This document shows, piece after piece, positions 1 to 64,000 of a DNA stretch of 64,000 nucleotides. The DNA lies in assembly GCA_028874215.1 (NCBI GenBank), contig JAPPLF010000049.1:1-64000 (forward strand), given 5' to 3'. The notes beneath the pieces are model-generated. The model ran no database searches. It worked only from the letters and a program-made list of their open reading frames with translations, and had not been told where the DNA came from. Both the position numbers and the translations under genes were made by a program. Numbering within the stretch: position 1 is the first letter of the stretch; each line of letters begins with the position of its first letter. This DNA is from Acidobacteriota bacterium (GTDB lineage Bacteria > Acidobacteriota > UBA6911 > RPQK01 > JAJDTT01).

Positions 1-1434
1 CAGCGTGGCAATGACGACGATCGGCAGTGCCTTCCAGACCTCTCCGAAGCCCGCGGGTATGAAGAGCAGCGGAACGAACGCCACGATCGTAGTCAGCACG
101 GCGAAGATCAGTGGCACCTTGATTCGTCGTGCACCCCGGATCGCCGCGACAACCCCCGGCGTGCCGCGCATTCGCTCCAGGTGAATGTGCTCGGACACGA
201 CGATCGCATCGTCTACGATGATTCCGATGGCGAGCACGAAAGCGAAGAGCGAAATCTCATGGAGCGGGATGTCGAACATCATCATGGCGGCCAGGGCGCC
301 GATCGCGGAAACGCCGAGACCGACGGCGACCCAAAACGCCAACCGGACTTCGAGAAAAAGGCCAAGCGCGAACAAGACCAGCAACAACCCCAAGGATCCG
401 TTTTTGAGGAGAAGGAGGCCCCGCTCCACGAATACCGAAGAGTCGTCGCTCCAGATAGTGATGCCCACGCCGTCGGGGAGCGAGGGCGCTATCTCGTTCG
501 CAACATGGTCCCGAACGGCGCGCGCCACATCCATCACCCTCTCGCCGTCGGCTCGCGAAACCTCAACGAACACGGCGGGATGGCCCTGGTGCCGCACGAT
601 CAAATCCGAGTCCTCGAAGCTGTCGCGCACCTCGGCAATATCACCCAAGCGCACCGCTGTGCCGTCGTCGCGGCCGAGGATGACGATCTCCTCGAAATCC
701 TGCTGATCGTAGCTCTGACCGAGGGTCCGAATCCGCACCTGGGACTGCTCGGTATTGATGCTGCCCGCAGACAGATCCAGGGAACCGCGGCGAATCGTAT
801 TGGCGACATCGGTCAGAGTAAGCCCAAGGGCCCGCAACCACTGCAGTGGCACTTCGATCGAGATCTCGTAGTTGCGCACACCGCTAATCTCGACCTGGGA
901 CACGTTCGGGAGCGAAGCGAGATCGTCCTCGATACGGTAGGCGAGCTCTTTCAGCGAGCGCTCGGGAACGTCGCCGTAGAGGATGAGGCGCATCATGCTC
1001 TGGGCGTTGGTCATTTCCCGGATTCGGGGCCGCTCGGCTCCGCCCGGGAACGTCTGAATACGCCCGACCGCCGACTCGATTTCATCCCTCTTCGCGCCCA
1101 TGTCCGTACCCGATCTGAATTCGACCCTGACGGACGCCATTCCCGGGGCCGCTACGGACCTGACCGCCTTCACATCCGCCAGTCCACGGACCTCATCCTC
1201 GATCTTGACGACGATGGCCTCCTCCACCTCGTCGGGCGTTGCCCCAGGGAGCGTCACGGAGATTTCGAACTGATAGAAGGGGACCTCGGGCCACGCTTCC
1301 TGCTCGAGGCCGGTCAGAGACACGAGGCCCGCAGCGAGGATGCCGAACATCAGCAGGTTGGCCGCGACGCTGCTGCCCGCCATATAGGCGATTGGCCCGC
1401 CGGGTTCCGCCGGTTGTTGTTCGTTTTGGCTCAT
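1..1434 (-). CDS. RND efflux permease, N-terminal part (cut by left window edge)
   Basis: Inner-membrane proton-driven efflux permease of the RND (AcrB/MdtB) family; it would export hydrophobic or toxic compounds with the adaptor encoded just upstream. My reverse-strand reading gives 478 residues from an ATG at 1434 (MSQNEQQPAEPGG) running off the window edge. The protein shows a first membrane segment, a porter region, and the family's paired aspartates at residues 408-409 within GIIVDDAIVV, the same place as the proton-relay Asp pair of AcrB. The ATG overlaps the adaptor stop codon (ATGA), so the two are translationally coupled. The C-terminal half is not visible, so substrate class cannot be judged. 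Confidence 0.93.
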   Translation of the reverse strand, partial: MSQNEQQPAEPGGPIAYMAGSSVAANLLMFGILAAGLVSLTGLEQEAWPEVPFYQFEISVTLPGATPDEVEEAIVVKIEDEVRGLADVKAVRSVAAPGMASVRVEFRSGTDMGAKRDEIESAVGRIQTFPGGAERPRIREMTNAQSMMRLILYGDVPERSLKELAYRIEDDLASLPNVSQVEISGVRNYEISIEVPLQWLRALGLTLTDVANTIRRGSLDLSAGSINTEQSQVRIRTLGQSYDQQDFEEIVILGRDDGTAVRLGDIAEVRDSFEDSDLIVRHQGHPAVFVEVSRADGERVMDVARAVRDHVANEIAPSLPDGVGITIWSDDSSVFVERGLLLLKNGSLGLLLVLFALGLFLEVRLAFWVAVGLGVSAIGALAAMMMFDIPLHEISLFAFVLAIGIIVDDAIVVSEHIHLERMRGTPGVVAAIRGARRIKVPLIFAVLTTIVAFVPLLFIPAGFGEVWKALPIVVIATL

Positions 1435-2639
1435 TCCGCCGAACCGGCCGCTGTTTGTACCACCATGCCTTCGGTGACGAATTGAATGCCGCCTGTGATG
1501 GCCAACTGCCCGTCTTCCAGGGCGCCGACCACCACGGCTTCGTCGTTGGCCCGCTGCAAGACGCGGACCGGGACAATACTCACCGTCTGGTCTTCACCAA
1601 CTGTCCAGACCTCGTCGCCGGTTTGCAGTGCAGCCCGCGGCACCCGGAAATAGCTTTCCGGTACAAGACCTTGAATCTTTACCTCCACGAACTTGCCTAC
1701 CAGGAGCGGGGGTGCATCGCCGGACCCGTCCGCCGGAACTCCCGCCGAAAAAGGGTTGGGCACCCGCACAATCGCGTCGATGGTTCGCGTCTGCTCGTCG
1801 ACTGAGACTTCAGCCCGGTCGACGTAGCCCTTCCAGACATAGCTGGCGTCGTCGAACCTGGCGGTCACCCGGGCGGCCACCCGCCGTTCGGCGTCTCCCG
1901 CGCGAAGCTTCCAAAGCCCTGGAATCATGGCGGCGTTGGCGTCGGACAGGGGCACGGCCACCTCGACGGCCTCGGCCGCCATCAGCCGCCCAACGGTCTG
2001 GCCTGCGGACACGAACTGCCCGGTATCCACCGATTCGTTGCGCACATAGCCGTCAAACGGCGCCCGCAGTTCGGTTCGGGACAGGGCCAGCTCGGCGCCG
2101 GCGATCTGGACCTCCACACGGTGCAGCGCGGCCCGAGCCGCCTTGATTTCCGGTTCCCCCAACGCCAAGGGCCCCGGTTCGCCCACCGGAGCTCCCGCCT
2201 CGAGTTGCTGGCGCGAGTACTCCTCGAATTCGGCGCGGGCGAACGTCCCTTTTTCCCGGGCCAAATCGAGGGCCACCCGACGGGCTTCGAGCTCGGCCTC
2301 CGCCTCGCGCAGGCGTTGCAGATAGTCGGCGTTGTCGATACGCAGGATCGGCTGACCGGACTCGATCCGCCCGCCGCTCTGGAAACCCGGTTCCAACCAG
2401 ACGACGCTGCCGCTGACGAGCGGAGCGATGTCGACTTCCGCGCTGGGCCGTACGGTGCCGGCGCCATAGACGGGGATGGCTCCGGTGCCGGCCGCAACCC
2501 GGCCGGTCTGGGCAAAGGGAATCTGGGGAGGCGGCTCGGTGCGTTCCGGTTCGGGCGCCAGCGACACCAGGTAATAGGCCAGGTAGACGGAGCCGGCAAG
2601 AATGGCAACCGCAACCAGGTAGCCGAGTATCTTCCTCAT
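1431..2639 (-). CDS. RND efflux periplasmic adaptor (HlyD/MexE-type membrane fusion protein)
   Basis: 402-residue periplasmic adaptor that links an RND permease to an outer-membrane channel. The N-terminus has a hydrophobic anchor (about residues 4-27, no lipobox cysteine) followed by a Pro-rich linker, then a lipoyl-like half-motif (around VSGSVVWLEPGFQSGG), an Ala/Glu-rich coiled-coil stretch (about residues 105-190), the second lipoyl half (LRAPFDGYVRNESVDTGQ) and a beta-barrel region. This order is diagnostic of the family. It is the first gene of a minus-strand pair with the RND permease, overlapping it by four bases. The gap upstream contains the palindromic element at 2841-3006, so its promoter probably lies close to 2650-2840. 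Confidence 0.92.
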   Translation of the reverse strand: MRKILGYLVAVAILAGSVYLAYYLVSLAPEPERTEPPPQIPFAQTGRVAAGTGAIPVYGAGTVRPSAEVDIAPLVSGSVVWLEPGFQSGGRIESGQPILRIDNADYLQRLREAEAELEARRVALDLAREKGTFARAEFEEYSRQQLEAGAPVGEPGPLALGEPEIKAARAALHRVEVQIAGAELALSRTELRAPFDGYVRNESVDTGQFVSAGQTVGRLMAAEAVEVAVPLSDANAAMIPGLWKLRAGDAERRVAARVTARFDDASYVWKGYVDRAEVSVDEQTRTIDAIVRVPNPFSAGVPADGSGDAPPLLVGKFVEVKIQGLVPESYFRVPRAALQTGDEVWTVGEDQTVSIVPVRVLQRANDEAVVVGALEDGQLAITGGIQFVTEGMVVQTAAGSAE

Positions 2640-2840
2640 GGTGATCTACCCGGCGGAAGCGGACCCGGCCCGGGAATTCGCCGGCCGCTTCGCGAAGCTG
2701 ATCCCAAGTCTCGCCGGCCGACAGGTACGCTGTAAAAGGACGGCTGATTTGAGGGAATCCATGAACTGAGGTAAGCAGAAGCCTGTGACTAAATTCCGGC
2801 AAAAAGGACGTTATATCCTACCATTGGCAGAAATGGCTGC

Positions 2841-3006
2841 CTAGGAGCCTGCACCGCAGAAATCAATCTACTGCGAAAGCGGGGAATCGGTCCATATTTC
2901 CCCGATTTCTCGGCGAATAGAACAACTATGCACCTCAAAATCGTGAAAATCTGTCCTCGATTCCCCACTTTCTCGCTACGATCATTTCTACGGCGCAGAC
3001 TCCTAG
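2841..3006. repeat. 166-bp imperfect palindrome with 23-bp inverted ends (MITE-like)
   Basis: The ends 2841-2863 and 2984-3006 are inverted copies matching at 20 of 23 positions, all three differences being transitions (CTAGGAGYCTGCRCCGYAG consensus). Pairing continues inward: GGGGAATCG at 2881-2889 faces CGATTCCCC at 2958-2966, and the centre near 2922 carries ATAG-AACAA-CTAT. Almost the whole element could therefore fold as one long hairpin. Both ends start with CTAG, which could be a 4-bp target duplication, although that tetramer is self-complementary. It sits in the 559-base gap between the efflux adaptor and the Rieske gene. The rest of the gap (2640-2840, 3007-3198) shows no gene; TAGAAT at 3118-3123 might be a -10 element for the Rieske gene. 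A minus-strand ORF across the element is not credible. Confidence 0.65.
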
Positions 3007-3198
3007 ACGGTTCCGAGGTTCGGTCCACGGGAAATCGCCTGGGTCGCGACAGGAGATTTGCGAGCCGCGTGTGATGCGTCACCGGGCCGAAGAAAGAATG
3101 GGGTCGTCGATAACGGATAGAATGGAGTAGTAGCTTCGTGTATTCCCACTTGGCTTGGAGGCTACCGGTGCCGTCAGACGACGTCACTTCGGTGGATC

Positions 3199-4269
3199 AT
3201 GGCAAAACGACATTTCGAGCCTGACGATTCCTCCTCGCTGCTTCCGTTTCCCGAGGGTTGGTACTTCGTTTCCAGCCGTGAGGCCATTCTCACGGCGAAA
3301 CTGATCCAGAAGACCTGGATGGGCGAGGAAATCGTCGCCTGGTGCGACGGTGAAGGGCGCGTCTGCGTGGCCGAGGCGGTCTGTCCGCACCTGGGGGCCG
3401 ATTTGGGGCCCGATGCCGGAGGCCGGGTACGCGACGGCTGTCTCGTCTGTCCGTTTCACGGCTACGAGTTCGACGCCGGCGGCCAATGTGTCGCGACTCC
3501 CTTTGCGCCGCCGCCAATGGCCGCGAAGCTGAAGGTGTTCGAGATACGCGAAGTTCGCGGCATGGTGTTCGCCTGGTGGGGCATCGACGGACGCCCGCCG
3601 CAATGGAGCCTTCCCGAGGATCCGCCGTCGGGAGCGGACTGGAGCGAATTGGGATTCCAGGCCCTCCGCTTTCCCGGCCATCCCCAGGAAACGACGGAGA
3701 ACGCCGTGGACTTGGCGCACCTGCGGTACGTGCACGGCTATGACAATGTCAGCCGAATCGGGCGGGTGACCGTCGACGGCGCCTGTCTCGAAAGCCGCTT
3801 TGACTTCAAGCGGGTCCAGACCATTGGCGGGATCATGAAAATGGCGGTCGATATTTCCGCCTTCACCCGCGTCTTTGGACTGGGCTACTCGTTCGTCGAG
3901 ATCCGCGAGCGGTCCGTCCCCCTGGACATGCGCCTGTGGGTACTCGCAACGCCCGTTGACGGGAAGTTCGTCGAGGTCGTCCTCGCCGCGCAGGTGCGGG
4001 AAATCCGGAAACCGAAACGGCCGATCATGGGCCTGAGTTTCCTTCCTCCGGGGCTGCGCAACAAATTCATGAACCGGTTCATGTTGTGGCAACAAAAGCG
4101 GGACGTGCTGCAGGATGTGGAGATCTGGAGCCGGAAGCGGTACCGGTCCCGCCCCAGACTGTGCCGGTCCGACGGCGAGATCGGAATCTTTCGACGCTAT
4201 TGCAAGCAGTTCTATCCGGACCCCCGGGACGGCGGCGTCGAGCGCAACCAGCGTCCGGTCAATCCATAG
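3199..4269 (+). CDS. Rieske non-haem iron oxygenase (alpha-subunit type)
   Basis: 356-residue ring-hydroxylating or desaturating oxygenase. The N-terminal Rieske [2Fe-2S] site is C62-x-H64 ... C84-x2-H87 (CPHLG and CPFHGYEF). The mononuclear iron site follows as D171-x2-H174-x4-H179 in DLAHLRYVHGY. Domain layout and size resemble KshA/cholesterol-7-desaturase-type oxygenases more than the two-subunit aromatic dioxygenases. No ferredoxin or reductase partner lies nearby, so electron supply must come from elsewhere. It lies between two RND efflux systems. The substrate cannot be told from sequence; a steroid-like or other hydrophobic ring compound is only a guess from family resemblance. Confidence 0.88.
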   Translation: MAKRHFEPDDSSSLLPFPEGWYFVSSREAILTAKLIQKTWMGEEIVAWCDGEGRVCVAEAVCPHLGADLGPDAGGRVRDGCLVCPFHGYEFDAGGQCVATPFAPPPMAAKLKVFEIREVRGMVFAWWGIDGRPPQWSLPEDPPSGADWSELGFQALRFPGHPQETTENAVDLAHLRYVHGYDNVSRIGRVTVDGACLESRFDFKRVQTIGGIMKMAVDISAFTRVFGLGYSFVEIRERSVPLDMRLWVLATPVDGKFVEVVLAAQVREIRKPKRPIMGLSFLPPGLRNKFMNRFMLWQQKRDVLQDVEIWSRKRYRSRPRLCRSDGEIGIFRRYCKQFYPDPRDGGVERNQRPVNP

Positions 4270-4645
4270 TCGACAGCCGTCGCCATTTCGCCGGCGGCGA
4301 TCCGAAACGGGGGATCTCCCCGGGGACGGAGCCGCCTGACGCCAAGATTCCGGGGCGGTGCGTCTGCCCGCTCTGCCCGCGCCGGTCCTTGCGCCCTGGG
4401 CGTTTGGCGCCTCCAGGCCCCGACCCCGCATCGTCTGCAAACAGGTACAATATCGGGATCGGAGCAAACGCCGCGGCGGTCACGAGTCGGAAGCAACGAA
4501 TTCGATTCGGGACGATTGGACGTGCGTTGCGGCCAGGCAAGGGGAGTCATCGCTTCGTGAAGGCGCGAGAACTCGAAACTCCAGCGACCGTCACCGGCGG
4601 CGTGGCGGACCAGATTCGGGTGGATTCCGGCTCCGAGGCGTCACC
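4270..4645 (+). other. 376-base intergenic region, no credible gene
   Basis: Separates the Rieske oxygenase from the second RND permease. Open frames here (for example an upstream extension of the permease frame from 4358) lack conserved features and are attributable to high GC. TACAAT at about 4447-4452 could be a -10 box for the permease, but no good -35 is visible at the right distance. No riboswitch, RNA gene or repeat was recognised. Confidence 0.5.
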
Positions 4646-7600
4646 ATGAAGGGACTCGTCTCCTGGTTCGCATCCAACGGGGTCGTGGCCAATCTGCTGA
4701 TGGTCGTGATCCTGGTGGGCGGCGCCCTCTCCCTTCCCGAGATTCAAAAAGAGGTCTTCCCGGAATTCTCGACGGACCAGATCAGCGTGTCGGTGGCCTA
4801 TCCGGGCGCTGCGCCGGAGGAGGTCGAAGAGGGAATCTGTATCCGGATCGAGGAGTCTGTTAAAAGCCTTGCCGGAGTCAAGCGGATCACGTCGACGGCT
4901 TCCGAGGGCAATGGCATCGTGAACGTGGAAATCCTGGAGGGAACCGATGCCCGGGAACTTCTGGACGACGTCAAGGCCCGTGTGGACGCCATCAGCACCT
5001 TTCCGGAAGAGGCCGAACAGCCGGTCATCCAGCAGTTCATCGTCCGCAACCAGGTCATCAACATAGCTGTCTCGGGACCAGCCGACGAACGGACCCTCAA
5101 GCGGGTCGCCGAGCAAGTTCGGGACGAGGTCGCCTCTCTGCCCGGGATCACCCAGGCCGAGCTTTCCAGCGCCCGCCCCTATGAAGTCTCCATCGAAATT
5201 TCGGAGGACGCCCTGCTCCGCCACGGTCTGACCTTCGATCAGGTAGCGAGGGCCGTCCGCCGATCGTCCCTCGACCTGCCCGGGGGCTCGGTGAGGACCG
5301 AAGCCGGTGAGATCCTGCTGAGAACCAAGAGCCAGGCCTACGTGGGGGAGGAATTCCGGCGGTTGACTCTGCTCTCGAGACCGGACGGCACGCGGGTCCT
5401 GCTGGGAGACGTCGCCCGGGTCGTGGACGGATTCGCCGAGACCGACCAGGTGGCCCGGTTCGACGGTCAGCCGGCCATCCTGGTCCAGATCTTCCGGGTC
5501 GGGAGGCAGAGCGCTCTGGAGATTGCCGCCGCCGTGCGGGAGTACGTCAAGCAGAAACAGCTCCAGTTGCCGGAAGGTCTGACGCTGACCACTTGGAAGG
5601 ACGATTCCCGCGTCCTGCGGAGCCGGATCGACCTGCTGATCAGGAACGGTTTGGCGGGGTTGGCGCTGGTCGTTCTGACTCTGACGGTGTTTCTGAGGGT
5701 CGGCCTGGCATTCTGGGTCAGCCTGGGCATCCCCATTTCGTTTATTGGCTGCCTCCTGGCATTGCCCCATCTGGACGTCTCCATCAACATGATCTCCCTG
5801 TTCGCCTTCATCGTCGTGCTGGGAATTGTGGTGGACGACGCCATCGTCGTCGGCGAGAACATCTTTTCCCAATACGAACAGGGGAAGCCCAAGCTGCGGG
5901 CGGTCATCGACGGGACACAGGAGATGATGATCCCCGTGTTCTTTGCGGTGGCGACCACGGTAGCCGCCTTCTCTCCGTTGCTGATGATCGAAGGCTCCAC
6001 CGGGAAGATCATGCGGGTCATTCCGCTGGTGGTCCTGCCCACACTGATCTTTTCACTGGTCGAGTCCCTGCTCATCCTGCCCCATCACCTCTCCCACCTG
6101 AGACGCTCCGAGGGGCTGCGGAAACGGGGATTGTCCGGGATGTGGAACCGCTTCCAGGACCTGATCTCGCGCCAGCTCAAACGATTCGTCAAGCGAGTCT
6201 ACGAACCGTTCCTGAGCGTGGCCGTCGAGTGGCGCTATCTGACGGCGGCCCTGGGGGTTGCCACCCTGGTGCTGGTCGTCGGCCTGATTCTGGGCGGAAG
6301 AATCAAGTTCAATTTCTTCCCTCCGGTGGAGGCGGACAACGTCATGGCCTTCCTGACCATGCCTCAGGGCACTCCGGCCGAGGTCACGGGCCGCGCCTTG
6401 CGGAGAGTGGAGCGGGCCGCATCGCTGCTTCGGGAGGAGCTCGACTCTTCCAGCCAGGGAGGCGGCTCGGCCAGCGTCTTCCGCCACGTGCTGACTTCCG
6501 TGGGGGAACAACCCACCCGCGTCCTTCAAAACCGACAAAGCGGAGACGTGTCCCGGTTTTCCGGTGCCCACATAGGATCGGTGAACATCGAATTGGCGCC
6601 GTCCGAAGAACGGCCCCGGGCACAAGACGGCAGACTCATCAGCAGCAGCGAGATCGCCAACCGCTGGCGGGAACTGACGGGGACCATCCCGGACGCCGTG
6701 GAACTCACCTACTCGGCCTCGATCTTCGCCGCGGGGGCTCCCATCAACGTTCAGTTCTCCGGCCCCGATCTGGACCAACTGCAGGAGGCCGCGCGCCGGT
6801 TCAAGCTGAAATTGAACGAATTTGCCGGGGTCTACGACATCGCCGATTCCTTCCGGGCCGGAAAGCAGGAGGTCAAGCTCAAGATTCATCCAGCCGCCGA
6901 ATCCCTGGGCCTGACACAGGCGGACCTGGCGAGACAGATTCGACAAGCCTTCTACGGAGAAGAGGTCCAGCGGATTCAGCGGGGCCGTGACGAGGTCAAG
7001 ATCATGGTCCGGTACCCTTCCGACCGGCGCCGTTCCCTGGGGCAGATGGAAGGGATGCGGATCCGGACTCCGGAGGGCGGAGAGGTTCCTTTTTCGGTGG
7101 TGGCCGATTCGGAGCTGAGCCGCGGTTTTGCGACCATCCGCCGGGTGGACCGGAATCGCGCCGTCAGCGTGACTGCGGAAGTGGACACTCAACGGGCCAA
7201 CTCCAACGAGATCCTGGCGGAACTGGAGAGCGGCTACCTTCCCTCCCTGTTGCGGCAGTTTCCAGGCCTGACCTATTCGTTGGAGGGCGAGCAGGAACAG
7301 CAAAGCGAGACGATCGACGGTCTACTCCAAGGCTTCGGCATGGCGCTGGCTGCCATATTCGCATTGTTGGCCATACCTCTCCGGTCCTATTTCCAGCCCC
7401 TGCTCATCATGAGCGCAATTCCCTTCGGCCTGGTGGGCGCCTTTTTGGGGCACAAGATCCTGGGTATGGATCTGAGCATCCTCTCGGTATTCGGCATCGT
7501 GGCCCTGGCGGGAGTGGTGGTGAACGACAGCCTGATCCTGGTCGATTACGTCAACCGGCAACGGCGTGCCGGAGTCCCGCTCCGGGAGTCGATCCTGACG

Positions 7601-7900
7601 GCCGGGTCGGCTCGGTTCCGACCCATATTCCTCACCTCCGTGACCACTTTCGCCGGTCTGACCCCATTGCTCATGGAAACGAGCCTCCAGGCCCAGTTCC
7701 TGATTCCCATGGCGGTCTCCCTGGCGTTCGGCGTCGTATTCTCGTCTCCGGTCATCCTGGTTCTGGTGCCGTGCACCTACATGATTCTGGAGGATCTGGG
7801 ACGAGGCGCCCGGTGGCTCCTGGGGCGCCCTCCCGTGCAAGAACCGGAACCTCCGACTCTGATCGCTGCTCCGGTGAAAGGCGGGAGCCCCCGAAGCTAG
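4646..7900 (+). CDS. RND efflux permease (AcrB/MdtC family)
   Basis: 1084-residue inner-membrane RND transporter, the usual family length. The start at 4646 (MKGLVSWFASNGVVANLLM) is chosen because it opens directly on the first membrane helix and has GAGGC upstream; the open frame extends further 5' without homology. The proton-relay aspartates are D397-D398 in GIVVDDAIVVGEN, and the second membrane block (AIPLRSYFQPLLIM and following) is intact. No adaptor gene accompanies it; the nearest is the divergent adaptor at 1431-2639, which already has its own permease. It may share that adaptor or form a two-permease pump of the MdtBC kind; this is inference. Confidence 0.93.
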   Translation: MKGLVSWFASNGVVANLLMVVILVGGALSLPEIQKEVFPEFSTDQISVSVAYPGAAPEEVEEGICIRIEESVKSLAGVKRITSTASEGNGIVNVEILEGTDARELLDDVKARVDAISTFPEEAEQPVIQQFIVRNQVINIAVSGPADERTLKRVAEQVRDEVASLPGITQAELSSARPYEVSIEISEDALLRHGLTFDQVARAVRRSSLDLPGGSVRTEAGEILLRTKSQAYVGEEFRRLTLLSRPDGTRVLLGDVARVVDGFAETDQVARFDGQPAILVQIFRVGRQSALEIAAAVREYVKQKQLQLPEGLTLTTWKDDSRVLRSRIDLLIRNGLAGLALVVLTLTVFLRVGLAFWVSLGIPISFIGCLLALPHLDVSINMISLFAFIVVLGIVVDDAIVVGENIFSQYEQGKPKLRAVIDGTQEMMIPVFFAVATTVAAFSPLLMIEGSTGKIMRVIPLVVLPTLIFSLVESLLILPHHLSHLRRSEGLRKRGLSGMWNRFQDLISRQLKRFVKRVYEPFLSVAVEWRYLTAALGVATLVLVVGLILGGRIKFNFFPPVEADNVMAFLTMPQGTPAEVTGRALRRVERAASLLREELDSSSQGGGSASVFRHVLTSVGEQPTRVLQNRQSGDVSRFSGAHIGSVNIELAPSEERPRAQDGRLISSSEIANRWRELTGTIPDAVELTYSASIFAAGAPINVQFSGPDLDQLQEAARRFKLKLNEFAGVYDIADSFRAGKQEVKLKIHPAAESLGLTQADLARQIRQAFYGEEVQRIQRGRDEVKIMVRYPSDRRRSLGQMEGMRIRTPEGGEVPFSVVADSELSRGFATIRRVDRNRAVSVTAEVDTQRANSNEILAELESGYLPSLLRQFPGLTYSLEGEQEQQSETIDGLLQGFGMALAAIFALLAIPLRSYFQPLLIMSAIPFGLVGAFLGHKILGMDLSILSVFGIVALAGVVVNDSLILVDYVNRQRRAGVPLRESILTAGSARFRPIFLTSVTTFAGLTPLLMETSLQAQFLIPMAVSLAFGVVFSSPVILVLVPCTYMILEDLGRGARWLLGRPPVQEPEPPTLIAAPVKGGSPRS

Positions 7901-7906
7901 TATCTG

Positions 7907-9331
7907 ATGACCCCACGATTTCCGGTCTGGGAAGTCTTGGACTCCTATCTGGATCCCGCGCTCTCCCCCGACCCCGGACGCGCCCGGACCGGGACCCGGC
8001 GCCTGTTCCGGGATCTGATCGAACCATTGAGCGACTCCTTCCTGGTCCGCGACCGGCGGCTCCAGCAGCAACTGTTGGCTCGGATCGTCTCCCGGGTCCG
8101 CCGGCTCCCGGAGGCGCAGTCGTTTCATGAAGGGCTCGACCGGGTGGGGATGGACGATGAAGACGCCGTCGTCGACCGGGCTCGGCGGTTGGCCGGGATG
8201 AAAACGGAGGCCCTTCCGCGACGGGTCAGACGGGTGCTGATTCCCTCCCGCGTGACCCTCGGCGCCGATCTGCTGCTCGCCGGCCCCATCGTCCGAACCT
8301 GCCTGGACGCCCTTCCGAATGCGGAAATCGTGTTCCTGGGCAGCCGTAAGAACGCCGGGCTGATCGCGGCGGACTCAAGCCGTTTCCGGATCCGCGAGCT
8401 CTCCTATCCACGCCGGGGCTCCCTGCTGGAACGAATGCTCGCCTGGGTGGACCTGATGGACGCCGTCAACGAGGAGATCCTCGGACTGTCGGCGGACCGG
8501 GAACTCATCGTCATCAATCCCGATTCCCGATTCCTGCAGAGCGGACTCCTGCCGCTGGTTCCTCCCGGCCGGGAGGCGGGGAGCTACTTCGGCTGGGATC
8601 CGTCCGTTTCAGGTAAAGAAACGGAGGAGCGCAGCCAGTTGGAGGACCTGAACCGTTGGCTTCGGGAGATGTTCCGGTCTCATCCCCCGAATCCGCTTCG
8701 GGGTCCGTCTCTGCACCTTGAGGATTCGGTCCGTCGTCGGGCGAAAGAGATGCTGGCCTCCCTGAATCCGGGCCGGGATCCGGTTCTGGTGGGCATGAAT
8801 CTGGGAGTCGGAGGCAATCCGGACAAGAGGATTCATCGGAACCGGGAATCGGTCTCGGATTTCGAGCGCCTGTTGGTGACCGGTTTGCTGGATCAGGGGG
8901 CGACGCTGGTCTTGGATGCCGGTTTGGGCCGGGACGAGCTGGAGCAGGCGCGGCGTCTCTACCTTGAGATCGGTGAGCGGGGCCATGGAACGGCCCGAAT
9001 CGCGGGAGGAAGGCTGCTGCGGGACGACCCGGGCACATTGCCGGTCCGGCTGGTTCTGTTTCACGGCCCGGTCGATGAGTTTGGGGCCCTGCTGGAGCAA
9101 TGCCGGATCTACGTCGGCTACGATTCGCTGGGTCAGCATCTGGCCGGCGCCCTGAACCTCGACCTGGTCACCGTGTTCGGCGGGCATGCCTCACCCTTGT
9201 TTGCACGCCGCTGGAGACCGGGGGGCAGCGGAAGGATTCAGGTGATCGAGTCGGGTCCCGGGCCCTTCGGCACCCGGCGTCAGGCAGTGTTGGCCGGCCA
9301 GGTTCTGGCTGAGGCCCGAGCGCTGCTCTGA
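7907..9331 (+). CDS. GT9-like glycosyltransferase (heptosyltransferase family)
   Basis: 474-residue protein starting six bases after the RND permease stop. The C-terminal half carries the GT9 signature area: VGMNLGVGGNPDKRI as the first nucleotide-sugar loop and YVGYDSLGQHLAGALNL followed by VTVFGG and RRWRP, matching the family pattern of an acceptor Asp/Ser-x-x-x-His helix and a Gly-rich turn. GT9 enzymes transfer heptose from ADP-heptose to lipopolysaccharide core at the cytoplasmic membrane face. The N-terminal about 130 residues are extra compared with typical members (about 350 residues) and unrecognised. The sugar donor and acceptor are unknown; surface glycan synthesis is the likely role. 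Confidence 0.62.
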   Translation: MTPRFPVWEVLDSYLDPALSPDPGRARTGTRRLFRDLIEPLSDSFLVRDRRLQQQLLARIVSRVRRLPEAQSFHEGLDRVGMDDEDAVVDRARRLAGMKTEALPRRVRRVLIPSRVTLGADLLLAGPIVRTCLDALPNAEIVFLGSRKNAGLIAADSSRFRIRELSYPRRGSLLERMLAWVDLMDAVNEEILGLSADRELIVINPDSRFLQSGLLPLVPPGREAGSYFGWDPSVSGKETEERSQLEDLNRWLREMFRSHPPNPLRGPSLHLEDSVRRRAKEMLASLNPGRDPVLVGMNLGVGGNPDKRIHRNRESVSDFERLLVTGLLDQGATLVLDAGLGRDELEQARRLYLEIGERGHGTARIAGGRLLRDDPGTLPVRLVLFHGPVDEFGALLEQCRIYVGYDSLGQHLAGALNLDLVTVFGGHASPLFARRWRPGGSGRIQVIESGPGPFGTRRQAVLAGQVLAEARALL

Positions 9332-9433
9332 GTTCTTCCTCTTTGCTTCAATTTGGTTTTCGCCCGGAAGTGGGAGCCCGGATCCCGTCTCACGCCCCTT
9401 TTTCTCGACGGTTGCTTGTGCTTGAATAGCCAT

Positions 9434-11146
9434 GTGCTGGAGGTCATTCGGAGTCCCAAGGTCTACGACGTGGTGGTCATCGGTTCCGGCGCCGGCGGCG
9501 GCGCCGCAGTCCAGGTCCTGACCGGGAAGGGCATCGAAGTGGCCCTCCTGGAAGCGGGCCCCATGCTGGATCCCGAAAAGGACTACAAGGAGCACATGCT
9601 CCCGCACCACGTGGACCACCGGGGCGCCGGCGAAGGTGGGGCCCATTACTTCGGAAGGCAGCCTTGGGGCTTCTTTCGGGCGCCCAACGGAGCCTGGGAT
9701 CTGGAGGGCGAACCCTACACGGTGGCGCCCGGCAGCGAATTCCGCTGGTTCCGGTCCCGGATCCTGGGTGGACGCACCAACCACTACGGCCGGATCTCAC
9801 TTCGGTTCGCCGACTACGATTTCGTGCCCTACTCCATGGACGGGCTGGGCACCGACTGGCCCCTCACCTACGACGACCTGGCTCCCTACTACGACAAGGC
9901 CGAGGCCTTCATCGGGGTCACCGGGAGCATCGAGGGCATCCGGAGCGCGCCCGACGGCATCTTCCAACCGTGCCCGCCCCCCAAGGCCCACGAGCACCTC
10001 ATCAAGCAGGCGTGCAGCCGGATGAACATCCCCTGCATTCCCATGCGGCGGGCGGTCATTACCAAGCCGCTGAACGGCCGGCCGGCCTGCCACTATTGCG
10101 GGCAGTGCGGCCGCGGTTGCATCACCGCTTCCAACTACGCCTCCAGCCAGGTCCAGATCCTGCCCGCCCTGAAGACGGGCAAGCTGAAGATCTTCGATCA
10201 GGCCATGGCCAGGGAGATTCTGAGCGACGAAAACGGCCGCGTCACTGCCGTCTCCTACATCGACAAGAAGACTCGAACCGAGCAGCAGATCCGGTGCCGG
10301 GTCGTCGTGTTGGCGGCCAGCGCCTGCGAGTCCGCCCGATTGTTGCTCAACTCCCGGTCCAGCCGCTTTCCCCAGGGCCTGGCCAACAACTCGGGAGTGG
10401 TGGGCCGGTTCTTGATGGACACCGTCGGTCTGGGCGTCGGAGGATACGTGCCGGCCCTGGAGGGCATGCCCCATTACGACACGGACGGCTTCAGCGGCGG
10501 CCATGTCTACTCGCCGTGGTGGGAATGGGACAAGAAGAACAAGGAATTCCCCCGCGGGTACCACATCGAGATCGGCGGCGGCTTCGGAATGCCCGGAGTC
10601 GGCAGCTTTCAGGGCCAGGTGAACCGGATCGGCGGCTACGGGCGTCAGCTCAAGGACCGGATCCGGAAGGAATACGGGTCCTTCGTCTACTTCGCCGGGC
10701 GCGGTGAGATGATTCCCAACAATCTGAGCTACTGTGAACTGGATCCCGTGACCGTGGACAAGTGGGGGATTCCGGTGCTGCGCTTCCATTTCAAATGGAG
10801 CGACTACGAATGGAAGCAGGCCCGGCACATGGAGCGAACCTTCGTCGACCTCATCGAGTCCATGGGCGGGCAGGTGCTGGGCCGCCGGTCGCCCCGCCAG
10901 GACGGGAAGGGCATTTCGGTCCCCGGCACCATCATCCATGAGTTGGGGACGGTTCGGATGGGGAACGATCCGCGGAGTTCGGCCCTGAACCAGTATTGCC
11001 AGGGTCACGAGGTCCCGAACCTTTTCGTGGCGGATGCCGGACCGTTCGTGAGTAATCCCGACAAGAATCCCACCCTCACCATCACGGCGCTGGCTTGGCG
11101 CACGTCCGATTACATCGCCGAGGAGATGAAGCAAGGCCATGTCTGA
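9434..11146 (+). CDS. GMC-family FAD oxidoreductase (gluconate/sugar dehydrogenase type large subunit)
   Basis: 570-residue flavoprotein. The FAD-binding GSGAGGG loop lies near the N-terminus (VYDVVVIGSGAGGG), and the C-terminus has HELGTVRMG and NLFVADAGPFVSNPDKNPT, the conserved GMC block. I place the start at GTG 9434 because upstream residues to the TTG at 9353 do not look coding; no strong ribosome binding site supports either. A Cys-rich patch (CHYCGQCGRGC) occurs mid-protein as in related membrane sugar dehydrogenases. It overlaps the next gene by eight bases, forming a two-subunit dehydrogenase. Likely a periplasmic sugar, sugar-acid or alcohol dehydrogenase; substrate unknown. No cytochrome c subunit is adjacent. 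Confidence 0.88.
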   Translation: MLEVIRSPKVYDVVVIGSGAGGGAAVQVLTGKGIEVALLEAGPMLDPEKDYKEHMLPHHVDHRGAGEGGAHYFGRQPWGFFRAPNGAWDLEGEPYTVAPGSEFRWFRSRILGGRTNHYGRISLRFADYDFVPYSMDGLGTDWPLTYDDLAPYYDKAEAFIGVTGSIEGIRSAPDGIFQPCPPPKAHEHLIKQACSRMNIPCIPMRRAVITKPLNGRPACHYCGQCGRGCITASNYASSQVQILPALKTGKLKIFDQAMAREILSDENGRVTAVSYIDKKTRTEQQIRCRVVVLAASACESARLLLNSRSSRFPQGLANNSGVVGRFLMDTVGLGVGGYVPALEGMPHYDTDGFSGGHVYSPWWEWDKKNKEFPRGYHIEIGGGFGMPGVGSFQGQVNRIGGYGRQLKDRIRKEYGSFVYFAGRGEMIPNNLSYCELDPVTVDKWGIPVLRFHFKWSDYEWKQARHMERTFVDLIESMGGQVLGRRSPRQDGKGISVPGTIIHELGTVRMGNDPRSSALNQYCQGHEVPNLFVADAGPFVSNPDKNPTLTITALAWRTSDYIAEEMKQGHV

Positions 11147-11837
11147 ACCAGACGGCCGACAAGGCAATGAAGTTTCCCGCCGGGTGCTGCTGCAGCGGAT
11201 TGCCCTGGCCGTGGCATCGGCGGGCGTGCTGGATCTGAAGGCCGGCCGGCATGTCCACAAAGCGGTGTCCCAGGAGAAGCAGCGGACCGGCGAGTACACG
11301 CCCCAATGCTTCAACGGGGGCGAATACCAGACGCTGCAGCGGCTGAGCGAATTGATCATTCCGGCCGACGGCCGATCCGGCAGCGCTCTGGACGCCGGAG
11401 CCCCCGAATTCATCGACGTGCTCGCCAACCAGAACGAGGAGTTGGCGGAGATCTTCATCTCCGGAATCTTCTGGCTCGACCGGGAGATGGGGCGCCGCCG
11501 GGCCCGCCGTTTCGCGGAGGCCACCGAGGAGGAGCAGATTCGGCTCTTGGACGACCTGGCCGCCGTTGCGGATCGGTCAGCGGGGATGCTGATCGATTTT
11601 CATTCCGCCCCGGAATATGCCGGCTTTCAGGATTACACCGCCCGTCCCGGCGGGCGGCTGGGGCCCGGCGCCCGTTTCTTCGTGTGGGCGCGCCGCCTCA
11701 TCGTGGATGCCTTCTACACCAGCCCCATCGGGTACGAAGACGTGGACTACAAGGGCAACCATTACCGCACCGAATACGAGGTCCCGCAGGAGGCCATCGA
11801 CTACGTCATGAAGCGGAGTCCCCTCGGAACCGCGTGA
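11139..11837 (+). CDS. Gluconate 2-dehydrogenase subunit 3 family protein (Tat-exported small subunit)
   Basis: 232-residue small subunit. The N-terminus has a twin-arginine type signal (SRRVLLQRIALAVASAGVLDL). The body fits the gluconate_2-dh3 family, with the typical segment ELIIPADGRSGSALDAGAPEFID. In known systems the folded large flavoprotein, which lacks its own signal, is carried through the Tat pathway with this subunit. The ATG at 11139 lies inside the end of the GMC gene, so production is coupled. Together the pair forms a periplasmic FAD dehydrogenase that should feed electrons to a cytochrome, which is not encoded in this window. Confidence 0.86.
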   Translation: MSEPDGRQGNEVSRRVLLQRIALAVASAGVLDLKAGRHVHKAVSQEKQRTGEYTPQCFNGGEYQTLQRLSELIIPADGRSGSALDAGAPEFIDVLANQNEELAEIFISGIFWLDREMGRRRARRFAEATEEEQIRLLDDLAAVADRSAGMLIDFHSAPEYAGFQDYTARPGGRLGPGARFFVWARRLIVDAFYTSPIGYEDVDYKGNHYRTEYEVPQEAIDYVMKRSPLGTA

Positions 11838-11852
11838 TTCTTCGAGTCTTGT

Positions 11853-13145
11853 TCAGGCGTCTCCGGACGTCCCATTCCCCGGCCGGCCATTCCCGTAGAT
11901 GGTCACCACTCCGGTCCGATCGTCTCCCCCCAGGTTAGCCGCCAGGCCGTACTCGGGACGGTGTGCGATCTGGTAACCGCCGCATCGGCCCTTCAACTGC
12001 TTGAAGATCTCCAGGGCCTGCTTGACGCCCGTGGCGCCCACCGGATGGCCGAAACCCATGAGGCCGCCCCCCGTGTTCACCGGCAGATCTCCCTCGATGG
12101 TCGTGGTGCGGTTTCGGACCAGGTCCGGCGCTTCCCCCGGCCGGCAAAATCCCAGAGCCTCATAGAGGAGCAATTCGGTGACGCTGAAGCAGTCGTGCAC
12201 CTCGGCCACGCCGATCTGTCCGGGTTCGACCTGCCCATCCTCATAGGCTTCCCGGGCGGCCCTTTCGGCCGTGGAAAGCCTCAGGGGATCCGGAGTTTCG
12301 TCCAGGGGAGCGGTCGCGTGCCCGTAGGAGAGGATCTGGACGGCGTCCCGGACCGGGGACTTGCCCAGTGCCTTCAAGCCCCGGTCCGAAACCAGGACCA
12401 GGGCCGAGGCGCCGTCGGAAACCTGGGAGCAGTCGCTCACCTTCAGGTAGTCGCGGAACTCGGGATGACTGAGAAACCGGGGGTTGCGGTCGGAGGGAGT
12501 CGCCGCCTCTTCGAGGGTCAACCGGACGGCCTGCATGTGGGCGTTCGGATTCCGGTTGGCATTCGAGTAGGCCTTGACCACGACCCGGGCCAGGTCTTCT
12601 TCCCCCACGCCGTACTCCTGCCGGTAGGCCTTGGAGCGGCGGGCGAAAAGGCAGGGGAAGGTGAAGGGATCGCAGCTTCGCTGGGTCTCGTAATGGGCGG
12701 CCCGGGCCAGGTAGTCGGCGCCCTTCCTGGCGCTGACCGTAGTCTGCACCTCGACCCCGGCCACCAGGACGAAGTCGCAACCTGCGGAAATGGCGTCGAT
12801 TCCCGCGATCAGCGCCAGCCCGCCCGATGCGCAGGCTCCCTCGACCCGGGAGAAGGCCTTGTTCCTGAAACCCGGCCGGACACCGGCCAGGAGTGATCCA
12901 AGATGTCCCTGCTTGGAGAAGAGCTCGCCGGTGAAGTTGCCCACGTAGCCCCGCTGGACCTGGTGGTCCGAAACCCCGCTGTCCTCCAAGGCCCCGGTGA
13001 CGGCCCGCTTCAGGTGCTCTTCCAGCGACGGGTTGGTCCTCCGTCCATAGTCGGGATGCCCTTTCCAGATGAAGTCGGGATGGAATTTCCCGATGAAGCC
13101 GCTGTGGGCGCCCCCGATCAGGTGCACGTTTCGCGAAGGCTTCAT
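11853..13145 (-). CDS. Thiolase family protein (SCP2/SCP-x type acetyl-CoA acyltransferase)
   Basis: 430-residue thiolase. The acyl-accepting cysteine is in EGACASGGLAL, HDCF occurs in VAEVHDCFSVTELL, and the glycine-rich GFGHPVGATG block is present. There is no canonical C-terminal CxG, which together with HDCF is typical of SCP2-type thiolases rather than biosynthetic ones. Function would be thiolytic cleavage or condensation of acyl-CoA in lipid or side-chain breakdown. The start at 13145 is preferred over the longer frame because it forms an ATGA overlap with the upstream cupin gene. No dehydrogenase or hydratase partners are adjacent, so the pathway is not defined. Confidence 0.85.
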   Translation of the reverse strand: MKPSRNVHLIGGAHSGFIGKFHPDFIWKGHPDYGRRTNPSLEEHLKRAVTGALEDSGVSDHQVQRGYVGNFTGELFSKQGHLGSLLAGVRPGFRNKAFSRVEGACASGGLALIAGIDAISAGCDFVLVAGVEVQTTVSARKGADYLARAAHYETQRSCDPFTFPCLFARRSKAYRQEYGVGEEDLARVVVKAYSNANRNPNAHMQAVRLTLEEAATPSDRNPRFLSHPEFRDYLKVSDCSQVSDGASALVLVSDRGLKALGKSPVRDAVQILSYGHATAPLDETPDPLRLSTAERAAREAYEDGQVEPGQIGVAEVHDCFSVTELLLYEALGFCRPGEAPDLVRNRTTTIEGDLPVNTGGGLMGFGHPVGATGVKQALEIFKQLKGRCGGYQIAHRPEYGLAANLGGDDRTGVVTIYGNGRPGNGTSGDA

Positions 13146-13492
13146 TCGGCCTCTCCGTCCGCCCACAAGGCGGCGTAGTCCTCCCGGATGGGACTGAAGA
13201 TGTCCAGGGCGCGTGCAGGTCCCCCCACGGCCCTTGCTTGATGAGGGGTGTCGGGAGGAATGATGTAATACTCTCCCGGCTCCAGGACTCTCGACTCGGA
13301 ACCGATCTGCAGCTCCATACGGCCCTCCAGCATCACGCCTCCCTGTTCATGTGGATGACTGTGGAGGGGAACATGGCCACCGGGTTCGAAGTCCACGATG
13401 GACAGCATGAGATTCTCGCCGTGAGGCGCCCTGATCCGGATCCCGGGAAAGATCTCCCGGGCCTCGATTTGATCCAGTTCCAAAAAAGGCAT
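13142..13492 (-). CDS. Small cupin-domain protein
   Basis: 116-residue single-domain cupin from the start at 13492 (MPFLELDQIEAREIF), which has AGGGG at good spacing; a longer start at 13519 is possible. The metal-binding pattern is clear: HVPLHSHPHEQGGVMLEGRME gives the first cupin motif (His-x-His and Glu) and PPDTPHQARA the second His. Such proteins are metal-dependent isomerases, dioxygenases or sensors of small ligands; the substrate here cannot be named. It is the promoter-proximal gene of the cupin-thiolase pair (four-base overlap). Confidence 0.78.
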   Translation of the reverse strand: MPFLELDQIEAREIFPGIRIRAPHGENLMLSIVDFEPGGHVPLHSHPHEQGGVMLEGRMELQIGSESRVLEPGEYYIIPPDTPHQARAVGGPARALDIFSPIREDYAALWADGEAE

Positions 13493-13528
13493 GCGTCCGC
13501 CCCTTTCCATCCGTTTCACTCAGTCTAC

Positions 13529-13558
13529 ATGGTACAGGGTCACGCCGGACGCTGTCAT
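13529..13558 (-). promoter_or_regulatory. Possible sigma-70 promoter for the cupin-thiolase pair
   Basis: On the minus strand ATGACA (13558-13553, 5 of 6 to consensus) is followed after 18 bases by TACCAT (13534-13529, 4 of 6). Transcription would begin near 13522 and give a leader of about 30 bases before the start at 13492. Prediction from sequence only. Confidence 0.35.
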
Positions 13559-13739
13559 TGGAAGCCGGCCGCCGTGCGGTTGTGCGGGACAACTGTTTAT
13601 CTTTGACTTCCCACTCCTCACTTCTCACTCCTCCAATTGCTATATATGATGGCCGTCATGCATCGGGCTGTAGGAGATTTCTCCTTCTCGCACAACATTT
13701 GTGAGGAGCGAGACGGGGCCGTTGTCGGGGGGCGCAAGC

Positions 13740-14606
13740 TTGCCTGAACTTCCCGAAGTCGAAACCCTGCGCCGGGAACTGGAGCCGCGTCTCCGGGGGC
13801 GGGTCATCCGATCGCTGAGCACGTTTCCATCGCGGGTCTTCCAATTGGACCCCGCCTTCCTGGAGGCGGCCGTCGCCGGACAGACCATCCACGCCGTGTC
13901 CCGCCGGGCGAAGTACCTCATCTTCAAGCTCGACCGCTGGTACTGGATCATTCACCTGGGCATGACCGGCCAGCTCACGGTCCCGGACCAATTCGGGAAG
14001 AGCAACGGATCGAGTCCGGGCGGGGACGCCCACATCGCTTTCGTGGCCCGCCTGTCCCGGGGCCGGATTCTGGTGTTTCGGGACGTCAGAAAATTCGGCC
14101 GGGTCATGCTGCTCTCCCGGGACGGGGGTGGCTTGGGCTCCCGCCTCGGCTCCCTGGGTCCCGAGCCCTTGGACACCGGCTATCTCCTGGAGGACTTTCT
14201 GGGCAGACTCGGCAAGAGGAAGGCGCGGATCAAGTCGTTGCTGCTGGATCAGAAGGTGGTGGCCGGGGTCGGAAACATCTATGCCGACGAGGCCCTCTTC
14301 GAAGCCGGCGTGCATCCGGCCAGAAGAGTCCGGTACATTCGCCGATGGGAGAAGGTGAAGCTGTTCGAAGCGATTCCCCGAGTGTTGGAAAGGGCCGTAC
14401 ACCATGGCGGGACGACCCTTCAGGATTATCGGAGGAGCCGCGGAAATCCGGGAGAATATCAGTCTTTGCTCAAAGTGTACGGGCGCGACGGGCAGTCCTG
14501 CACCCAATGCGGGTTCACGATTCAGAAGACGGTCATCAGCCAGCGAGGCAGTCATTTCTGTCCGAATTGCCAGCCCCGGAAGCCTCGTCCCAGACCGGTC
14601 GCTTGA
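13740..14606 (+). CDS. mutM: Formamidopyrimidine-DNA glycosylase (Fpg)
   Basis: 288-residue base-excision repair enzyme removing 8-oxoguanine and formamidopyrimidines. The catalytic N-terminal Pro2-Glu3 decides the start: only TTG 13740 gives MPELPEVETLRRELEP, and it is preceded by a G-run ribosome binding site. The C-terminal zinc finger is C254-x2-C257 ... C274-x2-C277. Internal conserved pieces include HLGMTGQL, FRDVRKFGR and VAGVGNIYADEALFEAGVHP. The 247-base gap upstream holds a weak promoter candidate (TTCTCA 13622-13627, TATGAT 13645-13650, 17-base spacer). Confidence 0.95.
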   Translation: MPELPEVETLRRELEPRLRGRVIRSLSTFPSRVFQLDPAFLEAAVAGQTIHAVSRRAKYLIFKLDRWYWIIHLGMTGQLTVPDQFGKSNGSSPGGDAHIAFVARLSRGRILVFRDVRKFGRVMLLSRDGGGLGSRLGSLGPEPLDTGYLLEDFLGRLGKRKARIKSLLLDQKVVAGVGNIYADEALFEAGVHPARRVRYIRRWEKVKLFEAIPRVLERAVHHGGTTLQDYRRSRGNPGEYQSLLKVYGRDGQSCTQCGFTIQKTVISQRGSHFCPNCQPRKPRPRPVA

Positions 14607-14632
14607 GATTGCATTCAGGAGGAGGGAAGAGA

Positions 14633-16306
14633 ATGAGCAGTCGAATCCAATGTGCTCCGGTTCCAGGCGCAGCCGAGTTGATGAGTCCTGAATTCCAGGA
14701 CTATCTGCTGGCCCTTCACGATCAGTTCGCAGGCCGCGTCCTGGAACTTCGAGCGAAGCGCGCTCAGGTGGTGAAACGAGCCCTCCACGACGGCGTCGGA
14801 CCGGCGCACCTGCCTCCGAGCGACGCCACAACCGGCGATTGGAGCGTTCCCGAAGTGCCCGAGGAACTCCGCGAACCGGGGATCGAAATCTCGGGTCCCG
14901 CTTCCATTACCAGCATGTTCATCAATGCCCTGAATCCGGGTCCGGATGGATTCCGCGCCCAGGGCGATCTGGACGACGACGAGGACTCGGCAGGCCACCG
15001 CTTGGTGGACACGCTGCAGGCGGCAGCCAACCGGAAGGGCGCCGTGGATCGCACGCTGACCTTCTACAACGCCGCCAAGGGAAAGAAGTACGAGCTCGCG
15101 GACGGGGACCTTCCCTTCTTCATGCACCGGGAGCGGGGGCTCCACCTGGACGAGCCGGAGGTCCTGGTGGACGGAGCGCCTGTTTCCGCCAGCATCCTGG
15201 GAACGGCGCTGACTCTCTTTCATGCCGGTCAGGCCCAGGCCCAAAGGGGTCAGGGGATCTACTTCTACCTTCCCAAGATGGAGTCGGCCGGGGAAGCGGC
15301 TTTTTGGAGAGATTTCTTCGCCGCGAGCCAGGATCTTCTGCCGGGTCTCCGGAGCGCCACGATCCGGGCCATTGCCCTGGTGGAGTCGGTTCCCGCCGCT
15401 TTCCAGATGGAAGAGATCCTTTACGCGCTGGGAGAGTACGCGGCCGGGCTCAACGCGGCGCGCTGGGACTTCAAGGCCAGCATCCTGGAGTACGTGATGG
15501 CGGACCCGGATTCGGTTTGGCCCGACCGTTTCGACGTGGACATCAAGACCACCGATTTTCTGATGCGGATCTTTCGCCGTCTGGTGGCCATCTGTCTCAA
15601 GCGCGGCGCCGTGCCCATCGGCGGCATGGCCACCGCGTTGCCGAGCCGCGACGCCGAGGTGAACCAGGTGGCGGCGGAAGCGATTCGGGCCGACAAACAG
15701 TGGGAGGCCGAGCAGGGATTTCTCCGGGGATGGGTGGCCCATATCTTTCACATGAAGACGGCGGCGGATCCCTTTCGGGAATTGAGGGGTTCGGGTTGGA
15801 CGCCATCGCCGGAAATGGCGCGGCCCGAGAACTACCCCATCGAGATCACCGTCCCCGAGGGTCCCATCACCGAGGCGGGGACGCGCCGGAACGCGCGCAT
15901 GCTGCTGGAGTACCTGGAGGGGTGGCTCAACGGGCGGGGCGCCAAGGGAATCGACAGTCTGGCGGGGCAGCCGGGCAAGCGGCCGGCCCTGATGGAGGAC
16001 CTGGCCACGGCCCGGATCTCGGTGGCCCAGATTGCCCAGAGAGTGCTCCACGAAGCCCAGGATGCCGAAACCGGCCGGAGGCACGATTTCGCTCTGGTCA
16101 AGAGGCTGCTGGGGGAGGAGTTGGAGAGCATCCTGGAACTGAGTGGGGCGGCCTCGTCCGGGACCGGCGCAGCCGGCCGATATCGGGATTCCTACAAGAT
16201 CGCTCTGCAGTGGGTCAGGAACTATACGGAACTGGACTTCAGGAGTCTGGGCTCCTACACGCGCGGCGACCTGGCCAGAATCGCCGCCGGACCGGACGCC
16301 TTCTAA
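14633..16306 (+). CDS. aceB: Malate synthase A-type enzyme (divergent)
   Basis: 557-residue enzyme predicted to condense glyoxylate with acetyl-CoA to give malate. The start at 14633 has an excellent AGGAGG. Conserved family segments are ITSMFINALNPG, GIYFYLPKMES, AIALVESVPAAFQMEEILYAL, GLNAARWDF, KRGAVPIGGMAT and LMEDLATARIS; the last contains the Asp expected to be the general base. Divergence is visible: the usual His of the H-S-x-GLN block is Tyr (EYAAGLN) and the usual AHPxL is AHIFHM. No isocitrate lyase is nearby. The following gene is a lactate/glycolate-type permease, suggesting use of imported glycolate or glyoxylate rather than the acetate-driven glyoxylate shunt. Confidence 0.85.
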   Translation: MSSRIQCAPVPGAAELMSPEFQDYLLALHDQFAGRVLELRAKRAQVVKRALHDGVGPAHLPPSDATTGDWSVPEVPEELREPGIEISGPASITSMFINALNPGPDGFRAQGDLDDDEDSAGHRLVDTLQAAANRKGAVDRTLTFYNAAKGKKYELADGDLPFFMHRERGLHLDEPEVLVDGAPVSASILGTALTLFHAGQAQAQRGQGIYFYLPKMESAGEAAFWRDFFAASQDLLPGLRSATIRAIALVESVPAAFQMEEILYALGEYAAGLNAARWDFKASILEYVMADPDSVWPDRFDVDIKTTDFLMRIFRRLVAICLKRGAVPIGGMATALPSRDAEVNQVAAEAIRADKQWEAEQGFLRGWVAHIFHMKTAADPFRELRGSGWTPSPEMARPENYPIEITVPEGPITEAGTRRNARMLLEYLEGWLNGRGAKGIDSLAGQPGKRPALMEDLATARISVAQIAQRVLHEAQDAETGRRHDFALVKRLLGEELESILELSGAASSGTGAAGRYRDSYKIALQWVRNYTELDFRSLGSYTRGDLARIAAGPDAF

Positions 16307-16347
16307 CCGGCGGCCGGCGCCCACTTGCGTATCGAAACAAATAAATC

Positions 16348-18102
16348 GTGTTGGCTCTGCTGTCCCTGCTCCCCATTGCCGTAGTCGGTCTCTTCCTGGT
16401 CGGCCTCCGTTGGCCGGCCAGCCGGGCCATGCCCATTTCCTACGTCACCGCGGCGGGGCTGGCCCTCCTGGTCTGGCAGGTTCCTCCGGCTCAGGTGGCG
16501 GCCGCCTCCGTCAATGGCCTGGTGGTTGCCCTCTCCCTGCTCTACATCGTGTTCGGGGCCATCCTGCTCCTGAACACCCTGGAGGAGAGTGGAGCTCTGG
16601 GCACCATTCGCCGCATCTTCACCGATATCACGCCGGACCGCCGGATCCAGGTCATCATCATCGCCTGGCTCTTCGGCTCCTTCATCGAGGGGGCGGCCGG
16701 TTTCGGGACGCCGGCGGCGGTGGCCGTGCCCCTCCTGGTCGCGCTCGGTTTTCCCGCCCTGGGCGCGGTGATGGCCGGAATGATCATTCAGAGCACTCCG
16801 GTCTCCTTCGGAGCCGTCGGGACCCCGATCCTGGTGGGTGTGAACACGGGACTCTCGGCGGACCCCGCCGTTGTCTCCTTCTCCTCCCAAGCCGGCTTTG
16901 CGGACTGGTCGCAGTTCCTGATCATGATCGGAACCAAGGTTGCCTTGCTCCATACGGTGACAGGCACTCTCGTCCCCCTCTTTGTGCTCGCGCTCCTGAC
17001 CCGGTTCTTCGGCCGGAATCGTTCCTATCGGGAAGGCCTCCAGGTCTGGAAGTTCGCCCTTTTCTCCGCTTTCGCCATGACGCTCCCCTACCTGCTGGCG
17101 GCGTGGCTGCTGGGGCCCGAATTCCCCTCCATGTTCGGAGGCTTGTTCGGACTGGCCGTCGTCGCCGGGGCGGCCAAAAAGGGTTTTCTCATGCCCGCGC
17201 GGGAGGAATACTGGGAGTTTGACGACCGGACGCGTTGGCCGGCGGAGTGGTCCGGCACCGTCCAGGTCGGGGGCTCCGGAGGCGCCCGGGTGGAATTGGG
17301 CGCACTGCGGTCATGGCTTCCTTATCTGCTGGTGGCGGTGCTTCTGGTCTTGACTCGCCTCCGGGAACTTCCGTTTCTGGGCTGGGTCAGTTCCTGGACC
17401 ATCACTCTGCCGAACCTTTTCGGGACCGATATCACGGCCTCCGTGCGTCCGCTTTATCTTCCCGGGACCATCTTCATTCTTGTCTGTTGCCTGACCTTCT
17501 TTCTGCATTCCATGGAATGGACTCGTTTCAGGAGGGCCTGGAGCAAATCTGCCCGGACCATGCTGACAGCGTCCGCCGCTCTGGTCTTCACGGTGCCCAT
17601 GGTCCAGGTCTTCATCCACAGCGGGGGCGGGGACTCGGGTTTGGAGAAGATGCCCATCGTTCTGGCTGACGGTGTGGCCGCCGTGGCCGGCTCGGCCTGG
17701 CCTTTTTTCTCCCCGCTGATCGGGGGCCTGGGGGCGTTCGTGGCCGGCAGCAATACGGTGAGCAACATGATGTTCTCCTTGTTCCAGTTTGGGGTCGGGG
17801 AGCGGGTCGGCGTCGATCCCACGTGGGTTGTTGCGCTCCAGGTCGTCGGCGGCGCCGCCGGCAACATGATCTGCGTGCACAACGTGGTAGCGGCTTCGGC
17901 CGTCGTGGGGCTGGTGGGCCGCGAGGGCCTGGTGTTGCGCAGGACGCTGATTCCGTTTGCCTACTACGCGCTCTTTCCGGGAGCCCTGGGATATTCGATT
18001 CTTTGGACCGCCGAACGTGGCTTGGCCAATGCGGGCGTTGTTGTGGTGCTGGCCGTCTGGGGGGCGGCGGCCTACCTGATTGCGACCCACCGCAGGGGAT
18101 GA
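16348..18102 (+). CDS. L-lactate/glycolate permease (LctP family)
   Basis: 584-residue polytopic membrane protein of the LldP/GlcA family, which symports L-lactate, D-lactate or glycolate with protons. About twelve to fourteen hydrophobic segments and family blocks such as [48 protein letters not shown] and [15 protein letters not shown] are present. The start is GTG 16348; no clear ribosome binding site. It lies 41 bases after the malate synthase gene, probably in the same transcript, so glycolate import feeding glyoxylate to malate synthase is a sensible reading. A glycolate oxidase is not present in the window. Confidence 0.9.
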
Positions 18103-18124
18103 CTCGCTCCCGGGCGAATCGGTA

Positions 18125-19444
18125 TCAGGATGAATCCGCGCGGGCCATCTCCAGGGCCCGGGTGGTCACGTAGTACTTGGAGATCATGTTGGTGATCTCC
18201 CATTGGGGCATGGAACCCGATTCCAGGAAACCGAGGTATTTGCTGGTGACTTCTCCGAAGTGCGCCTCGTGCCCGTCACGGTAGCGGTCGGGAATAGACA
18301 CCTGCCAACCCGATTCCCATGGTTCCAGGGCCAGGCCCGGATACCGGTCGGAGATTTCCTCGATAAAACGCCGAAGTCCCCGCTCCAGCAATCCGGCATC
18401 GGCTCCCGGCGCGGGCCGGATCGTCAACTCGGGCCGGTATCCCTGCTCCTTCCCCTGGAGGATGCAGAGATGCGCCCGGGTGCCGCGAATCACCGAAAAG
18501 TGGGTGTCGCCGCCTCCTCGGGGCGCCTCGAAGTCCCAGGCCACGGAGATCCTGGCGTGAAGGTCGTCCACCCGCAAAAGGATCTCACCATTGCAGAAAT
18601 AGGCAAGGCGCCCGTCCCGGTCCAGGTTCTTGCGCAGGAAGGGGGCAAAGTCCTTCTTGCCCGTGATCTGTCCGTATTGCTCCCGGCTCAGGACCGTGGG
18701 CCAATGGCGGGCCGCCAGCACCTGGATCCGGGAACGGTCGACCGCTTCGCCGGGGAACCCCTGCCAGAACACCAGGTCCACCAAGTGGGTGGATACGTCC
18801 ACGATCCCCTCACCCTGCTGCTCGACGTCGAAATACCACTCCGGGCGAATCAGAGTCTGTCCGGCGACCTCCTTGAAGAGATGGTGGACGCTGTCCTTGA
18901 CGATTCCCGGATCCCGGGAGTCTCCGCCGACCGGCGCGCCGATGACGTGCGGACATTGGGCGAGTTCCCGTTGCAGGATCGTCGTGATCTCGAAGCGCTC
19001 GGTCATGATGTCGTAGATCAGGAGTCCCTTCTCTTCCGCTGTCGAGAAGGCCATTTCCAGAACTTTCCATGCCTCGTGACTGACGCACATGGGTTTGTCC
19101 GAGAGGACGTTGAGCCCCGATTGAACGCTTTCGTTGATGTACTGGGTCTTTCGCCGGTTGTTTCCCGCCACCACCACCACGTTGCCCGGGCGGCGTCTCA
19201 ACATGCGTTCCAGGTAGTCGGGTCCCTTGCAGACCTCCTGCCTCCAGCGGGTCGGGTCCTGCTTCCGACGGTTGAATCCCTCGACTCTCTGGACATGGTC
19301 CACAGCTTCCGGACCATCGGGAGCAAAGACGTGCACTTCCGGCGACACCTGGGGGTAGGAGGTCTTCAGCACCAGGGTCGCGTGGAAGTGACCTGGATTC
19401 AAGATGATGAGTCGGACGGGGCGGAGTGTCTCTGAATCTTTCAT
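18125..19444 (-). CDS. Gfo/Idh/MocA-type oxidoreductase with dedicated C-terminal domain
   Basis: 439-residue predicted NAD(P)-dependent oxidoreductase. The N-terminal nucleotide-binding domain starts at VRLIILNPGHFHATLVLK, and DKPMCVSHEAW carries the conserved Lys-Pro of the family. The long C-terminal region fits the putative oxidoreductase C-terminal domain seen in planctomycete and acidobacterial members. There is no Tat signal, so it should be cytoplasmic. I chose ATG 19444; a start at 19498 would run into the divergent promoter region. Substrate is probably a sugar or sugar acid but not determinable. Convergent with the permease, 22 bases apart. Confidence 0.82.
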   Translation of the reverse strand: MKDSETLRPVRLIILNPGHFHATLVLKTSYPQVSPEVHVFAPDGPEAVDHVQRVEGFNRRKQDPTRWRQEVCKGPDYLERMLRRRPGNVVVVAGNNRRKTQYINESVQSGLNVLSDKPMCVSHEAWKVLEMAFSTAEEKGLLIYDIMTERFEITTILQRELAQCPHVIGAPVGGDSRDPGIVKDSVHHLFKEVAGQTLIRPEWYFDVEQQGEGIVDVSTHLVDLVFWQGFPGEAVDRSRIQVLAARHWPTVLSREQYGQITGKKDFAPFLRKNLDRDGRLAYFCNGEILLRVDDLHARISVAWDFEAPRGGGDTHFSVIRGTRAHLCILQGKEQGYRPELTIRPAPGADAGLLERGLRRFIEEISDRYPGLALEPWESGWQVSIPDRYRDGHEAHFGEVTSKYLGFLESGSMPQWEITNMISKYYVTTRALEMARADSS

Positions 19445-19533
19445 GTCGATTACCGTGCGGCCGGCGACATTTTGACCTCCCGGCGCCGCCGATGGCAAGC
19501 CGCCGGAACCGGGTTCTCTATAATGGAACCCGG

Positions 19534-20403
19534 ATGCCGGATCTGACGGGTGAGCTTCAATTCAGGTTGAGAGGGCACGTCCGGTTCCTGGCCGGGGTCG
19601 TGGGAGAGAGGAATTCCCACCGCTACCGCCGCCTGGAGCGGGCCAGGGAGTACATCGAAGAAGTCTTCAAACAGTCCGGATACCGGATCGGCCACGACCA
19701 GTACGAATGCGGCGGAAAGGAGTATCGCAACGTCGTCGCCACGGTTCCCGGAGCGGCCTCCAGCGATCCTGTCCTGGTGGTCGGCGCCCACTACGACACG
19801 GCGTTGGGTTCCCCGGGCGCCGACGACAACGCCAGCGGTGTGGCGGTCCTCCTGGAGTTGGCCCGGGTCCTGGGGGACGAATCCGCCTCCGGTTCGATCC
19901 GTTGTGTGGCCTTCACGCTGGAGGAGTCTCCCCATTTCAAGACCGAATCCATGGGGAGCCGGGTCTACGCCCGGCGCTGCCGGCGGCGCGGTGATTCGAT
20001 TCGGGGCATGATCTCGTTGGAGATGGTGGGCTACTACAGCGATGCCCGCGGTTCCCAGCGCCATCCCATTTCGTTGATGCGCTGGTTTTATCCCGACCGG
20101 GGGAACTTCATCGCCGTGGCGGGAAACTACGCGTCCCGGCATCTGGTCCGGCGCCTGTCCCGTCTTCTCTCGGCCCACGGGGACCTGCCGGTGGAGCACA
20201 TCGCCCTCCCCTTCGTTCCCGGCGTCGACCTCTCGGACAACTGGTCCTTCTGGCAGGAGGGCTATCCGGCCCTGATGGTGACCGACACCGCCTTCTTCCG
20301 GAATCGGCACTACCACCGTTCCACGGACCTTCCCGAGACCCTGAACTACCGGTCCATGGAGCTTCTGGTGCGGGGAATGGCGGAGTCTCTGGTCCGAATC
20401 TGA
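19534..20403 (+). CDS. M28-family zinc peptidase
   Basis: 289-residue metallopeptidase from ATG 19534 (MPDLTGELQFRLR). Zinc-site motifs of family M28 are visible: H86-x-D88 in VGAHYDTALGSPGADDNASGVAVLLEL, the Glu pair in FTLEESPHF and a later EMVGYYS; the last His is probably in RHYHRSTDLPETL. No signal peptide is evident, so a cytoplasmic aminopeptidase-like role is likely. TATAAT at 19519-19524 lies only nine bases before the ATG, so if used it would give a very short leader. Divergent from the preceding oxidoreductase. Confidence 0.85.
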   Translation: MPDLTGELQFRLRGHVRFLAGVVGERNSHRYRRLERAREYIEEVFKQSGYRIGHDQYECGGKEYRNVVATVPGAASSDPVLVVGAHYDTALGSPGADDNASGVAVLLELARVLGDESASGSIRCVAFTLEESPHFKTESMGSRVYARRCRRRGDSIRGMISLEMVGYYSDARGSQRHPISLMRWFYPDRGNFIAVAGNYASRHLVRRLSRLLSAHGDLPVEHIALPFVPGVDLSDNWSFWQEGYPALMVTDTAFFRNRHYHRSTDLPETLNYRSMELLVRGMAESLVRI

Positions 20404-20409
20404 AGAATC

Positions 20410-21141
20410 TCAGCCGGTGAGCCGCTCGGCGAGCCGGGCGATGCGCCTCCGGCATTCCCTCCGGGCCTCTTGGAGTCTGGAAAGATCGGGCCCGTGGGTG
20501 CGAAGACAGTCCAGCACCACCTCTTCGGCCGCAACGAAGTCCGGGCAGAGACGAGCCACTTCCGCGGCGATTTCACCGGGTATGTTCGTCACGCCGTTGG
20601 CGTCGCCGTGGAGCAGATCGCCCGGGCGCACCGTGAGACCGCCGACATGCACTGGCACATCCACGTGGAGGGTGTGGCAATAGCCGTGGGAGCAGTTGGT
20701 GCCGCTGCTGAAGACGGGGAACCCGATTTGCCGGACCTGGTCCAGGTCGCGGCCGGTCCCGCTGGTCACAAGCCCGACCGCGCCGAAGGTTTGGTAGGAG
20801 GTGCACATCACCTCGCCGAAGGTGGCCGCCGTCGACGGATCGTCCAGATCCTGAAACACGATGACGTGGGGTCCGGGGCGTTGCTTGAGAACGGAGAGTT
20901 GTTTCTCCATGGCGTCGTAGACGTCCGCTCCCTGCGGCGGCGCCGAGGAACGATAGGTGGCGGTGGTCGCGTACCCCACCATGGGGGGCATCTCGGGGAA
21001 GTGGGCCTTGATTCTCTGGTCCATGTAGCCGGAGGTCCTGGGACGCACGTCGAAGAGCTCGATCACGTTGCAGATGGTCGGGGTGTCAAATTGCCTCAGC
21101 ATCTCCAGGACGTCCTGCGGCAAGGGGCTGGATTCGTTCAT
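20410..21141 (-). CDS. RraA-family protein (putative 4-hydroxy-4-methyl-2-oxoglutarate aldolase)
   Basis: 243-residue member of the RraA / HMG-CHA aldolase family. The N-terminal DTPTICNVIELF, the substrate loop GTGRDLDQVRQIGFPVF (Arg and Asp of the G-x-x-R-D motif) and GDLLHGDANGVTNIP (metal-binding Asp) match the family. Enzymes of this type cleave 4-hydroxy-4-methyl-2-oxoglutarate or decarboxylate oxaloacetate; other members only bind RNase E. RNase E inhibition is unlikely to be the role because this gene faces an HpcH/HpaI aldolase gene from a shared 124-base intergenic region. Convergent with the M28 gene, six bases apart. Confidence 0.83.
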   Translation of the reverse strand: MNESSPLPQDVLEMLRQFDTPTICNVIELFDVRPRTSGYMDQRIKAHFPEMPPMVGYATTATYRSSAPPQGADVYDAMEKQLSVLKQRPGPHVIVFQDLDDPSTAATFGEVMCTSYQTFGAVGLVTSGTGRDLDQVRQIGFPVFSSGTNCSHGYCHTLHVDVPVHVGGLTVRPGDLLHGDANGVTNIPGEIAAEVARLCPDFVAAEEVVLDCLRTHGPDLSRLQEARRECRRRIARLAERLTG

Positions 21142-21265
21142 GTCTTCTCCTCGTCAGCGGTTTTTGCGTCGGCTCGCAAGTTGCAGTCGATTCGGCCAAG
21201 AGGATACCTTACGAGGCTTGTCGGCATCGGCGGCGTTACGGAGTCAGGGAGGACAAGAGGAGGTC

Positions 21266-22045
21266 ATGAGAAAGAACGAAATTTTGCACAAACTGAGGCG
21301 GGGTGAGGCGGTCATGCTGGCCTGTCCCACTCCCTATTCTTCGCCCAAGCTCATCGAAATGATCGGGCTCATCGGATTCGACGGCGTCTGGATCGACATG
21401 GAGCATCAGGACTACGACTACGACCAGCTCTTCGCCATGGGGCTGGCTTGCCGGGCCTCCGGCATGGACCCGCTGGTCCGCATGAGGAAGGGTCCCTATT
21501 GGAGTTTTTTCCGCTGCCTCGAGGCGGGGGCCAACGGCATCATGGTTCCCCACGTCTGCTCGGCGGCGGAGGCCCGGGACGTGGTTCGCAACAGCCGCTT
21601 TCATCCCCTGGGACAACGGGGAATGGACGGCGTGGAGGTCGCCTCCAACTACGGCATGGAGGCGATGCCCGAATACATGGCGTCCGCCAACGAGGAGACC
21701 CTGGTCTCGATCCAGATCGAAGACAAGGAAGGAGTCGAGGACATCGATGAAATCCTGGCGGTCGAGGGTCTGGACGGGGTCATGGTGGGGCCCGGCGATC
21801 TGACCCAGAGCTATGGCGTCCCCACCCAGGGAGGGCACCCCCTCATCCTGCAGGCCGTGGACCGGGTCGCCGAGGCCTGCCGCCGCCACGGCAAATGGTG
21901 GGGCATTCCGGTGGCGAGTCCGGAGGCGGCGAAGCCCTACTACGAGAAGGGAGCCCGTTTCTTCGTCTGCGGGGCGGCCATCATCATTCTGCAGCGAGGA
22001 TATCAGCAGATCTGGAAGGAGTTCACCGAAACCTTCCGATCCTGA
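21266..22045 (+). CDS. HpcH/HpaI-family aldolase
   Basis: 259-residue class II pyruvate aldolase with a TIM-barrel fold. Start at ATG 21266 behind a strong GAGGAGG. Metal-binding and catalytic features of the family are present: DGVWIDMEHQDYDYDQL (Glu and nearby His), LEAGANGIMVPHVCSAAEA, SIQIEDKEGVEDIDEI (metal Glu) and VGPGDLTQSYG (metal Asp). Members cleave 2-keto-3-deoxy sugar acids or hydroxyketoacids to pyruvate plus an aldehyde. It is divergent from the RraA-type gene, so the two may act on related keto acids. Confidence 0.86.
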   Translation: MRKNEILHKLRRGEAVMLACPTPYSSPKLIEMIGLIGFDGVWIDMEHQDYDYDQLFAMGLACRASGMDPLVRMRKGPYWSFFRCLEAGANGIMVPHVCSAAEARDVVRNSRFHPLGQRGMDGVEVASNYGMEAMPEYMASANEETLVSIQIEDKEGVEDIDEILAVEGLDGVMVGPGDLTQSYGVPTQGGHPLILQAVDRVAEACRRHGKWWGIPVASPEAAKPYYEKGARFFVCGAAIIILQRGYQQIWKEFTETFRS

Positions 22046-22067
22046 CCGCCGCAGCCGGCCAGGATCG

Positions 22068-23006
22068 CTACAACGGCGCGTCGATGACCCTGACCGGCGT
22101 CGGAATGAAGGTGAGGATCAGCAGCAGAAGGCCGGCGACGGCAGCCAGGAGGCGACGCCGGTCCAGCGGTCCGGTCTGTATGCTGGGCGGCGGGTGCCTC
22201 AGGCCCATGAAGACCAAAATCACCGCGAAACACAGGTAACCGAAAAAGCACCAGATTCCCAACGCCACCAGTCCGCCCAGGGCGGCGTAGGATACCGTCC
22301 GGTGTCCCCGGCGCCCCAGCAGGGCGTAGACCACGTGGCCTCCGTCGAGCTGGCCGATGGGCAGGAGATTCATCCCCGTGGCCAGCATCCCGAACCACGC
22401 CGCCCAGCCGATGGGGTGAAGGTTGATGTTCCAGTCCTCACCGGCCGGAACGAAGAGTTCCGCCGCCAGGCGGAAGAGAAGGGGTTCTCCGAACTCGTAG
22501 GTTGTGCCGCCGGCAGCGGGTGGAGTGAAGTCGGTGGAATAGCCCAGTCCGATGATGAGCGCCGGGACGATGAGCACGAATCCCGCCAGAGGTCCGGCGA
22601 TGCCCACGTCGAACAGTTGGCGCCGGTCCCGGAACGGTGACTTGATCCGGATCACCGCCCCCAGCGTGCCGAAAGGAAAAGGCCATGGAGCCGGAATCGC
22701 GTACGGAAGCGTTGCCCGGATTCCATAGTAGCGGCAGGTGAGATAGTGACCCAATTCGTGAGCCAGGAGAATCGCCAGGACGCTGACGGCATAAGGGATT
22801 CCGAGCATGAGATCCGGCCACACGGGGAACCCCGCCGTGTCGGGCGCGGATTGACCGTTGCCCATCATGAAGCTGATGTGCCAGAACGACCCGGCCCACA
22901 AGGTTGTGACGAGGGTGACGAGGAGCAGCAGAAGGGCCAGCTTGAAACGGGGCGTCTCCGGCACCGGCGCCGACAGGCTCTCGTCTTGGGGAGAACGTTC
23001 CGTCAC
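22068..23006 (-). CDS. Site-2-protease-like M50 membrane metalloprotease
   Basis: 312-residue integral membrane zinc protease from a GTG at 23006. The active-site H83-E84-x2-H87 (AHELGHYL) and the distal Asp in NLLPIGQLDGGHVVYAL are in the family arrangement; about seven hydrophobic segments are visible. No PDZ domain is apparent, so it belongs to the short FtsH/SREBP-cleaving group rather than the RseP group. A longer open frame overlaps the HU gene upstream and is rejected. Its role could be intramembrane cleavage of a regulator or peptide; the substrate is unknown. Probably cotranscribed with HU, 31 bases upstream. Confidence 0.85.
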   Translation of the reverse strand: MTERSPQDESLSAPVPETPRFKLALLLLLVTLVTTLWAGSFWHISFMMGNGQSAPDTAGFPVWPDLMLGIPYAVSVLAILLAHELGHYLTCRYYGIRATLPYAIPAPWPFPFGTLGAVIRIKSPFRDRRQLFDVGIAGPLAGFVLIVPALIIGLGYSTDFTPPAAGGTTYEFGEPLLFRLAAELFVPAGEDWNINLHPIGWAAWFGMLATGMNLLPIGQLDGGHVVYALLGRRGHRTVSYAALGGLVALGIWCFFGYLCFAVILVFMGLRHPPPSIQTGPLDRRRLLAAVAGLLLLILTFIPTPVRVIDAPL

Positions 23007-23037
23007 TAACTTAGGAGCTTGTCCGGGGGCAGGGAGG

Positions 23038-23304
23038 TCAGCCGGAGCGGATTTCTTTCCCGGGTTTGAAGCGAACGGTCTTGCCGGGAGGAATGGGGAC
23101 CACGGCTCCCGTCCTGGGGTTGCGGCCGATGCCACTCTTCCGCGGCTTGACCAGAAAGACTCCGAAGCCCCGCAACTCAATGCGTTCCCCATGCTTCAGG
23201 GCGCGCTTCAACACCTCCAACACGGTGTCGACGGCCTCTTCGGACCTCACCTTGGTCAATCCCACCCTTTCGGAGACGCGTGACACAATATCTTGTTTGA
23301 TCAA
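23038..23304 (-). CDS. HU/IHF-family DNA-binding protein
   Basis: 88-residue histone-like protein that bends and compacts DNA. The complete fold is recognisable: MIKQDIVSRVSERVGLTK helix start, ELRGFGVFLVKPRK strand pair and the DNA-intercalating arm GRNPRTGAVVPIPPGKTV with its conserved Pro. The sequence cannot decide between HU and an IHF subunit. It is driven by a strong predicted promoter at 23340-23369 with a leader of about 28 bases and is followed by the M50 protease gene. Confidence 0.93.
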   Translation of the reverse strand: MIKQDIVSRVSERVGLTKVRSEEAVDTVLEVLKRALKHGERIELRGFGVFLVKPRKSGIGRNPRTGAVVPIPPGKTVRFKPGKEIRSG

Positions 23305-23339
23305 GGCTTGGAAATGCCCCCTGAGTTGCTAGCCGTTGT

Positions 23340-23369
23340 CTTATACTGGTCACAGGTTCGGGATGTCAA
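23340..23369 (-). promoter_or_regulatory. Near-consensus sigma-70 promoter for HU
   Basis: Minus strand: TTGACA (23369-23364, perfect) and TATAAG (23345-23340, 5 of 6) separated by 18 bases. The start of transcription would be near 23333, about 28 bases before the HU start codon. This is one of only two near-perfect promoters I saw, consistent with an abundant protein. Confidence 0.75.
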
Positions 23370-23485
23370 GGTTCGGTTCAGGCTCCGTAAAGAAGGAGTC
23401 ATTCCCGGGCCGGGACCGGACTCTTTCGGGTGGGGAATTCCGGGCGGGAGACTGGTAGACTTTCGCGATTCGCTGAGTGAAGCCC

Positions 23486-24058
23486 ATGAGCATACGGCCG
23501 GACCACTGGATCGCTCGGAAGGCGCTTGACGGGATGATCGACCCCTTCGAAGAGAGCCTGGTCGGGAAGGGGACCATCTCCTACGGAGTGTCCTCCTACG
23601 GCTACGACTTCCGGGTGGACCGGAAGTACAAGTTGCTTCAAGACGGTGCAATCCCGGTTCTGGATCCCAAGCGGACGTCGGAGCGTTGCTACCGGGACTA
23701 CGAGGGAGATTCCTGCCTGATCCCCGCCCGGAGCTTCGTCCTCTGCCGGTCCTATGAGTACTTTCGTATTCCCAGGGACATCCTGGGCGTTTGTGTCGGC
23801 AAGTCGACCTATGCACGGTGTGGAGTGTCGGTCAACGTCACGCCCCTGGAGCCGGAATGGGAGGGGCGCCTGACCATGTCGGTGATCAACAACGGTCCCG
23901 TACCCGTGAGGATCCATTCGGGGGAGGGCATCGCCCAACTCCTCTTTCTTCGGGCTCGCGACGTCTGCCGCGTTTCCTACGCCGACCGGAAAGGCAAGTA
24001 CCAGGCACAGCGGGAAATCACCCTGTCCCGGTTGCAGGCCGGCCGGGACCTGGCATAG
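23486..24058 (+). CDS. dcd: dCTP deaminase/dUTPase-family protein with substituted catalytic Glu
   Basis: 190-residue member of the trimeric Dcd family, which makes dUTP from dCTP for thymidylate synthesis. Start at ATG 23486 gives MSIRPDHWI, matching the usual N-terminus. The family block [23 protein letters not shown] is intact (S107 and R111 correspond to the conserved Ser and Arg), and [11 protein letters not shown] closes the active site. However, the position that in characterised deaminases holds the catalytic Glu (the E of a V-x-LEF-type strand after the WEG turn) is Ser132 here, in [10 protein letters not shown]. It may be inactive as a deaminase, act on another nucleotide, or represent a subfamily. 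It sits 13 bases before leuS. Confidence 0.83.
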
Positions 24059-24071
24059 AGATCGGTTCGCC

Positions 24072-26552
24072 ATGCAGGAGCAATACGATTTCCGGACGAT
24101 CGAGTCCAAGTGGCAGAAACGCTGGGAGGAGAACCGCGAATTCGTCGTCGCCGAGAACCGGAACCAGCCCAAATACTACGTTCTGGAGATGCTTCCGTAC
24201 CCCTCCGGAGCGCTCCATCTCGGCCACGTACGCAACTACTCGCTGGGCGATTCCATAGCCCGGTTCCGATCGATGCAGGGCTTCAACGTCCTGCACCCCA
24301 TCGGCTGGGACGCCTTCGGACTTCCCGCCGAGAACGCCGCCATTCGCCACCAGGTGCCGCCGGAAACATGGACGCTGAAGAACATCGAGCGGATGAAGCA
24401 GCAGTGCCGGCGCATGGGTTGGTCCTACGACTGGCGCCGGGAGCTGGCCACCTGCACCCCGGAGTACTACCGCTGGAACCAATGGTTCTTTCTCCGGATG
24501 TACGACCGGGGCCTGGCCTACAGGAGCCGGGGGACCGTCAACTGGTGCGAGGAGTGCCAGACGGTCCTGGCCAACGAGCAGGTGGTCAACGGCCTCTGCT
24601 GGCGCGACGACAGTCCCGTGGTGCAGAAGGAACTGGAGCAGTGGAACTTTCGGACCACCGATTACGCCGAGCAGTTGCTCCGGGATCTGGACCAGCTCGA
24701 GGACTGGCCGGAACGAGTGATCTCCATGCAGCGCAACTGGATCGGCAAGTCGGTCGGAGCCCGGGTCCGTTTCCGGCTCGGAGGCCCTTCCGGAGAGGGG
24801 ATCGACATCTTCACCACCCGGTTGGACACCATCTGCGGAGCGACCTTCATGGTATTGGCTCCCGAGCATCCCATGGTGAAGGCCTGGTTGGGAGACGACA
24901 GCGACGGAAGACGGTTGAAGGCGCTGTTGGAGCAGGTGCGCCGCCAGGACCGGAGCCATCGCACCACAGACGATGCCGAGAAGCTGGGAGCCTTCACCGG
25001 ACGCTACGCCTGGAATCCGTTCCGGGGGGAACTGATTCCCATCTGGGTGGCCAATTTCGTGCTGATGGAATACGGGACCGGCGCCATCATGGCCGTCCCG
25101 GCCCATGACCAGCGAGACTTGGAGTTCGCCCGCAAATACGGGTTGCCGGTACGGACCGTGATCGAACCGGTTGAAGGAGCGCCTTCCGCCCACCCGGACC
25201 AGGCCTTCGTCGACCCGGGCAGGCTGGTCGACAGCGGGCCCTTCTCCGGACTTGCCTCCGGCGAGGCGAAGCGGAAGATGGCCGAGTACGCCGCCCGGAA
25301 GGGCTTCGGCGAAGCCACCGTCTCCTACCGGCTCCGGGATTGGGGGGTGAGCCGCCAGCGTTACTGGGGGACCCCGATCCCCATCGTCTATTGCTCCCGG
25401 TGCGGGACGGTCCCGGTTCCGGAGGATCAACTCCCCGTGATGCTGCCTCGAATGGAAGGCATCGACCTGGGGCGCTCCCCGCTGGCGCAGGTCCCCGAAT
25501 TCGTCCGGACGGCCTGCCCTTCCTGCGGCGGCGCGGCCCGGCGGGAAACCGACACCATGGACACCTTCGTGGACAGTTCCTGGTACTTCTACCGCTATAC
25601 CGACGCCCGCAATTCGGAGGCAGCGATTCGCCCGGAGGCGGTGCGCTACTGGTTTCCGGTCGACATTTACATCGGGGGCGTGGAGCACGCCATCCTCCAC
25701 CTGATCTACATGCGCTTCTTCACCAAGGTCATGCGCGATCTGGGCATCGTCGAGCTGGATGAACCGGTCCGCACCCTCTTCACTCAGGGCATGGTCATCA
25801 AGGACGGCGCCAAGATGAGCAAGTCCCTTGGGAACGTGGTCGAGCCGGACGAGATCGTCCGGAAGTATGGCGCCGACACTCTCCGGCTGTTCATCCAGTT
25901 CTGCGCTCCGCCCGCCCGGGACCTGGATTGGAACGATCGTGGACTGGAGGGCTGCTGGCGGTTTCTGGGTCGACTTTGGAGGTTGCTTTATCGATTCCGT
26001 TCCGAGTGGCCGGAGGACGGCGTGCCGGCCGCCGGGAGGGCTTCGGCCGAGTTTTCTCCCCAGGCGCGAATTCTGCAGCGGAAGCTTCACCAGACCATCC
26101 GGAAGGTGACGAGCGACCTGGAGCGGATGCACCAGAACACGGCCGTCGCAGCCATCATGGAGTTGCTGAATTCGGTGCAGGAATATGTGGACCATGGCCG
26201 GCCGGACCGAGAGCTGTTCCACGAGGCGCTGACGAATATTGCCCTGCTGCTGGCCCCCTTCGCTCCCCACTTCGCCGAGGAGATGTATTCCATCCTGGGG
26301 CATCGTCACGGGATCGCAGCCGCTTCCTGGCCCCGGCACGACCCCGATCTGGCCCGGGAGGAGACGGTGGAGTTCGCGGTCCAGGTCAACGGGAGAGTCC
26401 GTTCCCGGATCCAGGCTCCGGCCAATGTGGCGTCGGAGAAAATGGAGGAACTGGCCCTTTCCGATGAGAGGATCCGGGGGCATATCGAAGGTCGGCACGT
26501 GGTCAAGGTGATCGTGATCCCGAAGAGGCTCGTCAACGTGGTGGCGCGATGA
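24072..26552 (+). CDS. leuS: Leucyl-tRNA synthetase
   Basis: 826-residue class I aminoacyl-tRNA synthetase charging tRNA-Leu. The HIGH-like motif is at residues 49-52 (HLGH in [12 protein letters not shown]) and KMSKS at 581-585. The inserted CP1 editing domain is present, including the threonine-rich loop [12 protein letters not shown] and the Asp in [15 protein letters not shown]. Length is typical of the bacterial type (about 800-880). It opens the conserved leuS-lptE-holA-rpsT block; its TGA overlaps the lptE ATG. Confidence 0.98.
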
Positions 26553-27079
26553 AGCGGGTCCGCGCCGCGCTGCTGTCTTTCCTTCTGCCGGGTCTGGTCC
26601 TGGTATTTTTCGCCGGATGCGGTTACCGGATAGCGTCCAAGAATCGGTTGGCTCCCCAGCTCCGGACTCTGGCCGTTCTTCCCCTGGAGAATGAAACCAC
26701 CACGTTTCAAGTGGAGCAGATCTTCACGCGATCGTTGATTCACGCCTTTGTGGAGAGGTCTTCCTACCGTCTGGTCCACGACCCTTCGCAGGCCGACGCC
26801 GTATTCAGCGGAGTCATCTTCTCCACCACCGCCAACCCCGTCATTTTCCGTCAGAGGGCTTTCGGCTCCACCTTCCTGGTCACGCTCCAGGCCCGCGTCA
26901 AGCTCCAGGACCGGCGGGACGGACGAGTTCTCTACCAGAACGACCAATACCTCTTTCGGGAGCAGTACGTCATCAACGTCGACGTCCGCAACTTCTTCTC
27001 CGAACTGAGCCCGGCCCTGGAGCGCGTGGCGAGGGATTTCTCCTCCAGTGTGGTCACGACTCTGATGGAGGGGTTCTGA
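26549..27079 (+). CDS. lptE: LPS-assembly lipoprotein LptE-like
   Basis: 176-residue predicted outer-membrane lipoprotein. The signal peptide ends in a lipobox with the lipidated C24 ([13 protein letters not shown]), followed by an LptE-type core ([30 protein letters not shown]) with the usual alpha/beta alternation. LptE plugs the LptD barrel that inserts lipopolysaccharide in the outer leaflet. Placement between leuS and holA, with an ATGA overlap to leuS, is the standard location of lptE and supports the call despite low sequence conservation. Confidence 0.85.
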
Positions 27080-27115
27080 TGGCCGCCCGTTCCCGGGCGA
27101 TCCGCTTTCCGGAAA

Positions 27116-28063
27116 ATGCGTTTCACTGAGTTTAGGAAGTCCCTGGCCCAGCCTCATTCCGTCTACGTCGTGGTTTCGACCCAGGACCTCTTTCTCAAGC
27201 GCGTCTACGACCTCTGCCGGGAACAGGTGGCGGAGTCGGCCCGGGATTTCGATTGGTCCGTTTTCGACCTGGAGAAGGATCCGGCCGGGGAGGTGGTCCA
27301 GGCCGCTCGCACGCTGCCGTGGGTCTCCAAGCGGCGATGGGTGTACGTGCGGGACCACGGCGGATCCGGATCCGGGCTGAAGGACTATGTGGCTCGCCCG
27401 GCGCCCCGGACCGTGCTGATTCTGGAGTTGAAGAAACGCTCCAGGGCCTTGTCGCGCCTACCCCTGGTCGAGTTCGACAAGAAGGTGGGGCCGGCCCGGT
27501 GGCTGCGGGCCTGGGCCAAGCGGGAGGACTATGTCCTGGAACCGGCGGCCGCGCGGGCCCTGGTCGAGTTGGTGGGGGACGACCTGGGCCGCCTCAGAAT
27601 GGAGTTGGAGAAACAGTTTCTGGCCCAATGGGAAAGCCGGAAAATCACTTCCGAGTCCGTCGCCGAAATGACCCTGGAGAGTCGGGAATACGACGTGTTC
27701 AACCTCATCGGCGCCATGGCCAAGGGGCAGTCCCCGGCGGCGCTCCTGATTCTCAACCGGCTCTTCGAGAAGGGCGTCGGCTTCCCCCAGATCCTGGCCA
27801 TGCTCTACTGGACCTTCAGACGGTTGTTGGTGGCCCGGGAGATGCTCGAGCGGGGACGGTCCTTTCAGGAGGTTCTCCGCAAGCTCAAGATCTGGAGCTA
27901 TCGCGGCCGGGAAGGGGAGGTGCGCCGCTACTCGCCCGATTGGATCCGGCGAGTCCTGATCCGGATTCGAGAAACGGATCGGGCCTGCAAGAGCGGCGTC
28001 TCCGAACCCCGGTTTCACCTGGAGCGCCTGCTCGTTGACACCTGTCGCCGGGGACAACTATAA
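27116..28063 (+). CDS. holA: DNA polymerase III delta subunit
   Basis: 315-residue clamp-loader subunit that opens the beta sliding clamp. The AAA-like N-terminal domain has the expected SVYVVVSTQDLFLKRVYD start, the middle helical domain includes GDDLGRLRMELEKQF, and the C-terminal domain has SREYDVFNLIGAMAKGQ and FPQILAMLYWTFRRLLVAREM; all are typical HolA blocks. It lacks a functional P-loop, as normal for delta. Its stop codon lies inside the -10 element of the rpsT promoter. A small hairpin (CGCCCG-TTCC-CGGGCG, 27084-27099 approximately) lies in the short gap after lptE, without a T-tract. Confidence 0.92.
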   Translation: MRFTEFRKSLAQPHSVYVVVSTQDLFLKRVYDLCREQVAESARDFDWSVFDLEKDPAGEVVQAARTLPWVSKRRWVYVRDHGGSGSGLKDYVARPAPRTVLILELKKRSRALSRLPLVEFDKKVGPARWLRAWAKREDYVLEPAAARALVELVGDDLGRLRMELEKQFLAQWESRKITSESVAEMTLESREYDVFNLIGAMAKGQSPAALLILNRLFEKGVGFPQILAMLYWTFRRLLVAREMLERGRSFQEVLRKLKIWSYRGREGEVRRYSPDWIRRVLIRIRETDRACKSGVSEPRFHLERLLVDTCRRGQL

Positions 28064-28064
28064 T
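28035..28064 (+). promoter_or_regulatory. Perfect-consensus sigma-70 promoter for rpsT
   Basis: TTGACA at 28035-28040 and TATAAT at 28059-28064 are both exact matches, with an 18-base spacer. The promoter lies within the last codons of holA, and the TAA inside the -10 box is the holA stop codon. Transcription should start near 28071, leaving a leader of about 18 bases with the GGGAG ribosome binding site before rpsT. Confidence 0.85.
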
Positions 28065-28088
28065 GCGCGCTGCTTTACGGGAGTCCAA

Positions 28089-28367
28089 ATGCCAAATATC
28101 AAGTCGGCGGACAAGCGCATGCGTCAGAGCCGAAGGCGCAGGATGCGAAACCGCCACTATCTGAGCCGGATGAGGACCGAAATCAAGCGTTTCCGCCGCA
28201 TGTTGGAGGAGGGCCGGTCCACGGACGCCGAGGACCATCTTCCCACCATCTACACCGTCATAGACCACACCGCCCAGAAGGGCGTCATTCATCGCCGGAC
28301 CGCCGCGCGCTACAAATCCCGGCTGACCCACTCGTTGAATCGGACCCTGGCGGCATCCTCGGGTTAG
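28089..28367 (+). CDS. rpsT: 30S ribosomal protein S20
   Basis: 92-residue primary 16S rRNA-binding protein. The N-terminus MPNIKSADKRMRQSRRRRMRN and the helical hairpin ending GVIHRRTAARYKSRLT are characteristic. Start at 28089 follows GGGAG at normal spacing. The stop codon TAG (28365-28367) coincides with the outer end of the palindromic element at 28365-28610; the base after the element would also complete TAG, so the protein end is the same with or without it. Confidence 0.96.
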   Translation: MPNIKSADKRMRQSRRRRMRNRHYLSRMRTEIKRFRRMLEEGRSTDAEDHLPTIYTVIDHTAQKGVIHRRTAARYKSRLTHSLNRTLAASSG

Positions 28368-28610
28368 CCCGCATTTCTCACCAGGTCGCTATGCGTATGA
28401 TGAAAAAGGATCTACTTTTTAGCATTTGCGCGAATTTTTCCAAGGTTTCTCCGAAACAGACTGCGCTGGGCGCGCGCTCGCTGGTCTTTTCGCCCTCAGC
28501 GCGCACGTGCTCCCTCAAACGTAGTCACCACTACGCTCTCGGTCGCGAGCACGCGCTGAGGGCGAAAATCCTGCGCGATCGTCACGCCCCCTGGTGAGAA
28601 AAGCGGGCTA
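28365..28610. mobile_element. 246-bp MITE-like element with 21-bp terminal inverted repeats
   Basis: The termini 28365-28385 and 28590-28610 are inverted repeats matching at 20 of 21 positions (outer sequence TAGCCCGC...; one T/A difference). Both ends are TA, as expected for a TA target duplication of IS630/mariner-type elements. Inside is a perfect 17-bp inverted repeat, TTTTCGCCCTCAGCGCG at 28487-28503 and its complement at 28552-28568, with CGTAGT-CACC-ACTACG at 28520-28535 at its centre. No transposase is encoded; open frames across it are low quality. It separates rpsT from phoH. The remaining 65 bases to phoH show no recognised signal. Confidence 0.65.
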
Positions 28611-28675
28611 GCAGTGGTTGCCTGGACCCCGACCCCATACATGTCCCCATTTGCACGGCTGCAAGATCCCCACTC

Positions 28676-29647
28676 TTGAAGAAGGTTCTCCTCCCGGACC
28701 AGTGCGCTGAAATTCTCTTCGACCTCCGGGACCGGAACGTGCGGTTGCTGGAGTCGCTGTTCCAGGTTCGGATCGGCGCGCGGGGCCCGCGCGTCTTCAT
28801 CGAGGGGGATGAGAAACACGAGAAGGTCCTGGAGAATCTCCTCACGGAATTTTCGTCTTTGGTCTCCAATGGATGCTCCTTCTCCAACGGCGAGCTGAGG
28901 GAAGCGTTCCAGCAGATCGCCGAAGGGGCGGGCGGGAGTCTCCACGATTTCTTTCCCAAGGCTCTGGTCCTGAAGACTCCCATACGGGAAGTGTCGCCGC
29001 GGAGTCTGAACCAGTCCCGTTACGTCCAGGCCATTCACCGCAACGATCTGGTCTTCGGCATCGGTCCGGCCGGCACGGGAAAGACCTACCTTGCGGTGGC
29101 GACGGCGGTCTCGTTTCTCCAGGACAAAAGAGTCCAGAGGATCGTGTTGTCCCGTCCCGCGGTGGAAGCGGGCGAACGGCTCGGGTTCCTCCCGGGGGAC
29201 CTCCAGGAAAAGGTCAACCCCTACTTGAGGCCCCTGTCGGACGCCTTGATCCACGTGATCGGGGCGGAGAGGGTGCAAAAGCTCATGGACCGGGAGATCA
29301 TCGAGATCGCTCCTCTGGCCTTCATGCGGGGGAGAACCCTGGGCGACTCGTTCATCATTCTGGACGAGGCCCAGAACTGCACCTCGGAGCAGATGAAGAT
29401 GTTCCTCACTCGAATCGGTCTCAATTCCAGGGCGGTCGTCACCGGGGACATTACTCAGATCGATCTTCCCCCGGGTCAAACGTCGGGCCTGGTGGAGGCC
29501 CGCGGGTTGCTCAAGGGCTTGCAGGGGATCTCGATCTGTGAGTTCGATCGCCGGGACGTGGTGCGCCACCGGCTCGTCAAGCGAATCATCCAAGCCTACG
29601 AGTCCATGGACCCGGGGGCCAAGAGAGGTGCGAGAAGTGGGTCGTGA
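28676..29647 (+). CDS. phoH: PhoH-family ATPase
   Basis: 323-residue PhoH-like protein with the Walker A motif at residues 130-137 (GPAGTGKT) and Walker B in FIILDEAQNCTSEQMKMFLTRIG. The preceding domain (to about residue 110) matches the N-terminal region of PhoH/YbeZ proteins, linked to RNA metabolism and ribosome quality with YbeY. The start is TTG 28676; no better start upstream because of the palindromic element. The usual ybeY neighbour is absent; ddl follows instead. Confidence 0.92.
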   Translation: MKKVLLPDQCAEILFDLRDRNVRLLESLFQVRIGARGPRVFIEGDEKHEKVLENLLTEFSSLVSNGCSFSNGELREAFQQIAEGAGGSLHDFFPKALVLKTPIREVSPRSLNQSRYVQAIHRNDLVFGIGPAGTGKTYLAVATAVSFLQDKRVQRIVLSRPAVEAGERLGFLPGDLQEKVNPYLRPLSDALIHVIGAERVQKLMDREIIEIAPLAFMRGRTLGDSFIILDEAQNCTSEQMKMFLTRIGLNSRAVVTGDITQIDLPPGQTSGLVEARGLLKGLQGISICEFDRRDVVRHRLVKRIIQAYESMDPGAKRGARSGS

Positions 29648-29728
29648 GGGGGGACGGGAGCTCCCTCGCCGGATGTTTTTCGGTGAGATCGCCGCGGTTG
29701 GCTTCCAGGTCCCGGGCCCGGATATTCG

Positions 29729-30808
29729 ATGCCGATGACGGACAGCAGGATTCACGTGGTGGTCCTCTGCGGAGGACGCTCCGCCGAGCATGACGTCTCC
29801 CTCGTCTCGACCCGGTCGATTCTGAACCACCTGGACCCGGGACGGCACCGGATCTCGGTCATGGGTCTGAACCGGCAGGGCGGAAGCTACGATCCTCAGT
29901 TTCTGCGCCGGAAGTTGGAGCTCTCGCCGGACGGACCCTGGGAGTTTCCCACCGGATCGGAGCACTGGCTCGCGGTTCTGGCAGCACTGCCGCCCCCGCC
30001 GCCCGTCGTGTTCCCGGTGCTGCACGGACCGTTCGGAGAGGACGGCACCGTACAGGGAGCATTGGAGGTGTTGGGGCTGCCCTACGTGGGAGCCGGCGTG
30101 CTGGGCTCGTCCCTGGCCATGAACAAGGTCTGGTGCAAACAGGTGCTGGCCCACGCCGGGCTGCCGGTCCTACCCTTCGTGAGCACGACCAGAGCGGGAT
30201 GGGAGGAGGACCCCGACCGGGTCGTGGCGAGGATCGAGAACGACCTCGCATACCCCGTATTCGTGAAGCCGGCCAACATGGGTTCGTCCGTCGGAGTCGG
30301 CAAGAGCCGCGACTCCGGGGAACTCCGGCGCCATCTGGAGGAAGCCCTGAGATTTGACCTGCTGGTTTTTGCCGAGCAGGGCGTCGACGCCCGGGAGATC
30401 GAAGTTTCGGTCCTGGGGAATGAACATCCCAGGGCCTCCATCGCGGGCGAGATCGTTCCCTCCGGGGAATTCTACGACTACGCCGCCAAGTACCTGGACG
30501 GGACCAGCCGGTTGCTGATCCCGGCGCCCCTCTCCCGGGATCGGATGGACGAAGTGCGGCGGCTGGCCCTGGAGACCTGCCGAACTCTGGGAGTGGAGGG
30601 CATGGCCCGGGTCGATTTCCTGCTGGAGAAGGACAGCCACCGGCTCTGGATCAACGAAGCCAACACCATTCCGGGATTCACCCAGATCAGCATGTATCCC
30701 AAGCTCTGGCAGGCTTCGGGTTTGAGCTATCCCGGCCTGATCGAAAAGCTCATCGATCTGGGTTTAAAGCGGCATCGAGCCCGGCAGGGACTCTCGGTCG
30801 AGCGCTGA
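29729..30808 (+). CDS. ddl: D-alanine--D-alanine ligase
   Basis: 359-residue ATP-grasp ligase forming the D-Ala-D-Ala dipeptide of peptidoglycan. Family motifs: VVVLCGGRSAEHDVSLVS at the N-terminus, FPVLHGPFGEDGTVQG, YVGAGVLGSSLAMNK, FVKPANMGSSVGVGK, DAREIEVSVLGN and the metal-binding INEANTIPGFTQISMYP near the C-terminus. Length is at the upper end of the family, in the VanA-like long group. Situated 81 bases after phoH, probably same transcript. Confidence 0.95.
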   Translation: MPMTDSRIHVVVLCGGRSAEHDVSLVSTRSILNHLDPGRHRISVMGLNRQGGSYDPQFLRRKLELSPDGPWEFPTGSEHWLAVLAALPPPPPVVFPVLHGPFGEDGTVQGALEVLGLPYVGAGVLGSSLAMNKVWCKQVLAHAGLPVLPFVSTTRAGWEEDPDRVVARIENDLAYPVFVKPANMGSSVGVGKSRDSGELRRHLEEALRFDLLVFAEQGVDAREIEVSVLGNEHPRASIAGEIVPSGEFYDYAAKYLDGTSRLLIPAPLSRDRMDEVRRLALETCRTLGVEGMARVDFLLEKDSHRLWINEANTIPGFTQISMYPKLWQASGLSYPGLIEKLIDLGLKRHRARQGLSVER

Positions 30809-30871
30809 AAACATTGCCGAGCAAGCTCATCGCAGGCGTCGAACCCCTGTCTCGCGTTCCCGGCACTCTTC

Positions 30872-30900
30872 TTGAAGGTCGGGGACCCATTTGCTAAATT
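30872..30900 (+). promoter_or_regulatory. Possible sigma-70 promoter before the YdcH-like gene
   Basis: TTGAAG (30872-30877) and TAAATT (30895-30900) with a 17-base spacer, each 4 of 6 to consensus. It lies in the 149-base gap after ddl, so the YdcH-like gene may have its own promoter. Confidence 0.35.
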
Positions 30901-30957
30901 CATGCGTCGGTACGAGGTGCTGCGTGCCGTGGTTCAAGCCCCGGGAGGAAGCGCGCG

Positions 30958-31188
30958 ATGGATGAGGCCGCTCTCAAAAGTCATCTGATGGAGACGGACA
31001 AGGAGTTTTCCCGGCTCGCCTTGGAGCACCAGGGCTACGAGCGCCAACTGGAGGAGCTTGTTCGCCGGGTCTACCTGAACCCGGAAGAGAAGTTGCGTGA
31101 GAGCGTCATCAAGAAAAAGAAGCTGGCCCTGAAGGATCAGATGCAGGTGATCATCCATCGACACCGGATGGAGGCGCAGACCGGCTAG
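30958..31188 (+). CDS. YdcH/DUF465-family small protein
   Basis: 76-residue soluble, strongly charged coiled-coil protein. The pattern LMETDKEFSRLALEHQGYERQLEELV, followed by LNPEEKLRES and KKKKLALKDQMQVIIHRHR, fits the DUF465 family. Molecular function of the family is not established. GGGAGGAA upstream supports the start. It stands alone between ddl and psd. Confidence 0.75.
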   Translation: MDEAALKSHLMETDKEFSRLALEHQGYERQLEELVRRVYLNPEEKLRESVIKKKKLALKDQMQVIIHRHRMEAQTG

Positions 31189-31344
31189 GTTTTCGTCCGC
31201 CTGCGGCGAATCCGGACTTTCGTTCGTATCTCCCTTGATTCCCGCTCAGTCCAGGCGGGGGATGCCCTCCTGGAAGGAGTCCATTGTCTTGCCCGGGAAC
31301 CCAATTCAGGTCCGGCTCCCGGCCAAAGTTCGGAGCATCCGCCC

Positions 31345-31950
31345 ATGGCCCGAGACGGCTATTATTTCTTTCTTCCCCTGGTGGCGTTGACCCTGGTCCT
31401 GGCGTGGCTACAGGTCATGGCCCTGGGCGTGGTCACCCTCATCCTGGCGGCGTTCGTCGCCTGGTTTTTCCGTGATCCGAACCGCTCCGTTCCCGATGAT
31501 CCCGACGCCGTGGTCAGCCCGGCGGACGGAAAGATCGTTCGCGTGAGATCGTTTGAGGAGGGCACCGAGGTCAGTATTTTTCTTTCGATCTGGAACGTTC
31601 ACGTCAATCGTTCCCCGGTGGAAGGTGTCCTGGTCCGGAAGGAACACCGCTCCGGACGGTTTCATCTCGCCTGGGACGACCGGGCTTCGGTTGAGAACGA
31701 GCGGGTCATACTGACCGTTTCAGGCGACAGGCCCCTGACCTTCGCTCTGGTGGCGGGGGTATTGGCGCGCCGAATCCGGGTCTGGAAGAATGAGGGAGAC
31801 GTCCTCGGCAGGGGTGATAGAATAGGCCTTATTCGATTCGGCAGCCGTGTCGATCTGTTCTTTCCGGGGAATTGCGACTTGGTGGTCAGTGAAGGCGATC
31901 GAGTCTACGGCGGCAGCACCGTCCTGGCGTATTGGAACTCCGGGCCGTGA
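31345..31950 (+). CDS. psd: Phosphatidylserine decarboxylase (short type)
   Basis: 201-residue pyruvoyl enzyme converting phosphatidylserine to phosphatidylethanolamine. One or two N-terminal membrane segments (about residues 7-40) anchor it. Family motifs: VVSPADGKIVRV, FLSIWNVHVNRSPVEG (catalytic His) and RFGSRVDLFFP, where autocleavage between G166 and S167 should create the pyruvoyl group. Length fits the short single-domain class rather than the E. coli class (about 320). It overlaps pssA by four bases (GTGA), so the two steps of PE synthesis are coupled. Confidence 0.93.
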   Translation: MARDGYYFFLPLVALTLVLAWLQVMALGVVTLILAAFVAWFFRDPNRSVPDDPDAVVSPADGKIVRVRSFEEGTEVSIFLSIWNVHVNRSPVEGVLVRKEHRSGRFHLAWDDRASVENERVILTVSGDRPLTFALVAGVLARRIRVWKNEGDVLGRGDRIGLIRFGSRVDLFFPGNCDLVVSEGDRVYGGSTVLAYWNSGP

Positions 31951-32744
31951 AAAAGTTGAGACGTAACGAACGGCGATTCACAGGTCCCAGGGGCCCCAGG
32001 AAGCGATTTCGCCGTAGCGTCTTCATCCTGCCTTCGCTCTTCACCGTGGGGAACATGTTCGCGGGCTTCTTCGCCCTGGTGTCCATACTCAACGAGCACT
32101 ACCAGGCGGCGGCGATCGCCATCGGGATCGCCGTCGTCCTGGACGGATTGGACGGCCGGGTGGCGCGAATGGCCAATGCCACCAGCGATTTCGGCGTTCA
32201 GTTGGACTCCCTGGCCGACGTTGTCAGCTTCGGAATCGCACCGGCGGTGCTCATTTACTCCTGGGGACTGGCCGACCTGGGCAATTTCGCCCGTTTTTCG
32301 GCCTTCTTCTTCTTTATCTGCGGGGCGGTGCGCCTCGCCCGGTTCAACGTCCAGTTGAAGGAGATGAAGTATTTCGCCGGACTTCCCATCCCGGCGGCGG
32401 CGGCCTTTGTGGCGGCGATCATCCACTACTTCGAGACCCCTCCCGACACGGTCTTCTTCAAGGTCTCACTGGTCGCCATGAACTATGCGGTGGCCTGTCT
32501 CATGGTGAGCACGGTCCGCTATCCGTCGTTCAAACGGCTCAATCTGGGAGGCAGGAAGTCTCATCTGCTGGTTGTGATTCTGGCCTTGATGGTGGCCGCC
32601 GTGTTCTTCTATTCGCGGCAGTCCTTGATGGCCATGGCTTCCGGTTACCTTCTCAGCGGCGTTGTTCTCAGGGGTTACCAGTTCGTGCGTTTTCGACTCA
32701 AGGAGCCGGCCTCTCTGGAGGAACAGGAAGTTCGACCGGACTGA
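31947..32744 (+). CDS. pssA: CDP-diacylglycerol--serine O-phosphatidyltransferase
   Basis: 265-residue membrane enzyme making phosphatidylserine. The full CDP-alcohol phosphatidyltransferase signature is present: D66-x2-D69-G70-x2-A73-R74-x8-G83-x3-D87-x3-D91. About seven hydrophobic segments follow an Arg/Lys-rich N-terminus. I prefer GTG 31947, which overlaps the psd stop, over TTG 31932. The product is the substrate of the upstream psd gene. The 264-base gap that follows, before mgtE, shows no gene or magnesium riboswitch that I can recognise. Confidence 0.93.
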   Translation: MKKLRRNERRFTGPRGPRKRFRRSVFILPSLFTVGNMFAGFFALVSILNEHYQAAAIAIGIAVVLDGLDGRVARMANATSDFGVQLDSLADVVSFGIAPAVLIYSWGLADLGNFARFSAFFFFICGAVRLARFNVQLKEMKYFAGLPIPAAAAFVAAIIHYFETPPDTVFFKVSLVAMNYAVACLMVSTVRYPSFKRLNLGGRKSHLLVVILALMVAAVFFYSRQSLMAMASGYLLSGVVLRGYQFVRFRLKEPASLEEQEVRPD

Positions 32745-33008
32745 GTGCCCATTCGGTGCTCCGTTTCACGAAACAGGAAGTTTTCGGCGGCGGGCACGCA
32801 TTTCTCGCTCGGGTGCACCCGGCACGGTCCGGAACCGGAAAACCTCGATCCCCGACGAGGACGAACAAATGCCCCGCAACGTGATTTTTTTCGTGGTCAC
32901 GCGGCGACCCGACGAGAATTCTGGGTTACGATGGCGCCGAACGAACCTGTCCCGTGTCCAACCTCCGCAGCGGGACTGAACTGAGGCGCTTGCGCCGGGG
33001 GTGAGAGT

Positions 33009-34376
33009 ATGCAGACGCATAAGATTCATCTGCTGGCACAATCCGTCCGCCGCCTCCTGAGGCGGAGTGCGTTCGAGCACGTCGCCAACCTTCTGTCCAA
33101 GCTGCGCCCCGGCGACATCTCCCACATCATGCTGGAGCTGGGTGAGCTGCAGCAGCGGCGGGTCTTCTCGCTGCTCATCAAGAAGGACAAGGACCTGGCG
33201 GGACAGACTCTCACCGGGATGGGTCTCGATCCGGCCATTGCGCTTCTGGCCCACTTTTCCGCCGACGAGGCGGCCGCGGTCCTCCAGGAGCTGGAGAGCG
33301 ACGACGCCGCCCAATTCATCTCGGCCCTGCCCGAAGACCGGGCCGCGGCAATCCTGGATCTGATGGCCACGGAGGAATCGGCCGAAGTCCAGGGCCTGCT
33401 GGAGCATGAGGCGGAAACCGCCGGCCGGATCATGACTCCCAACGTGCTGGCCTTCCAGGAGGTCGTGACGGTGGGCGAGGCCATCCACACGATCCAGACC
33501 GCTGAAGATCTGGAAATGTCCTTCTATGTCTATGTGGTGGACAAACGGTCTCATCTGGTCGGGATCGTCTCCCTGCGGGGACTGATCATGGTTCCTCCCA
33601 GCACGCCGCTGAGAAAGATCATGACCACCGACATCCTCTCGGTGCGGACCGATACGGACCAGGAAGAAGTGGCACGGCAAGTGGCCCTCTACGACCTCCT
33701 GGCCATCCCGGTGGTGGACGAGGAGAACAAGCTCGTGGGCGTGATCACCGTGGACGACGTGATCGACGTCATCAAGGAAGAGGCCACCGAGGACATCTTC
33801 TACATGGCGGGCGTGGAGAGTGACGATCGGATCTACACACCGCCTCGGAAATCGGTGAGAAAACGGCTGCCGTGGCTGCTCATCAATCTGGTGACGGCTC
33901 TGCTGGCGGCCACGATCGTCGCCTTTTTCGAACCCACCATCGCCAAGTTTTCGTATCTGGCCGTCTTTCTGCCGGTGGTGGCCGGGATGGGGGGCAATTC
34001 GGGGACCCAGACCTTGACTGTGATCGTCCGCGGACTCGCCCTGGGAGAGGTGACCTGGAAGAGCAGTCGAGCGGCGTTGGGAAAGGAACTGGCGGTCGCC
34101 CTCACCAATGGAGTCGTCTTGGGATTGTTGTGCGGGGCCGTGGCTTTCGCCTGGAAGGGCAGCTTTGAGTTGGGATTCGTTTTGGGCGGGGCGCTCATCA
34201 TCAACATTCTCGTGGCCGGCATCGTCGGCACATTGATTCCCCTGTTTCTGATCAAACTCAACGTCGACCCCGCCGTCGCTTCGAGCATCATTCTGACCAC
34301 CTTCACGGACATGGTCGGTTTTCTTTCCTTCCTGGGATTGGCGACGTATTTCCTGACCGTCGTCTCCTCCTCATGA
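33009..34376 (+). CDS. mgtE: Magnesium transporter MgtE
   Basis: 455-residue Mg2+ channel. It has the cytoplasmic helical N domain (residues about 10-130, with SALPEDRAAAILD), a CBS-domain pair (about 135-260; MTPNVLAFQEV and MTTDILSVRTD) that senses Mg2+, a connecting helix, and five C-terminal membrane helices including LPVVAGMGGNSGTQTLTVIVRG, the pore segment. The start follows GGGGGTGAGAGT. Its TGA overlaps the ATG of recO. Confidence 0.95.
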   Translation: MQTHKIHLLAQSVRRLLRRSAFEHVANLLSKLRPGDISHIMLELGELQQRRVFSLLIKKDKDLAGQTLTGMGLDPAIALLAHFSADEAAAVLQELESDDAAQFISALPEDRAAAILDLMATEESAEVQGLLEHEAETAGRIMTPNVLAFQEVVTVGEAIHTIQTAEDLEMSFYVYVVDKRSHLVGIVSLRGLIMVPPSTPLRKIMTTDILSVRTDTDQEEVARQVALYDLLAIPVVDEENKLVGVITVDDVIDVIKEEATEDIFYMAGVESDDRIYTPPRKSVRKRLPWLLINLVTALLAATIVAFFEPTIAKFSYLAVFLPVVAGMGGNSGTQTLTVIVRGLALGEVTWKSSRAALGKELAVALTNGVVLGLLCGAVAFAWKGSFELGFVLGGALIINILVAGIVGTLIPLFLIKLNVDPAVASSIILTTFTDMVGFLSFLGLATYFLTVVSSS

Positions 34377-35014
34377 GCCGCCACCAATCCGAGGCGATCA
34401 CCCTCAGAACCTATCCTTTCTCCGAATCGCACAAGATTGCCGTCTTCTTTACCCGGAGTTTCGGGAAATTGCGGGGCATCGCTCACGGCGCCCGAAAGTC
34501 AGGCGGCCGATTCGGGGGCAGCCTGGAGCCCCTGAACTACGTGAAGTTGAGCTTTCATCGCAAGGAGCACCAGGAACTGGCGGTGATCCGGAGTTGCGAG
34601 GTGTTGCGGGTCTTTCCGCGGGGAAGCACCACGTTGGAGTCCACACTGCATCTGAGCTATTTTGCCGAGCTTCTGCTTGAGTTCAGCCGGGAACAGGAGG
34701 AGAGCGAGCATCTCTTCCGCCTGGCCCTGGCCGTTCTTGCGGCCGTCGGTTCGGTCCCCATCTCCCTGTTGTCCCGTTACCTGGAACTCTGGACCCTCAG
34801 GTTGGAAGGGGTTCTTCCCGACCTTGGCGGCGAACTGTCCCGCCCACTGGCGGCCAGGGCCAAGTCTTTCATGCGGGTGCCGCCGGCCTCGCTGAAGGCG
34901 GAGTGCCTGACCCTTGAGGAGGACAAAACGTTAGCGCGCTTTTCGGAGAAGTTGTTAGAATACCACCTCGAAAAACCGCTGAAGACCCGGAAACTGCTGA
35001 AGGAACTCCTCTGA
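34373..35014 (+). CDS. recO: DNA repair protein RecO (no zinc finger)
   Basis: 213-residue RecF-pathway mediator that helps load RecA on gapped DNA. The OB-fold N-terminus is recognisable (SEAITLRTYPFSESHKIAVFFTRSFGKLRGIAHGARK, FGGSLEPLNYVKL). The C-terminal helical part is short, and the Cys4 zinc finger seen in many RecO proteins after the GxLPxL segment is absent: GVLPDLGGEL runs straight into a Cys-poor stretch. Some RecO proteins naturally lack the finger, so this is not proof of decay. It overlaps mgtE by four bases and precedes glyQ. Confidence 0.83.
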   Translation: MSRHQSEAITLRTYPFSESHKIAVFFTRSFGKLRGIAHGARKSGGRFGGSLEPLNYVKLSFHRKEHQELAVIRSCEVLRVFPRGSTTLESTLHLSYFAELLLEFSREQEESEHLFRLALAVLAAVGSVPISLLSRYLELWTLRLEGVLPDLGGELSRPLAARAKSFMRVPPASLKAECLTLEEDKTLARFSEKLLEYHLEKPLKTRKLLKELL

Positions 35015-35023
35015 AACCCGGCA

Positions 35024-35929
35024 ATGAACGAATCCGACTGTGCAGCATCCAGGGATGGAGCCGAAGCTCCGCAGACTTTTCAGGACATCGTGCACCGTCT
35101 GCTCGAATTCTGGATGGACGCGGGTTGTGTGGCGCAACAGCCCTACGACACCGAGGTCGGCGCCGGGACCATGCACCCGGAAACCTTTCTGCGGGTTCTG
35201 GGCCCTGAACCCTACAGCGTCGTCTACGTCCAGCCCAGCCGCCGGCCGGCCGACGGACGGTACGGACAGAATCCGAATCGACTCTATCGCCACCACCAGT
35301 TGCAGGTCATTCTCAAGCCGTCGCCGGAGAACATTCAGGACCTTTACCTCGAGAGCCTTGGGAGCATCGGCGTGGATCTGAAGCGTCACGACATCCGTTT
35401 CGAAGAGGACAATTGGGAGAGTCCCACCCTGGGCGCCTGGGGCGTGGGCTGGCAAGTGCTCCTGGACGGGCTCGAGATCACGCAGTTCACCTATTTTCAG
35501 CAGGCCGGCGGTATCGAATTGATGCCGGTCCCGGTGGAGCTGACCTACGGGCTGGAGAGGATCGCAGCCTTCATCTCAGGCGAGGACAGCGTTTACCAAC
35601 TCCGGTGGAACCGGGAGCAGACGTACGGGCAGATTCGTTGGCTGGAAGAGGCCGAGTTCTCCCGTTACAGCTTCGAGGTTGCCGACACGGATCTGCTTTT
35701 CAACCTGTTTCGACTCTACGAGGAGGAATGCCGGCGTTGCCACGAGGCCAGATGCGTCCTCCCGGCGTACGACTATTGTCTGAAGTGCTCCCACACCTTC
35801 AACCTGCTGGACAGCCGGGGCGCCATCAGTGTCACCGAGCGCGTCGCCCTGATTGCCCGGGTGCGCGCCCTGGCAGTGGCGACGGCACGGCTTTACCTGG
35901 AAGATCATGGGTCACAGCTTTCTGCTTGA
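35024..35929 (+). CDS. glyQ: Glycyl-tRNA synthetase alpha subunit
   Basis: 301-residue catalytic subunit of the tetrameric bacterial glycyl-tRNA synthetase (class II). Signature blocks: [61 protein letters not shown] and [27 protein letters not shown]. It overlaps glyS by 23 bases, the normal pairing. Confidence 0.97.
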
Positions 35930-37958
35930 GTTGGGCCTGGAGGAGATGCCTGCCGACGTCATCTCTCCGGCTCTGGCCGGGCTTGGCCGGAATCTGGAAG
36001 AGTTGATGGCCCGGGAAGGAGTGTCCCCGGTCCCGGTCCGGTCCTACGGCACTCCCAGGAGACTGGCCCTGCTGGCCGGCGGGCTGCCCGGGCGCCAGCC
36101 GGGGAGGGAAGAGCTTGTCCTGGGTCCTCCGGTCCGCGTCGCCTTGGGACCCGATGGGGAACCCGGGAGGGCTGCTGTCGGATTCGCTCGCAGCCAGGGG
36201 CTGAACGTGCAAATGTTGGAGCGGGTCGAGACTCCCAAGGGCGATTACCTGGGATACCGGAAGAGGATTCCGGGCCGTTCCCTCCCGGAAATACTCCAGG
36301 AAGAGATCCCCCGGCTGGTGGCCGGCCTCTCCTGGCCGCGCGGCATGTATTGGCGGGAGAGCCGGTTTCGATTTATCCGGCCCCTTCGCTGGTGCGTCTC
36401 GCTGTGGGATTCCCAGGTCGTCTCCTTTCGATTCGAAGGAATCGACTCGGGAAGGATCACGCGTGGCCACCGGTTCCTGGGGAAGGATGAGATCCGGTTG
36501 GCTCACGCAGAGGAGTACCCTGACCGGATGCGCCGGAACTACGTCCTGGCCGGCATGGACGAGCGGCGCCGCAAGATCGCCGGGGAGCTGGTCCGGAAGG
36601 TTCCCCGCGGGCTGACTCCCGTGGAAGACGCACACCTTCTGGAAACGGTCGTCCAGCTCAACGAGTATCCCAGCGTCCTGTGCGGAGGCTTCGACGAGGG
36701 CTTTCTGGATATCCCCCGGCAGGTGCTGGTGACGGTCATGCGCCACCACCAGAAATACTTCTCGGTGATTGACGAGGAAGGGCAGCTCCGGCCCCACTTC
36801 CTGACCGTGGTCAACACCGACGCCGACTCGGATGGCCGGATCCTCCAGGGGCACGAGAGGGTATTGAGAGCCCGCCTCGAAGACGCGGCGTTTTTCTGGC
36901 GGACCGATCTCAAGACCAGCATGGAGAAGCGGTGCGAAAAGCTGGCCGGCATCGTCTTTCACCAGCGGCTGGGAAGTTACCTGGACAAGGTGAACCGGGT
37001 GAAGGCGCTCTGTGCCCGATTGAAGTCCGACCCTCACCTGGAGCGGGCGGCCCTTTTCTCCAAGGCCGATCTCACTTCCGAGATGGTCCGCGAGCTTCCG
37101 GAGTTGCAGGGGGTCATGGGGGGCCTCTACGCGCGCCGGGAGGGTTATCCCGCTGCGGTCTGGAAGGCCGTCCTGGAGCACTACAAGCCGGTCTCTCTCA
37201 GCGATGCCCCTCCCTCCACGCCGGGCGGGGCCCTGTTGGCCCTGGCGGACAAGCTGGATACCGTCAGCACGTGTATCGCCGGTGGAATCGTTCCCACAGG
37301 CTCCAGCGATCCTTTCGCGCTCCGCCGTCAGGCCCTGGGCATCGTTAAGATATTGCTGGAGTTTCGTCTCGACTATCCGCTCGAAGACCTGGTCCGGATG
37401 GCGCGGCAGTCGCTCCCGGAAGACGAGGCCGGTCCGGAACCGGAAGGCCGGATCCTGGCCTTCCTGGAGCGGCGGGTCCGGCATGTGTTTCGGAACCGGG
37501 GCGTGTCCGACGACGTCATCCAGGCCGTACAAGCGGTAGACTCTCGTCAGAGTCTGCATCTCCGGTTCCGGAAGGCGGTCGCGCTGGAGGAGATGAGGAA
37601 GGAAGCGGATTTCGAAGTGTTGGCAACGGCCTACAAGAGGATCAAGAATATTCTGGCGGGCCAGGCCATCGAGCTGGATCAGGTCCGCGCCGGCGATCTG
37701 AGAGAACCGGCGGAACGGACATTGAACCGGGCGGTCCAGGAGACGCGCCCCCAGGTCGCCGCCAGGTTGGAGAAGGGGGAGTTTCTGGAAGCGCTGAAGC
37801 AGATGGCCCGCTTGCGCGGGCCCGTCGACCGTTTCTTCGACGACGTGCTCGTCATGTCGCACGAAGAAGATCTGCGCCGGAACCGATTGCGAATCCTCCA
37901 TGAGATCTCACAGCTTTTCTTGTCCTACGCGGACATTTCCATGGTCGCGAGGACATAA
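35907..37958 (+). CDS. glyS: Glycyl-tRNA synthetase beta subunit
   Basis: 683-residue tRNA-binding subunit. Start at ATG 35907 gives [19 protein letters not shown], the standard N-terminus. Conserved segments include [58 protein letters not shown] and [19 protein letters not shown]; the C-terminal anticodon-binding-like region ends the protein. Length matches the family (about 690). Confidence 0.97.
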
Positions 37959-38018
37959 TTCGACGGGCGGACGGCGAAAAACTCATGCGGTGCCCGTGGC
38001 GGCATGAATTCGAGGTGA

Positions 38019-39344
<1,326 letters not shown>

Positions 39345-39448
39345 CCCGTATCGCCGGTGACGCGGGACCGGCTCCCGCACGTCTCCGGGTTCCCGCGGGA
39401 TTTCCTTCTCGGATCGTTCTATTCGAATCTCCGTTTGAGGCGGCTCAA

Positions 39449-42166
39449 ATGAACAGCGGAAAATGGGTGTTCCGGTTCGACGAAGTGTCTCCTGGCGAGA
39501 CTCATCACGAGAAGGAGTCTTTGCGGGCGCTTCTCGGCGGGAAGGGTGCAAGCCTGGCCGAGATCAGCCGCAGCGGCCTGCCTGTGCCGCCCGGTTTCGT
39601 CATCACCACGGAAGCGTGCGTGGAATACCTGAACTCGGGAGGTGTCTTCCCCGAGGGGTTGTGGGACCAGGTGCTGGAGGCCATGGCCTGGATGGAGGAG
39701 GCGACGGGCAAGGGCTTCGGCAATGCCCGGAACCCGCTGCTCGTCTCGTGCCGTTCCGGGGCCATGCACTCCATGCCCGGAATGATGGATACGGTGCTCA
39801 ACGTGGGGCTCAACGACGAGACGGCTGCGGGGCTCGCGACCCGCTCCGGAGACGACCGGTTCGCGGCCGACGCCTATCGCCGCCTGGTCCAGATGTTCGG
39901 CAGTGTGGTGCTGGAGTTGGGCGACGAAGCCTTCGAGTCGCATCTGGCGCGGTCAAAACGCAGCCGGCGGGCGTCGTCGGACGCGGATCTGACGGCCTCG
40001 GACTGGAAGGAGTTGACGGCAGAATTCAAACGCATTATCCGGGCGAAGGCCCGCAGCGAGTTTCCGCAGGACCCCTTGGAACAGCTTCGGATGGCGGTTC
40101 AGGCGGTCTTTGGGAGCTGGAACGGCAAGCGCGCCATCGACTATCGCAACGCCTCGGGCATTCCCCACGACCTGGGGACGGCGGTCAACGTCGTTTCCAT
40201 GGTCTTCGGGAACATGGGCCTCGATTCCGGCACCGGCGTGGTCTTTACGCGGAATCCGGTGACCGGAGCCCCGGCGCTCTACGGCGACTACCTCACCAAC
40301 GCCCAGGGAGAGGATGTCGTGGCCGGGATCCGCAATACGGAGACGATCACCGACCTCGGGACCCGGATGCCGGGAGTCGCCCGCGAGCTGACTCGAATCT
40401 GCCGGAAACTGGAACAGCACTATGGCGACATGCAGGACGTGGAGTTCACCGTCGAGCGGAACAAGCTCTGGATCCTGCAGACGCGGTCCGGGCAGAGAAC
40501 GGCCAGGGCGGCCATTCGAATTGCCGTGGATCTTTGCAGGGAGGGACGCATCACTCGCGACGAGGCGCTGCTCCGGGTCCGTCCCGAAGACGTCGACGTC
40601 TTCCTGCACCCTGCCTTCGCGCCTCGAGCCAAGGGAGAGGCGAGGACCGCCGGGAACCTGTTGGGCAGAGGAGTCAACGCTTCCCCGGGGGCCGCGGTGG
40701 GACGGGCGGCCTTCGACGCCGACACGGCCGAGAGATGGGGAAAAGAGGGAACCGACGTGGTCATGGTGCGCCCCTTTACCCGGCCCGACGACGTTCACGG
40801 CATGCTGGCGTCGCGAGGCATCCTGACCATCGAAGGTGGGGCGACGAGCCATGCCGCCGTGGTGGCTCGTCAGTTCGGGGTGCCCTGCGTGGTCGGAGCC
40901 GGAGGGATGGAACTTCGAGAGACGAAACGTTGGCTCAGGGCCAACGGACATCTGGTTCGGGAGGGGGATTGGATCTCCCTCGACGGGACCTCGGGAGAAA
41001 TTTTTCTGGGAAAGATTCCCACCGTCGAATCCAAGCTGGAAGATCAAAACGACCTGCAGACGCTCCTTTCCTGGGCCGACAGCCGTCGTCATCTGGGTGT
41101 GCTGGCCAACGCGGACCACCCCCAGGATGCGGTTCGTGCGTTGACCTACGGCGCCGAAGGGGTGGGCTTGTGCCGGACCGAGCACATGTTCTTCGAGACC
41201 AGCCGCCTGCCCATCGTCCGCCAGATGATCCTCTCGAGTAACGAGGTCGAGCGGAAACAGGCTCTGGATCGTCTTCTGCCCCTGCAACGGGGAGATTTTG
41301 AAGGCCTCTTCCGGGTGATGGACGGGCGTCCCGTGGTGATCCGGCTCATCGATCCGCCGCTGCACGAGTTCCTGCCCACGGAGGAGGAGATCCGGGAGCG
41401 CCTGCAGGTGTGCCGAACCGAAGGGCGGACACAGGAGGTGGGCGAGTTGCAGCGGACACTGGCGACGCTGAGGAAGCTGCACGAGAGCAATCCCATGATG
41501 GGGCTGCGGGGAATTCGGCTCAGTATCGTGATGCCGGGAATCGTGAGCATGCAGGTGAGGGCCGTCTTCGAGGCGGCTTGCGACGTGGCTCAGGAGGGGG
41601 GAACGGTCCGGCCCAAGGTCCTGATCCCTCTCGTAGGGCACGTCAACGAGTTGAAGGTGATCCAGCCGGTCCTGGAGCGGGTGGCCGTGGAGGTCATGCG
41701 GGAGCGGGGATGCCGGCTCGAGTACAGGTTCGGGACCATGATCGAAGTGCCCCGGGCCGCCATCACCGCGAGTCAATTGGCCGAGGTTGCCGAGTTTTTC
41801 TCCTTCGGCACCAACGACCTGACCCAGATGACCTTGGGCTACTCCCGGGACGACGCCGAAACGCACTTCCTGTTGCGCTACGTGGACGAGGGCATCCTGC
41901 CGTCGAACCCATTCCAGACCCTGGACCAGGAGGGCGTCGGGAAGCTGATTCGGATAGCGGTCCGGGAAGGCCGGTCCCGGCGTCCCAACCTGGAGATCGG
42001 GATCTGCGGGGAACACGGCGGGGACACCGCATCCATCGATTTCTGTCATCGGATCAAGATGGACTACGTGAGCTGTTCGCCGTTTCGGGTTCCCGTGGCC
42101 CGTCTGGCGGCGGCCCAGGCGGCCATCCGGGCGGCCCCCCTCTTCGCCGAGGGACAGATCCTCTGA
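39449..42166 (+). CDS. ppdK: Pyruvate, phosphate dikinase
   Basis: 905-residue enzyme interconverting pyruvate, ATP and phosphate with PEP, AMP and diphosphate. Domain order is complete: the ATP-grasp nucleotide domain (LLGGKGASLAEIS; SGAMHSMPGMMDTVLN), the phosphohistidine domain with H468 in GGATSHAAVVARQFGVPCVVG, and the PEP/pyruvate barrel ending in ICGEHGGDTASIDF and DYVSCSPFRVPVARLAAAQA. Allows gluconeogenesis or PPi-based glycolysis. Consistent with nearby lactate/malate metabolism, from which sugars would be made via PEP. Confidence 0.96.
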   Translation: MNSGKWVFRFDEVSPGETHHEKESLRALLGGKGASLAEISRSGLPVPPGFVITTEACVEYLNSGGVFPEGLWDQVLEAMAWMEEATGKGFGNARNPLLVSCRSGAMHSMPGMMDTVLNVGLNDETAAGLATRSGDDRFAADAYRRLVQMFGSVVLELGDEAFESHLARSKRSRRASSDADLTASDWKELTAEFKRIIRAKARSEFPQDPLEQLRMAVQAVFGSWNGKRAIDYRNASGIPHDLGTAVNVVSMVFGNMGLDSGTGVVFTRNPVTGAPALYGDYLTNAQGEDVVAGIRNTETITDLGTRMPGVARELTRICRKLEQHYGDMQDVEFTVERNKLWILQTRSGQRTARAAIRIAVDLCREGRITRDEALLRVRPEDVDVFLHPAFAPRAKGEARTAGNLLGRGVNASPGAAVGRAAFDADTAERWGKEGTDVVMVRPFTRPDDVHGMLASRGILTIEGGATSHAAVVARQFGVPCVVGAGGMELRETKRWLRANGHLVREGDWISLDGTSGEIFLGKIPTVESKLEDQNDLQTLLSWADSRRHLGVLANADHPQDAVRALTYGAEGVGLCRTEHMFFETSRLPIVRQMILSSNEVERKQALDRLLPLQRGDFEGLFRVMDGRPVVIRLIDPPLHEFLPTEEEIRERLQVCRTEGRTQEVGELQRTLATLRKLHESNPMMGLRGIRLSIVMPGIVSMQVRAVFEAACDVAQEGGTVRPKVLIPLVGHVNELKVIQPVLERVAVEVMRERGCRLEYRFGTMIEVPRAAITASQLAEVAEFFSFGTNDLTQMTLGYSRDDAETHFLLRYVDEGILPSNPFQTLDQEGVGKLIRIAVREGRSRRPNLEIGICGEHGGDTASIDFCHRIKMDYVSCSPFRVPVARLAAAQAAIRAAPLFAEGQIL

Positions 42167-42240
42167 TCTCCATTCCGTCAAATCAGTGGCGGTGCGGTGA
42201 TTCTGCTAAGATGAGCACCGCATATCCCGGGTAGAGACCT

Positions 42241-43257
42241 ATGCGGCTGACTCAGGCACGGAATCGGTGGAAGTTGCTCTCGGGATACCTGACGGGACGC
42301 GCCGACCTGGAAGCCTACCCCATCACCCTCATCATCGAGAACACCGGGAAATGCAACCTCAAGTGCCCCATGTGTCCGCGGGAGCTGGGCTACTATCCTC
42401 CTGAAGACTTCGATTTCGGCCTCTTCCAGCAGATCATCGACGAGATCAGCCAGAAGACCGAATTGGTGTTCCCCTGGGGCGGCGGCGAGCCTCTCATGAA
42501 TCCCGACATCTTCCGCATGGTCCGGTACTGCAAGGACGCCGACATCTACACGGTGGTCTCGACCAACGCCACCCTGTTGGATCAACGCCGGAGCCAGGAA
42601 CTCCTGGAGTCGGGTCTGGACAGTCTCATCATCGCCTTCGACGGAACCACTCCCGAAACTTACGAGAAGTACCGCAAGGGGGCCGATTTCGAGAAGGTCA
42701 GGGCCAACATCCTGAGTTTCCTGGAGATGAAGAGGGTTCAGCGTCCCGATCTGTTCGTGGTCCTTCAGATGGTCCGCCTGCCCGAAAACCAGCATCAGGT
42801 CCGGGACTTTCAGCGGATGTGGTCCATCGACGGCGTCGACGAAGTCCGCATCAAGGAAGACGAGATCGTCATTCCGGAAGTGGCGTTGGAGGAAAGGGTC
42901 CAGCACACCCGGCGGCGGCATCCCTGCTATCAGCTCTGGCAGGGGCCGGCCATGGTCAATTACAAGGGAGAATTCTTCCCCTGTTGCCATACCTGGCAGT
43001 CCGAACCCATCGGCAACGTCCGGGACTCCTCCATTTACGACCTCTGGAATTCGGAGAGGATGAACCGCATGCGCGAGGCTCATCTGAAGGGCGACCTGAC
43101 CGACTACCCCGAGTGCCAGGACTGCCACGCTCCCAATCCTCGTCTTCCCGTCATCCTGGGCAGCTTCATGGTGGACACGCTGAAGGTCCGCCGCCTGATT
43201 CCCCGGATGGAGAAGCTGGCCATCTTCTACAAGATGCCCATCTTCAGGGATCACTGA
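42241..43257 (+). CDS. Radical SAM/SPASM-domain protein
   Basis: 338-residue radical SAM enzyme. The [4Fe-4S] motif is C38-x3-C42-x2-C45 (CNLKCPMC), followed by the barrel with GGGEPLMNPDIF. The C-terminal SPASM-type region has HPCYQLWQGPAMVNYKGEFFPCCHTWQ and PECQDCHAPNP, giving cysteines for auxiliary clusters. Such proteins modify peptides, sugars or cofactors; no precursor peptide gene is visible nearby. Two membrane glycosyltransferases lie downstream beyond an inserted ATPase gene, so a surface-glycan role is possible but unproven. Confidence 0.85.
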   Translation: MRLTQARNRWKLLSGYLTGRADLEAYPITLIIENTGKCNLKCPMCPRELGYYPPEDFDFGLFQQIIDEISQKTELVFPWGGGEPLMNPDIFRMVRYCKDADIYTVVSTNATLLDQRRSQELLESGLDSLIIAFDGTTPETYEKYRKGADFEKVRANILSFLEMKRVQRPDLFVVLQMVRLPENQHQVRDFQRMWSIDGVDEVRIKEDEIVIPEVALEERVQHTRRRHPCYQLWQGPAMVNYKGEFFPCCHTWQSEPIGNVRDSSIYDLWNSERMNRMREAHLKGDLTDYPECQDCHAPNPRLPVILGSFMVDTLKVRRLIPRMEKLAIFYKMPIFRDH

Positions 43258-43425
43258 CGGCCGTCAGCGACGGAACGGACGTCGACGAGATCCGGGGGAC
43301 GTGCAGATTCTGACCCAGGCCGGAGGATGGCTGCTCTGCGGTCCGCTCGGACTGCCGGCGCAACTTGCGCGGTAGCGCGAACGCCCAGCGGCATTGGTCC
43401 GGCCGTCGGTCAGGAGTCTCAACAG

Positions 43426-45039
43426 ATGACGACGATCCCGCGTTTCTTCAACACCGCCGGCCCCATTATCGCGGAAGATCATTACCACATCCCGCCGCTG
43501 CAGCGGCTGGACCGCGATGAAGTGCTGATGCTGATCCGGCAGAAGCGGTATTTCGTGTTGCATGCGCCGCGCCAGACCGGCAAGACTTCCGCTCTGCTGG
43601 CTCTGAGAGATCTGCTGAACGGCGGCGCCGAGGGCGAATACCGCTGCGTCTACGTGAACGTCGAGGCCGCTCAGGCGTCGCGCGAGAACGTGGAGCGGGC
43701 GATGCGATCCATGCTCTCCGAACTCGCGATTCGAGCGCGGAGGACTCTGGACGACGAGTCGTTGGCGAGCTTCTGGCCGGAGGTGCTCGACCAGGCCGGC
43801 CCGGACGGCGCCTTCCGCCACGTGCTGGCACGCTGGGCGGAGGCCGATCCGAGGCCTCTGGTGCTGCTGATCGACGAGATCGACGCCCTGATCGGCGACA
43901 CCCTGCTCTCGGTGCTGCGCCAGCTTCGCGCCGGATACGACGACCGGCCGGGCGGTTTCCCGCAGTCCGTAATCCTGTGTGGGGTGCGCGACGTGCGTGA
44001 CTACCGCATACAGTCCGCGACAGGGAACGCGATCATCACCGGCGGCAGCGCCTTCAACATCCGCGCCAAGTCCTTGCGACTGGGGGACTTCTCAAAACGT
44101 GAGGTCGAGTCTCTGCTGGAACAGCACACTGAGGAGACGGGCCAAGTGTTCACGGACGACGCGCGGCGGGGGGTCTGGGAACTCACGCAGGGACAGCCAT
44201 GGCTGGTGAACGCGCTTGCCTACGAAGTCTGCTTCGACGACAAGGCCGGACGGGACCGCAGCCGGGAGATCACCGGCGACGCCATCCAGGACGCGCGCGA
44301 GCGATTGATCCTCCGTCGAGAGACGCATCTGGACCAGCTCACGGACAAGCTCGGGGAGGAACGGGTGCGTCGGGTCATCGAGCCGCTGCTGAGAGGCGCG
44401 GACGCCGTGGAATCGATTCCGGTCGACGATCTGGAGTACGTGCGCGACCTCGGTCTCGTGGCGCGTAACAACCCCATCGCCATCGCCAACCCCATCTACA
44501 AAGAGGTGATCCCGCACGATCTCACGTATACCACCCAGGCAGGTTTTCATCACGACCCGGCCTGGTACGTCGATGACGCCGGCGTGCTGCGGGTAGACAA
44601 GCTGCTGGCCGCGTTCCAGGAATCCTTCCGGGAGCACTCGGAGCACTGGGTGGAGCGGTTCCAGTACAAGGAGGCCGGGCCGCAACTGCTGTTGCAGGCG
44701 TTCCTGCAGCGCATCGTCAACAGCGGCGGACGGATCGAACGCGAGTATGGCCTGGGCCGGGGGCGCACGGACCTGCTGTTGGTCTGGCCGTTGGGCGGAC
44801 GGGCCGGTGAGAACCGGGAGACCCGGAAGGTCGTGGTAGAGTGCAAGCTGCTGCATCGAGGCCTTGAGCGGACGCTGAGCGAGGGCTTGGCCCAGACGCG
44901 CGCCTACATGGATCGTTGCGCCGCGGCGGCGGGACACCTGGTGATCTTCGACCGTACCGAGGGCCGGCCGTGGGACGAGAAGGTATATCGCCGCGAGGAG
45001 ACGGAAGGCGGCGCCCCGGTCATGGTGTGGGGGATGTGA
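43426..45039 (+). CDS. AAA-like ATPase with C-terminal PD-(D/E)XK-type domain
   Basis: 537-residue protein from ATG 43426 with CAGGAG upstream. Walker A at residues 47-54 (APRQTGKT), Walker B with D150-E151 (LLIDEIDAL), and a winged-helix-like segment after about 330. The C-terminus looks like a PD-(D/E)XK nuclease: D449 in GRTDLLLVWPL and E472-x-K474 in KVVVECKLL. This layout occurs in a large family of uncharacterised, often horizontally moved bacterial ATPases. It stands alone between the radical SAM and glycosyltransferase genes, so it may be an insertion. A defence or selfish-element role is only a hypothesis. Confidence 0.82.
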   Translation: MTTIPRFFNTAGPIIAEDHYHIPPLQRLDRDEVLMLIRQKRYFVLHAPRQTGKTSALLALRDLLNGGAEGEYRCVYVNVEAAQASRENVERAMRSMLSELAIRARRTLDDESLASFWPEVLDQAGPDGAFRHVLARWAEADPRPLVLLIDEIDALIGDTLLSVLRQLRAGYDDRPGGFPQSVILCGVRDVRDYRIQSATGNAIITGGSAFNIRAKSLRLGDFSKREVESLLEQHTEETGQVFTDDARRGVWELTQGQPWLVNALAYEVCFDDKAGRDRSREITGDAIQDARERLILRRETHLDQLTDKLGEERVRRVIEPLLRGADAVESIPVDDLEYVRDLGLVARNNPIAIANPIYKEVIPHDLTYTTQAGFHHDPAWYVDDAGVLRVDKLLAAFQESFREHSEHWVERFQYKEAGPQLLLQAFLQRIVNSGGRIEREYGLGRGRTDLLLVWPLGGRAGENRETRKVVVECKLLHRGLERTLSEGLAQTRAYMDRCAAAAGHLVIFDRTEGRPWDEKVYRREETEGGAPVMVWGM

Positions 45040-45071
45040 TCAGTTCATCCACCCGGCTCGTTCCGAAGGCC

Positions 45072-46748
45072 ATGAGAAGTCCGGCAAGAGTCCTGATCCT
45101 GCTGATTCTGGGGACTCAGCTCCCGTTCCTCTTCCAGGCCTTCCACATCGACGACCGCATCTATCTGCGGGTGGCCGACAACATTCTGCAGACGCCCCTC
45201 TACCCTTATGATTTCCGCATCAGCTTCGAGGGCATGGGAGCGCCCGACGGCGCCAGCCACAGCCACCTGCCCCTGGTCAGCTATTACCTGGCGCTGCTGA
45301 AGTGGGTCACCAACAGCGAGTCGGAATGGGTCTACCATCTCGGCTTTCTGGTCTTTCCCCTCCTGGCGGCTTGGGGGTTTCACGATCTGGCTCGCCGCTA
45401 TGTCCGGTTTCCCCTGGCCGCCTCCTGCCTCCTGGTCACGGCGCCCGGTTTTCTCGCCTCCAGCCACACGGTTATGACCGACGTCCCCTTCTGGTCCTTG
45501 TGGATTGTGGCTTTGTCCCGTTTCCTGCGGGTCAGGGACGGGATCGCCTCGCGGCGGGACTGGCTGATCTGGGGAGCATCGCTGCTGGGGACCTGTTTCA
45601 TCTCCGTCCTGGGGGCGGGCTTGATGCTGTTGATGCTGGTCTGTCTCTTCCTGCGCGAGTCCGGGGCGCCCCGGATTTCCCGGGGCAAGGCGCTGCTGGT
45701 TCTGGCATCGCCGCTGCTGTTGTGGGGCCTGTGGTATCTGCGCGCATATCTGCACTACGATCGATTCCTGCTGCTCAACACGGCCCTCCACGCACTCGGA
45801 CGGGACATCTATTCGGGTTGGATCATGGGGGAAAAGACCCTGTCCCTGCTGCTGAACCTGGGTGGAACGGTGCTCTTTCCGTTGGCGCTCTGGTACGGTC
45901 TGGCCGACCGCATCGGCGCCCGCGTTCTGGCCGTCCTGTTCCTGCTCTCCATCGTCCCGTTCTACGTGTGGCGGGAGGATTGGACCTGGAGCCAGGCGTT
46001 CCTTTTTTCCCTGTTTCTCACCAGCGGCGTCGCCGTCTTCTGGCGCTTTCTGGCCGGCTTCGGGACCGACCTCCTCTCCCGGCGGGACTGGCGCTGGCTT
46101 CCCGTCTGGCTCTGGTTTTTCGGGGGGTGCCTGGCATGCCTCCTCATGTACTACTCGGGATCGGTGCGTTACTCGACGCTGGTGGCGGGACCCGTGATTC
46201 TGCTCTGGATCGCCACACTGGAGAAACGGGTCAAGGAGGCCTTTCTGCTCCGGAACCTGGTCTGGCTCGGGGTGGTGCTGACCGCCGCCTACTCCCTGTC
46301 CATCGCCCACGCCGACTACCGTTTCGCCCGGAGCTACCAGCGGGCGGCCCAGGAGATCGCGCAGGATTACGGACACGAGGGGAAAACGCTCTGGTTCACT
46401 GCCGAGTGGGGTTTCCGCCACTACCTGGAGCGGGAGGGAGCCAGGATTCTGGAGCGCACCGAAGTCGGCCCCAAGACGGGAGATATCCTGGTCAAGCCGG
46501 TCCTGGCTTCCCCCTGGGTGACCCTCTACGATTCCGATGAATACCTCGACCTGCTGGAGCAGCGCCCGGCCCTGATGAACACTCCGTGGCGCATTCTGGA
46601 CCCCTCCTCCCACGCCGGGTTCTACAGCACCGGCTGGGGCATCCTCCCCGTCAGCATTACCGGCGGGAAGCCTTGGGAGTGGTTCAATATCTTCCGCGTC
46701 AAGAAGTCCTATGACGGTCCCGTCCCCGAGCCTGCAACCCACTGGTGA
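45072..46748 (+). CDS. GT39/ArnT-like membrane glycosyltransferase
   Basis: 558-residue polytopic membrane protein of the dolichyl-phosphate-mannose/ArnT-like glycosyltransferase class. The first luminal loop has the expected acidic start (FHIDDRIYLRVADNIL) and later ASSHTVMTDVPFWSLWIVAL; about eleven to twelve hydrophobic segments and a soluble C-terminus follow. These enzymes move sugars from polyprenyl-phosphate donors to lipids or proteins on the periplasmic side. Start uncertain: ATG 45072 is preferred, but GTG 45036 overlapping the preceding stop is possible. It overlaps the next, similar gene by 38 bases. Confidence 0.78.
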   Translation: MRSPARVLILLILGTQLPFLFQAFHIDDRIYLRVADNILQTPLYPYDFRISFEGMGAPDGASHSHLPLVSYYLALLKWVTNSESEWVYHLGFLVFPLLAAWGFHDLARRYVRFPLAASCLLVTAPGFLASSHTVMTDVPFWSLWIVALSRFLRVRDGIASRRDWLIWGASLLGTCFISVLGAGLMLLMLVCLFLRESGAPRISRGKALLVLASPLLLWGLWYLRAYLHYDRFLLLNTALHALGRDIYSGWIMGEKTLSLLLNLGGTVLFPLALWYGLADRIGARVLAVLFLLSIVPFYVWREDWTWSQAFLFSLFLTSGVAVFWRFLAGFGTDLLSRRDWRWLPVWLWFFGGCLACLLMYYSGSVRYSTLVAGPVILLWIATLEKRVKEAFLLRNLVWLGVVLTAAYSLSIAHADYRFARSYQRAAQEIAQDYGHEGKTLWFTAEWGFRHYLEREGARILERTEVGPKTGDILVKPVLASPWVTLYDSDEYLDLLEQRPALMNTPWRILDPSSHAGFYSTGWGILPVSITGGKPWEWFNIFRVKKSYDGPVPEPATHW

Positions 46749-48360
46749 GCGATTCCGGCGGACGCCGGATCGATTCGCGGTCCTCTTCCTGGGACTGGGC
46801 GTCCTGGCGCTGCACGTGGCCTGGCTGGCGCTGGATGAGCAACCCCAGGTCTGGGACATGGCTCACCATCAGATCCGGGGCTGGGAGTCCCTCCAGGCCC
46901 TGAACGCCGGGAGGCTGCCGGAAGACTTCTCCTCGCTCTCCTCCTACTACCCTCCCCTCTACTACCTCCAGGAGATGGTGGTTCTGTCCCTGTGGCCCAA
47001 CCGGGACGCGCTCGTCTTCCTCTCCAATCTCCCGGGACTGGTCATGCTTTTCGGCGGCGTCTGGTGGCTGGCCTCCCGGTGCCTGACCCGGGGGGCGGCT
47101 CCCTGGGCGGCGCTGCTGGCTTGGTGCTTTCCCCTGGTGGCCTGGACCAGCCGTTTCTCCCTCCTGGACGTGGCGCTCGGCGGGTGGGTCATGCTGGCCC
47201 TCTGCCTGGTGGCCAAGAGCCGGCATCTGGAACGAAAGGGCTATAGCCTGCTGCTGGGTCTGGTCATCGCGGCGGGGATGTTGACCAAGTGGACCTTCAT
47301 CCTGTTTCTGGCGTTTCCGCTGGTATGGGCGCTGGTCCGTTCCCGGGACCGGAAGCGCTCGCTCCTGAATCTGGTCGACGCCGGGCTGGTGGCGGCTCCT
47401 CTGGTCTTCTGGTGGTACCTGCCCAACGCCCGGAACCTGATGGAGCGGTTCGCTCTCACCATGCAGGCGGCCGGATGGGAACAGGACCCGGGCCTGGAAT
47501 CGCTGCTGGGCTGGCTCTACTATCCCAGGTCGCTGGCCAGCTACTACCTGTTCCTTCCCCTCACCGCGCTCTTCGTCCTGGGGTCGTTCCTCAAGTCCGA
47601 CCGGAACCGGGACCGGCCTCCGGAGGCGAGCCTGATCCGGTGGACATTCTGGGGCGGACTCTTTCTGCTGACGATGCTGGAGGCCAAGGATCCCAGGTAT
47701 GTCCTCCCGCTGGCCGGACCGCTGGCCATCCTGATTCTGCTGCCTTGGGACCGGCGCCAGTGGGTCGTCCGGCTGGCGGCGGCGCTGGCGTTCCTCCAGT
47801 TCCTGGCCGTCTCGTTCTCCCTGCCTCTGGTTCCCGGGAAGCTGGCTCTCTTCCAGGTGCCGGAGGACGGAGACTACCGGGGCGCCGGCCGGGAGTGGGT
47901 CTTGTTCGCGCCGGGATACTTCGACGTGGCCGGTCCGCCGCGCCGGGAGAACTGGCGCCACCGGGAGATCCTGGAGCAGATTCCCGAGGGAGCCAGAATC
48001 GGCTTCGTCCCCGATCTGGCCCACTATCACATGCTGGCCCTGCGGCTTCAGGCCCTGGAGTCGGGAAGGGAACTGGAAGTCGTCCGGGTGGGCCAGTCGG
48101 CCGCGTCACTGGAACTGTTGGACCGCGTGCAGGCCGTGGTGGGGAAGACCGGGCACCAGGGGATCAGTTACCTCACCACCTTCAATCAGGCGGTCTACGA
48201 ACGGCTGGAGCAAAGCGGTTGGCGCGTCACCCGGCGCTGGTCCCTGCCCGACGGGACCGAGGCGCTTCTCTGGCTTCCGTCCGGACCTCCGGAGGGGTTG
48301 GATTCCGGACGGCCTCTTTCTGCGGTCAGTCCGATTCGGGCAGGACCGCCACGGTCCTGA
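46711..48360 (+). CDS. GT39-like membrane glycosyltransferase, second copy
   Basis: 549-residue membrane protein similar in plan to the preceding gene: first loop PQVWDMAHHQIRGWESLQ, then SRFSLLDVALGGWVMLALCLV and GMLTKWTFILFLAFPLVWAL, a dozen hydrophobic segments and a soluble tail. It lacks the paired acidic residues seen at the first loop of the upstream protein (DD becomes WD). Start at 46711 lies inside the end of the upstream gene, indicating coupling. The 3' end overlaps the convergent RidA gene by 35 bases. Donor and acceptor unknown. Confidence 0.75.
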   Translation: MTVPSPSLQPTGERFRRTPDRFAVLFLGLGVLALHVAWLALDEQPQVWDMAHHQIRGWESLQALNAGRLPEDFSSLSSYYPPLYYLQEMVVLSLWPNRDALVFLSNLPGLVMLFGGVWWLASRCLTRGAAPWAALLAWCFPLVAWTSRFSLLDVALGGWVMLALCLVAKSRHLERKGYSLLLGLVIAAGMLTKWTFILFLAFPLVWALVRSRDRKRSLLNLVDAGLVAAPLVFWWYLPNARNLMERFALTMQAAGWEQDPGLESLLGWLYYPRSLASYYLFLPLTALFVLGSFLKSDRNRDRPPEASLIRWTFWGGLFLLTMLEAKDPRYVLPLAGPLAILILLPWDRRQWVVRLAAALAFLQFLAVSFSLPLVPGKLALFQVPEDGDYRGAGREWVLFAPGYFDVAGPPRRENWRHREILEQIPEGARIGFVPDLAHYHMLALRLQALESGRELEVVRVGQSAASLELLDRVQAVVGKTGHQGISYLTTFNQAVYERLEQSGWRVTRRWSLPDGTEALLWLPSGPPEGLDSGRPLSAVSPIRAGPPRS

Positions 48361-48745
48361 TCTCCACCAGGGCCTTGGAACCGGCCAGGGACTCGATGTT
48401 GATCAGAGTGTTGGTGGGGTAGTCCCCGTCCGGGTAAAGGGAAGGGAACAACTCCCGCCTGGCCGCCAGAAAGGGCGCCACCGATTCCACGCCCACCAGA
48501 TAGGTGGTGAATTCCACCACGTCCGAAAAAGAGGCGCCGGCGCCTTGGAGGACCCGGCCGATGTTTTCGAAGACCTGGCGCGTCTGCGCGGCGTCGTCGC
48601 CCTCTCCCACCAGCTCTCCTTCGGGCGAGAAGGCGGTCTGTCCGGCGATGAAGAGCAGGCCTCCGGCACCCACGGCGTAGGAGTATTCTCCGCCCGGGGG
48701 AAACATCCCCGGCGGGTTGATGACGGTTCGTTTCTTGCGGCTCAT
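48326..48745 (-). CDS. RidA-family protein
   Basis: 139-residue RidA/YjgF-type protein from ATG 48745 (MSRKKRTVINPPGMFPPG) with GGAG upstream. The fold is clear: FIAGQTAFSPEGELVGEGDDAAQTRQVFENI, FSDVVEFTTYLVG, and a C-terminal VEIRTVAVLPESD. The Arg that positions imine substrates in true RidA deaminases is seen in VEIRTVAV. RidA removes reactive enamines/imines made by PLP enzymes; subfamily members have other roles. Last gene of a three-gene minus-strand operon, overlapping the methyltransferase by four bases. Confidence 0.87.
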   Translation of the reverse strand: MSRKKRTVINPPGMFPPGGEYSYAVGAGGLLFIAGQTAFSPEGELVGEGDDAAQTRQVFENIGRVLQGAGASFSDVVEFTTYLVGVESVAPFLAARRELFPSLYPDGDYPTNTLINIESLAGSKALVEIRTVAVLPESD

Positions 48746-49497
48746 CGACTCGGCTCCATTGATGTGACTACCGGGCCCGGCTTTCTGGCGGTGCAGACGT
48801 AGCCCAGTGTCGTGTTGCGGGTTGGGTCCAGGAAGTCGAACATGGGCAGCAGAACTCCCAACACTCCACACACGGCGGCGACGGGCGGGAACAGCAGCCA
48901 CCGCCATCCTCCCTGGAAGTAGAGTATCGAATCCAGCAGGCGCCTTCCCAGCAGCGTGAAGAATCCACCGCCGGCTTCGATTTCAATGCCGGCAAATCCG
49001 GCTCGCTCCAGCAGCCATTGGAGGCCGGGACGGGTATAGCGAAAATAGTCGTGGGGCGCCTGGTGGACTCCCCATTCCTGGGGCGCCGCCAAGAGCAGCC
49101 GGGCGCCCGGAGCCAACACCCGGCCCAGCTCTTCCAGCACCGCCCGGGGGTCCCGGACGTGCTCCAGGACCACGATGTTGATGGCCGCCCCGAAGGAGCC
49201 GTCCCGAAACGGCAGCCGCGCCAGGTCCGCCACACCGTCGAGCCGCGAATAGTCCCAGTCGGCGTCTCCCACGGCCAGGTCCACGGCCACGTAGCGGCAA
49301 TGGGAGAATTCGCGGGCGTACGGGCACTCGCCGGCGCCGGCGTCCAGCACCCGGGTCCCGGCCGGCAGCGAGCGGCCGAAATCGGCCACCCGGTCTTCGA
49401 TCAGGGTCTCGAACCGAAGGATCAGCCGGCGCACCCATCGGGGAAGCCGGTTCACCATTCGGCGGTGCCAAGGGGCGATGTCATTGGGTCCCATCAT
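48742..49497 (-). CDS. SAM-dependent methyltransferase (class I, Methyltransf_11 type)
   Basis: 251-residue methyltransferase. The SAM-binding glycine loop is RVLDAGAGECPYAREF, the acidic strand end is VAVDLAVGDADWDY, and VADLARLPFRDGSFGAAINIVVLEHVRDP is the motif II/III region. A hydrophobic stretch near the C-terminus (about 205-230) suggests a membrane contact. Substrate unknown. ATG 49497 or the adjacent 49494 is the start; it overlaps the thioesterase by 17 bases and the RidA gene by four. Confidence 0.83.
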   Translation of the reverse strand: MMGPNDIAPWHRRMVNRLPRWVRRLILRFETLIEDRVADFGRSLPAGTRVLDAGAGECPYAREFSHCRYVAVDLAVGDADWDYSRLDGVADLARLPFRDGSFGAAINIVVLEHVRDPRAVLEELGRVLAPGARLLLAAPQEWGVHQAPHDYFRYTRPGLQWLLERAGFAGIEIEAGGGFFTLLGRRLLDSILYFQGGWRWLLFPPVAAVCGVLGVLLPMFDFLDPTRNTTLGYVCTARKPGPVVTSMEPSR

Positions 49498-49909
49498 CGA
49501 GGCGGCAGGCTGTCAGAAAGTAGTCGGGAAAGGTGCAGGGACGGCCGTGCCGGTTGGTGGCGATGTGCCGGCTCTCTCCCCGGGCGTAGTTCACGTTTCC
49601 CGCGGGATCCACGATCCGGTAGCCGAAGGTCATGCCCCGTCGGCCCAGGCGCTTCAGACGGGTTCGAATCACAAATTCCCGGTCGTAAAACAGCGGCTTC
49701 ATGTAGCGGCAGTGGACTTCCACGACTGGAAGGAACGTCTCCGATTCCCGTTCCAGCCGGTCGTAACTCAGGCCCAGATCCCGAAAGAACTCGAGCCGCG
49801 CGACTTCGAACCAGACCAGGTGGTTGGAGTGGTGAGCGAACCCCATCTGATCCGTTTCGGCGTAGCGCACCCGGAATCGGGTTTCGGTGACACGGTCTCG
49901 GATCATCAT
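49481..49909 (-). CDS. Hotdog-fold acyl-CoA thioesterase (YbgC/4-HBT family)
   Basis: 142-residue thioesterase from ATG 49909. The catalytic segment VRYAETDQMGFAHHSNHLVWFEVARLEFFRD has the family Asp-x-x-Gly-x-x-His pattern, and FPVVEVHCRYMKPLFYDREFVIRTR follows as usual. It probably hydrolyses short or aromatic acyl-CoA. First gene of the minus-strand operon thioesterase-methyltransferase-RidA. No good ribosome binding site is seen; a longer upstream frame is not credible. Confidence 0.84.
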   Translation of the reverse strand: MMIRDRVTETRFRVRYAETDQMGFAHHSNHLVWFEVARLEFFRDLGLSYDRLERESETFLPVVEVHCRYMKPLFYDREFVIRTRLKRLGRRGMTFGYRIVDPAGNVNYARGESRHIATNRHGRPCTFPDYFLTACRLDDGTQ

Positions 49910-50044
49910 GGCGTCGTCGGTTTCGGCAGGCCCAAGTTTACTACGGAAACGGGAGCACAGAGGAGGCTGCCATCGAGTCTCTTCGTAGCTCACTCCACTG
50001 CCGGGCCTTGATTCGAGTGGTCCGGGACTGGAATACTCGGGTTG

Positions 50045-50764
50045 ATGCTTCCACAACGCCTGCTGCTGTTTGCGTGCATTCTGAGTGTTTTGCCATTGTC
50101 CAACCTCACGGAGGCCCCGGCCCAGAAGTACGTGCCGGTCCTGCCGGTCGTGGAGACCGACGACGGGGGCCGTCCGCCCGCCGACGCCCTGGTTCTGTTC
50201 GACGGTTCCGGCAACTCCCGCTTCACTCGCACGGATGGCAGTCCGGCGGACTGGAAGGTTGAGGAAGGCGTCCTGATTGCCGGGGATCACGACATCATCA
50301 CCAAGGATTGGTTCCGCGACGCCCAGGTTCACGTCGAGTTCAATCTCCCCTCGGACGACCCGGCCCACGGCAACAGCGGTTTCTACTTCCACCACCTTTA
50401 CGAGGTCCAGATCCTGGATTCCCACAACCCCAACCGATTCACTGCGAAACAGCAGTGCGCCTCGTTCTTCAACCTTTACGCCCCCATGGTCAATGTGACC
50501 CGGGCGCCGGGCCAATGGCAGACCTACGACATCCTGTTTCGCGCCGCCCGGCTGGACCGGAGATCGGGACGAGTGGTGAAACCGGCCCGGTTCACCATTC
50601 TTCACAACGGAGTCCTGGTGCAGTACGAGCGCACCCTGTGGGAGGGGACGGGCGCGGGCCGGCGCAACCGCATGGTTTCGGAGGGGCCGCTGAAGCTGCA
50701 GGCCCATGGCAGCCCGGTTCAATTCCGGAACATCTGGATCCGGCGGCTGCCGTACCAACCCTGA
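50045..50764 (+). CDS. DUF1080 (3-keto-disaccharide hydrolase-like) secreted protein
   Basis: 239-residue exported protein with a signal peptide (MLPQRLLLFACILSVLPLS... to about residue 28) and a single concanavalin-like DUF1080 domain: ALVLFDGSGNSRFTRTDGSPADWKVEEGVL, IITKDWFRDAQVHVEFNLP, NSGFYFHHLYEVQILDS and a closing VQFRNIWIRRLP. The family includes 3-keto-glycoside lyases/hydrolases. It lies next to a Tat-exported Gfo/Idh/MocA protein, which would fit oxidation of a sugar to the 3-keto form followed by cleavage; that is inference. Confidence 0.83.
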   Translation: MLPQRLLLFACILSVLPLSNLTEAPAQKYVPVLPVVETDDGGRPPADALVLFDGSGNSRFTRTDGSPADWKVEEGVLIAGDHDIITKDWFRDAQVHVEFNLPSDDPAHGNSGFYFHHLYEVQILDSHNPNRFTAKQQCASFFNLYAPMVNVTRAPGQWQTYDILFRAARLDRRSGRVVKPARFTILHNGVLVQYERTLWEGTGAGRRNRMVSEGPLKLQAHGSPVQFRNIWIRRLPYQP

Positions 50765-50860
50765 ACAGATCTGGTCCGAGCGCCTTGATTTCGTTTGCGT
50801 GTTGAGCCGGGATAAACGGGGGAGCTTGACAGCCCCCCCGGTAAGGAACTCGAACTCGAA

Positions 50861-52150
50861 CTAGACCTTGGGTTCCCAGCCCTTGGCGTATTCCTTGGAC
50901 CAGTAGCCCTTGGCCTCATCGTCGCCCAGGATATGGCCGTTGCTGGAGTCGCACTTGAGGTTCCGGCCCGTGCGGTGAGCGATGTTGCCCAGGTGGCACA
51001 TGAGAGTGCTCTTGTGTGCCTCGAGGATCTCGGCGTTGCAGATCGTGGGATCGTCGTTGCGGATCGCCGCCAGGAAGTTCTGGGCGTGGGGGAGGTCTCC
51101 GTAGGTGTCTTCCCCTTTCTTCGCGACCAGATTGTCGCCCTTGTCGTAGAGGGCGTAGGACCCTTTTGTGCCCAGGTCCAGAGCGCCCCGGTCGCCATAG
51201 AAGGTGATGAAGCCGGGGCTGTGGCGGTTGTTGCTCAAGCCGGCCCAGGAGATGGAGCGCTTGCCTTCAAATTCGTAGCAGACGGTGTGGGTGTCCGGAG
51301 TCTCCTGGTCGTCGTCGAAGAGATAGCGGCCACCGCTGGAGGTCACCTTGATCGGGTAGTCGACGCCCATTCCCCACCGGCACAGGTCCAGGGTGTGGAC
51401 TCCATTGTTGCCCAGTTCGCCATTGCCCCAATGCCAATGCCAGTGCCAGTTGTAGTGGATCAGGTTGTCCTTGTAGGGAACCCGGGTGGCCGGTCCCTGC
51501 CACAGTTCGTAGTCCAGGTGGGCGGGGACAGGGGTTTGTTTGCCCCGGCCCAGGGTGCCCCGGCCGCTGTTGTACCAGGTGCGGACCATGTAGACGCGGC
51601 CGATGGCCCCTTCCCGCAGTTGTTGAACAGCCTCGCGTGTGCCCGGCGAGCTTCGCCGCTGGGTGCCCATCTGGACCGCCCGGTTGTACTTGCGGGCGGC
51701 GGCGACCATGAGCTCGCCCTCGCGGGGGGTGTGGCTGCACGGTTTCTCCACGTATGCGTGCTTGCCGGCGGAACAGGCCAGGATGGTGGCCGGGGCGTGC
51801 CAGTGGTTGGGCCCGGAGTTGAGGAGGGCGTCCACCTCGGAATCGTCCAGGATCCGCCTGAAGTCTCCGACCTTCTGAGGCGCCCTTCCGGTCTGCTGCT
51901 CGACCGTGTGGGCCACCTTGTCCAGACGGAGCGAATCGACGTCGCAGACGTACTTGATGTGAACGTTGGGCTGTTGTCCGAAGCTCTCGGCCAGACGCCT
52001 GCCCCGGCTCATCCCCATGATTCCGACGACGACCCGGGTGTTGGGCGAATCGTACTTGATGTTGCTCCTGGCAGAGACCGATAGTCCGGAGGCGGCTACC
52101 CCGATGGCGGCGCTGCCCAGAAAACGTCTCCGGTCGATGGATTCAGACAT
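50861..52150 (-). CDS. Tat-exported Gfo/Idh/MocA oxidoreductase
   Basis: 429-residue oxidoreductase with an N-terminal twin-arginine signal (R7-R8-R9-F10-L, MSESIDRRRFLGSAAIG). The nucleotide-binding domain begins at TRVVVGIMGMSRGRRLAESF; EKPCSHTPREGE has the conserved Lys-Pro, and the substrate domain includes a His/Trp-rich run (YNWHWHWHWGNGELGNNGVHTLDLCRWGMG) characteristic of a Planctomycetes/Acidobacteria subgroup. Strong GGAGG before ATG 52150. As an exported member it should carry tightly bound NAD(P) and oxidise or reduce a glycoside in the periplasm. Convergent with the DUF1080 gene (gap 96 bases). Confidence 0.88.
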   Translation of the reverse strand: MSESIDRRRFLGSAAIGVAASGLSVSARSNIKYDSPNTRVVVGIMGMSRGRRLAESFGQQPNVHIKYVCDVDSLRLDKVAHTVEQQTGRAPQKVGDFRRILDDSEVDALLNSGPNHWHAPATILACSAGKHAYVEKPCSHTPREGELMVAAARKYNRAVQMGTQRRSSPGTREAVQQLREGAIGRVYMVRTWYNSGRGTLGRGKQTPVPAHLDYELWQGPATRVPYKDNLIHYNWHWHWHWGNGELGNNGVHTLDLCRWGMGVDYPIKVTSSGGRYLFDDDQETPDTHTVCYEFEGKRSISWAGLSNNRHSPGFITFYGDRGALDLGTKGSYALYDKGDNLVAKKGEDTYGDLPHAQNFLAAIRNDDPTICNAEILEAHKSTLMCHLGNIAHRTGRNLKCDSSNGHILGDDEAKGYWSKEYAKGWEPKV

Positions 52151-52226
52151 TGTGGCTCCTCCTTGCGAATTACGATGATTCACCATTATCGCCGGGGGGT
52201 GTGTCTCGATCAACCCGCGGCATGGC

Positions 52227-53381
52227 TCACAGGCTGATTTTCGCCAAGCCCAGGAGGGCGATGACGATGGTGGCCGCCAGGCCGAGTGAAAAGGCTTTGG
52301 TCCCACCCGTCCTGAAGGTCTGCAGGTCGGTCATCAGTCCCACTCCGGCCATGGCCCCGGTAATGATCCAGCGGCCCGAACTGCCCAGCAGCAGCGCCAG
52401 ATCCACCCGATAGTCCCCTGGGCCCAGGATGAATCGATCGGTCAGGTGGAGGGTGACTTCCGGGAAGAACCCCAGGGTCCGAAGCAGCGCCATGCCCAGG
52501 AAAAGGAGGACGAAGCCAGGCAGGAGTTTCCCGTAGTGGACGGTCCGCCGGGGAAACGAGGCCACTCTCCGCCGCCTGCGGGCATAGAGGGCTCCGATGA
52601 CGAAGACGGCGGGGCCCAGAACGGAGATCCGCGTGAGCTTGACGATGGTGGAGAGCTCGCCGGCCAACTGTCCGTTGAGCTGGTGGGCGAAACCGGCGGC
52701 CAGCACCTGCGGCGTGGCGTGGATGGAGAGGCCGCACCAGATGCCGTAGCCGGAGGCGGTCAGCTCCAGGAGCGCGCCCAGGAGTGGAAACAGGAGCATG
52801 GCCACGACGCCCATGAGGTTGACGGTGGCGATGGACAACGCCACTTCCCGTTCGTCCCCGTCTACGACCGGCGCCGTGGCCACGATGGCGGAACTGCCGC
52901 AGATGGCCGTCCCCACCCCGATGAGCAGGGAGATCTTTTCCCCCATTCCCAGCAGGCGTCCCAGAAGCCAGGTGCTGGCCACGACGCCAGCGATGATGAC
53001 CAGAATCGCCAGCAGCACGTCCAGGCTCACCTGAAGCATGGTGTAGAAATCCAACCGGGCGCCCAGCAGGATGATTCCCACGGGAAGCAGCTTCCTGACC
53101 ACCAGGTTCACACCCGGTTTCAATCCCGCGGAAGACCGAAACAGATTCCGCAGGGCCATTCCCAAGAGCAGCGCCAGCAGGACTTCGCTGACGGGATGAA
53201 TTCCGCCGCTGGTGGTGAAGGGGGGGTAGGGCAGGTGGTTCAACCAGGCCGCGAGTCCGGTCAGCACGACGCAGACCAGCAGGCCCGGCCACCGTGAGAC
53301 TCTCTTGGAAACCGCCAGTTTCCTGCGGAACTGCCGTTCGAACTTCCGCTCGGACCGGCTCAGGCCGGACTTCCAGGTCAA
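52227..53381 (-). CDS. YeiH/UPF0324-family putative sulfate exporter
   Basis: 384-residue membrane protein of the YeiH family (about ten membrane segments). Family blocks: IHPVSEVLLALLLGMALRN, LLPVGIILLGARL, LIGVGTAICGSSAIVATAPVV and SGRWIITGAMAGVGLMTDL. A charged N-terminus precedes the first helix. The start is TTG 53381, which overlaps the cysK stop (TTGA); a GTG near residue 29 is an alternative. Association with cysteine synthase supports a link to sulfur compounds; the transported ion has not been firmly established for most members. Confidence 0.83.
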   Translation of the reverse strand: MTWKSGLSRSERKFERQFRRKLAVSKRVSRWPGLLVCVVLTGLAAWLNHLPYPPFTTSGGIHPVSEVLLALLLGMALRNLFRSSAGLKPGVNLVVRKLLPVGIILLGARLDFYTMLQVSLDVLLAILVIIAGVVASTWLLGRLLGMGEKISLLIGVGTAICGSSAIVATAPVVDGDEREVALSIATVNLMGVVAMLLFPLLGALLELTASGYGIWCGLSIHATPQVLAAGFAHQLNGQLAGELSTIVKLTRISVLGPAVFVIGALYARRRRRVASFPRRTVHYGKLLPGFVLLFLGMALLRTLGFFPEVTLHLTDRFILGPGDYRVDLALLLGSSGRWIITGAMAGVGLMTDLQTFRTGGTKAFSLGLAATIVIALLGLAKISL

Positions 53382-54337
53382 AGCAGCAGGCTCTCGTCGT
53401 AGTCCCGTTCCTCCTTGAAATACTCTTCCACGCTGAAGTAGCGGGACCCCGTATCCGGGAGGACGGTGACCACGTTCTGGTCCGGGGACAGTCGCTTGGC
53501 GACCTGCCGGGCCGCCAGAACGGCGGCGCCGGAGGAGACACCGACCAGGAGCGACTCTTCCCGGGCAAGCCGGCGCGCCATGCGAAAGGCGTCCTTGTCG
53601 TCGACCGGGATCACCTCGTCGATCACCTCCCGGTTCAGCACCGGAGGAACGAACCCGGCGCCGATCCCCTCGATGGCGTGCAATCCCGGCGGGCCGCCGC
53701 TGAGGACGGCCGAGCCGGCCGGCTCGACGCCGACGATCCGGATGCCGGGGACGCGTTCCTTCAGGAACTCTCCGACTCCCGTGATCGTTCCTCCGGTTCC
53801 GACGCCCACCACGAGGGCAGCGGCGTTCCCGCCGGTCGCCTCCAAAATCTCGGGTCCGGTGGTTTCCCGGTGCACCTGGGGGTTGGCCGGATTCTCGAAC
53901 TGGCGCATCTCGATCCAGCCCGGACTCCGCTCCACCAACCGGCGCGCACGCCGAACTGCGCCGGGGATGTCCTCTTTGCCGGGAGTCAGCACCACCTCGG
54001 CCCCGTAACGGATGGCCAGGGAGCGCCTTTCGAAGCTCATGGTCTCCGGCATGGTGAGGATCAGGCGGTACCCGCGCTCCGCGCAGATCATGGCCAGTCC
54101 GATGCCGGTGTTTCCGCTGGTGGCCTCCACGATCCCCATTCCGGGCCGAAGCCGTCCTTCAGCCTCTGCGGCATCGATCATGCTCCGGGCGATCCGGTCC
54201 TTCACGCTGCCCCCGGGGTTCAGGTACTCGAGCTTGGCCAGGATCGCCGCCCGCCCGCTTGGGCCCAGCCGGTCCAAACGCACCACGGGCGTCTTGCCGA
54301 TCAGGTCGGCGACTTGAGTGTGGACGAAAGGATCCAT
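53378..54337 (-). CDS. cysK: Cysteine synthase A
   Basis: 319-residue PLP enzyme making L-cysteine from O-acetylserine and sulfide. The PLP lysine lies in NPGGSVKDRIARSMI, the substrate loop is EATSGNTGIGLAM, the phosphate-binding loop GVGTGGTITGVGEFLKE and the PLP-nitrogen Ser in VLPDTGSRYFS. Start ATG 54337 (MDPFVHTQVADLIGKTPVVRL) has AGGGAAACGAG upstream; the frame extends nine codons further without support. First gene of the pair with the YeiH-type exporter. Confidence 0.94.
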   Translation of the reverse strand: MDPFVHTQVADLIGKTPVVRLDRLGPSGRAAILAKLEYLNPGGSVKDRIARSMIDAAEAEGRLRPGMGIVEATSGNTGIGLAMICAERGYRLILTMPETMSFERRSLAIRYGAEVVLTPGKEDIPGAVRRARRLVERSPGWIEMRQFENPANPQVHRETTGPEILEATGGNAAALVVGVGTGGTITGVGEFLKERVPGIRIVGVEPAGSAVLSGGPPGLHAIEGIGAGFVPPVLNREVIDEVIPVDDKDAFRMARRLAREESLLVGVSSGAAVLAARQVAKRLSPDQNVVTVLPDTGSRYFSVEEYFKEERDYDESLLL

Positions 54338-54521
54338 CTCGTTTCCCTGGAGAATCGCGGGCAAGTGCGCGGCCCGTCGCCGGGATCAATGTCGTTCACG
54401 GAGAGCCCCCCAAGGAACTCCGGCCCCCGGTGGATTCGTGTCACTGTCCAAGGTAACGTATGTCGCGGCCAAAGAGGAGCCGGTCCTCCATGCCGGCTAC
54501 ATCGGAACTCGGGAGCAACGT

Positions 54522-55553
54522 ATGAAGGATCACTCGATCATCGACTACCGAGACTGCGACCGGCAGATCTGGGAAGAGGAACTGAGCGAATTCGTTCCCG
54601 ACCGGATTCTTGACGCGCACATCCATTTCTATTGGGCTTCCGATTTTCCCGTCCCGCCCCCGCAGGGGACGCGGACCGATGCGGGGCTGGCCACCCTGAA
54701 CGACTGGGCCCGGGTCTTCTATCCCGGCCGGCGAATGCAGTACCTGATTCTGGGCATGCCGGTCGTGGGCATTGACGTCGGCCGGCACGTGGAGACGGTC
54801 CGGCGGGAGATCGAAGGCGTCCCCGGCCTCCGCTACCATCGGCTCGTCACGCCCTCCTGCCGCATCCGGGACATCGAGCGGGACCTCCGGCATCCTCAGT
54901 TCACCGGCCTGAAACCGTACCGGACGTTTTCGGTGACCGGGGACATCGCCCAATGCCGGATCCACGAATTCCTGCCCCATGAACAGATGGAGCTGGCGGA
55001 CCATTACGGGCTTTGGGTCACCATGCACCTCTCGAGGTTTCACGGCTGTGCGGACGAGTGGAACCTGGACGACCTGACCGAATTCACCACCAAGCGGTAC
55101 CCCGGGATCAAGTGGTTGCTGGCCCACTGCGCCCGGAGCTTCACCTACTGGCCCATTCGGCAGGCGGTGGAAAGGTTGCGGGATCTGCCCAACATCCACT
55201 ACGACACCTCGGCAGTGACCGATGTTCGCCCCTACATCACTCTGCTGACGAAAGAAAACCCGAAGCGGATCTTCTGGGGCTCGGACGGCGTCGGCGCCGC
55301 CTTCTTTCACGGGCACTACGCCGCGCTGGGCCGGGCCTGGCAGCACTACGATGCCGACGACGGCGTCCTCAAATACCCCCACTGCGACGGGCGGCCCGTG
55401 CTGTCGGTCTATGAACAGCTCCTTTCCCTGCGGGACGCCGCCGAGATTGCGCAGTTGTCCAAATCGGACATCGAGGGCATCTTCTGGAGGAACGCGGCCG
55501 AGGCACTGGGCGTTCCGGAGGACGAGGGTTTCTCCAACGGGGCCGCAACATAG
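54522..55553 (+). CDS. Amidohydrolase-2 family TIM-barrel hydrolase
   Basis: 343-residue metal-dependent hydrolase or decarboxylase. Start ATG 54522 (MKDHSIIDYRDCDRQ) follows GGGAGC. The metal-binding H-x-H is in DRILDAHIHFYW, with further motif elements GLWVTMHLSRF, KWLLAHCARSF and the Asp in RIFWGSDGVGAAFF. The AHH-type family covers ACMSD-like decarboxylases and lactonases. It precedes an LDH2-family dehydrogenase by 43 bases, so both may belong to one hydroxy-acid route. Substrate not determined. Confidence 0.82.
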   Translation: MKDHSIIDYRDCDRQIWEEELSEFVPDRILDAHIHFYWASDFPVPPPQGTRTDAGLATLNDWARVFYPGRRMQYLILGMPVVGIDVGRHVETVRREIEGVPGLRYHRLVTPSCRIRDIERDLRHPQFTGLKPYRTFSVTGDIAQCRIHEFLPHEQMELADHYGLWVTMHLSRFHGCADEWNLDDLTEFTTKRYPGIKWLLAHCARSFTYWPIRQAVERLRDLPNIHYDTSAVTDVRPYITLLTKENPKRIFWGSDGVGAAFFHGHYAALGRAWQHYDADDGVLKYPHCDGRPVLSVYEQLLSLRDAAEIAQLSKSDIEGIFWRNAAEALGVPEDEGFSNGAAT

Positions 55554-55596
55554 GCATAAACACGCAGCAAACAGGCCTAACGGGCATGGAGATCCG

Positions 55597-56664
55597 ATGA
55601 CGGACCGAACGGGCAAGGGAAGACGGGCCCGGGCCGGCGACTTGCGAACCTTCGCCGAGGCCCTGTTGGAACGGGCCGGCCTCGGGTCATTCGAGGCCAA
55701 GCGTGTGGTCGACAACCTTATGGACGCCGATCTCAGGGGCGTCTATTCCCACGGCTTGTCCTTCCTGGATTTCCTCGTGGGACGAGTCCGGAAGGGAGGA
55801 GTCAACCCTCGTCCCAAGGTGCGGGTCGTCTCCGACCGGGGAGCCGTTCTCCTGTTGGACGCGGATCGGGGACCCGGACAGGTGGCAAGCCACCAGGCCA
55901 TGTCACTGGCCTGCTCCCGCGCCCGGGAGACGGGGGTCGCTGCGGCGGGCGTGTTCCGGTCCAATCACTTCGGGACCGCCGGCTACTATGCGCGCATGGC
56001 CGCGGATCAGGGTCTGATCGGACTCGCCGTCAGCAATACGGGCGCCTGCATGGCGCCGTGGGGCGGCTCCACGCCCACCTACGGGACCAATCCCCTGGCC
56101 ATCGCGGTACCCACGGGAGGCCAGTTTCCAGTCATGATCGACATCGCCATCAGCCGCGCCGCCTGGGGCAAGATCATGGTGACGCTGCTCCGGGGAGATC
56201 CGATCCCGGGGAATTGGGTGCTGGACCGTAAAGGGGTTCCCACCACCGATCCCGAGGAAGTGGTCCGCGGGATGCCCGCCCCGATGGGGAATCACAAGGG
56301 GTACGGTCTGGCAGTGATGGTGGATATCCTCAGCGGCGTGTTGACCGGTGCGCTCTTTGGCCGTGACATCACAGCCCATCCTCCGGAGGAGGAGCCCCAG
56401 GACACGGGCCACTTCTTCCTGGCCCTGTCGGTGGAGCATTTCATGGAGCCGGAACGTTTTCTGACCCGGGTCCAGGACTACGTGAGCCAGTTGAAGTCGT
56501 CGGAACTGGCGCCGGGATTCGACGAGGTTCTGGTTCCGGGGGACCCGGACTGGAGGATGGTCGAGAAGAGTCTCCAGGAAGGAGTCCGTCTGGAAGCGGC
56601 CACCTGGAAGATGCTGGAGCGCCTCTCGGCCGAGCTGGGTGTCCCTTGTCCGGAGCGTTTTTGA
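55597..56664 (+). CDS. Ldh-family (LDH2/malate-type) NAD(P)-dependent oxidoreductase
   Basis: 355-residue member of the malate/L-lactate/ureidoglycolate dehydrogenase family (DpkA, AllD, YlbC). Motifs: DADLRGVYSHGLSFLDFLV, the catalytic-His area FRSNHFGTAGYYARMA, NTGACMAPWGGSTPTYGTNPLAIAVPT (nucleotide loop) and PMGNHKGYGLAVMVDILSGVLTGA. ATG 55597 has GGAG upstream. Likely oxidises a 2-hydroxy acid; sits directly behind the amidohydrolase gene. The 129-base gap after it shows nothing recognisable. Confidence 0.87.
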   Translation: MTDRTGKGRRARAGDLRTFAEALLERAGLGSFEAKRVVDNLMDADLRGVYSHGLSFLDFLVGRVRKGGVNPRPKVRVVSDRGAVLLLDADRGPGQVASHQAMSLACSRARETGVAAAGVFRSNHFGTAGYYARMAADQGLIGLAVSNTGACMAPWGGSTPTYGTNPLAIAVPTGGQFPVMIDIAISRAAWGKIMVTLLRGDPIPGNWVLDRKGVPTTDPEEVVRGMPAPMGNHKGYGLAVMVDILSGVLTGALFGRDITAHPPEEEPQDTGHFFLALSVEHFMEPERFLTRVQDYVSQLKSSELAPGFDEVLVPGDPDWRMVEKSLQEGVRLEAATWKMLERLSAELGVPCPERF

Positions 56665-56793
56665 GCGGAGGTTCTCCGCGCGTCCCAGGGGTGGTCACGA
56701 ACCGAGCGAAACTGTCCTCATGTCCGAGACCCGACGATTCTTGGGGAAAGCTGCGAGCCGCGAGCGGGTTTCAAACCGGCATTTTTACGGAAT

Positions 56794-57219
56794 TCACCCT
56801 GACCAGGGGTTAAAGACCGGGATATTCGTCCGGCGGAAATCCTTCTCGTTGCGCGTGCAGAGCGTCAGGGAATGCACCTTGGCGGTTGCGGCGATGAATA
56901 GATCGGGTTGGCTGAAGGTCACCGCCCTCTCTTTCCCGCGCGCGATCATGCGGCGCCATTCCAGGATCACCTCCTCGTCCACCGGCAGAATGCGTCCCGC
57001 AAACCAGGGTCTCAGCCGGTGGTCGAGCCAGTTTTTGAGCTCCCGGCGAAACCTGGGGTCTATCTGACGCTCGATCCCGAATCGGATCTCGGCAAGCGTG
57101 ATGGTGCTCAGAAAGAAGGCGTCCGCGGTCCGGGCGTCAGACCATTCCTTCACACGCCGGTTGGGCCGGGTCTTGCGCAACTCGGACACGACATTGGTGT
57201 CGAGCAGCCATCCAGTCAC
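56794..57219 (-). CDS. vapC: VapC-type PIN-domain toxin
   Basis: 141-residue PIN ribonuclease from GTG 57219 (gives MTGWLLDTNVVSELRK). PIN acidic residues are visible: the first Asp in LLDTNVVSEL, Glu in TITLAEIRFGIE, Asp in FSQPDLFIAATAKVH and the C-terminal TRNEKDFRRTNIPVFNPW. VapC toxins cleave specific tRNA or rRNA sites. The GTG overlaps the antitoxin stop by four bases (GTGA). Longer upstream frame through the antitoxin gene is a shadow. Confidence 0.88.
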   Translation of the reverse strand: MTGWLLDTNVVSELRKTRPNRRVKEWSDARTADAFFLSTITLAEIRFGIERQIDPRFRRELKNWLDHRLRPWFAGRILPVDEEVILEWRRMIARGKERAVTFSQPDLFIAATAKVHSLTLCTRNEKDFRRTNIPVFNPWSG

Positions 57220-57545
57220 AACTCGACCTCTCGGACCGGACTCTGCACGCCTTCCACGTCGAAATCCAAGCGGTTCAAAGGAGATTGACACAATAATTCG
57301 TGAAGGCTCTCCGACGTAGCTCGGGCGCGGAGGCGTTCGTACTCGTCCGCCGCGACGATAACGACCGCATCCTTGCCGCGAACCGTCACACGTTGCGGCT
57401 GGCCGGAGACAGCGAGGCGGACGACGCGGCTGAACTTGGCTTTGGCCTCTCCCAACTTCCACCCGTGAAGCCACGTCGAACCGGCCTGCCCAGTCTGATC
57501 AAGGTAGTTCGCGATATTCTTTTTGTTCATGACTAATTTGGTCAT
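57216..57545 (-). CDS. Phd/YefM-type antitoxin
   Basis: 109-residue antitoxin. The core WKLGEAKAKFSRVVRLAVSGQPQRVTVRGKDAVVIVAADEYERL is the classic Phd/YefM DNA-binding domain, followed by a flexible C-terminus that would wrap the toxin. The N-terminal about 28 residues are extra, so a start at 57530 or later is possible. It should repress its own operon with VapC and neutralise the toxin. The 162-base gap upstream is otherwise empty. A toxin-antitoxin pair here marks an accessory spot in an otherwise metabolic region. Confidence 0.87.
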   Translation of the reverse strand: MTKLVMNKKNIANYLDQTGQAGSTWLHGWKLGEAKAKFSRVVRLAVSGQPQRVTVRGKDAVVIVAADEYERLRARATSESLHELLCQSPLNRLDFDVEGVQSPVREVEL

Positions 57546-57707
57546 ATTAATCGGAAGAATGCACTTCGTCCAGTCAGAACTGTCACCTTTGTCCCGGTTT
57601 TCCCTTGTTGGAGATGAAACCGGGAGAGATCTTCCTGGTCTTCGACTCTTCCTATACGAATTCTTGGCGCCGGGGAGAGGTGGACGTCCGCTTGGCCAGA
57701 GTATCCG

Positions 57708-58061
57708 TCAGACGGGAGTCGATGGATTTTCCTCGGGACGGGGCGCCTGGCACTTCCAACAGGCCCCGAACTGGGCCTCGATGGCCTCGCCGCAACCGGG
57801 ACAGTCCCAGGTTCCGTCCTCCCCGGGCACGGGCTCGCCGGTGGCGGACAACACGATCCTCGCTTCCTCCGCATCGGACGGCCGCACGGCCACCTTGACC
57901 GCTCCCGCACTCATTGCGGAGAGGTAGAAGGGGATCAGGCGTCCCATCTGCTCGTCCAGCAGGCAGGCTTCGATCTGCGCCCCCTCCAACAGGTTCCTGA
58001 CCAGGGTCGCGTCGAAGACGCTTCCGGCGAAGATGACGACCAGGTCATCCTTTTCCGACAT
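57708..58061 (-). CDS. DUF2007-family protein with C-terminal zinc ribbon
   Basis: 117-residue protein. The N-terminal half (LVVIFAGSVFDATLVRNLLEGAQIEACLLDE and AVKVAVRPSDAEEARIVLSA) matches the DUF2007 putative signal-transducing domain; the C-terminal half has a two-knuckle zinc ribbon (WDCPGCGEAIEAQFGACWKCQ). Start ATG 58061 with GGGAGT upstream; the longer frame lacks conservation. Function of the family is unknown. Divergent from purL. Confidence 0.78.
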   Translation of the reverse strand: MSEKDDLVVIFAGSVFDATLVRNLLEGAQIEACLLDEQMGRLIPFYLSAMSAGAVKVAVRPSDAEEARIVLSATGEPVPGEDGTWDCPGCGEAIEAQFGACWKCQAPRPEENPSTPV

Positions 58062-58168
58062 GAAAATACTCCCGGCCAGTCTACTACGAACCCGGCTGCG
58101 CCATTTTCTCCGTCCCCCCTCTTCATGTCGGGAGGGGAGGGCTACAATAGGGCGCGGAGGGAGGATTC

Positions 58169-61100
58169 GTGCTGACTCAGTTCTACCGGACACCGGTGCT
58201 CTCCGAAGCAAACGAGAGAGAGTTGGTCCGGAAGGTCCGCGCGGCGCTGGGCCTGGAGATCGGGGAGATCGAAACCGAGTACTGCTTCTACGTGGAAGCT
58301 GCCGGCCGGCTGACGGAAGAAGGAAAGAAGCTCTTGTCCTGGCTCCTGGGCGAGACCTTCGAGCCGGAACGATTCGGTGCACGGTCCTTTCTCTCCGGCG
58401 AGGGAACGTGCCTTGAAGTGGGACCCCGCTTGAGCTTCAAGACGGCCTGGTGCACCAATGCCGTCGCCGTCTGCCATTCCTGCGGTCTGGAGGAGGTCAC
58501 CCGGATCGAACGATCCCGGCGATACCTTCTGAGAGGAGCGAACCGGCTCTCGAACCGCCAGCGGAGCCGCTTTCTGGCGCTGGTCCACGACCGGATGACC
58601 GAGTGCCCCTATGACGCGCCCCTCACGTCGTTCAACGGGGCGGTCCGCCCCGAGGCCAGCTTTCGGGTCCCGATTCTGCAGGAGGGCAGAGCCGCCCTGG
58701 AGCGGCTGAACCAGGAGGCCGGCCTCGCCTTCGACGACTGGGACCTGGACTATTACACCGATCTGTTCGCTCGGCGGCTGGGCCGCGACCCCACCGACGT
58801 GGAGTGCTTCGACATCGCCCAGTCCAACAGCGAGCACTCCCGTCACTGGTTCTTCAAGGGCCGGATGGTCATCGGCGGACAGGAGCAGGCGTCGTCGCTG
58901 CTGGAACTGATCCAGGAGCCGATGGAGGCCAATCCCCGCAACAGCGTGATCGCTTTTCGGGACAACTCAAGCGCGATTCGCGGATACCGGATCGAGACCC
59001 TGCTCCCCTCGGAGCCGGGGCGTCCGGGACCGATGATGTCCTCCCAGGTCGACCACGACATCATTTTCACCGCCGAGACCCACAACTTCCCGTCCGGCGT
59101 CGCTCCCTTTCCCGGAGCGGAGACAGGGACCGGCGGGCGCATCCGGGACGTCCACGCCACCGGGAAGGGGTCCCTGGTGGTGGCCGGCACGGCCGCCTAC
59201 TGTGTGGGCAACCTGCGTATTCCCGGGTACGAGCTGCCCTGGGAGGAGAGCGATTTCCGATATCCCGAGAACCTGGCCTCTCCCCTGCAGATCGAGATCG
59301 AGGCCAGCGACGGCGCCTCCGACTACGGCAACAAGTTCGGCGAACCGCTGATCCAGGGCTTTACCCGCTCTTTCGGTCTGCGGTTGCCGGACGGCGTGCG
59401 GCGCGAGTGGATCAAGCCCATCATGTTCACCGGGGGAATCGGCCAGATCGACGCCCGCCACCTGCGCAAGGAAGTGCCCGAAGCAGGGATGTGGGTGGTC
59501 AAGATCGGAGGCCCCGCCTATCGCATCGGTCTGGGCGGGGGAGCCGCTTCCAGCATGGTGCAGGGGGAGAACGTGGCCGAGCTGGACTTCAACGCCGTCC
59601 AGCGCGGCGACGCCGAGATGGAGCAGAAGGTCAACCGGGTGATCCGCGCCTGCGTGGAGATGGGGGAAGGGAACCCCATCGTCAGCATCCACGACCAGGG
59701 CGCCGGCGGAAACTGCAACGTGCTCAAGGAGATTGCCGAACCGGCCGGGGCCAGAATCGAGCTGCGAAAGATCCCCGTTGGAGACGACACCCTGTCGGTT
59801 CTGGAGATCTGGGTGGCCGAATACCAGGAGCAGGATGCCCTGTTGCTGAGACCGGCCGACTCAGGAGTGTTTCTCGATCTCTGCCGGCGGGAGAAGGTGC
59901 CGGCCGCCTTCGTGGGACGGGTCACGGGCGACGGGCGGATCGTCCTTTTCGACGAGCGGGACGGATCGACTCCGGTGGACCTGGAGTTGGACCAGGTGTT
60001 GGGATCCATGCCGCGAAAGGTCTTTCAACTTGAGCGGATGCCGCCGCAATCGAGGCCGCTCCGGCTGCCCGGCTCCGCGTCGGTCCGGGAGGCCCTGGAG
60101 CGGGTCCTGCGGCTGGTTTCGGTGGGGTCCAAGCGGTTCCTGACCAACAAGGTGGACCGCAGCGTGACCGGTCTGGTCGCCCGGCAACAGTGCGTCGGTC
60201 CCCTCCAGTTGACGCTCTCCGACGTTGCGGTCATCGCACAGAGCCACTTCGGGTCCACCGGCGCCGCCACCGCCATCGGAGAAAGGCCGATTCTGGGGTT
60301 GCTGGATCCCGGAGCCATGGCCCGGATGTCCTTGGCCGAGGCCCTGACCAACCTGGTCTGGGCTCCGGTGAGTCATCTCCAGGACGTGAAGTGCTCGGGG
60401 AATTGGATGTGGCCGGCCAAGCTCCCGGGGGAGGGAGCCCGGGTCTACGCCGCCGCGGTGGCGTTGCGGGACGCGCTCCTGGAACTGGGAGTCGCCGTGG
60501 ATGGAGGCAAGGACAGCCTTTCCATGGCGGCCCTGGCGCCGCTGGGAGATTCGGGCCGGGAGGAGACGGTGAAGGCGCCGGGCGCGCTGGTCCTGTCCGC
60601 CTACGTCACTTGTCCCGACATCGACGGGACCGTCACGCCCGACCTGAAGCTGCCGGGGCAGGGGCGGCTCCTGTTCCTGGACCTGGCGAAGGGCCGGAAC
60701 CGGCTCGGAGGCTCGGCTCTGGCGCAAGTGTACGGACAGTTGGGAGACGAACCTCCCGACCTGGAGGACACCCGGCTCCTGGGCCGGGCCTTCGAGGCGG
60801 TCCAGACGCTGATTGGAAAGAAGCTCCTCGCCAGCGGCCACGACCGGAGCGAAGGCGGACTGCTCACGACGATCCTGGAGATGGCCTTCGCGGGGGACTG
60901 CGGCGTCGAGGTGGATCTGGAAGGATCGGAGGGAGGCGAAGTTCTTCCCCTTCTGTTCTCCGAGGAGTTGGGACTGGTCATCGAGGTGAGCGCCGACGCG
61001 GAGGCGCGGGTTCGCCGGATCCTGCAGGGTGCGGACATCCCGGTCCGGACGATTGGCCGCACGCTGGCGGGACCCCGGGTGGAGATCCGGGTGGACGGAG

Positions 61101-62101
61101 GCGTCGTCCTGGAAGGCGACGTGCGGGAACTCAGGGACCTTTGGGAGGAGACCAGCTACCGGATCGAGTTGCTGCAAGCCGATCCGGACTGCGTCCGTCA
61201 GGAGCGCCGTTCCCTCAAGCGAAGGCGGACGCCGGCCTACGCTCTCTCCTTCACTCCCCGGGCCACCGCGCCGGATCGGCTCGCGGGAGAAGGACTTCCC
61301 AGGGTGGCCATCTTGCGGGAAGAGGGAAGCAACGGGGATCGGGAGATGGCGTCCGCCTTCCATCTGGCCGGATTCGAGGCCTGGGACGTGACCATGTCCG
61401 ACCTGCTCTCCGGCTCCGTCCAACTCTCCTCGTTTCGCGGTGTCGCCTTCGTCGGGGGCTTCAGCTACGCGGATGTCCTGGACTCGGCCAAGGGTTGGGC
61501 CGGGGTCATCCGGTTCAACCCCGGACTCTGGGAACAGTTCGAGCGCTTCTATCATCGTCCCGACAGCTTCAGCCTTGGAGTGTGCAACGGTTGTCAGCTC
61601 ATGGCCCTGCTGGGCTGGATCCCGTGGCGGGGAATCGAGACCTCGATTCAGCCCCGTTTCGTTCGCAACCGGTCGGGACGCTTCGAGTCCCGTTTCTCCA
61701 CGGTTCGCATCCAGGAGAGTCCCGCGGTGATGTTGAAGGGGATGGCCGGATCCGTTCTGGGCATCTGGGTGAGCCACGGAGAGGGGCGGGCGTTCTTTCC
61801 TCAGGAGTCTACGCTGGCCCGGATCCGGGAACGGCGCCTGGCGCCCATCCGTTACGTGGACGACTCGGGCCGGGTCACCGGCGACTACCCCCTCAATCCC
61901 AACGGCTCGGCGGACGGAATCGCCGCGCTCTGCTCCCCCGACGGCCGCCACCTGGCCATGATGCCCCATCCGGAGCGAACCTCCCTCAAGTGGCAATGGG
62001 GATGGATGCCCCAGGATTGGAAGGATCGCCTGGAGGTTTCCCCGTGGCTCCGGCTCTTCCAGAACGCCCGGGAATGGTGCGGCCGTTTTCCGGTGCGGTG
62101 A
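58169..62101 (+). CDS. purL: Phosphoribosylformylglycinamidine synthase, large single-chain type
   Basis: 1310-residue fusion of the FGAM synthase and glutaminase, as in Gammaproteobacteria and eukaryotes, catalysing the fourth step of purine synthesis. ATP-binding and FGAR blocks are present (FDIAQSNSEHSRHWFFKG; AETHNFPSGVAPFPGAETGTGGRIRD; VDGGKDSLSMAA). The C-terminal amidotransferase has nucleophile C1139 in GVCNGCQLM, and HGEGR and PHPERT supply the His-Glu. Start GTG 58169 follows GGAGGGAGGA; TACAAT at 58143-58148 may be a -10 box. Many non-Gammaproteobacteria use separate PurL, PurQ and PurS, so the fused form is notable. Confidence 0.95.
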   Translation: MLTQFYRTPVLSEANERELVRKVRAALGLEIGEIETEYCFYVEAAGRLTEEGKKLLSWLLGETFEPERFGARSFLSGEGTCLEVGPRLSFKTAWCTNAVAVCHSCGLEEVTRIERSRRYLLRGANRLSNRQRSRFLALVHDRMTECPYDAPLTSFNGAVRPEASFRVPILQEGRAALERLNQEAGLAFDDWDLDYYTDLFARRLGRDPTDVECFDIAQSNSEHSRHWFFKGRMVIGGQEQASSLLELIQEPMEANPRNSVIAFRDNSSAIRGYRIETLLPSEPGRPGPMMSSQVDHDIIFTAETHNFPSGVAPFPGAETGTGGRIRDVHATGKGSLVVAGTAAYCVGNLRIPGYELPWEESDFRYPENLASPLQIEIEASDGASDYGNKFGEPLIQGFTRSFGLRLPDGVRREWIKPIMFTGGIGQIDARHLRKEVPEAGMWVVKIGGPAYRIGLGGGAASSMVQGENVAELDFNAVQRGDAEMEQKVNRVIRACVEMGEGNPIVSIHDQGAGGNCNVLKEIAEPAGARIELRKIPVGDDTLSVLEIWVAEYQEQDALLLRPADSGVFLDLCRREKVPAAFVGRVTGDGRIVLFDERDGSTPVDLELDQVLGSMPRKVFQLERMPPQSRPLRLPGSASVREALERVLRLVSVGSKRFLTNKVDRSVTGLVARQQCVGPLQLTLSDVAVIAQSHFGSTGAATAIGERPILGLLDPGAMARMSLAEALTNLVWAPVSHLQDVKCSGNWMWPAKLPGEGARVYAAAVALRDALLELGVAVDGGKDSLSMAALAPLGDSGREETVKAPGALVLSAYVTCPDIDGTVTPDLKLPGQGRLLFLDLAKGRNRLGGSALAQVYGQLGDEPPDLEDTRLLGRAFEAVQTLIGKKLLASGHDRSEGGLLTTILEMAFAGDCGVEVDLEGSEGGEVLPLLFSEELGLVIEVSADAEARVRRILQGADIPVRTIGRTLAGPRVEIRVDGGVVLEGDVRELRDLWEETSYRIELLQADPDCVRQERRSLKRRRTPAYALSFTPRATAPDRLAGEGLPRVAILREEGSNGDREMASAFHLAGFEAWDVTMSDLLSGSVQLSSFRGVAFVGGFSYADVLDSAKGWAGVIRFNPGLWEQFERFYHRPDSFSLGVCNGCQLMALLGWIPWRGIETSIQPRFVRNRSGRFESRFSTVRIQESPAVMLKGMAGSVLGIWVSHGEGRAFFPQESTLARIRERRLAPIRYVDDSGRVTGDYPLNPNGSADGIAALCSPDGRHLAMMPHPERTSLKWQWGWMPQDWKDRLEVSPWLRLFQNAREWCGRFPVR

Positions 62102-62128
62102 ACGCGCCGTGGTGGCCGGGGAGGTGTC

Positions 62129-62854
62129 GTGCGCTGGGTCGTAGGCGATATTCAAGGTTGCGCCCGGGAGTTCGAAAAACTCCTTTCGGTTATCCGTTTC
62201 GATCCGAAACGGGACCAGTTGTGGTGCCTTGGCGACCTGATCAACCGGGGACCCGACTCGCTGGCCGCCCTGAGGATCTGGTCGGACATCGGCGGGCGCT
62301 CGCTCCTGGGAAACCACGAGATTCACGCCCTGCTCGCCTTCTCGGGAGTCCGGCCCGAGCCGCCCAAGTCTCTCCGGGCACTGTTTGCCGCACCTGACGT
62401 CGACGAACACATGGCCCGGCTGAGAGCCTGTCCGGTGCTGGTGCATCTCCCGTCGCCGGGCGGAGGACCCGGGGCGTGGATCGTGCACGCCGGCCTGAAG
62501 CCCACGTGGAACGACCTGCCGGATGTGGCGGGGAGACTCAACGCGGCGCCTCACGACGACGCCTGGCTCCGGAGCGACGGTGTCCGGTTCGCTACGTCGG
62601 TCCGCTGCTGCACCGCCGAGGGTCTTCCCCTGAAGTACAGCGGCCCCCCCGCCGGCTGCACGCCGCCTTACCAGCCATGGGACAGCTTCTACCGGGGAAA
62701 CGCCCTGGTGGTCCATGGGCACTGGGCGGCGCGGGGGTTCTACCGCGGCGGCCTCACCATGGGCCTCGATTCGGGGTGCGTCTACGGAGGCGAGCTGACG
62801 GCGTGGTGCCAGGAGGAGGACCGGCTGGTCCGGGTCCCGGCCATGTCGGGCTAA
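62129..62854 (+). CDS. apaH: Symmetrical bis(5'-nucleosyl)-tetraphosphatase (ApaH)
   Basis: 241-residue metallophosphatase hydrolysing Ap4A to two ADP. Metal-binding motifs: VGDIQGC near the N-terminus, CLGDLINRGPDS, SLLGNHEIH, and distal His residues in IVHAGLKPTWN and VVHGHWAARGFY. Start is GTG 62129 with GGGGAGG. Slightly shorter than the E. coli enzyme (about 280). The stop codon overlaps that of the convergent esterase (four bases shared). Confidence 0.93.
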   Translation: MRWVVGDIQGCAREFEKLLSVIRFDPKRDQLWCLGDLINRGPDSLAALRIWSDIGGRSLLGNHEIHALLAFSGVRPEPPKSLRALFAAPDVDEHMARLRACPVLVHLPSPGGGPGAWIVHAGLKPTWNDLPDVAGRLNAAPHDDAWLRSDGVRFATSVRCCTAEGLPLKYSGPPAGCTPPYQPWDSFYRGNALVVHGHWAARGFYRGGLTMGLDSGCVYGGELTAWCQEEDRLVRVPAMSG

Positions 62855-64000
62855 CGGCCCTTGCGCAGGTGCCGGTCGGCAAAATCCAGATACCGGTCCC
62901 AGTCGTAGCCGGTCACGTCGTGGCGGCCGCTCCGGACGTGGTAGCCGATGGTGCCCGTGAGGGGTTGGTTCACCCCGGGCATGGAGTCCCCGGGCAGGCC
63001 GGGCAGCCCCAGCAGTGCGTAGACGGGGCTCGCGTGCCGGGCCGACAGGTGCTCGCCTCTCGGATCCGCCCATCGGTCCTCCACCGCGCTGGCCACGTAG
63101 ACCGGACGGGGAGCCATCAGGGCCACCAGCAGGTGCTGGTCTATCGGGAGCCTCTCCTCGTGGTCGCCGTATTGCTTGAAGTTCCCGCAGAACCAGTGGG
63201 GAAAGACGCGGTTGATTCTCTCCACGGTCTCTCCGAAGCGGCGGCGGCTCAGGGCCGCGCCGCCGCAACCGGAATTGTTGGAAATGACCAGGGCGAATCG
63301 CTCGTCCTCGGCGCCGGCCCAGAGGGCGGTCTTTCCCAGGCGGGAATGGCCCAGCACCGCCACCTTGGCCGCGTCGATTCCCGGATCGGTTTCCAGGTAG
63401 TCCAGGGCCCGGCTCAATCCCCAGGCCCAGGCGGCGATGGACCCCCACTCGTCAGTGTCGGGCCGAGTCTGTCCCGGCCGGTAGAAGAGGGGGTGGACCC
63501 CGTTTCGGAACTCGTCGTGGTAGTCGGGATCGATGTCCCCGTAGTAGGCCGTCACCAGGGCGTAGCCGCGGCCCAGAATCTTCTCCACCGGCCAGCGGCG
63601 GGACAACGTTCCGCGGCCCCTCTCCGTGGCCCGGTTCTCCACCACCGCGCCTTCGACCCTGGAAGGGCGCATCCAGGTCTTGGGCAGGGCGATGCCGGGG
63701 TCCGGATGGACGGAATGGTTCCCGCCAAAGTTGAGACCCAGGAACGCCGGGACCGGATCGGAACCGGACGCCGGCAGGTAGATCAGAAGATCCATCCGGG
63801 GGCGGTCCTGCTCCGGGCTGAAGTAAACGGAGACCTCTTTGCGGACGGCGGCGCCGCCCAGTGCGCGAGCATCCACCGAGATGACCCGGGATCTCAGCTC
63901 CGGGGGCGGTCCGGGTCGGCGCCCGTACATCTGGGAGCGGAAGAGCTCCAGGATCTCGGGCCGGCGGACCTCCCGCCAGTCGCTGGCGGTCTTGACCCGG
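62851..64000 (-). CDS. CE15-like glucuronoyl/acetyl esterase, C-terminal part (cut by right edge)
   Basis: 382 residues visible; the frame stays open past an internal Met at 63930 to the window end (my reading upstream gives ...RRPEILELFRSQMYGRR), so the N-terminus with any signal peptide lies outside. The alpha/beta-hydrolase nucleophile is in AVLGHSRLGKTALWAGAEDERFALVISNNSGCGGAALSRRRFGETV, the CE15 signature (G-x-S-R-x-G-K), with Trp/His near the end (VRSGRHDVTGYDW). CE15 enzymes split lignin-glucuronoxylan esters; related ones act on other uronate esters. Fits the carbohydrate-active content of the region. Confidence 0.82.
   Translation of the reverse strand, partial: RVKTASDWREVRRPEILELFRSQMYGRRPGPPPELRSRVISVDARALGGAAVRKEVSVYFSPEQDRPRMDLLIYLPASGSDPVPAFLGLNFGGNHSVHPDPGIALPKTWMRPSRVEGAVVENRATERGRGTLSRRWPVEKILGRGYALVTAYYGDIDPDYHDEFRNGVHPLFYRPGQTRPDTDEWGSIAAWAWGLSRALDYLETDPGIDAAKVAVLGHSRLGKTALWAGAEDERFALVISNNSGCGGAALSRRRFGETVERINRVFPHWFCGNFKQYGDHEERLPIDQHLLVALMAPRPVYVASAVEDRWADPRGEHLSARHASPVYALLGLPGLPGDSMPGVNQPLTGTIGYHVRSGRHDVTGYDWDRYLDFADRHLRKGR

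Follow-up and report, generated by a model that had tools for sequence, protein, structure and literature searches.

Results

A 240-bp element between rpsT and phoH

The window analyzed, 64,000 nucleotides of contig JAPPLF010000049.1 from an Acidobacteriota bacterium, carries the rpsT gene for ribosomal protein S20 (positions 28089-28367, plus strand; 92 aa), followed on the same strand by a phoH-like gene (28676-29647). Both were recognized as open reading frames and bear the names given to them in the first-pass annotation. A perfect sigma-70 consensus promoter is present just 5' of rpsT, at positions 28035-28064 (TTGACA, 18-nt spacer, TATAAT; 12/12). Between the two genes lies a 240-bp element (28368-28607; drawn on the plus strand, its orientation being arbitrary), delimited by the empty site of a related genome, by its target duplications (TSDs) and by an alignment of 22 copies (see below). 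The left terminal inverted repeat, CCCGCATTTCTCACCAGG (28368-28385, plus strand), is identical to the end of other copies and matches the right one (28590-28607, minus strand) at 17 of 18 positions. The element is flanked by TTAG on the left (28364-28367), a tetramer that includes the TAG stop codon of rpsT (28365-28367), and by CTAG on the right (28608-28611). Its interior contains an inverted repeat formed by a left arm, TTTTCGCCCTCAGCGCG (28487-28503), and a perfectly matching right arm, CGCGCTGAGGGCGAAAA (28552-28568), and, between them, a small apical stem, CGTAGT-CACC-ACTACG (28520-28535, arms 28520-28525 and 28530-28535), all on the plus strand. The first-pass annotation had described a 246-bp MITE-like element bounded by 21-bp inverted repeats at 28365-28385 and 28590-28610. 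These repeats do match at 20 of 21 positions, and the perfect 17-bp internal repeat and central stem are present where they had been placed; the outer TAG and CTA, however, belong to the 4-bp duplication, so that the element proper is limited to 28368-28607.

The element is short and devoid of a transposase gene, and its 18-bp ends are of the kind expected for a MITE. Its sole open reading frame (68 aa) has no match in Pfam. The sequence folds far beyond chance (RNA, -118.7 kcal/mol, z -7.6; DNA, z -8.5), none of 200 shuffled sequences folding as well. A search of Rfam returned sub-threshold matches only, with no family above its gathering score, and the plasmids and phages searched gave no match to the element.

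Empty sites in related species

Three congeners (G001, G002 and G003), each with one rpsT homologue, were examined for the spacing between rpsT and phoH. The intergenic sequence of G002, GGCGGCATCCTCGGGCTAGCAGTGG, lacks the element and contains the exact empty site GGG-CTAG-CAG (GGGCTAGCAG), whereas the window reads GGG-TTAG-[240 bp]-CTAG-CAG. The gap in G003, GCCTCGGGCTAGCAGTAG, is likewise without the element and near-identical to the empty site. The net gain at the locus thus amounts to 244 bp, of which 240 bp are the element and 4 bp the second copy of CTAG. The left copy of the duplication has changed from CTAG to TTAG since the insertion, a synonymous substitution (GGC to GGT, Gly). The presence of GGG-CTAG-CAG in the sister species indicates that rpsT already ended in this TAG, a codon of the host itself, before the insertion duplicated it. 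The TAG comes from the duplicated target and not, as first proposed, from the left end of the element. The companion proposal, that removing a TA-flanked insertion would leave TAG in the same place, proved correct as to the TAG, which is there in the empty site, and wrong as to the target: a TA-only duplication is ruled out, the duplicated sequence being 4 bp long (TTAG/CTAG) and of the form YTAR. In G001 (L087, contig C274), the element is also missing, and so are 9 bp immediately 5' of the rpsT stop, a loss that leaves the frame intact. It may be the scar of an excision or have arisen as a separate deletion; a past excision at that site, which would weigh against the history proposed here, is therefore possible.

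Copies in the genome and in the genus

In the 5.7-Mb genome to which the window belongs, 18 matches to the end sequence TAGCCCGCATTTCTCACCAGG were counted (up to 3 mismatches allowed), as against none for the reversed control pattern, and the 246-base query detected copies dispersed over many contigs. About six copies have both ends (in contigs C49, the window, C68, C97, C87, C42 and C101); solo or degraded ends are found on other contigs. The C42 and C101 copies are short forms of approximately 130 bp without the hairpin region; in the long forms, on C97 and C87, the hairpin is interrupted by an insertion. All three congeners carry further copies, several of which, in G001, sit at contig ends. 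The tetramers flanking full-length copies are identical in 10 of 19 cases and agree in at least three of four bases in 17 of 19. Furthermore, when the flanks of the C97 and C68 copies are joined, they match G001 unbroken across the junction, defining two further empty sites. The element is thus a real MITE, multicopy in its own genome and in three congeners while absent from the congeners' rpsT-phoH gap, rather than single-copy and conserved in all relatives. The notion that the sequence is a native, conserved intergenic DNA or structured RNA element of this gap draws on its strong fold and on nothing else; with the locus empty in all three congeners, copies elsewhere and no Rfam family above gathering score, it can be regarded as refuted by the empty sites, and we give it practically no credence.

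Conservation of the internal hairpin

In the alignment of 22 copies, standard pairs occupy 95% of the cells of the internal stem. Two-sided substitutions affect 5 of 16 counted pairs and total 20, compared to 5.0 in shuffled alignments (500 shuffles, none reaching 20) and a much lower number with the pairing slid; relatedness among the copies inflates these counts, but the slid control is nonetheless clear. The comparison argues that the stem is maintained as a family-wide feature, conceivably for the sake of transposition or of tolerance in transcripts. Mismatches in the stem (window positions 28487-28568 and the corresponding stretches of other copies) are strongly skewed on the plus strand, with 14 C-A against one G-U. 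C-A mismatches correspond to wobble pairs on the opposite strand. Strand-specific selection on an RNA hairpin is not claimed, however, as G-to-A changes outnumber C-to-T outside the stem too, which explains part of the skew.

The first-pass annotation had also suggested that the element might serve as a transcript-end structure. As an intrinsic terminator (a GC-rich stem followed by a U-tract) this does not hold, for the stems are not followed by a U-tract, and the only match to the terminator consensus in the region is at chance level. In a broader form, the element would owe its fixation to its long hairpin, which would provide rpsT mRNA with a 3'-end structure for termination or for protection from 3' exonucleases. 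The very stable fold, the location immediately 3' of the stop codon of a gene whose promoter fits the consensus perfectly and the two-sided changes that preserve the hairpin speak for such a role; yet the hairpin is conserved family-wide and so says nothing about rpsT, the same element occupies many unrelated sites, relatives lack it here, and the terminator features are wanting as just described. We consider this explanation improbable. The element could influence rpsT or phoH mRNA.

Relationship to IS1380

The blastn comparison of the element with 30 loci containing PF13701 matches revealed reliable similarity only over the terminal 13-17 bp. Three of these loci, all assigned to the IS1380 family by both NCBIfam and Pfam, are informative. 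In G003, an intact 470-aa transposase (locus L218; NCBIfam IS1380, 392 bits versus a cut-off of 180) is encoded in a 1758-bp element that has CCCGCATTTCTCAAC and CCCGGATATCTCATC as its ends and is flanked by TTAG on either side. Its ends match those of the MITE at 14 and 12 of 15 positions; they come from the same genus but are not identical, a point against the IS1380 connection. A closer match (15/15 and 14/15) is provided by the ends of a Planctomycetota element, CCCGCATTTCTCACC and CCCGCATTTCTCACA (L217), which is flanked by CTAG on one side and the imperfectly matching CTGA on the other. A gammaproteobacterial element (L216) has ends CCTGGATTTCTCACC and CTAG on both sides. The ends shared with these intact elements, together with a target duplication of the same length and sequence (TTAG/TTAG in L218, CTAG/CTAG in L216), suggest that the MITE was probably mobilized in trans by IS1380. 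Duplications of 4-bp YTAR sequences are not unique to IS1380, the IS5 group and IS701 being examples of other families that produce them. Nevertheless, in a transposase search confined to IS1380 (PF13701), elements combining matching ends with such duplications encode IS1380 transposases scoring more than twice the NCBIfam cut-off, and derivation from another IS family seems very unlikely.

A search of the window's genome (G000; 97.5% complete, 113 contigs) detected no IS1380 gene, a result that counts against the IS1380 connection but fits loss of the autonomous partner, whose presence in the same genome is usual though not required. Other genomes carrying the end sequence do have IS1380 genes; among congeners, IS1380 is intact in G003 and present as fragments in G001 and G002. 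Because this assembly yielded no such gene, the window copy is probably immobile now. G003 also contains a diverged IS1380-like transposase of 512 aa (L245, 1132-2670, and about seven further places), whose approximately eight near-identical copies suggest recent activity. Candidate autonomous partners sought as long pairs of exact ends in the 120 GTDB contigs listed turned out to be chance pairs of neighboring MITEs around ordinary genes.

Spread beyond the genus

The sequence YTARCCCGCATTTCTCACCAGG is found in at least 120 stretches of GTDB contigs. The matches listed come mostly from Gammaproteobacteria and Acidobacteria, but also from Planctomycetota, Verrucomicrobia and Alphaproteobacteria, and include many two-ended elements, often 238-244 bp long, with CTAG or TTAA-type duplications. 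Five of them, including copies from Candidatus Versatilivorator vitaminiformans and from unnamed Acidobacteria, align with the window element over approximately 150 bp, at about 83% identity. The element appears to belong to a widespread, so far unnamed MITE group linked to IS1380. At two loci (L144, 4469-4874; L165, 407-683), one MITE apparently has another short inverted-repeat element, with the variant ends CCCGCCTGTCTCACC and CCCGCATGTCTCACC, nested inside it.

Insertions at stop codons

The YTAR target contains TAA or TAG. Among the matches listed in the independent GTDB sample, the duplicated tetramer includes the stop codon of a called gene (at least 100 aa) at 39 of 174 ends, compared to 126 of 2137 strand-sites for non-genic control YTAR tetramers (odds ratio 4.6 for element ends; 2.7 to 5.1 within each tetramer). 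Within the window's genus there is no such excess (6/47 ends versus 26/207 control sites). Gene calls in this test are crude (greedy longest open reading frames) and the sequences are related; in addition, purifying selection against other sites could yield an equal excess without any targeting. For these reasons the rpsT case is not proof that stop codons are targeted; we read it as a tolerated outcome that the target sequence brings about repeatedly. It is conceivable, although we hold it only tentatively, that IS1380-type MITEs with near-identical ends in several phyla use stop codons as safe landing sites where insertions accumulate. With TAA or TAG inside YTAR, each insertion at a gene end would regenerate the stop and might be tolerated even after essential genes.

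Discussion

The sequence following rpsT is a real insertion of an apparently unnamed IS1380-type MITE, with the empty site present in sister species. All considered, it is very likely a non-autonomous type II MITE with IS1380-type ends, probably mobilized in trans by IS1380 into a CTAG target at the end of rpsT. An IS1380-family DDE transposase supplied in trans would bind the CCCGCATTTCTCACC ends and place the element in a YTAR tetramer, with duplication of its 4 bp. At rpsT, this tetramer was the CTAG made up of the third base of the last codon (Gly) and the TAG stop; the insertion therefore duplicated the stop codon without altering S20, and lengthened the rpsT-phoH gap by 244 bp of strongly folding sequence. 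The locus thus offers a clean case, backed by empty sites in sister species, of a transposon insertion that should be protein-neutral, since the target duplication re-forms the stop codon of a core ribosomal gene. It also connects IS1380 with a widespread group of MITEs that apparently has no name, and points to a testable rule on the sites at which they build up.

The literature search turned up no IS1380-type MITE. The IS1380 family itself (NF033539/PF13701; e.g., ISPme1, ISEcp1, IS1247) shares with the MITE the terminal CCCGCATTTCTCACC and CTAG/TTAG-type 4-bp duplications, as seen in the congener and in other phyla, but the MITE is 240 bp long, lacks a transposase and has an unrelated interior. 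IS1247 is listed with a 5-bp duplication, not 4 (PMC3281130). Since its similarity to an IS is confined to the ends, the element can be classed, from its sequence, as a type II MITE as defined in PMC10969869. Type II MITEs such as RUP of pneumococcus and QMITE2 are likewise short and non-coding, with terminal inverted repeats, a target duplication, strong secondary structure and IS similarity confined to the ends (PMC10969869, PMC2229807). RUP, however, targets TA and is linked to IS630-Spn1, whereas the present element has a 4-bp YTAR target and IS1380-type ends. The eukaryotic counterpart of IS1380 is the piggyBac superfamily (PMC5718144), with which the MITE shares, by description, TTAA-like 4-bp duplications and, in piggyBac, ends that mostly start with CCC (PMC10813416).
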